IMG/VR virus record: IMGVR_UViG_3300043466_001366
Coordinates: 1 to 39,075 of that record
DNA: 39,075 nt
Origin: a virus
Strand: one strand, 5' to 3'
Part shown: piece after piece, positions 1 through 39,075 of the stretch
Layout: each line of letters begins with the position of its first letter
Numbering within the stretch: the stretch's first letter is position 1
Made by a program: the position numbers and the translations under genes
Notes under the pieces: model-generated
What the model saw: the letters and a program-made list of their open reading frames with translations, nothing else
The model's database searches: none
Told to the model about the DNA's origin: nothing

Positions 1-127
1 TGGCAGAAGTTCTCTGCCGAGATGTCTTGAAAACCTTGATACGTTCCGTTGCGATCGCGCTGATACACGCGATAGCTGACAGGTCTGCCGAGCGCATCAA
101 TGGTGATGCCGCCGAAATAGGCAGGGT
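1..127. repeat. Terminal direct repeat marking circular closure (left copy)
   Basis: These 127 bases are identical to 38949-39075. An overlap of exactly this length at both ends of a contig is what a de Bruijn assembler with k=127 leaves on a circular molecule. Treating it as one copy restores a single open portal frame across the join. It is therefore more likely an assembly overlap than a biological terminal repeat, although a circularly permuted or cohesive-ended phage would assemble in the same way. Confidence 0.95.
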
Positions 128-644
128 CGTTCGGAGCTAATTCAATGTCTCGTCCGATGCGGTCTGCCGTGACTGTCTGTAGCTTGAGTTCTTTTCCCTC
201 ACGGACAACGACCACGCCACAATCGCCATCGACCAGAACAGCGCGAAGCACCAGTTGAGTGAGGCAAAGCAGTGAGTGCCGTCCAGTAATGTCACATCCA
301 TAAAACCATTTCTCCAGATAGGCTTCTACTTCGCGGTCAAGTTCAGCGTCACCAGTGCGAGCCTGATAGGACAGCGAGCCAGAAACATGAACCACGAAGT
401 GCGTAAGGATTGCGCGGATCGTGCTGAAGTTATCGTCCAGATCACGCGCTCTGTTCATCAGACGTATGCGCTCAGTCGTGCCTCCGACCTGCTCGGCAGG
501 CATATTGCGCCGTGCCTGCGGACGGCTGCGATTGATATTCGCCGCATCAAAGCGGGAGAATGCCGTCAGTTTCTGCCGTGCCACCTCACGATGCAGGGCG
601 GATTTCGGGCTGAACAACGCGATTGTCTGGTCAATGAGATTCAT
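1..644 (-). CDS. Portal protein, N-terminal part (gene crosses the circle join)
   Basis: The frame starts at ATG 644 and is open down to base 1, continuing at 38948-37493 on the circle for 699 aa in total. The start begins MNLIDQTIALFSPKS. Its ATG overlaps the stop of the gpW-like gene as ATGA, the coupling seen throughout this genome. Early residues such as NRARDLDDNFSTIRAILTHF and a following beta-rich region resemble the lambda gpB portal family. The portal is the dodecameric ring at one capsid vertex through which terminase pumps DNA and to which the tail connects. Lambda gpB is about 530 aa, so this one is long because of an extra C-terminal domain. Portal identity is well supported by family resemblance and by its neighbours (gpW-like protein upstream, protease downstream). 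Confidence 0.9.
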   Translation of the reverse strand, partial: MNLIDQTIALFSPKSALHREVARQKLTAFSRFDAANINRSRPQARRNMPAEQVGGTTERIRLMNRARDLDDNFSTIRAILTHFVVHVSGSLSYQARTGDAELDREVEAYLEKWFYGCDITGRHSLLCLTQLVLRAVLVDGDCGVVVVREGKELKLQTVTADRIGRDIELAPNDPAYFGGITIDALGRPVSYRVYQRDRNGTYQGFQDISAENFC

Positions 645-889
645 CAGGAACGCACTCCGCTGAAGTCGGCGTATAATGTTCTACGCCTGTTTCCGCTGGC
701 TCGGTCAATCGCAGAGATGATGTCGGCCAAGGTCTCTCGCAGTTCTGTCAGGTTTGCGCGTGACAGGCTTCTGCCGCCGATGCTGTAAGAGACGCCATTC
801 GTTGCAATCGCCTTGATAGCATCAACATACTCGTCTCGCAACTCCTCCAGAGTGGCGATCGGCAGACCGAAAAAAGTAGAACGAGCCAT
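644..889 (-). CDS. gpW-like head-tail connector protein
   Basis: An 81-aa protein beginning MARSTFFGLPIATLEELRDE, with a central SYSIGGRSLSRANLTELRETL segment. Lambda gpW is 68 aa, sits next to the portal and plugs the head after packaging. Small proteins of this type with the 'Y.I.gR.l..a.l.el...l' pattern are found upstream of lambda-type portals. The stop TGA overlaps the portal ATG, as in the lambda W-B gene order. It probably binds the portal pore and prepares the head for tail joining. The assignment rests on size, pattern and position. Confidence 0.75.
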   Translation of the reverse strand: MARSTFFGLPIATLEELRDEYVDAIKAIATNGVSYSIGGRSLSRANLTELRETLADIISAIDRASGNRRRTLYADFSGVRS

Positions 890-904
890 GTCTTTTGTAA
901 TCTG

Positions 905-1030
905 TCAAAAGCCTATCATTGATCTGACGGCATTCGCTACTGTCTCAAGCGACCATACAAATCCCATAGCTGCGAAGGCGAAGAATATCATGGTCACCGC
1001 AGAAAAGTGCGGCGGCGGATCTACGTTCAT
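905..1030 (-). CDS. Small single-pass membrane protein
   Basis: A 41-aa frame, MNVDPPPHFSAVTMIFFAFA and on to AVRSMIGF, with a hydrophobic stretch at about residues 10-30 that should span a membrane. The ATG overlaps the stop of the DUF3102 gene as ATGA, supporting translation. Its stop is 15 bases before the gpW-like start. I do not recognise a family. A small membrane protein upstream of the head genes could act in lysis control or in superinfection exclusion, but nothing in the sequence shows this. Confidence 0.6.
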   Translation of the reverse strand: MNVDPPPHFSAVTMIFFAFAAMGFVWSLETVANAVRSMIGF

Positions 1031-1590
1031 CATAGGCCGAACTCGGTTTTCAGCTTCACTGCAAGCTGCGCGATACGTTCAAACTCGTAGAGGAAATCAC
1101 GGGCGGCATCCTTGTCCCACTCTGATACATCGTGATACTGCGTCTTGAAGGTCAGCGTGAATGGCGGCTTGTCCTTGTCGCCTTCTCCGTTGTCTTGCTT
1201 GGCCTCTGGCTCGGGCAGAATGCCAGTGGCGCGGTATGCGTCAGTGATTGTCTTGACGTCTGGATTGTCCATCAAATCCGCACCGATGTGCGCTTTTGCG
1301 AGCTTCATCCACTTCTGGGCCGTGCGCTCGGCGATGTCCAGATGCTGCATTTCAGCGTTCAGCCATTCTCCAAATTCACCATGAGGAAGAATTGCCTTCG
1401 CCTTGTTGATGATCTCTCCAGACTTGATGGCGAATCTGATTGCGTGCTGCCCGTATCCTACGGCATATGCCGCCATCTTATTCGCTTCAGATCCAGCGAT
1501 CCTCAGTTGCTCGGAGCAGGCTTCGGCGGTTTCAAGTTGCTGGACGTCAATGCCCAGAACCTCGTGAATGAGTTCGTTTGTGTTGTGCAT
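1030..1590 (-). CDS. DUF3102-like protein
   Basis: A 186-aa protein with the DUF3102 pattern: YGQHAIRFAIKSGEIINKAK, then LPHGEFGEWLNAEMQHLDIAERTAQKWMKLA. The family occurs in phages and mobile elements and has a helix-turn-helix-like segment (here near AERTAQKWMKLAK). The biochemical role is unknown. The N-terminus overlaps the end of the upstream HTH gene by 88 bases, far more than the usual 4-base overlaps here. An A-rich tract lies just upstream of the ATG. A -1 frameshift in that tract would fuse the two proteins (see findings). The C-terminus has a polar acidic linker and a conserved-looking TFKTQYHDVSEWDKDAARDF. Confidence 0.75.
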   Translation of the reverse strand: MHNTNELIHEVLGIDVQQLETAEACSEQLRIAGSEANKMAAYAVGYGQHAIRFAIKSGEIINKAKAILPHGEFGEWLNAEMQHLDIAERTAQKWMKLAKAHIGADLMDNPDVKTITDAYRATGILPEPEAKQDNGEGDKDKPPFTLTFKTQYHDVSEWDKDAARDFLYEFERIAQLAVKLKTEFGL

Positions 1591-2135
1591 ATTTTTGATT
1601 TTTTTTCTTTGTGAATCCGCAAGGCTCGCTCGCGGTATGATTGCCGTGCGCTGTCAGACTTCATGTGACGAGCGGTTGGCAACCGAAGATCATCGCGGAT
1701 AGAGACTATTACCTTTGAAACGGCGGCTCTTGTCACGCCATATTTTTTTGCGATCTGAGTTTGCGACTCTGGCTTTCTGTTGATCACGGCCAAGTAACAC
1801 TCTGCTCGCATGGCCGTGCGACGATCATGGGAATTTTGCAATGCCTGCAGAAGCCGTATTGCCGCCTCGTCTCCGAACGATCGTGACGAATGTCCGCTGC
1901 CTTCTTGCGCTTCGTAGTCCTTCCAGAATTGGCGGAACACTTCAAGACACCACCAATTCACCATCGCCGTGAATGGCACAAGCTCGCTCGGAATACGGAC
2001 GCGCAACTTGGCGTCCATGAATACTTCTTCCGCCGTATCGTGCGGAAGCTCTGGGTCACACGTTTGCTCGTCCCATACGCCTATGCCCTTGTTGCGCTGG
2101 GAGACATCGTCAATAGAAGAGGGGCCGTGGTTCAT
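1503..2135 (-). CDS. Helix-turn-helix DNA-binding protein
   Basis: A 210-aa frame with a clear HTH near residues 122-155: SQTQIAKKYGVTRAAVSKVI followed by VSIRDDLRLP, typical of sigma- or resolvase-type HTH domains. It probably regulates transcription or binds phage DNA. Start choice is uncertain. ATG 2135 gives the longest frame, whereas ATG 2018 (MDAKLRVRIPSEL) has a better Shine-Dalgarno-like GGAAGAAG upstream. The last 30 residues are read from the start of the DUF3102 gene in another frame and look non-conserved. The true main product may therefore end by frameshifting into DUF3102. A possible promoter lies at 2147-2175. Confidence 0.7.
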   Translation of the reverse strand: MNHGPSSIDDVSQRNKGIGVWDEQTCDPELPHDTAEEVFMDAKLRVRIPSELVPFTAMVNWWCLEVFRQFWKDYEAQEGSGHSSRSFGDEAAIRLLQALQNSHDRRTAMRAECYLAVINRKPESQTQIAKKYGVTRAAVSKVIVSIRDDLRLPTARHMKSDSARQSYRERALRIHKEKKSKICTTQTNSFTRFWALTSSNLKPPKPAPSN

Positions 2136-2146
2136 CCTGCACCGCG

Positions 2147-2175
2147 CAGTTAGCCACGACCCCTCTGAATGTCAA
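2147..2175 (-). promoter_or_regulatory. Possible sigma70-like promoter before the HTH gene
   Basis: On the minus strand TTGACA (2175-2170) is followed after 17 bases by TAACTG (2152-2147), 11 bases before ATG 2135. The -35 is perfect and the -10 is poor. If used with start 2135 the leader would be very short, and if used with start 2018 it would be about 120 bases. Confidence 0.3.
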
Positions 2176-2177
2176 GG

Positions 2178-2345
2178 CTATTTCAGTTGCTTCTTCAGCC
2201 TTCTGACTTCGCCTGACTTACGGCCAGCCATTCGGTAATGCTCCGCGCTTCGGCGCTTGGCCGCGCCACGGCCAGCCTCGCCTCCGCGCTTACCGAGCGC
2301 GGCTGCTGCCTGCTTGATGGGATCTTCGTGTTGTTGTTGGTTCAT
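2178..2345 (-). CDS. Small basic protein, KGG-like stress/DNA-associated type
   Basis: A 55-aa, strongly basic protein: MNQQQHEDPIKQAAAALGKRG, then EAGRGAAKRRSAEHYRMAGR and KSGEVRRLKKQLK. The alternating Gly/Lys/Arg content recalls small KGG-repeat and general-stress proteins, but I cannot assign a family. The start overlaps the upstream stop as ATGA. The charge suggests nucleic acid binding, which is inference only. Confidence 0.6.
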   Translation of the reverse strand: MNQQQHEDPIKQAAAALGKRGGEAGRGAAKRRSAEHYRMAGRKSGEVRRLKKQLK

Positions 2346-2524
2346 AGGGTTTTTCCTTTGGATGGTGCGGATGTGACGATCGCTTTGGCCGCAGAACGTG
2401 CAGCGGCTTCAACGCGATCTATCGCATCTTGCGATACCCTTGTGAATGTATGCGAGCGGTTGGCTTTGGCATAGTCCAAAATGAACCGCTTCACTTTGCT
2501 CGGGCTGATGAGTTGGCTGCTCAT
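2342..2524 (-). CDS. Small histone-fold-like DNA-binding protein
   Basis: A 60-aa protein, with SPSKVKRFILDYAKANRSHT near its start, then FTRVSQDAIDRVEAAARSAA and a terminal PSKGKTL. Short phage proteins with this layout (xxVKKxxLExxxxxRxxxFTRVSxxFLxxVxxxxR...PSxGKTL) are common and have been compared with histone-like DNA-binding proteins. The role may be DNA binding or compaction. The stop is coupled to the next ATG by ATGA. Family recall is good, function is not established. Confidence 0.6.
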   Translation of the reverse strand: MSSQLISPSKVKRFILDYAKANRSHTFTRVSQDAIDRVEAAARSAAKAIVTSAPSKGKTL

Positions 2525-2525
2525 G

Positions 2526-3032
2526 TTAGTACTCGTCAGGTGTGAGCAACGTGGTCACGCTGCGATCGGCTTCGGTGATGATCCAGAGCTTGTCGCCCCG
2601 CAGTTCGTAGGAACTCAAGACGCGACCGCCATGCTTCACGGCATGATCGTTCGTGCGCTTGTCCTCCGCGCAGAGATCGCCCCAGTCTTGATTCGCGTGC
2701 CGCTCAAGGCAGCGCATCAGGAAGTCTTCGGGGAACTCATCTGCTCCGCGAGTCTTGACGATGCGCGTTCTGTATGCGTGAACACGTTTGTCTTTCACTG
2801 GCGTGATGCCTGCTGCATCTTCCATCGCCTCGCGCACGCCACAAGCAGGACAGATTTCCGTCTTGTTGTCGCGGCGAGACAGCGCGGGATGTTCCGTGAG
2901 CGGATTGCCGCAGCACGGACATTCCTTGGCCTTTTCTTCAAGAAGCTTGGTAAGCTGATCCAGAAGATTGTCCATTGCCTTGTCCAGAGCTTTTTCAAAC
3001 TCTCCGTTCGGTGTGTTATCGTTGTTGTTCAT
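2526..3032 (-). CDS. Zinc-finger protein with 'plasmid-related' C-terminal domain
   Basis: A 168-aa protein. Residues 38-64 hold CPCCGNPL and CPACGVRE, a CxxC...CxxC zinc ribbon. The C-terminal part, CLERHANQDWGDLCAEDKRTN followed by SSYELRGDKLWIITEADRSV and TPDEY, is a widespread domain in plasmids, integrated elements and phages, often labelled plasmid-related or, without proof, as a restriction subunit. The actual function is unknown. The N-terminal 30 residues are Asn-rich and then form an acidic helix. Just downstream lies the histone-like gene. Joining of a zinc ribbon to this domain is worth noting. Confidence 0.7.
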   Translation of the reverse strand: MNNNDNTPNGEFEKALDKAMDNLLDQLTKLLEEKAKECPCCGNPLTEHPALSRRDNKTEICPACGVREAMEDAAGITPVKDKRVHAYRTRIVKTRGADEFPEDFLMRCLERHANQDWGDLCAEDKRTNDHAVKHGGRVLSSYELRGDKLWIITEADRSVTTLLTPDEY

Positions 3033-3033
3033 G

Positions 3034-3249
3034 TTACTTGGTTTCGTTGTTGGTTGAATAGAGCGTGAGCCAGCGGATGATGGATTCTTCGTGACGCTCT
3101 ATGTCGGCGACTAATCCAGCGCGGAAATCTCCGAGCGATGTATTCATCCCTGTCTTGTGGACTTCGTAGTCTATGACAGCGATCTTCGCGGCATCTTGCG
3201 CGATGATGCTGATGCACTTGGCTATTGAATGTGCAGCGGTTCGGTTCAT
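3034..3249 (-). CDS. Hypothetical protein
   Basis: A 71-aa, mainly helical protein (MNRTAAHSIAKCISIIAQDA to RWLTLYSTNNETK). I do not recognise it. It fits between the flanking genes with gaps of 1 and 4 bases, which supports this frame over the arginine-rich alternative frames in the same stretch. Its last codons are CA-rich and may double as an unstructured ribosome approach for the next gene. Confidence 0.55.
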   Translation of the reverse strand: MNRTAAHSIAKCISIIAQDAAKIAVIDYEVHKTGMNTSLGDFRAGLVADIERHEESIIRWLTLYSTNNETK

Positions 3250-3253
3250 GGTG

Positions 3254-3472
3254 TTAGTTCTTGAGGTGAGCCACGAAGTCCGTGATGACAGATGCCTGCA
3301 CTCCGCGCTTCGCAGCGAGGCTCATGAATTTGCGGATGCGGCGGTTGCGCTGCACTCGCGGGATGGCGTTGATGGCGTCACGAACCGAATCGTCTTCGGT
3401 CATGTCGTTGAGGATTCGCAGACTGAGGCTGCGACTGATGGTTCTGCCTATTATTAGGTCTATGGTTTTCAT
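3254..3472 (-). CDS. Hypothetical protein
   Basis: A 72-aa protein, MKTIDLIIGRTISRSLSLRI and on to VITDFVAHLKN, basic in the middle (RVQRNRRIRKFMSLAAKRG). I chose ATG 3472 because the longer frame to 3571 starts with a proline/glutamine-rich segment encoded by the CAA-repeat leader. No family recognised. Confidence 0.5.
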   Translation of the reverse strand: MKTIDLIIGRTISRSLSLRILNDMTEDDSVRDAINAIPRVQRNRRIRKFMSLAAKRGVQASVITDFVAHLKN

Positions 3473-3551
3473 TGGTTGTTGTATTGGTTGTTGTTGTGGT
3501 TTGCCTGTTGGCATTCCATGCCGCTCCGCGCACGGCGGAGCGGGAGGAAGG

Positions 3552-3743
3552 TCAATAGTCCTCTGGTTCAATGGGCTCGTCGCACTCGTAGCGCGAGTCC
3601 GTCAGCACATCGCTGCGGTAGCGCGACAGCTTTTCTTTGCGGCACTTGGAGCAGACGTAGCATAGGAAAATCCCACGCGCATCAAACTCCGCATCGGCCT
3701 CGCGGCCACTACCACAAGGACACTCTTCAAGATAGGTTCGCAT
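3552..3743 (-). CDS. Small zinc-ribbon protein
   Basis: A 63-aa protein with CPCGSGREADAEFDARGIFLC followed by VCSKCRKEKLSRYR and a terminal DEPIEPEDY. Two Cys pairs (CPC and CxxC) suggest a zinc ribbon. Small proteins with this FDARGIF...C..C...KL..YR pattern are common in phages of proteobacteria and have no known role. The start overlaps the upstream stop as TAATG, which fixes the start at 3743 rather than 3791. Confidence 0.6.
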   Translation of the reverse strand: MRTYLEECPCGSGREADAEFDARGIFLCYVCSKCRKEKLSRYRSDVLTDSRYECDEPIEPEDY

Positions 3744-4591
3744 TATTGAACACCTCCTTCCTCTGCACGTTTGCACGTTTCCAAGACCCACTTGACGGGA
3801 TCGCGGAAGATGAGGCCTGCGTCACCCTTGTCATGCTTATCTTCCACATAGGGAGCAGGCAGGATGATGTCTTGCGGAGCGGCCAGACCTTCCAGCGTCT
3901 TGCGAGCTCCAGCGAGGCGAGCGGCCAGCGTGCCGTGCCGCACATAGTGCGCTCCCCATGCGCCATTGAATCCGTTGAATTGGCGAGCAGTAGCGTAGCA
4001 GATGCCACGGCTGAACCCTTGTGAGGTCAGGCAGTAGGCTACGCTGGCTATGTCGATGGGAGTCGTACACATCTGCACGCACGGCACTGTCTGTCCCGCC
4101 GTGCGGCCATGCAGCGAGGCGAACGTCCATAGCTCCACGGCACGGCCATTGCGGATCAGCTGCATGACCAGCGCGAGAGCGGCGATGCCGCGAGGCAGTA
4201 GGTCCTGCCAGCTGATCTGACAGGACGAGGCGACATCCACCCAGACGCGCAGGGGAGAGCGATCGTCTTCGGTGACGAGGCGTCTCCTCATGCATTCGGG
4301 ATCGTTGGCGAGGAAGGCAGCAACATCGGCGTAGGCTCCGCTGACGCTGTTCTGCCAGACAACGCACTCGCGATTGAACTCTGGCTCAATCTTGCTGAGT
4401 AGCTTCTCGGCCTCTGGAACGCGACTGGAATCACCAGTGCGCGTCTTGCGGATGTAGTCTTCTTTGCTCTCGCCGATCCATGAAGCGTCTCCGTTCATGT
4501 AGCTTTCCTTGGTAGCTTCGGCAATGGCGCGAGGCGACGAGAACATGATCTGACCTCTGCTGTTGAGTTTAGGCTGATGAGTGTGGTTCAT
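3743..4591 (-). CDS. vWA-like partner of the MoxR ATPase (DUF7192-like)
   Basis: A 282-aa protein starting MNHTHQPKLNSRGQIMFSSP (ATG 4591). The central SPLRVWVDVASSCQISWQDL and RGIAALALVMQLIRNGRAVE LW stretch resembles a von Willebrand A-like fold, with a MIDAS-like D-x-x-S-S. The gene follows the MoxR/CbbQ-type ATPase by 14 bases. MoxR ATPases typically work with a vWA protein as a chaperone pair that inserts metals or remodels enzymes. Phages carry such pairs with unknown substrate. The family name is from memory, the pairing is visible. Confidence 0.65.
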   Translation of the reverse strand: MNHTHQPKLNSRGQIMFSSPRAIAEATKESYMNGDASWIGESKEDYIRKTRTGDSSRVPEAEKLLSKIEPEFNRECVVWQNSVSGAYADVAAFLANDPECMRRRLVTEDDRSPLRVWVDVASSCQISWQDLLPRGIAALALVMQLIRNGRAVELWTFASLHGRTAGQTVPCVQMCTTPIDIASVAYCLTSQGFSRGICYATARQFNGFNGAWGAHYVRHGTLAARLAGARKTLEGLAAPQDIILPAPYVEDKHDKGDAGLIFRDPVKWVLETCKRAEEGGVQ

Positions 4592-4605
4592 GTTGGTTCT
4601 CCGTA

Positions 4606-5868
4606 TTAGCCTTTGATCTGAGCCCACGATTCCTCCGCCATGCCCATGCGGATGCAAGATTCCTCGGCCTCCTGCCACGTTTCGCCAGCCTGCAACACCA
4701 TGCATCCGTAGATGGATGCGCGAGGACTGATGACGCAGCGGACTCCAGCGATCTTTGCTTTCGCACGGCACTGCTGAACATATGTGATCCACTTGCTGCC
4801 GAGGTTCTGGTCTTCAATCTTCGTCAGCGCGAGGTGACGCTCCAGCGTCTCGTCTGTGTCCCATGCCAGCATGACGAAACGATTGCGGAAGGCCTCGTCC
4901 AACTTGGCACGGCCAACGTAGTCGTGAGTCGCACCGAATCCCCATGTGTTCGCTGCTGCGATGCAGCGGAAGTCGGGATGCTTCTTGAAGCAACCATCGG
5001 GGAAGTCGCACCATCCGTTAGACAGAGCGGCATTGAACGCGAGCAGGGCTGAAGGCAGCGAGGCATCAACCTCGTCGAACATATAGACTCCGCCTTCGGT
5101 GAATGCTTTGCGGAACGGACGGCTCACGATGCGACCCTGTGCATCGGTGAAGCCGAGCAACTTGTGTTCGCTGTCGATCGCGCCATTGAAGTAGAACGGC
5201 ACTTCGCGTTCCCAGTGAGCGGCCAGAGCCTGCGCGGAGAACTCGCCTGCCGTGGTCTTGCCAGTGCCAGCGGGACCCGCCAGATACACGTTGCAGCCTG
5301 CGAGGAGCTTCGTGACGAGGCTCTTGAAGTTGCGATGCTGAATGCCCATGTCCACAGTCTTCGTGGATGGCGTGACCACCTCGACCCGAACGGGAGCGAG
5401 GCCGACTTCGCGCTTCACGATGGCGCGGATGATTGGCTCAAGACGCTTTTCATCAAACGTGTCGCCCATGATTTCGCGCAGCACATCGCGCAGAGCGTCA
5501 GTGCCTTTGGCCGCAGGTGCGGGAGCCTGCTCACTTTTGCTGTCTTCGCTGATGGTCTTGGCCTCCTCGCGGATGGCCTCCTGCTTCTGCTCCTTCTGCT
5601 CGCTGCTGCTGCCGTGCTGCTTGTTCTGCGACTGAGCGATGATGCCGTTGACCTTCTCCATCGCCTCGCGCACGGCGGCGATGCGAGTCAGACGGCGATA
5701 GACGCGTGCAGGGTTGTCGCTGAATCCGACCATCTTCGCTGCCTGCTCCAGCGTGCTCTTGCTGATGCAGATGAGGCGGACGTATTGGCGCTGTTTCTCG
5801 GTGAGGCCTGTGAGAGCTTCGTCGATGAGGGTTGCTTGGCTGTTGGTGTTGGTGTTGTTGGTATTCAT
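4606..5868 (-). CDS. MoxR/CbbQ-type AAA+ ATPase with N-terminal HTH
   Basis: A 420-aa protein. The N-terminus (about residues 22-60) has LTEKQRQYVRLICISKSTLE followed by AAKMVGFSDNP, a small HTH-like segment resembling terminase small subunit DNA-binding helices. A Gln/Glu/Ser-rich linker follows. The ATPase domain shows Walker A GPAGTGKTT, Walker B VYMFDEVDA, a sensor-like CIAAANTWGFG and an arginine-rich DEAFRNRF. It probably remodels a protein target together with the vWA-like protein encoded next. A CCAA-repeat leader precedes GGAGAAAG and the ATG. Fusion of a DNA-binding-like helix bundle to a MoxR ATPase suggests it may act at DNA. Confidence 0.8.
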   Translation of the reverse strand: MNTNNTNTNSQATLIDEALTGLTEKQRQYVRLICISKSTLEQAAKMVGFSDNPARVYRRLTRIAAVREAMEKVNGIIAQSQNKQHGSSSEQKEQKQEAIREEAKTISEDSKSEQAPAPAAKGTDALRDVLREIMGDTFDEKRLEPIIRAIVKREVGLAPVRVEVVTPSTKTVDMGIQHRNFKSLVTKLLAGCNVYLAGPAGTGKTTAGEFSAQALAAHWEREVPFYFNGAIDSEHKLLGFTDAQGRIVSRPFRKAFTEGGVYMFDEVDASLPSALLAFNAALSNGWCDFPDGCFKKHPDFRCIAAANTWGFGATHDYVGRAKLDEAFRNRFVMLAWDTDETLERHLALTKIEDQNLGSKWITYVQQCRAKAKIAGVRCVISPRASIYGCMVLQAGETWQEAEESCIRMGMAEESWAQIKG

Positions 5869-5916
5869 TTTGCTTTCTCCTTGGTTGGTTGGTTGGTTGG
5901 TTGGTTGTTGGTGTGA
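5869..5916 (-). promoter_or_regulatory. CCAA-repeat leader and ribosome binding site
   Basis: In transcript sense this gap reads as about six tandem CCAA units, then GGAGAAAGCAAA before ATG 5868. GGAG is a good Shine-Dalgarno sequence. The pyrimidine/adenine repeat cannot fold and may act as a ribosome standby site. Similar CAA/CCAA tracts precede 14852, 15402 and 3472. Confidence 0.5.
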
Positions 5917-6168
5917 TTAGCCGACCCACGTTTCAGCGAGTAGGTAGATGCGGTTTCTGATGTCGGACTTGCTCAACATTCCGCCGCGAGCGCGGTTCAT
6001 ACGCGAGATCGACATGATGATGTCGTCCACGCCGAGACCGATTTCATCGCGGGTGAGCCGAGTCTTTGTGCGGATGCATTCGGCAGCGATGGCGCGAAGC
6101 GCGAGATTGCCGATCTGCAGGGTGGTGTATGCGTTTTTGTTGACTCTGACTTGTGGTGTGGTTTTCAT
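5917..6168 (-). CDS. Hypothetical protein, first gene of the 6 kb operon
   Basis: An 83-aa protein, MKTTPQVRVNKNAYTTLQIG and on to RNRIYLLAETWVG, helical with alternating basic residues. I do not recognise it. ATG 6168 is chosen because the longer frame runs through the terL terminator. It follows that terminator and a copy of the CACAAGCGGTTG motif, so it probably starts a new transcription unit. Confidence 0.55.
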   Translation of the reverse strand: MKTTPQVRVNKNAYTTLQIGNLALRAIAAECIRTKTRLTRDEIGLGVDDIIMSISRMNRARGGMLSKSDIRNRIYLLAETWVG

Positions 6169-6187
6169 AACGCAATCAATTTGCACG

Positions 6188-6199
6188 CAACCGCTTGTG
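6188..6199 (-). promoter_or_regulatory. CACAAGCGGTTG motif upstream of 6168 gene
   Basis: On the minus strand CACAAGCGGTTG lies 19 bases upstream of ATG 6168. The same 12-mer occurs twice at 16686 and 16743 in the divergent early promoter region. It is probably a binding site for a phage regulator. Inference from recurrence only. Confidence 0.45.
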
Positions 6200-6218
6200 A
6201 TAGCAACCACCAAATCAC

Positions 6219-6251
6219 AAAAAAAAGTCAGTCCCGCAAAGGGCTGACTTT
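6219..6251 (-). terminator. Intrinsic terminator after terL
   Basis: In transcript sense AAAGTCAGCCC-TTTGC-GGGACTGACTTT forms a stem with one bulged base and runs straight into a T8-rich tract. It lies 31 bases past the terL stop and should end the terS-to-terL transcript. Confidence 0.8.
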
Positions 6252-6281
6252 GAGTGACTTGCGACTCAGATTTTGTGGGTT

Positions 6282-8066
6282 TTACTCTGTCGGGCGGTCG
6301 CCCTTGGGCGACAACACCTTGGCAAGCAACCCTGCCACTACCTGCATCTTTTCGCAGTCCCGAAGGTGATTTGCGCGGCCCTTCTGAACTACCCACTTGG
6401 CCGTAGTTGTGCCAGTGACAGGATTGCGTAGCTTACGCTTGACTGTGCTTGCCATATGTTCGTGCCAGTCAATCGGGAAGTCCTTGGGGAATTCCCATGT
6501 CGCGGGATCGCTGCGGCGTAGCGCGTCAAGAATGTCTTCGCACGTAGGCGCGGAGAACTTGATCAGAGGACACGTTCGGCGCGTCAGCGATCCAGAATCC
6601 CAGCGTCCTCCGCCAGCGGGATCTCCGCGCTCTGGCCGTGCGTAAGCGCGTTGCACCTTACGTCCGTTGTCTGACCATGTGAAACTCTCTTGATCGCTTC
6701 CGCGCAGAGCGACATAGCCGAATCGGCAGCAGGCAAAATAGACTTCGCGTGTCGCAAACGCGCTGTCCACGAATACGCACGGCGGTCTGATTTCATTTTC
6801 CTCGCGCACCTTTTCCAAGTCATCCCACGTTTCTATCCTGCCTGCCCATCTGCCGCGACTACGTCCGTCCTTTGACCAGTCGCGGATCACCGCCCAGAAG
6901 TGCCTGCCTCCCTGATCTTGAACGTCTACAGTCATTGCGCTGAACGTGGCTTCTGCCCATCGGTCGCCAGATAGATAGTCGCTCGCGGTAGATTTGATTT
7001 CTTCCTGCTTCTCGGAATCATCAATCCAAGGTTCTGCCAGTGCGCCATTCACGAAGTCCTGCAGACCGAGCAGCGATGCCTTCTGACGTAGGAATAGCAC
7101 GGCCAATTCACCGAATCCGCATGAACGCCACGGCGCATACAACGAATTCAGATGGTAGCTGCGTCTGCCTTTGCCAGCATTCGGATTCAGAGGCCTCCAC
7201 TCGCCAGCGCGAAGCATCCGAGTCTTGTGACCATCAGTGATCTTGTCCTTACAGTTTTCGCATTCGTAGTATGCCGTGGCGCGAATGGCATCTTCGTTCC
7301 ATGTGCCATCTTCGCTGCGAGCGGTATCTGACCATTTCACCTGCGACCAAAGCAATCTCTGCATGGTTCCGCAGTGCGGACATGGCAGGAAGTAGTAACG
7401 CTGATCGCCCTGCTGAAATGCCTGCCAGATTTCGCCTTCTGATGTTGTCGGCGTAGATGCCTTGATACGAAGCGCGTTCGTATAGGACTTGGTTCTGTTT
7501 TCTGCCAGAGCCACGGCTCCCGCTTCGCGTTCTGTCGGAGTAGCAAATTTATCAGTTTCATCCATGATAAGGATGCCTGCTGGACGCGATGCCAAGTTGG
7601 CGGGACTGTTACTGCCAATGAATACCAACGTGCAGTCACGGAATTGCTGCTCCAGCGTTTTGTAGCGATGCACGTTGCTCGGCTTCAGTGCGCGTAGCTT
7701 GTCGCAGTCATCAACCATCGGTTGCCATCGGTTCTCGCTGAAGCTTCGCGCCAAGTGTTCAGACGGCATTACCCAGATCAGAGGTGCAGGGTTGTTGACC
7801 ATACGCCACGCTGCACCAATCATCATCGCAGTGGTCTTGCTCGTCTGACTTCCGAAGCATAGGCATACGTCTGTTACGCTCGGATCTGCGAAGCAGTTCA
7901 ACGGCTCTCTGATGTATGGCGTCAGAAGCGTAGAGTAGGGACCAGGCGTTTCTGTCTGGCGACGAGTCAGAACGATCTCGTCTTCCGCCCACTGCCAGAC
8001 TTCACGATTGTCGATTGGAGCAAAGACATCGCGCAGGCTGCGATCAAGTTGCGCGATCAGAGTCAT
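6282..8066 (-). CDS. Terminase large subunit, GpA type
   Basis: A 594-aa protein from ATG 8066, which overlaps the TAGT stop as ATGA (the longer frame to 8156 is not needed). Motifs fit the lambda GpA family: Walker A-like GSQTSKTT at residues 72-79, adenine-binding WVMPSE near 98-103, Walker B ILIMDETDKF at 165-174, a CPHCG...CENC zinc ribbon in the middle, and nuclease-domain acidic patches (TVDVQDQGG, FVDSAF). It is the packaging motor that cuts concatemeric DNA and pumps it into the prohead through the portal. GpA-type enzymes usually cut at cos or at comparable specific sites. Unusually, three modification genes separate it from terS. Confidence 0.95.
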   Translation of the reverse strand: MTLIAQLDRSLRDVFAPIDNREVWQWAEDEIVLTRRQTETPGPYSTLLTPYIREPLNCFADPSVTDVCLCFGSQTSKTTAMMIGAAWRMVNNPAPLIWVMPSEHLARSFSENRWQPMVDDCDKLRALKPSNVHRYKTLEQQFRDCTLVFIGSNSPANLASRPAGILIMDETDKFATPTEREAGAVALAENRTKSYTNALRIKASTPTTSEGEIWQAFQQGDQRYYFLPCPHCGTMQRLLWSQVKWSDTARSEDGTWNEDAIRATAYYECENCKDKITDGHKTRMLRAGEWRPLNPNAGKGRRSYHLNSLYAPWRSCGFGELAVLFLRQKASLLGLQDFVNGALAEPWIDDSEKQEEIKSTASDYLSGDRWAEATFSAMTVDVQDQGGRHFWAVIRDWSKDGRSRGRWAGRIETWDDLEKVREENEIRPPCVFVDSAFATREVYFACCRFGYVALRGSDQESFTWSDNGRKVQRAYARPERGDPAGGGRWDSGSLTRRTCPLIKFSAPTCEDILDALRRSDPATWEFPKDFPIDWHEHMASTVKRKLRNPVTGTTTAKWVVQKGRANHLRDCEKMQVVAGLLAKVLSPKGDRPTE

Positions 8067-8833
8067 CTGTGCGCGTTCATCAGACGCTTGATCTGCGTGT
8101 AGTTCAACATTATCTGGCCTGCACGGCGAGGATGCGGAGTGATTAGGTCTCCCCACTTCATGAACATCTTCTTCGTGGCTACCAATTCTGCTTCTGAAGT
8201 GCGATATGTATTTGCTCCGCCTTCATTGTCACGATGCGGGAAGTCGCACATAATGTTGTCGCAACGAAAGACTCCGCCGTGCGTCAGGATCGCTTGCAGC
8301 GTCATGTCGTAATCTTCCTTCAGTGCTACATTCTCGTCAAAGAACGAGCATGATTGACCGACATAGATCAGATCGCACGCCACGAATTTATTTATAGCGA
8401 TCGGCTGGCCGTTGTAGTTCGCTGCGTTTGTCGTGAGTGCCGTGCCACCATAAACGCGCTTCGTCAGTGCGCTCGCATTCAACAGCGTCAGAATAGCTTC
8501 TTCAAGAGTGATGCGATATCGTTGCCACTTGTTATTCTCCCATCGCACAGACTTCACGTTACGCAGATCGTCGCTCGCTTGAATGCTGCAAGCGTCATGG
8601 ATTCTGGCATCGCGCAAAGCGGCATTTCTGGCCGCGCTGATGTTGTGCCTGCATCCTCTGACGCGATCAGATGAAAGGCCAGCAGCTATATAGTCGGCTT
8701 CTTCGCCTTCAGAGACATACCATGTGGATGCCGTGTGACCGAGCAGTTCAAGCATCGGAGCGACACGTTGCGGACGCTTCGTGCTGATGATCGCCATGTG
8801 AAAGCGACCTTCTGGTAGTCCTTCATTTAACAT
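8063..8833 (-). CDS. TET-associated glycosyltransferase (TAGT)-like
   Basis: A 256-aa protein. It shows STKRPQRVAPMLELLG, a WYVSEGEEADYIAAG segment, a GCRHNISAARNAALRDA helix and IQASDDL (D88-D89), which resemble the TAGT/GREB1-type glycosyltransferase fold with a DD metal/nucleotide-sugar site. TAGT enzymes are encoded next to phage TET/JBP dioxygenases and are thought to add sugars to 5-hydroxymethylcytosine in DNA. The gene overlaps the TET-like gene by 11 bases and terL by 4, so all are co-translated. ATG 8797, with AGAAGG upstream, is an alternative start. The sugar and the exact target base cannot be read from sequence. Confidence 0.75.
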   Translation of the reverse strand: MLNEGLPEGRFHMAIISTKRPQRVAPMLELLGHTASTWYVSEGEEADYIAAGLSSDRVRGCRHNISAARNAALRDARIHDACSIQASDDLRNVKSVRWENNKWQRYRITLEEAILTLLNASALTKRVYGGTALTTNAANYNGQPIAINKFVACDLIYVGQSCSFFDENVALKEDYDMTLQAILTHGGVFRCDNIMCDFPHRDNEGGANTYRTSEAELVATKKMFMKWGDLITPHPRRAGQIMLNYTQIKRLMNAHR

Positions 8834-9656
8834 TACGTCCGCTCAATCGGCGTTGCTCCACTTGTTCACGGCGCATTCTCGCACGCGCAATCTCTTGTCG
8901 TAGCGGCTGGCAGTTCCACATATTCTGCAGGCTGTAATACACCAGAGAGAATCGTCTGGAATCCGAAGCGAGCTTCGTGATCGGAGTTACCCCGTGCAGA
9001 ATCGCCTGTCCGTCGAAGTAGAAGATGCTGTGATTTACAACCTCTACCAAGACATCGTATTCTGGCATGGCGAGATACCCGCCTGCAATCTTGTGCTTCA
9101 GCACAATCATTGCGCTCCAAACGTGCTTGAAGTTACCGCTGTCGAAATGGTAGCAGAGCGGATTGTTGTCGTTGATGATTCCAGAAGTGAACGGAACATC
9201 TGGGTAGCGAAAGTCATCTACGATCTTTTCTTGCGCTGTTTCAAGATGACTGTCGTAGAGTTTCTGATTATGCAGCGCGTAGTATTTCGCGGCCAGCCTT
9301 CCTCCGTTAAGAATACGCTGATGAATAGCGGGATCTTCGGTAGCCAATGACGCAACCGAGCAGAAGTCCTTGCGAATAGCGTTGCGCGGATTGAAGCCGA
9401 ATATGCGGCTGGTTGTTTTCAGACCATTCGTGCGATAGTCAGCGCAGTATTTGACGTCTGTGCAGGCGTCGAAGATGTCGTTGAATTCTTGTGTCTCACC
9501 GCACGGCTTACAATACAACGCAACGATCTCGCCGCTGTCTTCGTCAATCAACTTGAACTCATCCTTCAGCAACGTGGAGCAGTCTGACTCGTCGGCGCGA
9601 CGATGAACGTATTGCTCCAGATCAACGGACTTACGCTTAATGGTTAGCGTTTGCAT
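8823..9656 (-). CDS. TET/JBP-family 2-oxoglutarate/Fe(II) dioxygenase
   Basis: A 277-aa protein with a double-stranded beta-helix signature: H170-x-D172 in CYHFDSGNFKHVWSAMIVL, GGYLAMPEYDVLVEV, distal H221 in ILHGVTP and Arg in SRRFSLVYYS for 2-oxoglutarate. The D-S-G-N-F, GG-L-P-Y and H-G-V-T-P layout is that of the Tet_JBP family rather than AlkB or prolyl hydroxylases. Family members oxidise 5-methylcytosine (or thymine) in DNA. The N-terminal part has Cys residues (CKPC, CTDVKYC) that may bind zinc. It is followed by TAGT, so oxidised bases are likely glycosylated. It overlaps the ParB-like gene by 20 bases. No cytosine methyltransferase was found in the genome. Confidence 0.82.
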   Translation of the reverse strand: MQTLTIKRKSVDLEQYVHRRADESDCSTLLKDEFKLIDEDSGEIVALYCKPCGETQEFNDIFDACTDVKYCADYRTNGLKTTSRIFGFNPRNAIRKDFCSVASLATEDPAIHQRILNGGRLAAKYYALHNQKLYDSHLETAQEKIVDDFRYPDVPFTSGIINDNNPLCYHFDSGNFKHVWSAMIVLKHKIAGGYLAMPEYDVLVEVVNHSIFYFDGQAILHGVTPITKLASDSRRFSLVYYSLQNMWNCQPLRQEIARARMRREQVEQRRLSGRNVK

Positions 9657-10299
9657 AGGCGTTAATCGCGGCGATGGCGGCTTCTGTATTGGTTTCCAAT
9701 CCCTTCTCTTTCTTGATGGCGTCCAGAGCGTTCATCGTATCTGCAAATTCTTGAACGTCCATGATCAGAACGATCTGACGCACTGTGCTGTTCTCGTAGC
9801 TCATCAGACGCTCAGTAGGCCGCAGTCCGCGCTCTCCGCCTTCAAGCACATCGCCAACGCTGTCGGCAGACAGATTGATTCCGAGCTTGTCTAACGCTTG
9901 ACTATCAAAGCCAAGCGATTCAATTCCCACGCCATCCGCCGTCAGCGTCTGAAGCTCCTTGGCGAGCAGATCACTGTCCCATTCGGCCAGCGTAGCCAGC
10001 CGATTGATGCTGATACGCAGAGCCTTGATATCGGCTTCACTCAGATCGTCGCAGACAATAGCGGGAACATTGTCGCCGTCCAGTCCTACGATCCCTTTTC
10101 GGCCGGCATCGCCAAGATGCTGCAATGCCTTTATCCTCAGATGTCCGTCAATCAGAGTGCCGTCCGACTTGGCAAGGACAGGAACTCGGAATCCGAATCG
10201 CTTGATGGCATCGGCTACTTGCTGCACGGCATGATCGTTCTTCCGTGGATTGCCAGCATAGGGAACGAGCTTACGAAGGGGTAGTGTTTCGGTTTTCAT
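9637..10299 (-). CDS. ParB/Srx-domain protein
   Basis: A 220-aa protein from ATG 10299 (MKTETLPLRKLVPYAGNPRK). It has the ParB-type N-terminal fold: LVPYAGNPRKND, then LIDGHLRIKALQHLG (G-H-x-R motif) and VPAIVCDDLSEADIKALRIS. In phages this domain commonly precedes DNA methyltransferases, either fused or as a neighbour, and some members have nuclease or CTP-binding activity. Here it stands alone and is followed by the TET-like gene. It could guide or license modification at certain sites or act in packaging. It overlaps terS by 29 bases. The in-frame ATG 10338 is upstream, but the internal start gives the standard N-terminus. Confidence 0.8.
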   Translation of the reverse strand: MKTETLPLRKLVPYAGNPRKNDHAVQQVADAIKRFGFRVPVLAKSDGTLIDGHLRIKALQHLGDAGRKGIVGLDGDNVPAIVCDDLSEADIKALRISINRLATLAEWDSDLLAKELQTLTADGVGIESLGFDSQALDKLGINLSADSVGDVLEGGERGLRPTERLMSYENSTVRQIVLIMDVQEFADTMNALDAIKKEKGLETNTEAAIAAINAYANANH

Positions 10300-10936
10300 A
10301 TATGGCTTTGAATAACGTCTTGTCCCGCCACTCTTCAAGAAGTTTCTGCGCGAGCATGGGATCCTGCGGATTGACTTTCGCCGCGAGAGCGGCAGGCATT
10401 GACGAAGTAATCGTTCTGACGTCTTGCAAAACTGTTCTGAAGGCTCGCTCTGCGTCCTCTACTTGCATGGTGCGGCGGTCTCGCTCCATCAGATCGCGCA
10501 GCTGACGCTCATAGACTACCTGCTTCGCCAGATACTGCTGATGCGTCTGAGCCCATCGGCGCGAGGCTTCTATTTCGCCAGAGTGATGAAGGCGAGCTAC
10601 TTGCGCGGCTGCGTGCTTACGTAATTGACGCTGCTCGTTCAGAGCCTCGCGGCAGCTATCCGTTTCGGTGTGCTGCTTGATTGGTTCTTCAATGGCTTCT
10701 TCGGCGCGGCGATTCATGGCGTCAATGATCTCGTCTGGTTGCACTGGAGCGGTGATCGCGCTCGCTACGGCTTCCGCCGCGATGACTTTCGCGGGACTGA
10801 AGGAGCGGCTACGTCCGTTCGTGCGATACCAAGACAGAGCGGCTTCCACGCTGTCAGAAGGCATTCCTCGCTTGATGCACTTGTGCGCTCCCGCTGGCGT
10901 CAGATTCAAGGCTGCGGCCAATTTACGGACAGTCAT
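10271..10936 (-). CDS. Terminase small subunit, Nu1-like
   Basis: A 221-aa protein whose N-terminus, MTVRKLAAALNLTPAGAHKC, is a winged-helix-like DNA-binding motif of the Nu1 type, followed by a long helical region with QLRKHAAAQVARLHHSGEIE and a C-terminal part that would contact TerL. It recognises the packaging site and delivers DNA to TerL. GGCAGGTGG lies just upstream of ATG 10936. The repeat-filled gene-free stretch directly upstream resembles in position the cosB site bound by lambda Nu1. The operon continues with ParB-like, TET, TAGT and terL. Confidence 0.75.
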   Translation of the reverse strand: MTVRKLAAALNLTPAGAHKCIKRGMPSDSVEAALSWYRTNGRSRSFSPAKVIAAEAVASAITAPVQPDEIIDAMNRRAEEAIEEPIKQHTETDSCREALNEQRQLRKHAAAQVARLHHSGEIEASRRWAQTHQQYLAKQVVYERQLRDLMERDRRTMQVEDAERAFRTVLQDVRTITSSMPAALAAKVNPQDPMLAQKLLEEWRDKTLFKAIYENRNTTPS

Positions 10937-11140
10937 TGTCCACCTGCCAGTGTCAACTTGTTAACTTGTGCGTTACCAAGGAAACATTCACGAAATCGTC
11001 ACGGGCCGCGAGCAACCCCACCCGCAAAAATCAGAAAAGTTTGCTTCATTTAGACGCAACTTTTTGCGCCAAAATGACTTACATCTACCCTGTTTTCTCC
11101 TGCTTTGGCCTGCACATTCGGGCGGCTCCGCGCCAATTCA
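10937..11140. other. Gene-free stretch between terS and the repeat array
   Basis: No frame longer than 16 codons with a sensible start is seen on the minus strand, and plus-strand frames look like shadows. It holds a short inverted repeat (GCGCAA-AAAG-TTGCGT on the minus strand) and AAGTTAACAAGTTGACA just before terS. In lambda this relative position holds cosN/cosB. No cos cut site can be identified by eye. Confidence 0.5.
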
Positions 11141-11390
11141 GTGATCAGAGTTGATCAGACTTGATGCGAGTTGATCAGAGTTGATCAGAGTTGATCAGAG
11201 TTGATCAGAGTTGAACCAGTTGATGCGAGTTGATCAGAGTTGATGCGTTCATCTGATCATCATCGGTCTGTTCCTTGGCCGCTCCTCTGTAGTGTTGATG
11301 CGTGATGATACGTGTTGATACGTGCTGACACACCTTTGGCCGAGTTGATCAGAGTTGATCAGGGTTAATGCGAGTTGATTCCTGTGAAGT
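11141..11390. repeat. Phased 10-bp TTGATCAGAG repeat array upstream of terS
   Basis: Plus-strand units of TTGATCAGAG or TTGATGCGAG follow each other at 10-base steps from 11141 to about 11249 (one unit is 9 bases), with looser copies at 11294-11328 and a second block of four at 11345-11384. Each full unit contains the palindrome TGATCA. A 10-bp period places all units on one face of the helix, as in iterons or multi-site protein arrays. The array lies between the early genes and terS. It may be the TerS packaging site, a ParB-type binding site or a replication origin. Confidence 0.85.
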
Positions 11391-11576
11391 TGGCCTGCTC
11401 TGCTTGTATGCCTGCGCTCGCCTTCTGGCATCATCGCGTGCGACAGCGTCCAGAACGTCGAACGAGGCCACCCCTTGCATCGCTCGCATGATCTTGCTGT
11501 CCTTTCTGCCGCCTCTTCCGTATTTGTCTCCGCCGTATTCGTGACCACGGGATTTGTATGCTGCTTCTTTGCTCAT
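11349..11576 (-). CDS. Hypothetical basic protein ending inside the repeat array
   Basis: A 75-aa protein, MSKEAAYKSRGHEYGGDKYG and on to RINPDQL, rich in Gly, Lys, Arg and Tyr near the N-terminus. Its ATG overlaps the upstream stop as ATGA, supporting it against the competing frame 11249-11548. The last residues (STRINPDQL) are encoded by the second repeat block. No family recognised. Confidence 0.55.
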   Translation of the reverse strand: MSKEAAYKSRGHEYGGDKYGRGGRKDSKIMRAMQGVASFDVLDAVARDDARRRAQAYKQSRPTSQESTRINPDQL

Positions 11577-11845
11577 AGTTCCTTTCGTGTTATGCGCTCA
11601 TGGAGCCACATCATTGCTCTGGCGTAATTGCCTACGTCATCAATGGTTACGCAGTTATCGCTGATGATGCCATGCTCCTGTAGCGCGTTCATTGCCTTGG
11701 CCTCCGACCATCCGATGCGCTGCACATAGCAGCGCAAAGGATTTTGATCGGCAGGCCATGTAGGCGTCTTAGAAAACGTAATCGCCTCCCTCTGTTTTCT
11801 GCTCTCCTGTGACAGGGCAGATGTTGTTCTGGTTGCTCGGCCCAT
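11573..11845 (-). CDS. Hypothetical protein, start uncertain
   Basis: A 90-aa frame containing NPLRCYVQRIGWSEAKAMNA followed by ISDNCVTIDDVGNYARAMMW LHERI, which looks like a genuine small helical domain. ATG 11845 implies a 77-base overlap with the nuclease-like gene. A shorter product may begin at a non-ATG codon after the strong AGGGAGG near 11787, or at internal ATG 11692. The stop is coupled to the next gene by ATGA. Function unknown. Confidence 0.5.
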   Translation of the reverse strand: MGRATRTTSALSQESRKQREAITFSKTPTWPADQNPLRCYVQRIGWSEAKAMNALQEHGIISDNCVTIDDVGNYARAMMWLHERITRKEL

Positions 11846-12335
11846 TGACTTCGACCCACTGTATTGCTGGATCTGAAGTGTTCAAGCAGTAGAAGTCCTG
11901 CCGATAGCCCACGTATCGCTTGTCTTCTCTGTTCACTACAGACCATTTCGGGTGTGAATCACCGAGGACGATTGCAACGTGCGTCATCGCCTTGTTGAAT
12001 ATCATGTATGCGTGCGGCTTCGGCTTCGCTCTGTCCCATGAATGCTTGGCACATACGAAGAACGTGTCTCCGTGCGGCCAGTCATTCGGGCCTGTGAAGT
12101 CTACGCCGCGCCGTTTGATCTCTATGCGTTGCTGAACGTAGAGATCACCGCTATCGGCGTGCTGCTTCCATTCTGCATGAGTTGGCGTCTTGCTTGTGGG
12201 CATGACTACAACCTGCTTGCCTATGCTCTGAAGCCATCGTGCGGCATTCCAGACGGCATCTTGCGATGCGTCCAGATGCTTGTGGAATTTCAGAGTGTTT
12301 TCGTGGTCTGTTTTTGCGTCAATGTGCTGGTTCAT
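11769..12335 (-). CDS. PD-(D/E)XK-like nuclease candidate
   Basis: A 188-aa protein from ATG 12335, which overlaps the upstream stop as ATGA. The pattern ALDASQDAVWNAARWLQSIG, then DLYVQQRIEIKRRGVDFTGP, with D...E-x-K, fits the active site of a restriction-endonuclease-like fold. FFVCAKHSWDRAKPKPHAYM and a terminal WVEVNGP follow. Such proteins in phages often degrade or resolve DNA, but the family is not identified and the residues are only a weak pattern. It sits directly after the replisome-organizer-like gene. Confidence 0.55.
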   Translation of the reverse strand: MNQHIDAKTDHENTLKFHKHLDASQDAVWNAARWLQSIGKQVVVMPTSKTPTHAEWKQHADSGDLYVQQRIEIKRRGVDFTGPNDWPHGDTFFVCAKHSWDRAKPKPHAYMIFNKAMTHVAIVLGDSHPKWSVVNREDKRYVGYRQDFYCLNTSDPAIQWVEVNGPSNQNNICPVTGEQKTEGGDYVF

Positions 12336-13243
12336 AGTTTTACTGATGGTGTATGTTCTTTGCCGAGCATTGCGAGTTGCGTATGCAAATCCTGCTCGTG
12401 TTGTTTCAGTTCCTTCCACTTCGCGCTGATGGCAGGCTTCAGAGCGCGATCCCAAGGGGTCTGTGGATCCTTTGGCTCGCTGTTGTCTGGGTCTGCCTTC
12501 AGTCGCTGCATCTGTGCCTTGATGGCGTCAATGGCCTGCTTGAGTTCCCATGCCGACATCGGCCTGCCATTCCGCGATGCGGGGATGGTTCCTTGTGCGG
12601 CTATGGGACGCTCGCTGCGATTGAGCCAGTTGACGAAGCGTTTGCGGCTCGGTTGTTTGCGGTTGGCGCTGCACCATGCCTGCATCTTTCCAAGCTCCAG
12701 ACGGACGTCCAGAGCGGCATAGGCAGGGTTCTGGGACAACTCAGCCAACCAATCCTCGTCGCTGGTCGCGGTCACCGCGACACGTTTTGCCAACTTCCTT
12801 TCCTTTCCTATTACTTTCCCTTCCTTTCCTTTCCGTTGGAGCTCACCTTCAAGCACACCTTGAAGCTCTGCTTGAAGCTCTGCTTCGCCAACTGGTTCGG
12901 GCTCTGGTTCGCGCCGTGCTTCGCCAGAGCGTTTCCCGCCTCTCCTGCCTGCCTCGCGCTTCGCCTGTATCTCGGCCTGCTTGTCAGCGGGATAGAAGGC
13001 CACGGCGAGGTCATCGCCATGCCATTCCCAGAGCAGGGACTGCTCTCTGACCTCGCTGAACGTCACTCCGCACGTTTGCTGCCATTGGCGGTCTTTCCAC
13101 CCTGCACAAGCGGGAATTACCCCGCCGTTTTCCTGCTCGCAGCAATAGCAGAGGATGCTCAACCACGTTGCGCGAGCGGTTGGCTCGCTGCCGATGTATT
13201 CGGGCGAACGTAGGGTCGCCGTCTTGAGGTTCAGATAAATCAT
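12332..13243 (-). CDS. Replisome organizer / DnaD-like replication protein
   Basis: A 303-aa protein. The N-terminal domain (MIYLNLKTATLRSPEYIGSE, then ATWLSILCYCCEQENGGVIP) matches the winged-helix domain of phage replication initiators such as lambda O-like or DnaD-like proteins. A charged KREAGRRGGKRSGEARRE and Glu-rich linker follows, then a C-terminal segment with QPSRKRFVNWLNRSERP typical of these proteins. It probably recruits the host helicase loader or helicase to the phage origin. Five repeats of an AELQ/EGELQ-type motif in the linker are low complexity. No helicase gene of its own is present. Confidence 0.65.
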   Translation of the reverse strand: MIYLNLKTATLRSPEYIGSEPTARATWLSILCYCCEQENGGVIPACAGWKDRQWQQTCGVTFSEVREQSLLWEWHGDDLAVAFYPADKQAEIQAKREAGRRGGKRSGEARREPEPEPVGEAELQAELQGVLEGELQRKGKEGKVIGKERKLAKRVAVTATSDEDWLAELSQNPAYAALDVRLELGKMQAWCSANRKQPSRKRFVNWLNRSERPIAAQGTIPASRNGRPMSAWELKQAIDAIKAQMQRLKADPDNSEPKDPQTPWDRALKPAISAKWKELKQHEQDLHTQLAMLGKEHTPSVKL

Positions 13244-13422
13244 CCCTCGCTCCTCCGATGGGAGGGCGGCAAAATGCCACCCTCCTTGTCGTTCATCAGC
13301 AGTTCGCTGGAGCGTTGCAATTCAAACTGAAGCAGAAGGCACTGCTCTCTGAGCCATGCCATCGTCTCCATGATGCTTGCATCGTCCAGCCCATCGCACG
13401 CTCGGCGTTCGTCGGCGTTCAT
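13240..13422 (-). CDS. Hypothetical small protein
   Basis: A 60-aa protein, MNADERRACDGLDDASIMET and on, with a helix MAWLREQCLLLQFELQRSSE likely to form a coiled coil. ATG 13422 overlaps the upstream stop as ATGA, and the end overlaps the replication gene by 4 bases. No family recognised. Confidence 0.55.
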   Translation of the reverse strand: MNADERRACDGLDDASIMETMAWLREQCLLLQFELQRSSELLMNDKEGGILPPSHRRSEG

Positions 13423-13667
13423 AGTCCGACCTCCCGCGCCACGCTGTTGAGGGTGATCTTGATCTTCCGCCGCTCGGCCAACTCGTCGAGGAATTCTCGC
13501 GCACGAGGATGTTCTTCGGCTTCGTCGTTGATCTGTCGCCATGCAGTATTGAGATCGTCTGTGAGGCTGTTCAGCCATTCCATAGCCCAGACCAGATCGC
13601 TGACGAGCAAACCATGTTGAGTAAGAGCCACAGCGAGGAGGTCCTTTTTGTTGGTGTTCGCGTTCAT
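13419..13667 (-). CDS. Hypothetical small protein
   Basis: An 82-aa protein from ATG 13667, MNANTNKKDLLAVALTQHGL and on, all-helical and acidic in the second half (TAWRQINDEAEEHPRAREFL). Six bases separate it from the small CxxC protein upstream. The start is chosen because the longer frame to 13886 is antisense-like Ser/Arg-rich sequence within the neighbouring exonuclease gene. Function unknown. Confidence 0.55.
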   Translation of the reverse strand: MNANTNKKDLLAVALTQHGLLVSDLVWAMEWLNSLTDDLNTAWRQINDEAEEHPRAREFLDELAERRKIKITLNSVAREVGL

Positions 13668-13672
13668 GTGGT

Positions 13673-13771
13673 TCACTTCACTGGCTTGACTACGATGGGA
13701 ACGCCAGAGCGAATCGGCTCGCCGCAGATGACGCAATACACCTTCTTGCGCGGTTGCTTCTTCTTGCTCAT
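13673..13771 (-). CDS. Tiny CxxC protein
   Basis: A 32-aa frame, MSKKKQPRKKVYCVICGEPI and on to VKPVK, with one CxxC and a very basic N-terminus. ATG 13771 overlaps the exonuclease stop as ATGA and the next gene follows after five bases, so the frame fits the tight operon. It could bind zinc as a half-ribbon. No function can be given. Confidence 0.55.
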   Translation of the reverse strand: MSKKKQPRKKVYCVICGEPIRSGVPIVVKPVK

Positions 13772-14568
13772 AGCTTTGCCTCCATCTGCTTGTATGCCCA
13801 CGTAGGCAGGTCGATGGTCTGCTTGGCCGTGCTGTAGGCAGGCCATTCATTGCTGTCCTTGCACTGCGCGATGAGTTCCAGAGCATCGTTCAGCGCGTTC
13901 ATGCCAGCCTGCAAGGCAGGCATAGACAGCTGATACACGGACACTGCGAACGGCGGAGCCTTCTCAACAGCGATGAAGCTGAATTGCTCCACGCCTGCAA
14001 GCTGACAATACATCGCTGCCTGCACATGGTAGTTGTAGCGGAAGATAGCAGACGAGAAGTTCTGCATATCGCCAGCCTCTGCCGTTTTCACATCTGCGAT
14101 GAATCCGTTGCCAAGAACGTCAATGCGTCCTTTGATCTTCAGACCAGTGCGATGATGTGCAAACAGGCTGATTTCCTTCTTGCTGTTGGCAAGCAGTTCA
14201 GATGCGGCGGGATGCTTCTTCACGGATGCCGTCATGCCTGAGAGCATGGTTGCTTCATCTGCGTCCAGAATAGGCGTGTCGCCAACTGACTCCTTCCATT
14301 CCTTGCCTTCCTTCGTGCGGAAGTCGCCGAGTTTCCCCTGCGGCTTCACGACGAATGCCTTTTCAAGACGTTCTGGTTCCAGCACGGCCAGATGGCACAT
14401 TGTCCCGATCAGAAAAGCGCGAGTTTCCTCGCGCTTAATCTGATCGGTGATGTAGGCGTAGTAGTGGGCAGGCGTCTTCGGCGGCAATATGTATTTCACA
14501 TCCGATGCCGAGATGCCTTCCTTGCTGCGGTAGATGTCCGCATCCAAACCTTCAACCGATGTTGCCAT
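13768..14568 (-). CDS. PD-(D/E)XK exonuclease, RecE/exodeoxyribonuclease VIII-like
   Basis: A 266-aa protein. It begins with a substrate-handling region (ISASDVKYILPPKTPAHYYA, IGTMCHLAVLEPERLEKAFV) and carries the catalytic motifs in LKIKGRIDVLGNGFIADVKT, i.e. D in GRIDVL and D-x-K in IADVKTA, followed by a helix YHVQAAMYCQLAG (Q-x-x-x-Y). This is the family of phage and prophage exonucleases typified by the RecE nuclease domain. It would resect DNA ends to give single strands for the ERF annealing protein encoded two genes upstream, a standard phage recombination pair. Confidence 0.85.
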   Translation of the reverse strand: MATSVEGLDADIYRSKEGISASDVKYILPPKTPAHYYAYITDQIKREETRAFLIGTMCHLAVLEPERLEKAFVVKPQGKLGDFRTKEGKEWKESVGDTPILDADEATMLSGMTASVKKHPAASELLANSKKEISLFAHHRTGLKIKGRIDVLGNGFIADVKTAEAGDMQNFSSAIFRYNYHVQAAMYCQLAGVEQFSFIAVEKAPPFAVSVYQLSMPALQAGMNALNDALELIAQCKDSNEWPAYSTAKQTIDLPTWAYKQMEAKL

Positions 14569-14573
14569 AGGAT

Positions 14574-14852
14574 TTAGAAGGGAACCTTGTCCCCGCCCTC
14601 CTGTTCATTGGTTGCGTTGTTGGCCGTGCCTGCTTGGAGGTATCTCCAGTTGCCGACGATGGGGCCACGTTCACCCGCTGCACGCGCTTCCGCAGAGATG
14701 GACTGAATGATGAAGCCATCATCGCCATACTTGGATTCGCCATCGCGGTTTGTCATCAGAAGGCAGTCCAGATAGACGCCTTTCTTGCCTTCGTAGAGAC
14801 GCGACTTGTCGATTTTGGTCACGTCGATTTTCAGTGCTATTCTATTTTCCAT
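14574..14852 (-). CDS. Single-strand DNA-binding-like protein
   Basis: A 92-aa protein from ATG 14852 (MENRIALKIDVTKIDKSRLY). A beta-rich layout (GVYLDCLLMTNRDGESKYG, DDGFIIQSISAEARAAGERG, PIVGNWRYLQAG) and a disordered Gln/Gly tail ending DKVPF suggest an OB-fold ssDNA-binding protein. It lies between the ERF protein and the exonuclease, where SSBs are expected. The ending -PF resembles the SSB C-terminal tip but lacks the full acidic run. Preceded by a CCAA-repeat leader. The OB-fold is inferred. Confidence 0.55.
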   Translation of the reverse strand: MENRIALKIDVTKIDKSRLYEGKKGVYLDCLLMTNRDGESKYGDDGFIIQSISAEARAAGERGPIVGNWRYLQAGTANNATNEQEGGDKVPF

Positions 14853-14883
14853 GTTGTGTTGGTTGGTTGGTTGTTTCTGTGCT

Positions 14884-15402
14884 TCAGAAGGGGATGCGAT
14901 CATCGTCCTCTGAAATTGTTTTCGGCGCTACCTTGAGAACAGGAGCGTCCTGCTTGATCTGCTTCACTGGCGCGGCAGGAGCCTGCTTTGCGCTGGCTGC
15001 ATTGCCATCGTCATCTTCTGGCGCGATGCCACAAGCAGACATCAGACTGTAGCGCCGTGCATATGTCAGTGCCGAGCCATAGCCCTGTGCATCGTTTTTC
15101 TGCACAGGAACGTGTAACGCTCCGCTGCTGAGTGTCTCACCGCTGGTGTGAATGAACAGCGTTTCAACTGTTACCCCGCTGGAGCAAGGCAGGACTCGCT
15201 GCATGAACGCTATGCCGTGCTTGTTCAGCGCACCAACTACGGCTTCAACGCACGATGCAAGATCGGCGTAGTTGCTTTTGTAGTGCGGATTCTGGGACGA
15301 TTTAAGCGCGGGGCCGTATTCACCCTGTGCTTTGACGAGCGCGGCAGCGATTGCCTTGCCCACTACGAACGGAGTTTCGTTCGTGCTTTCTTCATTACTC
15401 AT
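14884..15402 (-). CDS. ERF-family single-strand annealing protein
   Basis: A 172-aa protein with ERF family motifs: ALKSSQNPHYKSNYADLASC, VVGALNKHGIAFMQRVLP and DAQGYGSALTYARRYSLMSA followed by CGIAPEDDDGN. ERF proteins form rings and anneal complementary single strands, here probably with the RecE-like exonuclease. The C-terminal tail after an Ala/Lys/Pro linker ends SEDDDRIPF, nearly identical to the acidic tip by which bacterial SSBs bind partner proteins. That tail is unusual and may recruit host SSB partners. A CAA-repeat leader precedes the ATG. Confidence 0.88.
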   Translation of the reverse strand: MSNEESTNETPFVVGKAIAAALVKAQGEYGPALKSSQNPHYKSNYADLASCVEAVVGALNKHGIAFMQRVLPCSSGVTVETLFIHTSGETLSSGALHVPVQKNDAQGYGSALTYARRYSLMSACGIAPEDDDGNAASAKQAPAAPVKQIKQDAPVLKVAPKTISEDDDRIPF

Positions 15403-15438
15403 GTTGTTGTTGTGTTGTGTTGTTGTTTTTCAGAGCGG

Positions 15439-15813
15439 TCAGGACAGATTTTCCATCTGCCGTTCCAACTCGGAAATCAGTTGCTTTCGCTGTCGTAGTT
15501 CGGCCAGCAGAAGCAGGAAATCTTCACCAGCGAGCGTGACCAAGAATGGTTCGCTGCTTGTCTTGTGCGCCACGGCAGGGGGAACGGCGATGGGACAGGC
15601 GAGCGAAGCCTGCCGATATGCTTCGCGCACGTTCAGCTTCTCCACGAATTTCACTTCCCACCAGATGCCCGAATCGTCTTCAACGTCCGCGCCTCCGCTT
15701 CCCAGATGTGCCTGCTTGTAGCCTGCACGTTCAGCCTCAAAACCATGCTCGCGCAGTTTGTCGCGCCACAGTCTTTCGCCTCGTTTTCCTTTTTCGCGTT
15801 GCGCCTTGCTCAT
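15439..15813 (-). CDS. PD-(D/E)XK Holliday-junction-resolvase-like nuclease
   Basis: A 124-aa protein. The N-terminal KGKRGERLWRDKLREHGFEA helix, then GGADVEDDSGIWWEVKFVEK with D...E-x-K and a following helix LNVREAYRQAS form the core of resolvase-like phage nucleases (E in GERLWRD, D in GADVED, ExK in WEVK). It probably cuts branched DNA produced by recombination before packaging. A C-terminal leucine-rich helix (LLLLAELRQRKQLISELERQ) could dimerise. The ATG is coupled to the upstream stop. Confidence 0.75.
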   Translation of the reverse strand: MSKAQREKGKRGERLWRDKLREHGFEAERAGYKQAHLGSGGADVEDDSGIWWEVKFVEKLNVREAYRQASLACPIAVPPAVAHKTSSEPFLVTLAGEDFLLLLAELRQRKQLISELERQMENLS

Positions 15814-16067
15814 TCTTCGTAGCCCTGCCTTTCAAGTTGCTGTCTCATGTTGGCATCGCCATCTGCGATAGCAATCCATGAATCAATCTTCGCCTTCATC
15901 GCATCATTCTCCTTCTTAGAGTGTACCAGTTTCGCAAAAGTTAGATCTGCCTCTTCTTGCAAGGCCATGCGCCATGTCCTTTCGCGATGCAGTTCTTCTT
16001 GCAGCGCGGCAATCTCGCTGTTCTTCAGCAAAATCAGGTCTTCGCATTCCATGATGACTCCACTCAT
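15810..16067 (-). CDS. Coiled-coil hypothetical protein
   Basis: An 85-aa protein from ATG 16067 (MSGVIMECEDLILLKNSEIA), with a long heptad-like helix through ALQEELHRERTWRMALQEEA and KLVHSKKENDAMKAKIDS. ATGA overlaps occur at both ends. No family recognised. It may act as an oligomeric scaffold for the neighbouring nuclease, but this is only position-based. Confidence 0.6.
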   Translation of the reverse strand: MSGVIMECEDLILLKNSEIAALQEELHRERTWRMALQEEADLTFAKLVHSKKENDAMKAKIDSWIAIADGDANMRQQLERQGYEE

Positions 16068-16339
16068 TGCGTGCGCCTCCAATCCAGAAGCCGAGCCTGC
16101 GGCAGCAAATCTTCCGCCCATTGTTTCGCCCACGGCTCGGCGAAGATCGCTGCGGCAAGCACTACGCAGTTCGCGTAAAGGTATTCGCCTCTTCTGACCA
16201 CTGGCGGAGCAAGCTCCTTCATCAGTTCGCGTTCATCGTATGTGGTTCTTGCGATGCCAGCGCGAGCGTAACGCTTCGGTCGCTCGACTACGCGAGGATT
16301 TTTCCACCCTTTCTTTTTTAATTTGCCGAGGAAGCTCAT
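16064..16339 (-). CDS. Hypothetical protein
   Basis: A 91-aa protein, MSFLGKLKKKGWKNPRVVER and on to LLDWRRTQ. The first half is very basic and the second half has a hydrophobic Trp-rich stretch (LYANCVVLAAAIFAEPWAKQ). I do not recognise it. ATGA overlaps at both ends support the frame. Confidence 0.6.
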   Translation of the reverse strand: MSFLGKLKKKGWKNPRVVERPKRYARAGIARTTYDERELMKELAPPVVRRGEYLYANCVVLAAAIFAEPWAKQWAEDLLPQARLLDWRRTQ

Positions 16340-16443
16340 TTCACGAAGGCGAGGAACATTTCAACAAGGAAGATTGTAATGCCTGTCAGAGCGGCCAGCA
16401 GAATGAAGGCGAGCACGGCATTCTCTGGGGGAGTCGTGTTCAT
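16336..16443 (-). CDS. Small single-pass membrane protein
   Basis: A 35-aa frame, MNTTPPENAVLAFILLAALT and on to FVK, almost entirely one transmembrane segment. Its ATG overlaps the ribbon-helix-helix gene stop and its stop overlaps the next ATG, both as ATGA. Early-expressed tiny membrane proteins in phages may block superinfection or alter host envelope enzymes, but function here is unknown. Confidence 0.6.
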   Translation of the reverse strand: MNTTPPENAVLAFILLAALTGITIFLVEMFLAFVK

Positions 16444-16637
16444 CAGTTGGCTGCACGAATGGGAAAAGTTAGCATCTGAGTTTCATGCACGATGCGAACG
16501 CCTTCGGCAAGCGCACGGCGCACGATCTCAGACTTGCCACCCTTGAAGTATGGTGCGATGGCGTCGATTTGCGCTGCAAGATCCGCAGGAATCTTTGCGC
16601 CGAGATGCACCATCTTCTCGTTGTTGTCGTTGCTCAT
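16443..16637 (-). CDS. Ribbon-helix-helix (CopG/Arc-like) regulator
   Basis: A 64-aa protein, MSNDNNEKMVHLGAKIPADL followed by AAQIDAIAPYFKGGKSEIVR RALAEGV. The beta strand (MVHLGAKIP), two helices and the K-S-E-I-V-R-R-A-L pattern are typical of RHH dimeric repressors. It is the first gene of the minus-strand operon and lies beside the repeat-rich divergent promoter region, so it probably regulates that region. ATG 16637 is chosen because the longer frame crosses the repeats and promoter. The mRNA leader would be very short. Confidence 0.75.
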   Translation of the reverse strand: MSNDNNEKMVHLGAKIPADLAAQIDAIAPYFKGGKSEIVRRALAEGVRIVHETQMLTFPIRAAN

Positions 16638-16646
16638 GTTGCAACT

Positions 16647-16674
16647 ATTAAAACCATATATCGCGTTCAGACAA
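16647..16674 (-). promoter_or_regulatory. Candidate early promoter
   Basis: On the minus strand TTGTCT (16674-16669) and TTTAAT (16652-16647) are separated by 16 bases, with ATG 16637 nine bases after the -10. Five of six bases match TATAAT and four of six match TTGACA. Transcripts would be leaderless or nearly so. One copy of the AAACACAAGCGGTTGAG repeat ends a few bases upstream of the -35. Confidence 0.45.
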
Positions 16675-16682
16675 GAAAAATG

Positions 16683-16756
16683 AAACACAAGCGGTTGAGC
16701 AACGCGATGAGACGCCATGAGACGCCATGAGACATTCATAAACACAAGCGGTTGAG
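16683..16756. repeat. AAACACAAGCGGTTGAG direct repeats and ATGAGACGCC tandem repeat
   Basis: The 17-mer AAACACAAGCGGTTGAG occurs exactly at 16683-16699 and 16740-16756, 57 bases apart. Between them ATGAGACGCC is tandem at 16707-16716 and 16717-16726, with a degenerate third copy. Its core CACAAGCGGTTG recurs at 6188-6199. These look like operators in the divergent control region between the minus early operon and the plus-strand trio. Confidence 0.75.
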
Positions 16757-16799
16757 GCCAGGTCATGCGGTAGGGCCGCTCATACACATATTCCGTCAG

Positions 16800-16829
16800 A
16801 GTCACATTCGCGCATCACAATTTGTGACT
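16800..16829. promoter_or_regulatory. Nested inverted repeat before the plus-strand trio
   Basis: AGTCACA (16800-16806) pairs with TGTGACT (16823-16829), and within it CACAA-T-TTGTG (16816-16826) is an 11-base near-palindrome. It lies 27 bases before the GTG start of the phosphoesterase gene and could be an operator or a leader hairpin. TTGACA at 16836 is too close to the start to be its -35. Confidence 0.4.
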
Positions 16830-16856
16830 TCAACTTTGACACTCTGACCGAGTTAC

Positions 16857-17597
16857 GTGGCTACAATCACTCGGAAGTGGCGGAGATGGGTCGCAGCGTC
16901 ATGCACTCATGGTCATATGGCTGACCCAAGGGCGACCAAGGCAATTCTGAAGTTCTGCCGTGCCTATGCGCCTCATGCAACCCTGCATCTGGGAGACTTC
17001 ACAGACATGGCCGCACTACGCGCAGGAGCCCGTAGGGACGCAGATGACCCTGATCGCGCACAGAGCATAGCGGATGACCTACTGGCTGGCCTGTCGTTCC
17101 TTCACGAAATGGAACCAACTCACATTCACATGGGGAACCATGAGGACAGATTGAGCGGTCTGATGCATAGCGGCAATGGAGTGATCAAATATGCCGCCGC
17201 GCAGGTCATGGGACGTATTGAGTCCGCCGCAAAGGAAATGAAGGCCAAGCTGGTTCCCTACGATGGTCTTCAGCCTTCAGCCTGCACGTTGCTCGGAGAT
17301 ACCCTATTTCTGCACGGCACGATGTATAACGTCTCGGCAGCGCGGGATCATGCGGAGGCTCTCGGAATGTCCTGCGTATTCGGTCACACTCATCGTGTCG
17401 CGCAGGAAGCTGGTCGCTGCCAGAAACCTGTCGTTGGTTATAATATCGGTTGCGGAATTGATATGTCTGTAGGGTATGCAAAATCTCGCCGTCAGACGCT
17501 CGCATGGGCGCACGGATTTGCGTACGGAGAATGGTGCAGCGATGCCTGCACAGTGAATCTCGTCACGCTATCGCCTCATTACCGACTACCGCTATGA
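16857..17597 (+). CDS. Calcineurin-like metallophosphoesterase
   Basis: A 246-aa protein beginning at GTG 16857. Metallophosphoesterase motifs are in order: CTHGHMADP (the usual D-x-H is altered to T-H-G-H), LHLGDFTD, HMGNHEDR, LFLHGTMYN and VFGHTHRV. It should bind two metals and hydrolyse phosphodiester or phosphomonoester bonds; substrate unknown, possibly DNA, cyclic nucleotides or nucleotides. The absent first aspartate could weaken one metal site. It opens a three-gene plus-strand unit with ATGA coupling to the next gene. A Shine-Dalgarno sequence is not evident before the GTG. Confidence 0.8.
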   Translation: MATITRKWRRWVAASCTHGHMADPRATKAILKFCRAYAPHATLHLGDFTDMAALRAGARRDADDPDRAQSIADDLLAGLSFLHEMEPTHIHMGNHEDRLSGLMHSGNGVIKYAAAQVMGRIESAAKEMKAKLVPYDGLQPSACTLLGDTLFLHGTMYNVSAARDHAEALGMSCVFGHTHRVAQEAGRCQKPVVGYNIGCGIDMSVGYAKSRRQTLAWAHGFAYGEWCSDACTVNLVTLSPHYRLPL

Positions 17598-17848
17598 AGA
17601 AGCAGAAGCAGAAAGACTCAGATCTGAGGCGTTGGTGCGATATGCTCTCAACGAGCAGCGTGCTACCAGACGAGATTCCCGAAGGATGGTTCACTGTCGC
17701 CACTTTAGCCGATCAGATCGGGAAATCTATATGCACGACCAGCCAGCGCGTGCGGAAAATGGTTCTTCGCGGAACAGTGGAGCGAAAAGATTTCAAGATT
17801 CAGTTGGAGCAGCGCGTTCGTCCTGTTCCCCACTACAGGCTCAAATGA
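17594..17848 (+). CDS. Winged-helix-like DNA-binding protein
   Basis: An 84-aa protein, MKKQKQKDSDLRRWCDMLST and on. The segment EGWFTVATLADQIGKSICTT followed by SQRVRKMVLRGTVERKDFKI and a beta hairpin to VPHYRLK is a winged-helix layout. It may regulate the divergent promoter or the trio itself. The start overlaps the phosphoesterase stop (ATGA) and the stop overlaps the acetyltransferase ATG. Family not identified. Confidence 0.6.
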   Translation: MKKQKQKDSDLRRWCDMLSTSSVLPDEIPEGWFTVATLADQIGKSICTTSQRVRKMVLRGTVERKDFKIQLEQRVRPVPHYRLK

Positions 17849-18267
17849 AAACCTACTTCATCAGACGCGAATTGCATCCCGTAGCAGTGTTAGCGTTGGA
17901 TGAAATCTGCTTTCCGACAGACTATCGCGTGAATGTTGATGGTGCGATGTGGTGGATCGTCTGGCACGGCAAAGAAGCTGTCGGCTATGCTGGCCTTCGT
18001 CCTTGCCAACTTCCATGCAATGCTGGAGTCGGATTCCTTAATCGCGTGGGAATCGTTGCCAAGCATCGCGGGAATGGTCTGCAGAAGCGTTTGATTCGCG
18101 TGCGCGAAGCGGCAGCACGCGCAATGAAGATGAGCGAGCTTGTGACGTATTGCATGGGATGGAATTGTGCCAGCGTCAATTCGCTGGTCGCGTGCGGCTA
18201 CAAGTTCTATGGGCCAGCAACGAAATACGGCGGATCACAAGCGGTCTATCTTCGTAAGAAGCTATAG
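17845..18267 (+). CDS. GNAT-family N-acetyltransferase
   Basis: A 140-aa protein. YAGLRPCQL, then VGFLNRVGIVAKHRGNGLQK followed by RLIRVREAAARAMKMSELVT match GNAT motif A, with R-G-N-G-L binding acetyl-CoA, and ASVNSLVACGYKFYGPA matches the C-terminal N-x-x-S...G-Y/F motif. It transfers an acetyl group to an amine of an unknown small molecule or protein. It might acetylate a host factor, a toxin target or a modified base. The stop overlaps the 3' end of the opposing tRNA gene. Confidence 0.8.
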   Translation: MKTYFIRRELHPVAVLALDEICFPTDYRVNVDGAMWWIVWHGKEAVGYAGLRPCQLPCNAGVGFLNRVGIVAKHRGNGLQKRLIRVREAAARAMKMSELVTYCMGWNCASVNSLVACGYKFYGPATKYGGSQAVYLRKKL

Positions 18268-18336
18268 CGGGAGGAGGAATTGAACCTCCGCATGGATGCT
18301 TATGAGACATCTGACTTACCACTTGTCGATCCCGCC
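18265..18336 (-). tRNA. tRNA-Met (anticodon CAT)
   Basis: A 72-base cloverleaf. Acceptor GGCGGGA pairs with TCCCGCT (G1-U72 wobble), D-stem GAC/GTC with GTGGTAA loop, anticodon stem GATGT/GCATC (one G-U) with loop CTCATAA, T-arm GGAGG-TTCAATT-CCTCC and discriminator A. CCA is not encoded. There is no C1-A72 mismatch and no GGG/CCC anticodon stem, so it is not an initiator. It is an elongator tRNA-Met or, if the C is lysidinylated, tRNA-Ile2 reading AUA. It sits at the convergent end of the plus trio and the amidase. Confidence 0.9.
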
Positions 18337-18340
18337 GAAT

Positions 18341-18988
18341 CTATGCCGCTAACTGCGCGGCCAAGTAGGTAGTGAATTTTGCAAGCTGATCGGGAGCAAG
18401 ATCATTCTTCCGCTTCGGAGAAACAGTCCTGTGATCCGTAACGTCTTTCATCTTGAGGCCATACTCCTTCATGATCGGCACAAGATACTGAGCCATGCTG
18501 TCCATCTCGGCATCGGTCAATTCGCGGTTGTATGTATTGCCTTCAAAGGCCGCGCCGACAGACCACGAATTCAAATCGCGTCTTCCGCGCCACGATGAAA
18601 CGCCAGCGTGCCAAGTGCGTTCGTCGGGATCGGCAAGGATCGTTCGCTTGCCATCTTTCGCCACGATCGCGTGATAGCTGACTCTGCTCTCTGGCCTCAT
18701 GCACCAGTCAACGCTTCCTTCGTAGCCGCCGTCTGTATGATGCAGCACGATTGCCTGCGGACGGATTCGTTTGCCTCGCGTGACGTTCGGACTGTTCAGC
18801 AGTCTCGTCGCGTATTGCTTACGGCTTTTCGCCTTTATGCTTGGCGCGGTTTTTTTTGCTGCGCTTTGCGTCTTCGGTCCGGATCTGCAATTCGGTGTGG
18901 ATGAGTCCGAGCAATTCGGCCAGATCTGAGGAAGGCCATTTGCGGATCGCGGAGGCCATAGTTTTCGGAACCATGAAAAAGGATTCAC
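18341..18988 (-). CDS. Endolysin, N-acetylmuramoyl-L-alanine amidase
   Basis: A 215-aa protein. From about residue 76 it is an Amidase_2/PGRP domain: RPQAIVLHHTDGG with zinc ligand His83/84, SYHAIVAKDGKRTILAD, TWHAGVSSWRG, SVGAAFEGN, and DHRTVSPKRKNDLAP with His186 and Asp196. It cleaves the amide bond between MurNAc and L-Ala in peptidoglycan to lyse the cell. The GTG at 18988 overlaps the lipoprotein TGA (GTGA), which supports this start, but the first 75 residues are low complexity and overlap a better-looking frame (18819-18974). The catalytic domain is certain, the N-terminus is not. Confidence 0.88.
   Translation of the reverse strand: MNPFSWFRKLWPPRSANGLPQIWPNCSDSSTPNCRSGPKTQSAAKKTAPSIKAKSRKQYATRLLNSPNVTRGKRIRPQAIVLHHTDGGYEGSVDWCMRPESRVSYHAIVAKDGKRTILADPDERTWHAGVSSWRGRRDLNSWSVGAAFEGNTYNRELTDAEMDSMAQYLVPIMKEYGLKMKDVTDHRTVSPKRKNDLAPDQLAKFTTYLAAQLAA
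18819..18974 (-). CDS. Possible 51-aa protein overlapping the amidase start
   Basis: MVPKTMASAIRKWPSSDLAE and on, with helix LLGLIHTELQIRTEDAKRS and a basic tail KKNRAKHKGEKP. It reads as a plausible coding helix, whereas the amidase frame over the same DNA does not. A run of eight A (18857-18850 on the minus strand) lies inside it. Either a separate small protein, or the true N-terminus of the amidase joined by slippage. I cannot decide. Confidence 0.35.
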   Translation of the reverse strand: MVPKTMASAIRKWPSSDLAELLGLIHTELQIRTEDAKRSKKNRAKHKGEKP

Positions 18989-19128
18989 TTTTTGAGTCCG
19001 CTTGGCAAGGGTCGTTCAATCTGAAGAAAAAATTCTTTCGTGTCGAATCGGTATCCTCCGCCAACTTTCATATTCTCACATCCTGCGAGCGCGAACGCGC
19101 AGAAGATAAGAACGAAAGAAAGACGCAT
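18985..19128 (-). CDS. Small lipoprotein of the lysis cassette (o-spanin-like)
   Basis: A 47-aa protein, MRLSFVLIFCAFALAGCENM and on to PLPSGLKK. A signal sequence with lipobox LAGC places the lipidated Cys at residue 17. The ATG overlaps the holin stop as TAATG and the stop overlaps the amidase GTG. A short lipoprotein between holin and endolysin resembles an outer-membrane spanin subunit, but the proline-rich body of typical Rz1 is absent. No inner-membrane spanin was found. Confidence 0.65.
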   Translation of the reverse strand: MRLSFVLIFCAFALAGCENMKVGGGYRFDTKEFFLQIERPLPSGLKK

Positions 19129-19292
19129 TACTTTTGCTTCCGAAAGACGTTGATCAGTCCAACAATCGACAGGCCAACCGCGATGATAGCGTTCGCCTGC
19201 GTAGGATCAAGCTGCACACCGAGGGCGGTAGCAATCATAACGATTCCGCGCCACGTGCTATTCTCAGTCAGTCTTTCAAGTAGGAAGTTCAT
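19128..19292 (-). CDS. Holin
   Basis: A 54-aa protein, MNFLLERLTENSTWRGIVMI, then ATALGVQLDPTQANAIIAVG and LSIVGLINVFRKQK. Small phage holins commonly share this NSTWRG...A...G...D...A...G...GL.NV.R layout, with two hydrophobic segments and a charged C-terminus. It would form pores in the inner membrane to trigger endolysin release. The gene opens a holin-lipoprotein-amidase set and starts two bases after the tail gene stop. Confidence 0.8.
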   Translation of the reverse strand: MNFLLERLTENSTWRGIVMIATALGVQLDPTQANAIIAVGLSIVGLINVFRKQK

Positions 19293-19293
19293 G

Positions 19294-19719
19294 CTATTGA
19301 TCGGATGTCAATGCAGCGGCAGCTTCCGCGCTTGTTTCCTCAAACGAGTAGGGAGGTTTCCCGAAATGCGATTCTGGTTTGGCGGTTGGATCTTGTGACC
19401 ACGAAAGCAAAAGAAGTTCAAGCCACGTTTTAACTGCAGACATCTTTTCTCCAAGAGGCTTCTCTGCCTGCATCAATCCAAGCTCAAAACGCTGGAGCGC
19501 GGCGATTTGATAAGCACTGAAATGCCTGCTCACCGCTTCTTCGGCGGTAATATGTTCCTCGTCTGGTTCGGCAAAAATCAATGTCGATGGATCAAGGCTT
19601 GAAAGCAGTTCGGCGCGAGTTGCATTCGGAGGTTGCCACTTTTGCAAATCGCCGTCCCACATAACGACATTGATTATTTTGCCGCTTGCCTCATCAATAA
19701 TTGCATAACGCTCATTCAT
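19294..19719 (-). CDS. Tail-fibre-associated hypothetical protein
   Basis: A 141-aa protein from ATG 19719 (MNERYAIIDEASGKIINVVM). The opening, with YAIIDEASGKIINVVMWDGD and then WQPPNATRAELL, is typical of short proteins encoded just after phage tail fibres. The C-terminus is FEETSAEAAAALTSDQ. It may be a fibre assembly chaperone. The fibre gene ends 4 bases upstream. Confidence 0.55.
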   Translation of the reverse strand: MNERYAIIDEASGKIINVVMWDGDLQKWQPPNATRAELLSSLDPSTLIFAEPDEEHITAEEAVSRHFSAYQIAALQRFELGLMQAEKPLGEKMSAVKTWLELLLLSWSQDPTAKPESHFGKPPYSFEETSAEAAAALTSDQ

Positions 19720-19723
19720 ATTT

Positions 19724-22195
19724 TTAGAAATAGGTTGTGATGATAGCAATGCCGTTTCCGCCGTTTCCTCCTGCGGTCGATCCTCCTCCATCGTTCAATG
19801 CTGCACTTCCACCACCGCCACCGCCACCATAGATGGCTCCATTGCCTCCCGCTACGCCAATGGTGGAATCTGATCGTCCTCCCGCTCCACCAGTTCCAGA
19901 GCCATTGTAAAATGAAGGGTTTCCATCGCCAGCAGGAAGTCCAGCGGCTCCCCGCGCTCCGCCGAGAATATTGGTTATAAATGCTACTCCTAAACTGCCT
20001 CCTGTTCCTGCCTGAAAATTCACGTTTGAAGCGTTTATTCCTCCGCCACCGCCACCGCCAGTAGGAGCAAAGGTTGATAATGTTCCGTTGGCAGCGGTTG
20101 CCGTAATTCCGCCGTTGCCTCCTGCCGCTCTTACAACAGAGTTATTATAGATACCCGAAGACGCTGTTGGATTGGTTCCGCCTGTTCCGCCAGCTGTAGT
20201 CGTGCCTCCGTTGCCTCGCTCGCCTCCGTAAGCAATGATAGTATTTCCAGGAATTGAGAGAATTGTAAGTCCTCCGAAAGTTCCATTTGCTCCGTTCGTA
20301 TCGTTTGCACTATCCACCGCCCCCGCTCCTCCTGCTCCGACAGCTACAGTAACAGTAGTCGGAAAATAATCTGCGCTTAAGATATACTTGGCTATGCCTG
20401 CACCAGAGCCTCCGCCTCCACCACCTCTGGCAGTTGATGTTGCTCCTCTGCGTCCCGCGCCTCCGCCACCGCCACCGCCAATCAAAAGAAATTCAATCAG
20501 TTTTGCGCCAGCAGGCTTTGTCCAAATTGCATTCGACAAATACACATCTGTTTTTGAGGGCAAGTTGGACAGTAGGGCAACAGTGCCGCTTTCATTAGGA
20601 AATTGATATGATTGATTTGCATTGAGATTGTCTGTGCCAAGTGTAAGAGTGCCTTGCCATGTATTATTATCAACAAGCAAGACAGTGTTGGTTTGAACAG
20701 TGCTTGCATTGACGTCTGCATTGACGCTGGCAAAGGCAGGAGTATCAGTAGTTGCAAGATTTTGATCAGACTCTACAAAGGCCGCACTGCCAAGGCTGGT
20801 AAGAACCCCATCAATGTTGTCCAAATCTTCTTGAAGCGTAGTGTTTCCAAGAACACTTTGTAGCAGTCCAGTTTGTATAGGATCTGTGTTGCCTTCTTCG
20901 TGAGATTCTGCATGAGCCGTAGGTGTGCGAGCGTCAGAAGAATCATCCAACGTAATGTTTTTGTCTGGAAACGTGGCAATGCGAGTTGCACCAGAAGCGA
21001 CTCCATCAGCAGATAATTGAACGCGACCATTTCCAATTCCGTCTGAATCGACTGCGTATAACGGAGAAAAATATCCAGCGTTCGGAGTGACCTCGCCAAT
21101 GCTCGGCGGAGCAGACATATTGTAAATAGGCTCAAGACCCCAAACAAAACCACTAAGGCGAAATCTGAACAACCGAACGCCACTTGCGTTAGGCACATCC
21201 AGAATCGTCGAAAACGATCCAAGATAAGGAAGTGATCCTGTATATTGATACTGACGGAAAATGCAATTAGAGTTGAGCGAACTCATTTGCAGCAACACGT
21301 AAAGCTCATCGCCGTCTTGTGCATTGTCGTTTGTGTCTTTTCTTGGAAGCGTTACAGTGTATGTTGAAGCTCCCGCTACAAAATAGGCTCTTAAATAAGT
21401 TCGCCTTCCCTGCGCAACATCGTAATTGCCAGAAGCGTAGAGGTAGGCCTCACGATATTCTAATGCTTGCTCGGCTGGAGTGCGCTCACCCTGCATATTT
21501 ACAACGATGATTCCCGTGTTGCTTTGAACGCGAGACACGATTCCGACAGTCTGAATAATAGCAGGAGGATTGATCGGTTGGGTTGCGGTCAGCGTTCCAT
21601 TGTTCCCAACATACAATTCGGTATTAAGAGAATAAGCAGATGTATCGGCATTGCGAAGTTCTCCAACGATGACTGCATCGCCTTCTCCGTTCTGTGCCAA
21701 GTCTTGATCCAGCAGTCCGAGAGCAGGCATTTTTGTCGGATCGTCGTAGTCTGCGGCGGCGACTTCTACGCGATCTGATGCACCGACATTCCCGACAATA
21801 TAAACTGGCGTTCCGCGAGATAGCGCGCCACCAGAAGTATTCTTCACGTGGACATAAAGATTGCCAGCAAGGGAGCCGTGAATGTGTGGAAGCGTAGCTA
21901 ATCCGCTCGCGCTGATCGTGGTAAAGAATCCAGCGTTTGGAGCAACATTTCCAATCGGCGGTGGTGAGGCAGCATCAAATCCAGAGGTAATTGCAGACCA
22001 TTCTGTATCGTAGTCGGTATTGCTTTTTTTGACCAATGCGTATCCAGTGATTCCGCCAGTAGGAACGCCTGCGCCTGTCGCGCCTGTCGGACCTTGAGGA
22101 CCGACAACACCAACTTCAATGACCTCATCAAGCGTAGTCGTTTCAATAGAAACCACCTCTGGAGTTGTCTCTACTGTGATGCAATCGCAGGCCAT
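19724..22195 (-). CDS. Tail fibre / receptor-binding protein with glycine-rich tip
   Basis: An 823-aa protein. A virion-attachment-like N-terminus (MACDCITVETTPEVVSIETT) leads into a short collagen-like GPQGPTGATGAG near residues 32-43, then repeated beta modules containing A-P-N-A-G-F/Y-F (NVAPNAGFFTTI, EVTPNAGYFSPLYA) suggestive of trimeric shaft domains. From about residue 560, WTKPAGAKLIEFLLIGGGGG begins a long glycine-rich domain with many poly-Gly runs, like the polyglycine sandwich adhesins of some T-even phages. It probably determines host recognition. The Gly-rich loops make this the fastest-evolving candidate region. Confidence 0.85.
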   Translation of the reverse strand: MACDCITVETTPEVVSIETTTLDEVIEVGVVGPQGPTGATGAGVPTGGITGYALVKKSNTDYDTEWSAITSGFDAASPPPIGNVAPNAGFFTTISASGLATLPHIHGSLAGNLYVHVKNTSGGALSRGTPVYIVGNVGASDRVEVAAADYDDPTKMPALGLLDQDLAQNGEGDAVIVGELRNADTSAYSLNTELYVGNNGTLTATQPINPPAIIQTVGIVSRVQSNTGIIVVNMQGERTPAEQALEYREAYLYASGNYDVAQGRRTYLRAYFVAGASTYTVTLPRKDTNDNAQDGDELYVLLQMSSLNSNCIFRQYQYTGSLPYLGSFSTILDVPNASGVRLFRFRLSGFVWGLEPIYNMSAPPSIGEVTPNAGYFSPLYAVDSDGIGNGRVQLSADGVASGATRIATFPDKNITLDDSSDARTPTAHAESHEEGNTDPIQTGLLQSVLGNTTLQEDLDNIDGVLTSLGSAAFVESDQNLATTDTPAFASVNADVNASTVQTNTVLLVDNNTWQGTLTLGTDNLNANQSYQFPNESGTVALLSNLPSKTDVYLSNAIWTKPAGAKLIEFLLIGGGGGGGAGRRGATSTARGGGGGGSGAGIAKYILSADYFPTTVTVAVGAGGAGAVDSANDTNGANGTFGGLTILSIPGNTIIAYGGERGNGGTTTAGGTGGTNPTASSGIYNNSVVRAAGGNGGITATAANGTLSTFAPTGGGGGGGINASNVNFQAGTGGSLGVAFITNILGGARGAAGLPAGDGNPSFYNGSGTGGAGGRSDSTIGVAGGNGAIYGGGGGGGSAALNDGGGSTAGGNGGNGIAIITTYF

Positions 22196-22196
22196 A

Positions 22197-22562
22197 TCAA
22201 CGAGTGATTTCCCGCGAGACTACGGCGCGACCCTGTATCAGTCGGCGCACGTTGCCCGAAGGTGCTGCAAGTTCCATATCGTAGAGATACGTGGCAGCAG
22301 TAACAGCAGAAGACGAAGCGGCGGAATAGTTCAGAATGATTTGCCCTGCCGTAGTGACGCTCATGGTTCCGCCAGTAGTGGAAAGCGAGACTGTCGGACT
22401 CGCTGTTTCCGCCGTGGTGCGGAGCATCATCCGAGCGGTATAGCCAGTGAGATCAACTGGCACATTGTCCGCAGTCCAAATGAACGTAGTGTCCCACGTT
22501 TGACCCTGCGGCAAGCAGAGATCAACGTCCGCTGGACATTTGCCATAGCATCCGCTGCTCAT
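22197..22562 (-). CDS. Hypothetical tail/baseplate protein
   Basis: A 121-aa, beta-rich protein (DNVPVDLTGYTARMMLRTTA, GQIILNYSAASSSAVTAATY and LYDMELAAPSGNVRRLIQG). Such DLTGYTAR...YDLEL...G...RLL.G proteins occur beside tail fibre genes in many siphoviruses and probably sit at the fibre-tail junction. ATG 22562 overlaps the preceding stop. Function unknown. Confidence 0.6.
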   Translation of the reverse strand: MSSGCYGKCPADVDLCLPQGQTWDTTFIWTADNVPVDLTGYTARMMLRTTAETASPTVSLSTTGGTMSVTTAGQIILNYSAASSSAVTAATYLYDMELAAPSGNVRRLIQGRAVVSREITR

Positions 22563-22762
22563 TGTTTTTCTCCTCCTCTGCGGTAGTAATCGCGTTCAAG
22601 AATTTCAATACGAGGCGTGAGGGAATCCAGATGTTCGTCATGCGCTGCCACGTTCGCCTGTAGCGTAGCCGCCCACCACGCAACCGCGATGGTTTGCGTG
22701 ATCAGCACCGCGCCGAAAGCGACGAGGGATTTATATACTGCAAATCGTTCGCGGTCGCTCAT
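22559..22762 (-). CDS. Small membrane protein with coiled-coil tail
   Basis: A 67-aa protein, MSDRERFAVYKSLVAFGAVL and on. One hydrophobic segment (SLVAFGAVLITQTIAVAWWA) is followed by a charged helix (VAAHDEHLDSLTPRIEILER). It resembles accessory holin or spanin-like membrane proteins, but it sits among tail genes and apart from the lysis set, so its role is unclear. ATGA overlaps at both ends. Confidence 0.6.
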   Translation of the reverse strand: MSDRERFAVYKSLVAFGAVLITQTIAVAWWAATLQANVAAHDEHLDSLTPRIEILERDYYRRGGEKQ

Positions 22763-24099
22763 TGCCAGAGAGGAAGATAGTAGTTGTTTGTGCCTTCAGT
22801 AATCAGCATCCACGCATTCGGTGTCGGTGCGTTCGTGTTAGTCGGCGAATTGGTTGCGACAATCGCGGCCATGTTTGCATGACCGAGTGCCGTGCTGGTG
22901 GAGATCGCCGTCCATTGATTTGTAGTGACTTCACCAGCATTCAGAAATTGAATTGTATTAGTTCCGTTGTTCGTTCCAGTCCCGATCTGGTAGCCGACAT
23001 CACTCACGGCATCCATTCCAATAGCCGCGCCGTTGACTGTGCTGGCACGGATTCCGATGGCAACTCCTTCATTGTTATCAACGGCATTCGCGCCGATAGC
23101 GATTCCGTTGTTAGCCGCAGCGTTCACGCCAATAGCGATACCCTCATAGGAGTCCGCAAAATATCCAATCGCCACGCCACCATTCGTTCCGCCTCGTGCG
23201 TCCGTTCCCCATCCAATCGCCGCGCCGTTTCCTTCAACTCCTGCGGTTGCTCCGACAGCAACTCCATTGTTCGTATCGCTTGAGGCGTCATGTCCGATGG
23301 CAACACCTCCGAAGATTGAAAAGTCATCAATGGATCCGCCAGAAGCAACAGCGTTACCTCCGATGGAAACACCTCGTCCTTCGGACTGTGCATTATCGCC
23401 AATTGTAACTCCTGATTGCGCGATTGTGTAAGAGCCAACCGACACGCCTCCGTTGGATCCTTGTGCGCTGGTTCCGATTACCACGGCAGTATCTCCGAAG
23501 TTTGTGCTATATGCCGAGGCAAACGCACCGATCACAATATGCGCGGAGTCTGCATTGGTTCCGTCATAAAAAAGGTTCACGGAATAGTTGTTCGTATTAA
23601 GAATACCAAGACCGAGAATAGCGGTCTGAGTATTCGTCCCGCCAGTTCCGCCATTCGTCACAGCAAGAACGCCAGTGACATTCGTAAGATCGGCTGTTCC
23701 GCCAACATTCGTCCGCCAGACAAGAGCCGTGGCGTTCGTGTTAAGTCCGAGGACTGCATTCGTATTGGTAGAATAGGCAGGCAGCAAATTACTGATAGCG
23801 AGCGCGGCATTCGTTGCTCCTGTCCCGCCGTTGCTTATCGGAAGTATGCCAGTGGCGTTCGTCAGATTCGCGTTCGGCAAGTTTGTTAATCCGCTGCCAT
23901 CTCCGTTTGTCCGCAGAAGACTCGCGGGAAAGTTCGTCAATCCCTCCGCGCTTCCATTGGTTGCCATAGCTCCACTGACTTGCGCGACAGGCATAGTGAA
24001 ATTGGTGCGAATGACGTTGTTCGTTTCCGCCGTGACAGTGCGATACGTCTGCCCGAAAGACGTTGCGACCAGACATAGAAGTGCGATTACATATTTCAT
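22759..24099 (-). CDS. YadA-like beta-roll protein with N-terminal signal peptide
   Basis: A 446-aa protein. It starts MKYVIALLCLVATSFGQTYR, a textbook Sec signal peptide (basic n-region, hydrophobic core, SFG-Q cleavage). The start is fixed by an ATGA overlap with the gene before. Residues about 60-160 carry LTNATGILPISNGGTGATNA-type repeats, and about 180-360 carry left-handed beta-roll repeats such as GVAIGHDAS, GIAIGVNAAANNG and GVAIGIRAS, as in YadA/Hia trimeric adhesin heads. Virion fibres normally have no signal peptide. It could be a tail fibre with a hydrophobic N-terminus or a protein exported to the host surface. Confidence 0.75.
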   Translation of the reverse strand: MKYVIALLCLVATSFGQTYRTVTAETNNVIRTNFTMPVAQVSGAMATNGSAEGLTNFPASLLRTNGDGSGLTNLPNANLTNATGILPISNGGTGATNAALAISNLLPAYSTNTNAVLGLNTNATALVWRTNVGGTADLTNVTGVLAVTNGGTGGTNTQTAILGLGILNTNNYSVNLFYDGTNADSAHIVIGAFASAYSTNFGDTAVVIGTSAQGSNGGVSVGSYTIAQSGVTIGDNAQSEGRGVSIGGNAVASGGSIDDFSIFGGVAIGHDASSDTNNGVAVGATAGVEGNGAAIGWGTDARGGTNGGVAIGYFADSYEGIAIGVNAAANNGIAIGANAVDNNEGVAIGIRASTVNGAAIGMDAVSDVGYQIGTGTNNGTNTIQFLNAGEVTTNQWTAISTSTALGHANMAAIVATNSPTNTNAPTPNAWMLITEGTNNYYLPLWQ

Positions 24100-25193
24100 G
24101 GTATTACTGTCCATTGCAAATTTCCGTCATTGGTCATGGTGATTCGCCAGACAGTTCCATCTCCGCTCTGAATGTCAAAGCTGGTCATTACGTTGGGCAA
24201 AGGTGTCGGACTGCTGCTTGTAATGATGTCGTTTGTGAGAGTAGCGGGACGGCGGAACGTCTGACGAATCGCGCCTTCAGTAATCTCAACTTCAATAGAA
24301 ACATTCGTCAAGCCAGCACTGAGAAGAGCAGCAATCTCGACTGTATTCAGATTCAGATTTGCCTGTAGTCCTGTCGCTCCCAAGAGAGTAGATCCTACAA
24401 GCGAGCAGGCAGCATAGTTCCTGCCGCTCATTCTACCGCCATACACCAGAATGAAATTGCTTCGCGCTACGCCAGTGACAGAGATCGGACTGGTGTTATT
24501 CACGCTGATGCCAGCATCTCGGATCGCTGCCTGCACATCTGAAGGTGCGGCATTGTAAGCAATCTGGCCTGTAGTGATCGGGTCAATATTTGCAGTGCCT
24601 CCTGTAGTCGCAAGTGCCGATGCGACTGCCGCGCCTCCAAGACTCGGAGCGATGCGGAAGGTGGAGTCGGTCGATTCCACCACGAAATACGTTGCGTTGG
24701 CGAAGCTGCCTGCCGAGATGGTGAAGCCTGTCAGGGTGACTACCTGATTGTCGCAGAGGCCATGCGCGGCAGCGGTAAAGACTCCAGCCGATACCGCCGA
24801 CACGCTAATGGCGCGGGAGGGAAATTGAAGCGCGAATCCGCCCTGCGCGGGAGTCGCCCCGCTGAACGTGATCTTCTGCTGCTCTGCGGTTCCTGTCGCG
24901 CCTTCTACAAGCGTGCTGACCGATGCCGTAACAGTAGTAGGAATGGCCGACCACGTTGTTTGAATGGCGGCAGGAGCAGTAACGCCAACTGCAAATTTGA
25001 GGGTCGTTCCCGCCAGATCAATATACTCGTAAGGGATCGCGGGATTCGCGGTCTGCTTCAGTGCGAATATTTGTATGGATTCAACGTCCTCCTCAAAAAG
25101 AACGGGATCAAAGGACGGCAGAGTAGAGTCAGGCGAAACGACAAACTGCCTCGCCTGCACATCTATGAAGAATTTGCGAGGTTCAAGAGCCAC
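24096..25193 (-). CDS. Hypothetical distal tail/baseplate protein
   Basis: A 365-aa protein starting at GTG 25193. It opens with RKFFIDVQARQFVVSPDST and continues with beta-rich, Ser/Thr/Ala-rich sequence and a Y-G-G-R-M-S-G-R-N motif. Proteins of this layout lie upstream of tail fibres in siphovirus genomes and may form an adaptor. An internal segment (VFTAAAHGLCDNQVVTLTGF to STDSTFRIAP) resembles ubiquitin-like or Ig-like phage tail repeats. Specific function unknown. Confidence 0.6.
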   Translation of the reverse strand: MALEPRKFFIDVQARQFVVSPDSTLPSFDPVLFEEDVESIQIFALKQTANPAIPYEYIDLAGTTLKFAVGVTAPAAIQTTWSAIPTTVTASVSTLVEGATGTAEQQKITFSGATPAQGGFALQFPSRAISVSAVSAGVFTAAAHGLCDNQVVTLTGFTISAGSFANATYFVVESTDSTFRIAPSLGGAAVASALATTGGTANIDPITTGQIAYNAAPSDVQAAIRDAGISVNNTSPISVTGVARSNFILVYGGRMSGRNYAACSLVGSTLLGATGLQANLNLNTVEIAALLSAGLTNVSIEVEITEGAIRQTFRRPATLTNDIITSSSPTPLPNVMTSFDIQSGDGTVWRITMTNDGNLQWTVIP

Positions 25194-25222
25194 GATTTTG
25201 CTTCAGTGTCAAACTGACCTCC

Positions 25223-25459
25223 TCAGTATTGGTCTGCTCTGTCGCAGCATCCCGAAATGATCTCGCCTTCGCGGAAGCGGTCAGACTCAGATACGGCATA
25301 GCCGCGATACTTGCGGCGGATACGAAAGAAGTCTTCTGGCGTGAAGCACCAATAGCCATCTTCTGCTCTGACTGAAGATGCAGCACGGCAGTCTTCAAGG
25401 TATGCCAGAGGCATCTTGTCTGCTTTTGCATATATCGTGTCTGAAGCAACGCAGATCAT
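25223..25459 (-). CDS. Hypothetical tail-region protein
   Basis: A 78-aa protein, MICVASDTIYAKADKMPLAY and on, with WCFTPEDFFRIRRKYRGYAV resembling small proteins found in phage tail operons. This frame is preferred to 25183-25449 because its ATG overlaps the upstream stop as ATGA. No known function. Confidence 0.55.
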   Translation of the reverse strand: MICVASDTIYAKADKMPLAYLEDCRAASSVRAEDGYWCFTPEDFFRIRRKYRGYAVSESDRFREGEIISGCCDRADQY

Positions 25460-26136
25460 GGAGGATTCGGGACAAATTCAAAATAGTGGGACGTTTGAGT
25501 CAGCAATGATCCTGTTACAGTTCCGGCTGGCGATCTTACAATTTGAACGGCCCCAAGATTGTAATTCACTGGAATAGATCGTCCATTCACAATGAAGTTG
25601 ATTGTGGCATTATTTGGAGTCGGCGAAGCGGGAGTCGAATAATTTTGCAGCAAGATACACGTGCGATTGAGCGATCCTGTGCGATACTGAACAGTAAAAT
25701 TGTTTTGCGCGCTTGAGATGTTTATTTGCGCTCCATATTGGTCTGGGCTTCCGTTGTTGAATAATACAAAGTTCAGAATTGCAGATGATGAAAATGCCCT
25801 TTCTCTCAAGGTCGCGCCACTACAAGTCGTGCTTGAGGTGCTGCTTTCAGAGCGAGTATCTGTTCCGCTATCGCTCAACGAACATCCAGAAAGAATGTAA
25901 TCCGTTGTCTCGTTGTATGTGCCGCTTGCAGTAATGGAACACGTGCTCATGGTATAGACCAGATCTGCGCTTGCTGCGTAGTATCGTTTCCATGTTCCTC
26001 CTGCGCGAAGCAGTGCGTATTCTGTTGAAGTGAGTATGATCTCACGCCACGAAGAATCAACGGACTGCTTTTCACAAGGCGCTTCGCAGCAACAAGGAGT
26101 CGCGCCAACATCATTCCAAGGAACGATCAAGCTCAT
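25456..26136 (-). CDS. Hypothetical minor tail protein
   Basis: A 226-aa, Ser/Thr/Asn-rich beta protein with a cysteine-rich N-terminus (PCCCEAPCEKQ). The long Ser/Thr stretch (DSGTDTRSESSTSSTTCSGA) suggests a linker or glycosylated region. It is translationally coupled on both sides in the distal tail operon. No family recognised. Confidence 0.55.
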   Translation of the reverse strand: MSLIVPWNDVGATPCCCEAPCEKQSVDSSWREIILTSTEYALLRAGGTWKRYYAASADLVYTMSTCSITASGTYNETTDYILSGCSLSDSGTDTRSESSTSSTTCSGATLRERAFSSSAILNFVLFNNGSPDQYGAQINISSAQNNFTVQYRTGSLNRTCILLQNYSTPASPTPNNATINFIVNGRSIPVNYNLGAVQIVRSPAGTVTGSLLTQTSHYFEFVPNPP

Positions 26137-26465
26137 GGATCATACCATCCTGTTCCGAGCACCTTCATGCGCTTGCCATCGCAACGTTCAACTTCAACGA
26201 GCACAAGATTTTCCTCTGGGGGTTCATCAACTCCGCTGCCTGTCCAGTAAAGCTGTCCATTAGCAAGTCCGAGAAAGAACGGCCCTGCTCCGCTTGGAAA
26301 GTTAGGCAGCACGCGAATACTCCAACCATCGGGAGTCTCGTTGATTATGTAGTGGCGAGGATTTCCGTCCGTAGGAATAGGACGCAGGCGACGAAAGTTA
26401 TCGTCAAGATCCTTCGCGTTGATCGTCGGCGCGGGAGCCTTGTCTGAAAATGTTTTCAGCGTCAT
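26133..26465 (-). CDS. Hypothetical minor tail protein
   Basis: A 110-aa protein. N-terminal MTLKTFSDKAPAPTINAKDL DDNFRRLRPI is followed by a beta-rich core (WSIRVLPNFPSGAGPFFLGL). The opening resembles the N-termini of phage fibre adaptor proteins. ATGA overlaps at both ends. Confidence 0.55.
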   Translation of the reverse strand: MTLKTFSDKAPAPTINAKDLDDNFRRLRPIPTDGNPRHYIINETPDGWSIRVLPNFPSGAGPFFLGLANGQLYWTGSGVDEPPEENLVLVEVERCDGKRMKVLGTGWYDP

Positions 26466-27169
26466 GGATTGATCGTTCTTGCAAAGCCAGTGCGCGAGAC
26501 GCTTTCAATCGTGCCAGACGATGCGTAGCTGAACGTGTATTCGCCGCGACTGGTTCTGGTTTTGCTGGACTTATTCACCAAGCGAATTGTAGGAACAACG
26601 ACTCCCCCTGCCTGCAATATGAATAGATCAGTTGGTTTCCCGCTTACAGCCAGAACGCGACCCTCTACCAATGGAAGATTCGTGTTCTTGGATTGCGCCG
26701 TTACGGTGACTGAAATGTAGTCAAAAGATTCTGTGATGGTTTCCTCGTCTGTCTTTACGAAGCTCGTTGATCCGTTGGTGCTGAACGGAGTAGTGACATT
26801 ATAGCCAACATCTCGCGTAGTAGTTACAGTGAAATTGCGAACATCGCTTTCTTCCGTAATGATTACTTCGGTGCTTACGCCTGCAGAATACGTAGCCTTG
26901 AAATACGTCAGGCCAGCGATTGTTTCCGTATTCAGATCGTAGAGTTCTGGCGTCTTCGTCAGATTCAGTTGCAGCATGGCGGCAGGCAACGGAGTCGGCG
27001 GCTGGGCGCGAGTGCGAAAGAACGGAGCCCACTTGATCGCGTATTGCGACAAGCAAACGTAATCAACGGAATAGCGCATCGTGCCGTCATCGGTCGTGAC
27101 GAACGAGCGTTTCAGCACGGCAAGATTGCCTGCCGTCAGAGATGCGTTGGCTTTAACGAGTGCGCTCAT
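26462..27169 (-). CDS. Distal tail protein candidate
   Basis: A 235-aa beta-rich protein directly following the tape measure gene. It has KRSFVTTDDGTMRYSVDYVC near the N-terminus and ends YASSGTIESVSRTGFARTIN P. Position after the tape measure protein is where distal tail/baseplate hub proteins lie, but I see no diagnostic motif. ATGA overlap with the tape measure gene. Confidence 0.6.
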   Translation of the reverse strand: MSALVKANASLTAGNLAVLKRSFVTTDDGTMRYSVDYVCLSQYAIKWAPFFRTRAQPPTPLPAAMLQLNLTKTPELYDLNTETIAGLTYFKATYSAGVSTEVIITEESDVRNFTVTTTRDVGYNVTTPFSTNGSTSFVKTDEETITESFDYISVTVTAQSKNTNLPLVEGRVLAVSGKPTDLFILQAGGVVVPTIRLVNKSSKTRTSRGEYTFSYASSGTIESVSRTGFARTINP

Positions 27170-28914
27170 ACGAGGACGGGTGAAGGTAGCTTGCCTGTCA
27201 GTTCTTCAAGGAAGCGCACGGCTTTTTCAAGTGTAGTTTCTGTAGCGAGTTTGTTCTCAGACGATGTGGCATTGGCCGAGGAAAGTGCATTGCGCGTTGC
27301 ATTTGCTCGCTCGCTCTCTGCCATTTGACTGTCCTGCATTTGAGCATTCGGTAACGATGGTGCAGTGTTGCCCTGCATCTCTTGATTGAACCACCGATTG
27401 AGTGCGTTCATGCGCTTTACAAATGATTCTGTGCTGATATTGGCCTCACGAAGACGCTTGGCCTGTTCTTCATAAGACTTGCGAAGATTAGTTTCGTTCG
27501 CCTGTCGCTGCGCGGTAGCCTGTTGTTCGTTCAGAACATTCTGTTTCGCATCTGCCTGCGCGTTGGCTCCTTCCGTTTGTCCAGGCTTTCCTTCCGTTCC
27601 GCGATCCGACAATCTGCCAAGCACGGCAGATACTTCTTTCATCTGAGATGCCGCTCCGAGAAAATCCTGCGACTGCTTTTCAACAGACTGCATACTTTGC
27701 GAAAGTGCGGAGCCGATTTTACCTACTCCGTCAGTGATGTTCTTCGCGCTCTCGTTTCCGATATCATCAAAGAACCCCTGCACGCTTTCAAATCCAGAAA
27801 GCAATCCCTTGTAGATGTCTCCTCCGAGCCATGATGGTAGCTTTGCCAGCGGCTCAATGACGGCGGTCTTGATTGCTGACAGCAAAGTGCGCGTCAGAAA
27901 ATTCGCCAATCCCGCCAGCGCACCCATTATTAGATCGCCTACACCCTGCCAGAGTTCTCTGCTCGTCAGTGCGTCCGCATATACCCGAGCAGCGTGCATC
28001 GTGGCGTTGATCAACGCATTGCCTGCCTTCAGAACACCGAGCAATAGCACCTCGCCCATAGCCAAGAATGCTGTCATTGGTTCCTTCAATGCTCCGCTGA
28101 AAATGTTGCCGAGCTTGATGCCTGCACCAGCAGCGTCAATTTTGGAAAGCGAATCAGCCAATTCATTTGCTCCTTGGACTCCAGACAGAAATCCTACGGC
28201 GAGTTCCGTGAGCTTGTTGCCTATGCTGTTCGTGATCTTGTCGCCAAGAGCTTCAAGCGAAGCGGCATTCTTGTCCAGAATACCAACCAGACTGCCGAGT
28301 TCTGAGCGAGCATTGGCGATTTCTCCTGCGAAATTGTTCGCCAAAGGAATGAGTTTGCCTCCCATTCGGTTGCCGAATACGTCACCAGAAGCGGTCAGAC
28401 GTTCATTCTCTGTGCCGAGATTGGCAACCGCTCGCAGAAGGGTTTGAAACTGTTGAATAGGCGTCTGATTCTTTAGTTGATCAAACGTCACTCCGAGTGT
28501 TTTTGCCGTAGCCACGGCAGCAGCCGAGTTGTTTCCGAGCTGCTGAATGAACTCGCTCATCTTGCTCAACATCGGAAGCATCTTCTCTCCGCCGATATCG
28601 GTATTGTTGAATGCGCGTTCCAGAACGGCCAGCGTGCCGGCCGACTCGCCAGTGATTTGAGAAAGGTCGGCCATGCGACCAGACAGATCCAGTGCTTTGC
28701 TGAACGCTCCGATGGCTTGCGATACTCCGAGGTATGCCGTAGCCATGCCGAGAACACTCTGCGTCAGACCTCCAAAGTTGGTTTTCAACTGAACAGATGC
28801 CGCGCCGACTGTATTCATGCTCTTGGTGAAGCCAGTCAAGCGGTTCTGAAGACGCTGCATGGTTGCAGCGAATCCTTCGTCCTTCGCGGAAAATGATGTT
28901 ACGACATCTGCCAT
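27166..28914 (-). CDS. Tape measure protein
   Basis: A 582-aa protein with long helical stretches, TMP-like N-terminus (FSAKDEGFAATMQRLQNRLT, MNTVGAASVQLKTNFG), a domain GRMADLSQITGESAGTLAVL typical of tape measures, and hydrophobic segments in the middle (LLLGVLKAGNALINATMHAA). The C-terminal third is Gln/Ala/Asn-rich helix. It sets tail length and is ejected during infection. At about 0.15 nm per residue a tail of roughly 85-90 nm is expected, consistent with a siphovirus. Short compared with lambda gpH (853 aa). Confidence 0.9.
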   Translation of the reverse strand: MADVVTSFSAKDEGFAATMQRLQNRLTGFTKSMNTVGAASVQLKTNFGGLTQSVLGMATAYLGVSQAIGAFSKALDLSGRMADLSQITGESAGTLAVLERAFNNTDIGGEKMLPMLSKMSEFIQQLGNNSAAAVATAKTLGVTFDQLKNQTPIQQFQTLLRAVANLGTENERLTASGDVFGNRMGGKLIPLANNFAGEIANARSELGSLVGILDKNAASLEALGDKITNSIGNKLTELAVGFLSGVQGANELADSLSKIDAAGAGIKLGNIFSGALKEPMTAFLAMGEVLLLGVLKAGNALINATMHAARVYADALTSRELWQGVGDLIMGALAGLANFLTRTLLSAIKTAVIEPLAKLPSWLGGDIYKGLLSGFESVQGFFDDIGNESAKNITDGVGKIGSALSQSMQSVEKQSQDFLGAASQMKEVSAVLGRLSDRGTEGKPGQTEGANAQADAKQNVLNEQQATAQRQANETNLRKSYEEQAKRLREANISTESFVKRMNALNRWFNQEMQGNTAPSLPNAQMQDSQMAESERANATRNALSSANATSSENKLATETTLEKAVRFLEELTGKLPSPVLV

Positions 28915-28919
28915 CTGAA

Positions 28920-29801
28920 TTACACGCCTTTCAATCTTGCTTGCCGTCTCAACTCACCCTTCATGGTGCGATTCATGTATTCAACGAAGTTGCGCTTCGC
29001 CAGATCCACCGCTTCTCGCGTTGCGTTCGGCGTAATGACGTTGCTCGCCCACGGGATTTTATTGGTCATGATGACCTTCGGATTGCGTTCATTCCGAGTC
29101 AGGTCTTGAATAGATCCATTGGCTCTGCGCTTGTGCCGAGTTACCCATTGCGGAATTCCTCTGGTAGCTGGACCCTTCTTGGCCGACTTAATCAGGTCAG
29201 CGCACTTCGCCCATCCAGCTTTCGCCAGACCAACCATCTTCTGACGCTTCTTCACATAGCGTGCAAGATGCTCTGGCTTGTTCAGAATCACAATCATACC
29301 ACTCGCAGGCTTGACTGTCCTCTTGCGCCTGCCTGTGCGTGCGGCTTCGTGCTGCCTCGGATCAACAGTCCTTTGGATATTCTTCCATCCCATGTTCCTG
29401 CTGATCTTGCGAATGGCCGCAGTGTTGCCTTCAGACACATAGCGATTCATACGCTTACGGAAGGCTTCGGTTTTGCGAGTGATGTTACTCGCGTCTTTGT
29501 ATTTCTTCCTGTAGCTGAGTTCCGCCCATTGCGTCAATGCCTTCGTGAATCCGCCATCAACGGTAGGCACATAGAACACCTTACCGATATCCACCTTGAC
29601 CGCTCCCTCACCCTTGAGCCTGCCTTCTTCGCTGGTTGCTTTCTCGCGTCCGCTGAATGGTTGCGTTGTATTCGCAAGATTTCGGCAGGCAACTACGGCA
29701 AACTGACGCACAGAATTAGCAACGTCCTTGTTCATGAGCGAGGAATACTCGCGCAGACGAGAACGTATATCAGTTGTATCAGCTAAAGCTACGATCCGCA
29801 T
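28920..29801 (-). CDS. Hypothetical tail protein between chaperone and tape measure
   Basis: A 293-aa, strongly basic protein (for example YVKKRQKMVGLAKAGWAKCA, ARTGRRKRTVKPASG). Helical N-terminus LREYSSLMNKDVANSVRQFA. It overlaps the GT extension by 23 bases. In lambda-type phages the tape measure normally directly follows the chaperones, so an extra 293-aa gene here is unusual. The charge suggests nucleic acid or tape measure contact. No family assigned. Confidence 0.65.
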   Translation of the reverse strand: MRIVALADTTDIRSRLREYSSLMNKDVANSVRQFAVVACRNLANTTQPFSGREKATSEEGRLKGEGAVKVDIGKVFYVPTVDGGFTKALTQWAELSYRKKYKDASNITRKTEAFRKRMNRYVSEGNTAAIRKISRNMGWKNIQRTVDPRQHEAARTGRRKRTVKPASGMIVILNKPEHLARYVKKRQKMVGLAKAGWAKCADLIKSAKKGPATRGIPQWVTRHKRRANGSIQDLTRNERNPKVIMTNKIPWASNVITPNATREAVDLAKRNFVEYMNRTMKGELRRQARLKGV

Positions 29802-30476
29802 TGGTTAAGGCCATCTTCATTTCAGATAGGATGTCCACTGTAGCACGCTTTTCTTCTGAAGACATGGCAACAGACCAGCGCATCGGCAGTCCTTCGCGGA
29901 GATTGTGGAACAGAATGATCTGCAATCCGAGGGCGAGCGGCAGTTTTCGCGTTATGTAGTGATGCGTCCAGCCCGTATGCTTGGCGATCAGCGCGATATA
30001 CGCTGCTTGCCAGCTCGGGCTCGGCCTTTTCCCATTGTTGCTGCAGGTGTCTTGGCACTTGCCTCAACTTCCGTTTGCGCGGCGGAGTATTCAGAGAGCA
30101 TTGACTCAATCACTGGCATGGCTTCTTCCAAGGTTTTCCATCCAGACAAAGGGCCGTTGATGTATTCGCGCAGTTTCTGACGCATAGCGGTCTTGTCTGC
30201 GATGATTTCTGCCACCTCGTCAATGTCGCCATGATGCACATAAACAAACTCGGCTATGCCGATGACTGGATTGTTGCGAGCCACCTTGCCATTCGCATCA
30301 CGATAGACGAAGTAGTTCTTCAACTCCCATAGGTAGCTCATGCTTTCCATCGTCGGAGGATTGAGCTTCAGACCGCGAAGCGTTCTCGGCTTTCCGAGGG
30401 CTCCGCTGGTCAAATGATCTTCGCGGCTTACGCCTTCAAGAATTTCTTCGTCGGATTGTAGGTCAGTGTCGTTCAT
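29779..30476 (-). CDS. Tail assembly chaperone, frameshifted long form (gpGT-like)
   Basis: A -1 shift at the slippery GGGAAAA (30027-30033) carries ribosomes from codon 150 of the short form into an 82-codon open frame (RPSPSWQAAYIALIAKHTGW to TNADRSFS) ending TGA at 29779, for 232 aa. The extension has clear protein-like sequence (HHYITRKLPLALGLQIILFH, NLREGLPMRWSVAMSSEEKR), with no ATG suited to independent start. In lambda the G/GT ratio is set by the same type of site (GGGAAAG) and the long form links the major tail protein to the tape measure. The extension includes a T-like W/Y-rich hydrophobic motif. Confidence 0.85.
29988..30476 (-). CDS. Tail assembly chaperone, short form (gpG-like)
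   Basis: A 162-aa protein, with DEEILEGVSREDHLTSGALG early and IGIAEFVYVHHGDIDEVAEI in the middle, ending with an Ala/Lys/Gly/Arg tail. It lies between the major tail protein region and the tape measure, as lambda G does. It coats the tape measure before tail tube polymerisation. ATG 30476 overlaps the upstream stop. The product is shared with the frameshifted long form. Confidence 0.8.
   Translation of the reverse strand: MNDTDLQSDEEILEGVSREDHLTSGALGKPRTLRGLKLNPPTMESMSYLWELKNYFVYRDANGKVARNNPVIGIAEFVYVHHGDIDEVAEIIADKTAMRQKLREYINGPLSGWKTLEEAMPVIESMLSEYSAAQTEVEASAKTPAATMGKGRARAGKQRISR
30027..30033 (-). promoter_or_regulatory. Programmed -1 frameshift site GGGAAAA
   Basis: On the minus strand the heptamer reads G GGA AAA in the zero frame (codons ATG GGA AAA GGC), exactly the phase needed for tandem -1 slippage. 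After slipping, AGG CCG AGC starts an open frame of 82 codons. Comparable to lambda GGGAAAG in gene G. Confidence 0.85.
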
Positions 30477-30937
30477 AGGTATCTGCTCATTTTTTGAATT
30501 TCATCTTGCGAGACGCCTTCTTTGAAGAAGCCTGTTCCGCCATTGCCGCCAGTGACTTCGACAACGCGAGGCGTAGCCTTCACGATGCTCAGAGCAACAT
30601 CACGCCAGATGGCATTCGCGTAGCACTGAGCAACCTTATCGTCGGACTTGGCAAGCTCGGCGGCATAGACGAGACGTTCGCGCAGAGCGTCTTCGGTTTG
30701 ATCACCCGAATCCTTCTGTTCAATTTCGACCCATCTTGCCGCGAGCTTGTTGCACGTTTCCAGCGATTGCTCCGATGCAGGATGAAATAGAAAGGTAACA
30801 ATGGTGCGGCCATCACGCCGAACCTGTCTTGTGCAGGGCGGTCTACGCAATGTGTGACCGCAAAAAAGCAGCATAGTCGCTATGCGAGTGCTGCTTGTAA
30901 TGAATACTTCGTCCCGTTTCTCCGCCTCAATTTTCAT
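30473..30937 (-). CDS. Hypothetical tail-region protein
   Basis: A 154-aa protein between the major tail protein and the chaperone. It opens with KRDEVFITSSTRIATMLLFC and has a GNGGTGFFKEGVSQDEIQKM near the end. Such genes, specific to this type of operon, occur in some siphoviruses. No function known. No clear Shine-Dalgarno sequence. Confidence 0.55.
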   Translation of the reverse strand: MKIEAEKRDEVFITSSTRIATMLLFCGHTLRRPPCTRQVRRDGRTIVTFLFHPASEQSLETCNKLAARWVEIEQKDSGDQTEDALRERLVYAAELAKSDDKVAQCYANAIWRDVALSIVKATPRVVEVTGGNGGTGFFKEGVSQDEIQKMSRYL

Positions 30938-30951
30938 AATGTGAATTTAGG

Positions 30952-30975
30952 GGCGGAGGATTACGCGCCTCCGCC
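30952..30975 (-). terminator. GC-rich hairpin after major tail protein
   Basis: GGCGGAGG and CCTCCGCC form a perfect 8-bp stem with an 8-base loop, in the 60-base gap after the major tail protein gene. No T-tract follows on the minus strand. It may be an attenuator or a 3' stabiliser that raises major tail protein mRNA over downstream genes. Confidence 0.5.
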
Positions 30976-30997
30976 ATCGCGTTATGCCCGATGCGAA

Positions 30998-31369
30998 TTA
31001 GAGCAGGGGATACTTCGTGCCTTCTCCAGAAAAGGCAGTGAAGCCTTCTGCTGTCTGAGTGCGCGTAGTGGAATCCACCAAAATTGTCCCGCCTGTAATG
31101 CCGTTTCCGCTCGTAGAGCTATTCAGAGTCAGCGCGACACCAGGAGCAGCGGCAGCAACGCCAGCGGTTCCGTTCAGAGTGCCGTCGAAGCTGATCGTCG
31201 CGGTCGGTTTGTAATAGCTTACGGCAACGACATCGCCGTCTTCGTCCATGACTTCAGCCTTCTCGCGCTGAGTCGTGTAGGTGAAATTGTTAATGATGAT
31301 GCCAGACTCCGCAGTGCATCCGAAAACGACAGAAGCGGCGGCAGAAGAGGAAATGACGGTAGCGGCCAT
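30998..31369 (-). CDS. Major tail protein candidate
   Basis: A 123-aa beta-rich protein, MAATVISSSAAASVVFGCTA and on, with GDVVAVSYYKPTATISFDGT characteristic of tail tube proteins (KPTA/TISFDG). It has a good ribosome binding site (TAAGG before ATG 31369), in keeping with high expression, and is followed by a strong hairpin. It sits between the tail terminator-like protein and the chaperones, as expected. Small compared with lambda gpV (246 aa), so it corresponds to the tube domain only. Confidence 0.75.
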   Translation of the reverse strand: MAATVISSSAAASVVFGCTAESGIIINNFTYTTQREKAEVMDEDGDVVAVSYYKPTATISFDGTLNGTAGVAAAAPGVALTLNSSTSGNGITGGTILVDSTTRTQTAEGFTAFSGEGTKYPLL

Positions 31370-31389
31370 GCCTTACCGCTACTGTCAAC

Positions 31390-31890
31390 CTATTCAACGT
31401 AGAGTCGGGAAACGTGAACGCTGAAGCGTAGCGTACGAACGGCATGACGCTCCTCCCTGCTGAAGTCCATAGCATTGTTGCGGACTATGCCGTGCCAGCG
31501 CACGGAATTGCGGGAGTCTGAAAGCACGAGGAAAAAGTTGGGGTCTTCAAGGACGGCGACCACGGCAGACCATAGCTCGTCCATGTATTCTTCTGGCGAG
31601 GGATCGCTGTCATTCAGTCTGTCCATCAGCACCATAGCCGAGACAGAAACCTCAAGCTCATAGACGTCACCAGTGGGGATGGATTCTCGCAGTCTGGCTG
31701 CACGCACAACTACGGCAGGCAAATCCAAATCTGTGCCTACGTCCGCTCTGGTGACGGTGAGATTGTGCAGGCAGTAGGCTCGGAGGTTGAACCCCATCAA
31801 ATCAGACACGGCTTTCTCTACCGCTTCTTCAAGAGGCTCGGGAGCGCGGCGGCGGACTGTCTGATACGTTAGCGGCGGTGACTCTGGCAT
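31390..31890 (-). CDS. Tail terminator / tail completion protein candidate
   Basis: A 166-aa protein with the alpha/beta pattern of lambda gpU-like terminators: PLEEAVEKAVSDLMGFNLRA, DLDLPAVVVRAARLRES, YELEVSVSAMVLMDRL and a C-terminal RTLRFSVHVSRLYVE. Position just before the major tail protein fits. It would cap the tail tube and dock to the head. The start overlaps the preceding gene by 22 bases. Confidence 0.6.
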   Translation of the reverse strand: MPESPPLTYQTVRRRAPEPLEEAVEKAVSDLMGFNLRAYCLHNLTVTRADVGTDLDLPAVVVRAARLRESIPTGDVYELEVSVSAMVLMDRLNDSDPSPEEYMDELWSAVVAVLEDPNFFLVLSDSRNSVRWHGIVRNNAMDFSREERHAVRTLRFSVHVSRLYVE

Positions 31891-32192
31891 GAGAAGATGA
31901 GTTCTTGTCCATCCTGCGAACGCTCAATCTGCGTCACGCGATAGATGGTAGTTACGCCAGCCAGAAGAACGGAGAGAGTGCTTCCAACCTTGACTGACTT
32001 CGTAGTAGTAGTGGTTTTCACGTGCAGGCCGACATCACGACTCGGCATGAATCCGCCTTCGGCAATGTCCGAGCCGACAGTAGCCATCGTCATGGCCGCG
32101 CTGAAGGTCGCGCTTCCGAAGGTCACTGTAGCAGGCAGATCCGCAATCATAGAATCAAGCTCGGCGGCGAGTCTGACAGTATCAAGGGCCAT
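31869..32192 (-). CDS. Head-tail joining protein candidate
   Basis: A 107-aa protein, MALDTVRLAAELDSMIADLP and on, with KVGSTLSVLLAGVTTIYRVTQ IERSQDG, a beta-rich layout like head-closure proteins of the lambda FII type. It lies upstream of the tail-terminator-like gene. Assigned from position and fold pattern only. Confidence 0.55.
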   Translation of the reverse strand: MALDTVRLAAELDSMIADLPATVTFGSATFSAAMTMATVGSDIAEGGFMPSRDVGLHVKTTTTTKSVKVGSTLSVLLAGVTTIYRVTQIERSQDGQELIFSCQSHRR

Positions 32193-32193
32193 G

Positions 32194-32799
32194 CTATGCG
32201 GCTTCTGTCAATGGCTTCTGAAGGGTCGTTTTGTCGCTGCTGAAGTTGTAGCGATGCAGCACGGCATCTATCCGAGTCTGGCTCTTGGCTTCCACCCACA
32301 AGTGGCGAAGCCATAGGACATCTTCGTGGTGCGTCATGCCGTTTGCATCAACGAAGGATTCTGGAACGCGATACGCTGCGGCAAGATCACGCTTCCAAGC
32401 ACACCAGAACCACGGAGGGCGGCGAGTTATTCCGTCTGGCTTGAATGGCTCCATCGTATTTCCGAGGTGAGTGACGATGGTTCCGCTAACGCCATCAACA
32501 ATCGCCTGCTGATCGTAGCAGATAACATCCGCGCCTGCGTCTGTCGCTGGCAGCACAAGCTCAAAGTATCCTTCAAGGAAATGGTCATCGTCATCCAAGA
32601 AGGCTATGTAGTCTCCTGTAGCCGCTCGTAGTAGCTGATTCCGCTTCTCTCCGATGTTCTGCCAGCAATTATCTCGGAGCATCAGGAGCTCCACTGGCCG
32701 CGATCCAATTCGCCGTTCAAGATTGGCGAATAGAAGCTCGGCCTCCTCGCGGCGGCGAGTGATCGTCGGAACCAGTATGGATAGTTTTGCGCGTTTCAT
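32194..32799 (-). CDS. GT2-family glycosyltransferase
   Basis: A 201-aa protein from ATG 32799, coupled to the methyltransferase stop. KLSILVPTITRRREEAELLF and IGEKRNQLLRAATGDYIAFL DDDDHF show the GT-A nucleotide-sugar fold with a D-D-D-D metal site. HHEDVLWLRHLWVEAKSQTR is the acceptor/catalytic E-D region. It would transfer a sugar from a nucleotide donor. Third gene of a glycan cassette between the major capsid and head-tail genes. Target could be virion protein or host surface glycan. Confidence 0.82.
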   Translation of the reverse strand: MKRAKLSILVPTITRRREEAELLFANLERRIGSRPVELLMLRDNCWQNIGEKRNQLLRAATGDYIAFLDDDDHFLEGYFELVLPATDAGADVICYDQQAIVDGVSGTIVTHLGNTMEPFKPDGITRRPPWFWCAWKRDLAAAYRVPESFVDANGMTHHEDVLWLRHLWVEAKSQTRIDAVLHRYNFSSDKTTLQKPLTEAA

Positions 32800-33332
32800 A
32801 TGCATATCCAGCAGCGACCATGCACCATGTATGCATGACATTGTTCCACCGCTACACGCACGGCAGGACTATCAATATCGTGTCCCGCGAGAACGCCACC
32901 CTTGATTACCTTTGGCTTCCAAGCAGCGACATCCCGCAAGACGCCTTCGGTTGTATGGTCTGCGTCAATGAATACTCCCCACACCGATGCGTCTTCAAAC
33001 TCTTTGGCTGCGGAAACGCTGTCACCCTCTATCACATCCACCATCTGAAGAACACCTGCCTGCGCGAGCGTAGCGTCAAACAGATTGCGGAAGCTGCCTC
33101 CTGCCTGCTCTGCAATATTCTTCTGCAAATCCTCGGTCGCACTTCCCTTGAAAGTGTCTATCGCCACGATACGAACCTTCTTGCCGAGCTTCTTCACCTC
33201 ACTGGCGAAGTAGCTGACTGAATGACCTATCCACGCACCGACCTCTACGAAGGTAGCACCTTCTGGGATTTGCTCTGCAAGTTGCTTGTAGAGGTCAGGA
33301 TAGTCGAACCAGTTCGGGATGTCTTCGTTCAT
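32796..33332 (-). CDS. Class I SAM-dependent methyltransferase
   Basis: A 178-aa protein with motif I ATFVEVGAWIGHSVSYFA, motif II IVAIDTF, and GVFIDADHTTEGVLRDVAAW KPKVIKGGVLAGHD, the Methyltransf_24 layout used for sugar and small-molecule O-methylation. It lies between two glycosyltransferase genes, so it likely methylates the same glycan. The start overlaps the end of the upstream GT-TPR-GT gene by 38 bases. It is not a DNA cytosine methyltransferase: no PCQ or ENV motif. Confidence 0.8.
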   Translation of the reverse strand: MNEDIPNWFDYPDLYKQLAEQIPEGATFVEVGAWIGHSVSYFASEVKKLGKKVRIVAIDTFKGSATEDLQKNIAEQAGGSFRNLFDATLAQAGVLQMVDVIEGDSVSAAKEFEDASVWGVFIDADHTTEGVLRDVAAWKPKVIKGGVLAGHDIDSPAVRVAVEQCHAYMVHGRCWICI

Positions 33333-35013
33333 AGATTTGTTTTGCGCGTTCGTATTCGGCGAGATCGTTCCCGCGCTCGTAGGTCGCGTCCATCGGAACT
33401 GCCTTATTAAAGAAAGGATGGTGATGCTTTATTACGATGTTATGTGCGTTGATGATGGCATTGTGCTTCGTCGCCGTGGCGGTCAGATCGGTGTCTGAAT
33501 ACACGTTGCGATATTCCACGTGGAACAATCCATGCTTCTCATACCAGCGGCGAGTGATGATTGCCATTGTCAGCAGGCCATCGGTGCGGCATCCGTCTGA
33601 GACTCGTAGCACCTTCTCGTCAAACAGATGTCCCGATAAAGGATACTTGTCCGCTTCAAGTGCCTGCAAAATCATGGTGTCCCAATTCGGCGGCGGCTCA
33701 AAGTCATCGGCAATCTGAATCAGCACATCGCCAGTAGCGACCGATGCTGCCTTGTTCCACGCTCCCACGGAATATGTCGATGCCTTCGACAATACGCAGC
33801 GGAAGCGTCGAAGTTTCTCAATACTTTCGACATCATCTTCGTCGATGGCGAACCAGTGTTCTACGGCTTCTGGCTTCGCGGCTCGCGCCATCCACATATT
33901 CATGGCTCCTATGGCCTGCGACCATCTGCCTCGCGTTGCGTGTAGCAGGCTGATGCGCGGTTTGCCTGCCTCTGCCAGCATCTTGTCTTCAATCTCCTTG
34001 GCCTTCTGCTCCTGACCAGCCAGACGATGCGCCCATGCCAAGGCTGCATGAGCCTTCCAGCCGTAGCAGTCAGGCCGATGCGTCCATTCGGGGATCTTGG
34101 GATGCGGTATCGCCAGAGCCTGCTCGCAAGTGACGATGGCCTCCTCTGCCTGCTCGGCGTCCATTTGGAGCAGGGAAAGCACGCTATAGGCTTCGCGTCT
34201 GTTCGGGGACACTCGTATGGCTCGGCGGCACAAGTCTTGTCCTGCGGCATTCTCGGCAGCAAGAAGGGCAAGATTGAGCATCACCTCGTAGCGATAAACG
34301 CCATCCAGCGATTTCATCCTCAGAGCTTCAATTCCGTAATGCGCTGCCTGCTCTCGGTCATTCAGCAGGAAGTATTCGTAGTGCAGATAGAAGGCCAAGT
34401 GTTGCGCCTCTTGATAGCGCCAGCGGAGGATATTGATGTTCCGTTCCTGTGAGCTGCTTTTCTGGCCGATGGGATCGTGAATGATCCTGACGTCTCGGCG
34501 CACGCGCACCTTCAGAGATTCCTTGGACGAGTCCTTGCTAACTGGCACGCACTTTTCGTGGACTCCATAGAACCATGCTGCCGTGCCATTGCGGAAAATC
34601 CGCTCGCGCCAGACTGATTTTCCGTGAAGAGGCAGCACATATTCCGCGAGTATCCAGTCTTCCTTCGTTTCATCGCACGCTTTGCGGATGACTTCACCCA
34701 TGCCTTCTTCAAGCACATCGTCACAATCCATCCACATCAACCAGTCTGCACCTTGATCCATGCCGATGCGGAAGGCCATATTCCGCGCAGCAGCGAAGTC
34801 ATCCACGAACATCCAGTTGGCCGTGGCAGGACTGTTGTAATATTCGGAAACGATGCATCCGCGCCTCTTGGCTACGTCCAGAGTTTCGTCTGGAGTCTGT
34901 CCTCCGATGGCTCGCACAACAACGACACAGTCGCTGACGCTGAAAGCGGAATCCAGAGCGCGTTCTATGTGGGCGGATTCATTACCCACGATCATGCAGA
35001 CTGCAATCTTCAT
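33295..35013 (-). CDS. Glycosyltransferase-TPR-glycosyltransferase fusion
   Basis: A 572-aa protein in three parts. Residues 1 to about 200 are a GT2 domain (MKIAVCMIVGNESAHIERAL and WLMWMDCDD with its DxD). About 200-340 is a helical TPR-like region (AAHYGIEALRMKSLDGVYRY, AIRVSPNRREAYSVLSLLQM). The remainder is a second GT-A-like domain (RISLLHATRGRWSQAIGAMN, WFAIDEDD, GDVLIQIADDFEPP). Bacterial proteins with GT2 plus TPR modify surface glycans. It follows the major capsid gene and its terminator and has its own promoter-like TTGACA. A double-headed enzyme could build a disaccharide. Confidence 0.8.
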   Translation of the reverse strand: MKIAVCMIVGNESAHIERALDSAFSVSDCVVVVRAIGGQTPDETLDVAKRRGCIVSEYYNSPATANWMFVDDFAAARNMAFRIGMDQGADWLMWMDCDDVLEEGMGEVIRKACDETKEDWILAEYVLPLHGKSVWRERIFRNGTAAWFYGVHEKCVPVSKDSSKESLKVRVRRDVRIIHDPIGQKSSSQERNINILRWRYQEAQHLAFYLHYEYFLLNDREQAAHYGIEALRMKSLDGVYRYEVMLNLALLAAENAAGQDLCRRAIRVSPNRREAYSVLSLLQMDAEQAEEAIVTCEQALAIPHPKIPEWTHRPDCYGWKAHAALAWAHRLAGQEQKAKEIEDKMLAEAGKPRISLLHATRGRWSQAIGAMNMWMARAAKPEAVEHWFAIDEDDVESIEKLRRFRCVLSKASTYSVGAWNKAASVATGDVLIQIADDFEPPPNWDTMILQALEADKYPLSGHLFDEKVLRVSDGCRTDGLLTMAIITRRWYEKHGLFHVEYRNVYSDTDLTATATKHNAIINAHNIVIKHHHPFFNKAVPMDATYERGNDLAEYERAKQIYERRHPELVRLS

Positions 35014-35021
35014 CTGAGCCT

Positions 35022-35050
35022 TACCTATCTGACTCAGAGCAATCTGTCAA
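35022..35050 (-). promoter_or_regulatory. Possible promoter for the glycan cassette
   Basis: On the minus strand TTGACA (35050-35045) is followed after 17 bases by TAGGTA (35027-35022), 8 bases before ATG 35013, with TAAGG as ribosome binding site. It overlaps the T-tract end of the capsid terminator. The -10 is weak. Confidence 0.4.
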
Positions 35051-35080
35051 AACAAGAAGCCCCGCCTTTCAGCGGGGCTT
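35046..35080 (-). terminator. Intrinsic terminator after the major capsid gene
   Basis: In transcript sense AAGCCCCGC and GCGGGGCTT form a perfect 9-bp stem with a 6-base loop, followed by CTTGTTTTG. It lies 34 bases past the capsid stop and separates high-level capsid transcription from the glycan cassette. Confidence 0.88.
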
Positions 35081-35113
35081 CCCGTTATGAGAACACCAAC
35101 ACCAACAACAATC

Positions 35114-36076
35114 TTAAGCGTAGGAGGTATCAATACCCAGCGCACAGCTGACGTCAATAAGTTTCTCAGCCGTATTGTGGCGGCAGCGAATGACGTTAGA
35201 GCGGCGAGCCTCGTCGCGATAGGTCTCGGAGACGAGCGCGGTCGGAGAATCTTCAGACCAGAGCAGGGTGCGGCCAAGTCCACCAGCGGTGAACTCACCA
35301 GCGCCGAGCTTGGCGACGATGACCTTGTTGTTCGTCCAGATGAACGAGCCACTGTAGGTCTGACCTTTGGCCGCGCCATTCTTGGCAGCACGACCGATCA
35401 GAAGACGATTCACGTTCAGCGCGGAGGCAACTTCCTCGGCGGAGGCAGGGCGAGCCTGCGACACGTTCTTCACGGGACCGAAGATGTTATTGAGCAACTT
35501 GGTCGAGCGGCGAATGCGATTGAACACCTGCAAGGACATGATGACCGTATCGGCAATCACGTTCTTTTTGGCGAGTTCAGTCTGAGCATCGTCAACGTCC
35601 TTGGCGATATCCAGCGTATCGACCGAGCCAGCCGTGTAAGCGGCGGTCGCGGAGATCGCGGAAATGCTGGAGCCGTAGAGCAAGGTAGCAACGCGCTGTT
35701 CATGCGAGAGCATCAGCTGATTGTTGAGGAAGGTCGCGGAAGCAACTTCAACGTCGAAGTAACGACCCAGATCCGCCGAGGTTTCATCGGGAAGCAACTC
35801 TTCCAACTCAAACGAGGTGCAAGTGTAGTTGTCCGTATTGAAGCGACGAGTGACGCGAGCGCGGTCGGTGCCAGGAGCAGTGCGAGCCGCATCAGGATTG
35901 AAGACTTCGGCAGGGCCGCAGTCAATCTTCACGTATTCGCCAGAGCGAGCGGGAACCGTCAGAATCGGGAGGACTTCAGTTCCGATGAACGGAAGCTGAC
36001 CCAGATTGTTTTGCGCTTCAAAGACCGCTTGCGAGATCTCTGCGCGAGGAAGTGCGTTTGAGTTTACGTATGCCAT
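35114..36076 (-). CDS. Major capsid protein
   Basis: A 320-aa protein, MAYVNSNALPRAEISQAVFE and on. The layout (extended N-arm, VPARSGEYVKIDCGPAEVFN, IRRSTKLLNNIFGPVKNVSQ, GSFIWTNNKVIVAKLGAGEF, LLWSEDSPTALVSETYRDEA) is that of HK97-fold capsid proteins similar to lambda gpE. It follows the protease/scaffold and decoration genes and ends at a strong terminator. It has no evident Shine-Dalgarno sequence. Forms the icosahedral shell. Confidence 0.88.
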   Translation of the reverse strand: MAYVNSNALPRAEISQAVFEAQNNLGQLPFIGTEVLPILTVPARSGEYVKIDCGPAEVFNPDAARTAPGTDRARVTRRFNTDNYTCTSFELEELLPDETSADLGRYFDVEVASATFLNNQLMLSHEQRVATLLYGSSISAISATAAYTAGSVDTLDIAKDVDDAQTELAKKNVIADTVIMSLQVFNRIRRSTKLLNNIFGPVKNVSQARPASAEEVASALNVNRLLIGRAAKNGAAKGQTYSGSFIWTNNKVIVAKLGAGEFTAGGLGRTLLWSEDSPTALVSETYRDEARRSNVIRCRHNTAEKLIDVSCALGIDTSYA

Positions 36077-36088
36077 AGTAGTATTCGG

Positions 36089-36445
36089 TTAGATGAAGGG
36101 CTTCGCAGGAACAGCGATTTCAATGATGTCATTCGTAGTGCCAGCATTGATCGCGTATCCCATGGAAATACCACTGGCCGAAGCAACCTTGCCGTCAGCA
36201 ATCGCTTGAACGACTGAGCCGACCGCAACGCCTGCACCAGAGACAGTAGCGAAGTAGGTGGGATGGAAAAGTTTGACGTTCACCAAACCAGATGCCGAAG
36301 CATCTTCCTGAGTGAACCCGATAGCCGCGCCGTTCGTGGCGGCAACGACTTGATTCTCCGTGGTGTCGAGCTTCACGAGACGGAAGGCCGAGATCGCGGA
36401 GGTCGCAACGAAGCTGCGATTAGTGGAATCAACTTGGGTAGCCAT
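36089..36445 (-). CDS. Capsid decoration / head stabilisation protein candidate
   Basis: A 118-aa protein: MATQVDSTNRSFVATSAISA, FRLVKLDTTENQVVAATNGA, AIGFTQEDASASGLVNVKLF and GAGVAVGSVVQAIADGKVAS. The repeated beta layout resembles DUF2190-like and gpD-like head proteins placed before the major capsid gene. It probably binds the capsid surface. Located between the protease and capsid genes, as lambda D is between the scaffold and E. Confidence 0.7.
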   Translation of the reverse strand: MATQVDSTNRSFVATSAISAFRLVKLDTTENQVVAATNGAAIGFTQEDASASGLVNVKLFHPTYFATVSGAGVAVGSVVQAIADGKVASASGISMGYAINAGTTNDIIEIAVPAKPFI

Positions 36446-36459
36446 AGAGTTTTAGTAGG

Positions 36460-37401
36460 TTAGATTGTGCGGATGCCGCTATTGCGAGCAGCGAGGTAGA
36501 GATCAGGGAAGCGAGCGATGACCGCTTTGGTCGCCGCAGTTCCCGAGAGGCCTTCGGCTTTGACGAACGCAAGAGCCTCGGAGTAATTGGTAGGAGCTTT
36601 GACTTCGCTCACTGACGTCTGAGTTGCCACGGCAGCGGCGACAGGCTTCGCGCCAAAGTTGGCGAGGAGAGCTTTCACTTCAGCGAGTTCAGCGGCCATG
36701 TCCTTCTTCATCGCTTCGTCTTCAGATCCTTCAGAAGAATCGTCTTCGGAGATTTCCGCTTCCACGGCGAGAGCCTGTTCTGGCTTTGCCTCAAGAGCAG
36801 CGAATTTGGTAGTGGCATCTGCCATGAAAGTCTCAAACGCGCTCAACTTGTCGTTGATAGGCGAGAGGGCGGCAGCGAGAGCTTCAGCGAATTGCTTTTC
36901 GTCCATAGCCTTTTCCATGCTGTCAACCTTTGCGGAAAAAAGACCGCTCGGATTTGCGGCGGGAGTGTCTACGAGATCGGCAGAATAGATCTCCGAACAG
37001 CGAGCGAAAACGGTATCGTCCGTTTCTTGATGTTCTCCGCTGAAGCTGATGCTCAGACCGAAGGTATCTGGCATGAGTTCAGCCATTTCCAGAATGCGTG
37101 CCGTGGCTTCGTGATTCTTCAGCAGATACAAGTCTGCGCGAAGCTGGTCGCCGTCTATAACGAAGTTCTTCAGTGCGCCGACAATCTCATTGAAGCCAGT
37201 GTAGTGATCCGTCTTCACCTTCAGACCGCCCATATAGGTTTCTGCCGCAGCCTTAACTTGCATCAACGTCTGCTCGTCAATGAGCATCCCGTGTCCCTTG
37301 GCTTCACCTACTGTAATTACGCTTACGCCAGCGATGATAGCGTTCTGCGCGTCAATCGTTCCGTTCAGAACGGCGAGATCGGTCTTGGTCATGCTTACCA
37401 T
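36460..37401 (-). CDS. Prohead protease fused to scaffold
   Basis: A 313-aa protein. The N-terminal 150 residues carry a serine-protease-like pattern: KVKTDHYTGFNEIVGALKNF with the probable catalytic His, and TFGLSISFSGEHQETDD with the probable Ser, as in phage capsid maturation proteases. Then a helical, Glu/Ala-rich scaffold (KAMDEKQFAEALAAALSPIN, DEAMKKDMAAELAEVKALLA) and a C-terminal helix SGTAATKAVIARFPDLYLAA. Such fusions self-cleave and clear the scaffold during head assembly. Preceded by the tRNA-like element and a hairpin. Confidence 0.8.
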   Translation of the reverse strand: MVSMTKTDLAVLNGTIDAQNAIIAGVSVITVGEAKGHGMLIDEQTLMQVKAAAETYMGGLKVKTDHYTGFNEIVGALKNFVIDGDQLRADLYLLKNHEATARILEMAELMPDTFGLSISFSGEHQETDDTVFARCSEIYSADLVDTPAANPSGLFSAKVDSMEKAMDEKQFAEALAAALSPINDKLSAFETFMADATTKFAALEAKPEQALAVEAEISEDDSSEGSEDEAMKKDMAAELAEVKALLANFGAKPVAAAVATQTSVSEVKAPTNYSEALAFVKAEGLSGTAATKAVIARFPDLYLAARNSGIRTI

Positions 37402-37402
37402 G

Positions 37403-37423
37403 ACCTGTCAAAAAGTGACAGGT
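37403..37423 (-). promoter_or_regulatory. Hairpin directly before the protease start
   Basis: ACCTGTCA and TGACAGGT form a perfect 8-bp stem with a 5-base loop in the leader, ending two bases before ATG 37401. The stem shares its ACC with the end of the tRNA-like element. No T-tract follows, so it is not an ordinary terminator. It could control protease translation or mark a processing site. Confidence 0.55.
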
Positions 37424-37485
37424 GGAGGCGGGGGGATTGAACCCCCGTGCCAGATCCCGCAGGATCGGTCGAAGCAATCGCCCCC
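37421..37485 (-). ncRNA. tRNA-Ala/tmRNA-like element
   Basis: In transcript sense GGGGGCG (37485-37479) pairs with CGCCTCC (37430-37424) as a 7-bp acceptor stem with a G-U at pair 3-70, the alanine identity pair shared by tRNA-Ala and tmRNA. It contains TTCGAC as in the tmRNA 5' part, a GATCC-TGCG-GGATC hairpin, and GGGGG-TTCAAT-CCCCC as T-arm (one base short), then ACC. There is no proper anticodon loop and no tag reading frame. It may be a degenerate tRNA-Ala/tmRNA piece, an attachment-site relic or a functional minihelix. Total about 65 bases. Confidence 0.5.
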
Positions 37486-37492
37486 GTTAAAG

Positions 37493-39075
37493 CTATCCTT
37501 CTTTTTCGTCAGCGGCATCCATCTGACGCACGCGAGCCTTTGCGAAACTGAAGCCAGCGTCTCCGCCCCATAGCGCCCACGCGATGCGGCCAGCGGAGGG
37601 AAATCCGTCCTGACTTGGCTTGAAGCCTTCGCCCTGCTTATCCACTTCGTGGCGCGAGAAGTAGCTGAACATACGGCGAACGGTATCGGGCGAAAGGTTC
37701 GTGCGATTGGAAAGATCACGCGCTCTGGCTACACCTACCATCGTGCCGCCACGATTGAATTCACCGCGCCATTCAAGTCCACGCTTCGCTTCTGCGGCCA
37801 TAGCCTCGCTCGGCTTGAAATCAATGTGAGCGTATTTCTCGACAAGATTCTTGGCTGACAGATCGGCTTCGCTTGCAGCCTGACGCACTTCATCTGGAGT
37901 AACAGAATCAGCATCAATGTTGTCGAAGATGCGATCAATGGTTTCCTGCGGCACAAGCGGGAACGCTGCTCCTGCGATTGCCTTGGCCGCATCAGGCGTG
38001 AGGATGCCGCTCGCCACTGATTGTGCGAGTTCCAATAGAGCCTGCACCTGTGCGCCGTTCAGCGCCGTATCTTGCACTGTTTCTGGAGCAACCGCTCCTT
38101 CTGCAATCTGCTGCTCATCGCCATCAACCACGGATGTGACGGGAGCCATGTTCGGATCTGTGGCTACGCTTTCCACTCCGCTTGAAATCTCTGCGACAGA
38201 CACTCCCATTTCATCCGCCATCTCACGGATGTATGCAGCCTCCTTGGCTCGCTGACGAATGCTGGTCTGCCAGTCGTGTCCCGCCTCGCCATACAATTCC
38301 GCAGCGGTGGCAAGGCCAGTGCGCCAGAGTTCAATGTCGGCGCGAGCGTCACGGCCAGCGTCAATGCTGACTGAGCCTGCCCATTGCCAGCGTCCGTTGT
38401 AGATGTCAGGACTGTTCGGAATGTCGCCATTGGCCGCAGCATTGAGCAGCACCATGCGAATAACCTTGTTCAGAAACTGTTGCTCCAGCTGATAGCGCCA
38501 ATAATCAAACGTCCGTTCGGCTTGACGCAGATCCTTCCTCGCTTCTGGGCCTGCACTTGAGCGATCCAGCATGACGCGAGCAGATGTTCCAAGTGCGCGG
38601 CACATACGATCTTCCAAGTAGCGCACGAAGTTTGAGAATGCTTGTGCTGGCCGATCAGAGTTCTTGAAGACCTCCATGCTCTCGCCAGTGCCGAGGTAAT
38701 TGATGCGTCCAGGCTCCAGTGCCGTGAGCTTGATGTCGTTGCCGAACTGATCGCGGTCACCGCGCAGAACAGATGCCATCTCCTCGTCCGCTCCGTATTC
38801 AGTCTTCACCACGCCTGCCTGACTGCTTGCCCATCGCGCAGCCATCTTCTCGTATTCAATCAAGTCCATTACGTCTTGCGCGTCATTCAGACAGGCAGCA
38901 AGAACCGAGCGTCCGCGATATTCGTCAAGGCGAGTAGGCACGAACACGTGGCAGAAGTTCTCTGCCGAGATGTCTTGAAAACCTTGATACGTTCCGTTGC
39001 GATCGCGCTGATACACGCGATAGCTGACAGGTCTGCCGAGCGCATCAATGGTGATGCCGCCGAAATAGGCAGGGT
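37493..39075 (-). CDS. Portal protein, C-terminal part with extra C-terminal domain
   Basis: Continuation of the portal from the other end of the window, ending in TAG at 37493-37495. Residues such as RSVLAACLNDAQDVMDLIEYEK and ARVMLDRSSAGPEARKDLRQAE match the lambda gpB-like portal core. After a low-complexity linker, roughly the last 85 residues form a separate domain with GLEWRGEFNRGGTMVGVARA, RMFSYFSRHEVDK and PSAGRIAWALWGGDAG. This module recurs in phage head proteins and I know no function for it. It may replace a separate head protein by fusion. The stop lies just upstream of the tRNA-like element and the protease gene. Confidence 0.9.
   Translation of the reverse strand, partial: PAYFGGITIDALGRPVSYRVYQRDRNGTYQGFQDISAENFCHVFVPTRLDEYRGRSVLAACLNDAQDVMDLIEYEKMAARWASSQAGVVKTEYGADEEMASVLRGDRDQFGNDIKLTALEPGRINYLGTGESMEVFKNSDRPAQAFSNFVRYLEDRMCRALGTSARVMLDRSSAGPEARKDLRQAERTFDYWRYQLEQQFLNKVIRMVLLNAAANGDIPNSPDIYNGRWQWAGSVSIDAGRDARADIELWRTGLATAAELYGEAGHDWQTSIRQRAKEAAYIREMADEMGVSVAEISSGVESVATDPNMAPVTSVVDGDEQQIAEGAVAPETVQDTALNGAQVQALLELAQSVASGILTPDAAKAIAGAAFPLVPQETIDRIFDNIDADSVTPDEVRQAASEADLSAKNLVEKYAHIDFKPSEAMAAEAKRGLEWRGEFNRGGTMVGVARARDLSNRTNLSPDTVRRMFSYFSRHEVDKQGEGFKPSQDGFPSAGRIAWALWGGDAGFSFAKARVRQMDAADEKEG
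38949..39075. repeat. Terminal direct repeat marking circular closure (right copy)
   Basis: Exact copy of bases 1-127. Position 39016 equals position 68 of the window. Joining the two copies extends the portal reading frame upstream to an ATG at 644. The non-redundant genome is 38,948 bp. Confidence 0.95.

Follow-up and report, generated by a model that had tools for sequence, protein, structure and literature searches.

Which modified base would a phage make with a ParB-like protein, a TET/JBP-family dioxygenase and a TAGT-like glycosyltransferase encoded between its two terminase genes? We addressed this question in the IMG/VR record IMGVR_UViG_3300043466_001366, analyzed over its full length of 39,075 bases (hereafter, the window), which is probably a complete phage genome since it carries a 127-base direct terminal repeat. 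A first-pass annotation of the same DNA had proposed a hypermodification cassette in which 5-methylcytosine (5mC) is oxidized and glycosylated, coupled in time with packaging. The hypermodification reading and the enzyme families are upheld here by a Tet_JBP match and by a TAGT profile and fold relationship; the substrate and the coupling are not, as detailed below.

Gene organization of the cassette

After rechecking the open reading frames on the minus strand, the coordinates, motif numbering, overlaps and gene order given previously for the terS-ParB-TET-TAGT-terL run were found to be correct. The features are as follows:

10271..10936, minus strand: terS-like gene, 221 aa, N-terminal HTH-like sequence; heads the gene run
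9637..10299, minus strand: ParB-like gene, 220 aa, ParB-N domain plus a C-terminal domain; PHROG match 1.2e-38
8823..9656, minus strand: TET/JBP 2OG-Fe(II) dioxygenase gene, 277 aa; PF12851 match 6.9e-9
8063..8833, minus strand: divergent TAGT-like glycosyltransferase gene, 256 aa, with D88-D89; sits in an exchangeable decorator slot
6282..8066, minus strand: terL of the GpA type, Pfam GpA_ATPase 1.1e-62; ATG at 8066
about 6220..6252, minus strand: intrinsic terminator, a bulged hairpin plus T8; closes the gene run

Consecutive genes overlap by 29 (terS-like/ParB), 20 (ParB/TET), 11 (TET/TAGT-like) and 4 bases (TAGT-like/terL), and just 3' of terL lies the terminator, with a hairpin of -23.7 kcal/mol followed by T8 (z -5.7), which a simple scan missed because its stem is bulged. 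The overlaps and the hairpin bear out the earlier proposal of one operon ending at this terminator. A scan for sigma-70 promoters returned fewer sites than in shuffles. The terS-like protein matched PHROG terS with an E value of only 0.16, and we infer that it is the terminase small subunit from its position and its N-terminal HTH-like sequence; its family is found at the equivalent place in the IMG/VR relatives L002, L005 and L018. Directly upstream of terS, at 11142-11379, the window has an array of 10-bp repeats. L005 has a 24-bp repeat of another kind at this place, and the 10-bp repeat was not seen there.

A TET/JBP-type dioxygenase with a ParB-like neighbor

The dioxygenase scored 35.6 bits for Pfam Tet_JBP (PF12851), above the threshold of 34.9 (36.8 bits when the whole genome was searched). 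Its iron ligands, H170, D172 and H221, together with the 2OG-binding R235, are invariant in an alignment of 15 sequences, and all four line up with TET2 in the profile alignment. Searched as single sequences against the PDB, neither this protein nor the TET of Methylophilales phage Melnitz-1 found a match; the 15-sequence profile matched, among solved structures, TET2 (6e-5), CMD1, NgTet1 and CcTet only. The AF2 model, built with six close relatives, is poor (pLDDT 40.5). Judging from sequence, the enzyme probably oxidizes the methyl group of a DNA pyrimidine. Relatives in matching gene surroundings occur on many independent contigs; in GTDB genomes, the query alone (P0002) had no match and the profile search recovered three loci.

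The ParB-like protein combines a ParB-N domain, bearing a DGHLR box, with a C-terminal domain that is common to TET-adjacent ParBs, and a ParB gene precedes TET in all close IMG/VR relatives whose sequence extends far enough. The protein probably loads or guides the cassette enzymes on DNA. Ordinary phage DNA methylases, too, are found together with ParB-N domains, which suggests that ParB-N may be a general DNA-loading partner of DNA-modifying enzymes.

A divergent relative of TAGT

Against Pfam TAGT (PF20691) the glycosyltransferase scored 19.5 bits (E 1e-3), missing the cut-off of 27.5, and in PHROG it matched beta-glucosyl-HMC-alpha-glucosyltransferase (9e-4). When compared by hhalign with a profile made from the better-scoring TAGTs of L028, P12024L, Acadian, Indlovu and Klevey, it aligned across residues 12-240, namely, near full length, with an E value of 1.4e-6. 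D88-D89 fall onto the DDD motif of this profile, and are invariant in 11 TAGT-type sequences. Its AF2 model (pLDDT 70, pTM 0.70) was related by Foldseek to TAGT models in BFVD (E 2e-14, TM 0.74); searches of the PDB gave no significant match for the predicted fold and no match for the single sequence. In IMG/VR the query alone (P0001) found no relative. The only close one there, L026, was recovered through the TET search and a two-row profile; its TAGT-like gene is 72% identical and the adjoining TET 68% identical. As the Pfam cut-off was missed, the protein is described here, from its profile match and predicted fold, as a divergent TAGT relative and not as a member of the curated family.

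The gene after TET is exchangeable

Closely related phages differ in the gene that follows TET. In the window, L026 and L028 this gene encodes a TAGT; in L002, L003, L004, L018, L024 and L030, an FkbM methyltransferase; in L005, L021, L023 and L027, a 322-residue enzyme that looks GT-B-like by eye and has no Pfam match; and in L034 the position holds a glutamine amidotransferase together with an acetyltransferase. The exchange is visible at the DNA level: L024 and L028 are 89.5% identical through ParB and TET, then carry unrelated genes, and their similarity resumes inside terS at 83%, while the match of L002 and L018 to the window breaks off where TET ends and resumes where terL begins. Traced over the TET tree, there are at least 17 changes of decorator, five of which fall among twelve close relatives. 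Closely related phages thus exchange the gene at this position, a tailoring slot that would set the final group on the base. Keeping the oxidizing enzyme and swapping the decorating one may offer a simple escape from modification-dependent restriction enzymes, and the slot is a source of candidate DNA-tailoring enzymes, such as the FkbM methyltransferases and the GT-B-like enzymes.

Thymine as the probable substrate

To evaluate the substrate we compared the window with 33 other TET-bearing records, 16 of which are whole phage genomes. No C5-methyltransferase (PF00145) was found in the window by a test that detected the one of the control phage, Melnitz-1. The latter, an HhaI-type enzyme encoded directly upstream of TET, was the only C5-methyltransferase among the 33 records, and none was found in the records of the ParB-TET clade. 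Genes of a thymine pathway are found in the relatives: Ploopntkinase3, annotated in Gordonia phage Wooper as a 5-hmU DNA kinase, is carried by nine of the ten cultured actinophages whose TET is of the same type as in the window, and in Gordonia and Rhodococcus phages an amino-acid:DNA transferase stands alongside it. The ParB-TET-transferase-kinase set of Rhodococcus phage Tonitrus has been described as a thymidine hypermodification system (PMC11955845). A kinase-like gene of L035 and L045 could not be matched to Ploopntkinase3 and was not counted as a 5-hmU kinase. Ploopntkinase3 is absent from the window genome, and so is any thymidylate synthase or hydroxymethylase gene, which sets aside a hydroxymethylation route of the thymidylate-synthase type in the window.

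The base-reading positions of the enzyme, N175 and L243 in the window, were also considered. In 5mC-oxidizing TETs, including TET2 and NgTet1, a His eight residues past the 2OG-binding Arg (R+8) reads cytosine N3 (PMC7854593), and an Asn or Asp after HxD reads N4 (PMC7854593, PMC11040006). At R+8 the window's clade has Leu in 29 of 30 TETs, and Ile in Klevey; the Melnitz-1 TET has Asp. The N175 position is uninformative in this respect, since the 5mC-oxidizing human TET2 likewise has Asn. Thymine is thus probably favored over 5mC, on the basis of the missing C5-methyltransferase, the kinase and transferase genes of the relatives and the Leu at R+8. This argument draws mainly on the relatives, as the window itself is devoid of a 5-hmU kinase. 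Thymine thereby replaces the methylcytosine of the first annotation as the likely target.

Position beside the terminase

The first-pass annotation had linked modification with packaging, such that only packaged DNA might be finished. This coupling rests on gene proximity, which two phages do not share: the same cassette genes of Arthrobacter phage Klevey lie away from the terminase, as do TET and TAGT of P12024L from terL. Modification made after replication must, moreover, precede packaging in any case, so that the gene order lends no support to a coupled mechanism, and packaging coupling was rejected as an account of that order. In the relatives, the cassette is either flanked by the terS-like gene and terL, the arrangement of the window, or placed before both. 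ParB-TET-TAGT also adjoins the terminase in cultured Mycobacterium phages. This order beside the terminase is therefore not unusual, and the adjacency suggests co-expression at most.

Proposed pathway and alternative readings

We propose, with moderate confidence, that the window encodes a compact cassette for a protective, base-J-like modification. After replication, the TET/JBP enzyme would act on phage DNA and, with Fe(II), O2 and 2-oxoglutarate, convert thymine into 5-hydroxymethyluracil (5hmU) by hydroxylating its methyl group; the TAGT-like enzyme would then transfer a sugar from a nucleotide-sugar onto the hydroxyl of 5hmU. The ParB-like protein would load or guide the enzymes on DNA, and the exchangeable gene after TET would determine the final group. 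The product, a glycosyl-5hmU resembling kinetoplastid base J in kind, may be bulky enough to shield phage DNA from host nucleases. A more specific version, namely, a two-enzyme phage base J that dispenses with kinase and deacetylase, is sited by ParB and has its final group changed by a one-gene swap, seems to us distinctly improbable when taken as a whole.

The alternative closest to the original annotation is that TET oxidizes 5mC made by the host, and that TAGT glycosylates the resulting 5hmC. A host methyltransferase could supply the 5mC, and phage systems that join TET, a C5-methyltransferase and a glycosyltransferase on cytosine are established, according to the account of Burke 2021 given in PMC12730594. 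Melnitz-1, where TET adjoins the HhaI-type methylase, is a further phage precedent, and N175 corresponds to TET2 N1387, which contacts N4 of 5mC. However, neither the window nor any ParB-TET clade record has a C5-methyltransferase, the cytosine-N3 contact is lost with Leu in place of His at R+8, and the relatives carry thymine-pathway genes. A dependence on host methylation would, in addition, tie the modification to the strain. We thus regard oxidation of host-made 5mC as unlikely.

Two further readings accept less of the proposed pathway. In one, 5hmU and TAGT would mark specific sites, for instance a packaging or regulatory site bound through ParB, instead of protecting the DNA generally. 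The constant neighborhood of ParB and TET, the location next to the terminase that the cassette has in most relatives, and the 10-bp repeats just upstream of terS would all suit such a function; yet the repeat of L005 is another one, ParB-N also partners ordinary phage DNA methylases, and the Klevey cassette is away from the terminase, so that site marking appears very unlikely. In the other, TET would not modify DNA at all, being a tRNA-modification enzyme or an oxygenase of the AlkB or P4H type. Phrog_6059 and many RefSeq records are indeed named 'queuine tRNA-ribosyltransferase' or 'DpdA-like'. We rejected the former name, which looks like a propagated database error, since Tet_JBP is the sole Pfam match of the protein and no transglycosylase family is hit; the PDB matches of the profile are, likewise, all of the TET/JBP type and none of the AlkB or P4H type. 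A function outside DNA modification is accordingly given hardly any weight.

Comparison with known systems

Further TET-TAGT pairs are found in the phages Acadian, Indlovu and Klevey and in L026, L028, L044 and L054; the sources of such pairs include large IMG/VR contigs and an Ignavibacteria MAG (TAGT match 1.2e-17). In Mycobacterium phage Acadian the genes are gp1 (ParB), gp2 (TET), gp3 (TAGT), gp4 (PIG-L deacetylase), gp5 (Ploopntkinase3) and gp6 (terL), and the Indlovu cassette has the same gene content. The window shares with Acadian the ParB-TET-TAGT order beside terL and the absence of a C5-methyltransferase, but it has neither deacetylase nor kinase, its TAGT is highly divergent (about 20% identity), and its cassette sits between the terS-like gene and terL. 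For Acadian, GlcNAc-5hmU was suggested in a 2014 paper, in a passage citing Iyer 2013 (PMC4111573). In Klevey, ParB is accompanied by an oxidoreductase/TET, a glycosyltransferase and a glucosaminyl deacetylase; like the window, it has TET and a TAGT-like enzyme and lacks kinase and C5-methyltransferase, differing in its deacetylase and in the location noted above. Tonitrus and Wooper have the ParB-TET core, with TETs of the same clade, upstream of the terminase, and thymine is taken as the substrate (PMC11955845), but they decorate by means of a 5-hmU kinase and an amino-acid:DNA transferase and have no sugar transferase.

Outside this group, the gene content of the window fits, as a prediction, the scheme of the kinetoplastid base J pathway (JBP1/2 plus J-glucosyltransferase), where a thymine hydroxylase of the TET/JBP type is followed by a glycosyltransferase. 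Base J, however, is eukaryotic, and JBP1 has a J-DNA-binding domain, for which there was no Pfam match in the window. The phage 5mC-TET systems, represented by Melnitz-1, share the TET/JBP family and the Tet_JBP match; they differ in the adjoining C5-methyltransferase and in two Asp residues, one at HxDxxD and the other at R+8. The T6-type TAGT, beta-glucosyl-HMC-alpha-glucosyltransferase, belongs to the Pfam and PHROG family matched here and shares the TAGT-type fold predicted for the window protein, but in T-even phages its substrate is 5hmC that already bears glucose (PMC13216743), and the window protein is very divergent.

As of 2019, glucosylated 5hmdU was unreported in phage genomes (PMC6449724), and our later literature searches, of incomplete coverage, found no report of glycosylated 5hmU in phage. 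A base-J-like phage base had itself been suggested earlier, and this kind of cassette is already known by prediction from cultured phages, of which Acadian (Mycobacterium smegmatis mc2 155) and Klevey (Arthrobacter globiformis) allow a direct test of such a base. What is new is the exchange of TAGT, GT-B-like and FkbM enzymes in the slot after TET among relatives, to which the window adds a minimal form of the cassette and a divergent TAGT.

Gene sets of related loci

In Mycobacterium phages Nigel (L007:1786-2379) and Acadian (L039:3022-3585), two genes labelled 'terminase small subunit' were assigned by Pfam to the Ploopntkinase3 kinase family (2.9e-72 and 3.2e-61, respectively). The adjoining TET dioxygenase gene bears the label 'queuine tRNA-ribosyltransferase', and both labels look like database errors. 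Other gene sets were found at further loci:

L035/L036/L045:5505-6023, Siphonobacter-type prophages, P-loop kinase-like gene flanked by those for ParB and TET
L034:1453-2479, glutamine amidotransferase and GNAT acetyltransferase genes, after TET

The kinase-like gene, which gave no match to Ploopntkinase3, possibly represents a separate DNA-base kinase family, and the L034 pair is a further decorator set. Streptococcus phage Javan291 (L048:2946-4738) has genes for ParB, TAGT (3.6e-17), a small HTH protein and terL, and its complete genome gave no Tet_JBP match.

Additional features of the window

3743-5868, minus strand, AAA ATPase (AAA_5; phrog_249 'porphyrin biosynthesis', CobS-like), then DUF7192 protein; both located downstream of terL and its terminator
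11142-11379, 10-bp repeat array directly upstream of the terS-like gene, consensus TGATCAGAGT
18265-18336, minus strand, single tRNA-Met (CAT) gene beside the endolysin gene
33295-35013, minus strand, double glycosyltransferase of 572 aa (phrog_13126 and phrog_14945; Pfam Glycos_transf_2)

The double glycosyltransferase gene adjoins that of the major head protein (35114-36076), and its product may act in capsid glycosylation or as a second DNA glycosyltransferase. The repeats of the array hold half of the genome's TGATCA sites (10 of 20) and may be bound by TerS, ParB or a regulator. At the equivalent position, locus L005 carries a 24-bp repeat, unlike the 10-bp one of the window.

Follow-up and report, generated by a model that had tools for sequence, protein, structure and literature searches.

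The locus and its decamer array

IMG/VR record IMGVR_UViG_3300043466_001366 is a phage sequence of 39,075 nt from an environmental metagenome, analysed here over its full length (hereafter, the window). Its positions 1-127 are exactly identical to positions 38949-39075, and both ends of the record match one unbroken stretch of a relative, L024; because of this end identity and the continuous match, we take the record, although it is handled as linear, to be a complete genome of 38,948 nt that has been circularised. The length of the end repeat, 127 bp, is also a k-mer size that assemblers commonly use. Nearly all genes of the window lie on the minus strand, and the features that concern us are the following.

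6282-8156 (-): large terminase gene (TerL) of the GpA type (PF05876, E 1.1e-62; PF20454, E 1e-16)
9637-10338 (-): ParB-like protein gene between terS and TerL (phrog_620, E 4.4e-39)
10271-10936 (-): terS-like gene, 221 aa, with a predicted N-terminal helix-turn-helix (open reading frame and structure model)
10937-10987 (-): cosB-like boxes, candidate TerS sites, at 10980-10987 (inverted), 10957-10967, 10950-10958 and 10937-10945
11004-11017 (-): putative cosN, the 14-nt overlap of left and right ends, GGTTGCTCGCGGCC (from relatives, with 21 contigs that have the left end and 4 that have the right end at homologous bases)
11032-11047 (-): conserved element across cosN, towards the right end, GAAGCAAACTTTTCTG (relatives have GGAAACCTTCC or GGTAAGGAATCTTTT; aligned by eye)
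11141-11249 (+): array block 1, 11 tandem units of the GTTGATCAGA and GTTGATGCGA types, including one 9-nt unit (11210-11218)
11294-11333 (+): array block 2, four degenerate units, GTTGATGCGT, GATGATACGT, GTTGATACGT and GCTGACACAC
11344-11384 (+): array block 3, four units
11349-11576 (-): conserved 75-aa ORF, the last gene before the right end, with its stop codon inside array block 3
12795-12885 (-): within a conserved rep-like gene of 303 aa, 12-bp iteron-like repeats and, after them, a purine-rich tract (repeats and comparison with relatives; the gene weakly matches a replication initiation family, E 0.0033)

The array repeats a 10-base motif in tandem about twenty times in the assembled record, a number that short-read assembly can shorten in such arrays. 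Self-identity at lag 10 reaches 76/100 at position 11138, against a maximum of 52/100 in 300 first-order Markov shuffles of the window and at most 43 elsewhere in it, and the TRF score is 150; the array described in the first-pass annotation is thus far beyond chance, with the block edges listed above. Its units share the core GTTGAT and vary at positions 7, 8 and 10 (CA, GC, AC and others). The finer claims of that annotation held in part. TGATCA, said to lie in each full unit, occurs 10 times in 11141-11384 (244 bp), whereas TTGATGCGAG, GTTGATACGT and TTGAACCAG units carry no GATC, and about half of all units are without it. Spacing is mostly 10 nt as claimed, and blocks 2 and 3 keep a single 10-nt register, but one unit has 9 nt, and blocks 1 and 2 are set apart by a step of 55 nt. 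Cooperative binding on one face of the DNA does not follow from this spacing, because the helical repeat of relaxed B-DNA is 10.5 rather than 10.0 nt, so that each unit is rotated by about 17 degrees against the last and the drift exceeds 180 degrees over block 1.

Every reading frame on both strands meets TGA across the array, which therefore encodes no long peptide. Its distal end provides the stop codon and the last residues of the 75-aa ORF, and this suggests that the array grew outward from that point. The palindromic TGATCA units account for the RNA folding signal of the spacer (z -2.8), and RNA structure was set aside as a candidate; neither a terminator nor an Rfam match was found.

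Exact and relaxed patterns of the array, run against 2.9 million viral contigs, retrieved no related phage, only three unrelated contigs with GTTGATAGGC units. In genome contigs the relaxed pattern gave many matches, mostly in Saprospiraceae. Those arrays likewise consist of 10-bp tandem units with a GTTGAT core; they differ in being many per genome and often in inverted pairs, whereas the window has a single array with other unit types, in a phage whose nearest prophage terminases belong to Verrucomicrobiota. Four loci from Saprospiraceae and other Bacteroidota (L142, L149, L171, L188) hold many dispersed GTTGAT decamer arrays; the Bacteroidota arrays are often inverted pairs around the palindrome GTTGATATTCAGCCGCTC, an arm of which has 39 and 84 copies in two genomes with one mismatch allowed. 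The idea of a widespread host element was dropped after the phylum of genome G001 had been sampled evenly: only 2 of 288 genomes had the pattern, and the relaxed search had already fetched both. As for the host of the phage, matches to TerL were found in 22 of 288 Verrucomicrobiota genomes (best E 1e-72), 14 of 246 from Planctomycetota and 3 of 198 from Bacteroidota; the commoner and stronger matches in Verrucomicrobiota are no more than suggestive of the host. A search of genome contigs found no provirus, and our literature search found no description of such an array.

The packaging end and the boxes beside terS

Contig ends of relatives, used in place of read ends, locate the physical ends of this phage group. 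Among relatives retrieved with TerL and TerS, 21 contigs from 21 metagenomes start at a common homologous base, some 82 nt ahead of terS (one group has GGTTGCGCGCGACT here, others GTTTGGGCGTCATT and AGTGCCCGAAC), and a further 5 start within 20 nt of it. Four contigs retrieved with the 75-aa protein extend 14 nt into this sequence and end there. This overlap is compatible with filled-in 5' cohesive ends, and a 14-nt direct terminal repeat looks identical in contigs. By homology, the cosN of the window phage would lie at 11004-11017, beside terS and within the interval 10937-11140 where the first-pass annotation had expected a packaging end. The element at 11032-11047 is cosQ-like by position. 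The array, for its part, lies 124-367 nt inside the right end, on the opposite side of cosN from terS.

This layout resembles the cos sites of lambda, N15 and 21 (cosQ-cosN-cosB) in its GpA-type large terminase, in the fixed ends that adjoin terS in the relatives, in the 14-nt overlap of its ends, which may be cohesive, in repeated short boxes between cosN and terS, and in a conserved element across cosN. In lambda, cosB sits between cosN and the TerS gene, which is where the repeated boxes at 10937-10987 are found. The differences are the distance of about 82 nt from the left end to terS, the inversion of one box, and the 10-bp array on the right-end side, an extra without lambda counterpart.

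The terS-like gene keeps its position in 22 contigs retrieved with its own sequence. Short boxes of 7-8 nt are present between the left end and terS in every relative, and the inverted first box equals a later direct box at 7/7 bases in 32 of 38 loci, compared with 4.1% of shuffled regions. The boxes fall into four classes, each with its own TerS helix-turn-helix: GGGGACA goes with SPNG(A/T)HKCIQRGMP, GTTAACA with xxAGAHKCIKRGMP, GGTGAAC with xPSLIxRWR(K/Q)RxMP, and GGAAACA with TAGQVCKLAKKGMP; the 38 loci are mutually related, and independent class switches are fewer than 38. Since identical left-end sequences occur with different box classes, terS and its boxes seem to be exchanged together. 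The window has a TerS of the GTTAACA class, with AGTTAACA/AGTTGACA boxes at 10950-10967 in a set less regular than those of its relatives. From these sequence comparisons, the boxes at 10937-10987, and not the array, are the likely target of TerS. The structure model of TerS has an N-terminal helix-turn-helix (pLDDT 75.7, pTM 0.43), and searches of Pfam (Phage_Nu1), PDB sequences and Foldseek returned no match linking it to Nu1.

A variable slot between the 75-aa ORF and cos

The array occupies an interval that runs from the stop codon of the 75-aa ORF to cos. Measured from the 75-aa ORF to terS, this interval varies in relatives from 48 to 1289 nt, the shortest with practically no spacer, and every relative that has the interval lacks the array. 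In the nearest, L024/L088 (TerS 83% identical), it is 135 nt long. The comparison with related genomes that the first-pass annotation had proposed thus found the array conserved in none, though the cos site is kept.

Other relatives fill the slot differently. L028 and L051 carry an HNH-like gene there, and L033 an ORF that resembles it without a Pfam match; L036 has an FkbM-like methyltransferase, a relative of which, again without a Pfam match, is found in L012; L020 and L019 contain unrelated 16/17-bp or 34/20-bp repeats; L022 and L026 have nothing in it. The slot of L012 also holds a Dam-like methyltransferase gene (7152-7709; PF05869, under the Pfam cut-off).

Lineage-specific expansion or functional element?

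We consider that the array is probably a lineage-specific expansion of a decamer, without an essential role in packaging, next to an otherwise ordinary lambda-type cos. Relatives package at the same place without any array, which makes a lineage-specific expansion probable, and the mixed unit types, the 9-nt unit and the decayed units fit slippage followed by decay. Slippage or unequal recombination would have expanded the decamer outward from the 3' terminus of the 75-aa ORF, and the expansion would have been tolerated in the variable spacer that separates cos from the last gene, a short way in from the right end of the 38,948 bp chromosome. TerS would bind the boxes at 10937-10987 to begin packaging at the core cos, TerL would nick cosN (11004-11017) and so produce cohesive ends of 14 nt, and the array would have no essential part in these steps. 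Set against this reading are the steadiness of the GTTGAT core relative to positions 7, 8 and 10, which might mark a bound core, though it is equally accounted for if a few variants were copied; a strong predicted curvature that might be useful near cos; and the occurrence of the array in one genome only, so that neither drift nor selection is measurable.

Several functional readings have to be weighed against this expansion. The first-pass annotation had likened the array to lambda cosB, a set of R sites that load the small terminase. It lies near cos and terS, and lambda cosB does carry repeated TerS sites (PMC4669245). The array is nevertheless on the wrong side of cosN, while boxes that covary with the TerS helix-turn-helix occupy the expected side; its units match a box no better than shuffled decamers do (P 0.13-0.54), and it is missing from relatives whose TerS is 62-83% identical, all of which makes a cosB-like role very improbable. 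A P1-type pac site, in which TGATCA elements come under the control of Dam methylation, is suggested by the density of these hexamers near a terminase gene and a site of packaging; the 161 bp of P1 pac contain seven TGATCA/G hexamers (PMC10028697). P1, though, packages by the headful from a pac inside pacA, whereas this group has fixed, probably cohesive ends, with the right end constant in relatives, and an array outside both the terminase genes and the core cos. About half of the units offer no GATC, and the scanned subset of window ORFs contains no Dam gene, which leaves the proposed Dam-dependent control unsupported; of all the readings, we give this one the least credence. The array had also been proposed as an origin, and tandem direct repeats in a non-coding stretch would suit iterons bound by a phage initiator. 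This we hold to be highly improbable, as relatives do without the array while their rep-like gene conserves 11- or 12-bp repeats and a purine-rich tract. The lambda origin follows the same plan of repeats and then a purine-rich tract inside the initiator gene, and by sequence the block at 12795-12885 is the better origin candidate; counterparts of it are seen in L011, L020, L033, L049, L060 and L065.

An accessory cis element, through which a phage or host protein (ribbon-helix-helix, ParB-like or nucleoid-associated) or DNA curvature itself would tune right-end termination or late transcription, is unlikely but deserves a fuller account. The array is within 400 nt of cos, its core is more constant than the rest of the unit, and a wedge model ranks its curvature near the top for the window (99.98th percentile); in L020 as well, repeats and high predicted curvature coincide in the slot. 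A single unit, however, reaches only the 78th percentile of shuffled decamers, and curvature would be expected of most 10-nt tandem repeats. Several relatives without repeats are also predicted to be highly curved next to cos, and curvature as a shared cos-proximal property was rejected as not repeat-specific. The window encodes a CopG-like protein with 10-bp repeats of its own upstream, but that decamer is unlike the array unit (P 0.79). Those repeats, three copies of GTCTCATGGC with a flanking direct repeat CTCAACCGCTTGTGTTT at 16702-16733, are probably the operator of the CopG-like gene. Partition centromeres of the ParR/parC type have 10-11 bp direct repeats and share the period and orientation of the array; here no parM/parR pair was seen in the window, and the array is not kept together with a binding protein, for ParB homologues are present in 74 loci of relatives and the array in none of them, although the terminase is retained too. 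A narrower form, in which phased, curved, GATC-bearing repeats load a protein and help the terminase to recognise the downstream cos at the end of packaging, seems to us more doubtful still. None of curvature, GATC content and the constant core is specific evidence of function, and a role as an accessory binding site or as curved DNA, though possible, is unsupported.

The array is probably ordinary in itself, and its value has been to lead us to the cos site of a group of uncultured phages. The slot in which it lies shows where this group gains HNH, methyltransferase and repeat sequences, and the box classes paired with TerS helix-turn-helix sequences amount to a natural experiment, from which a possible and testable recognition code for small terminases may be read.
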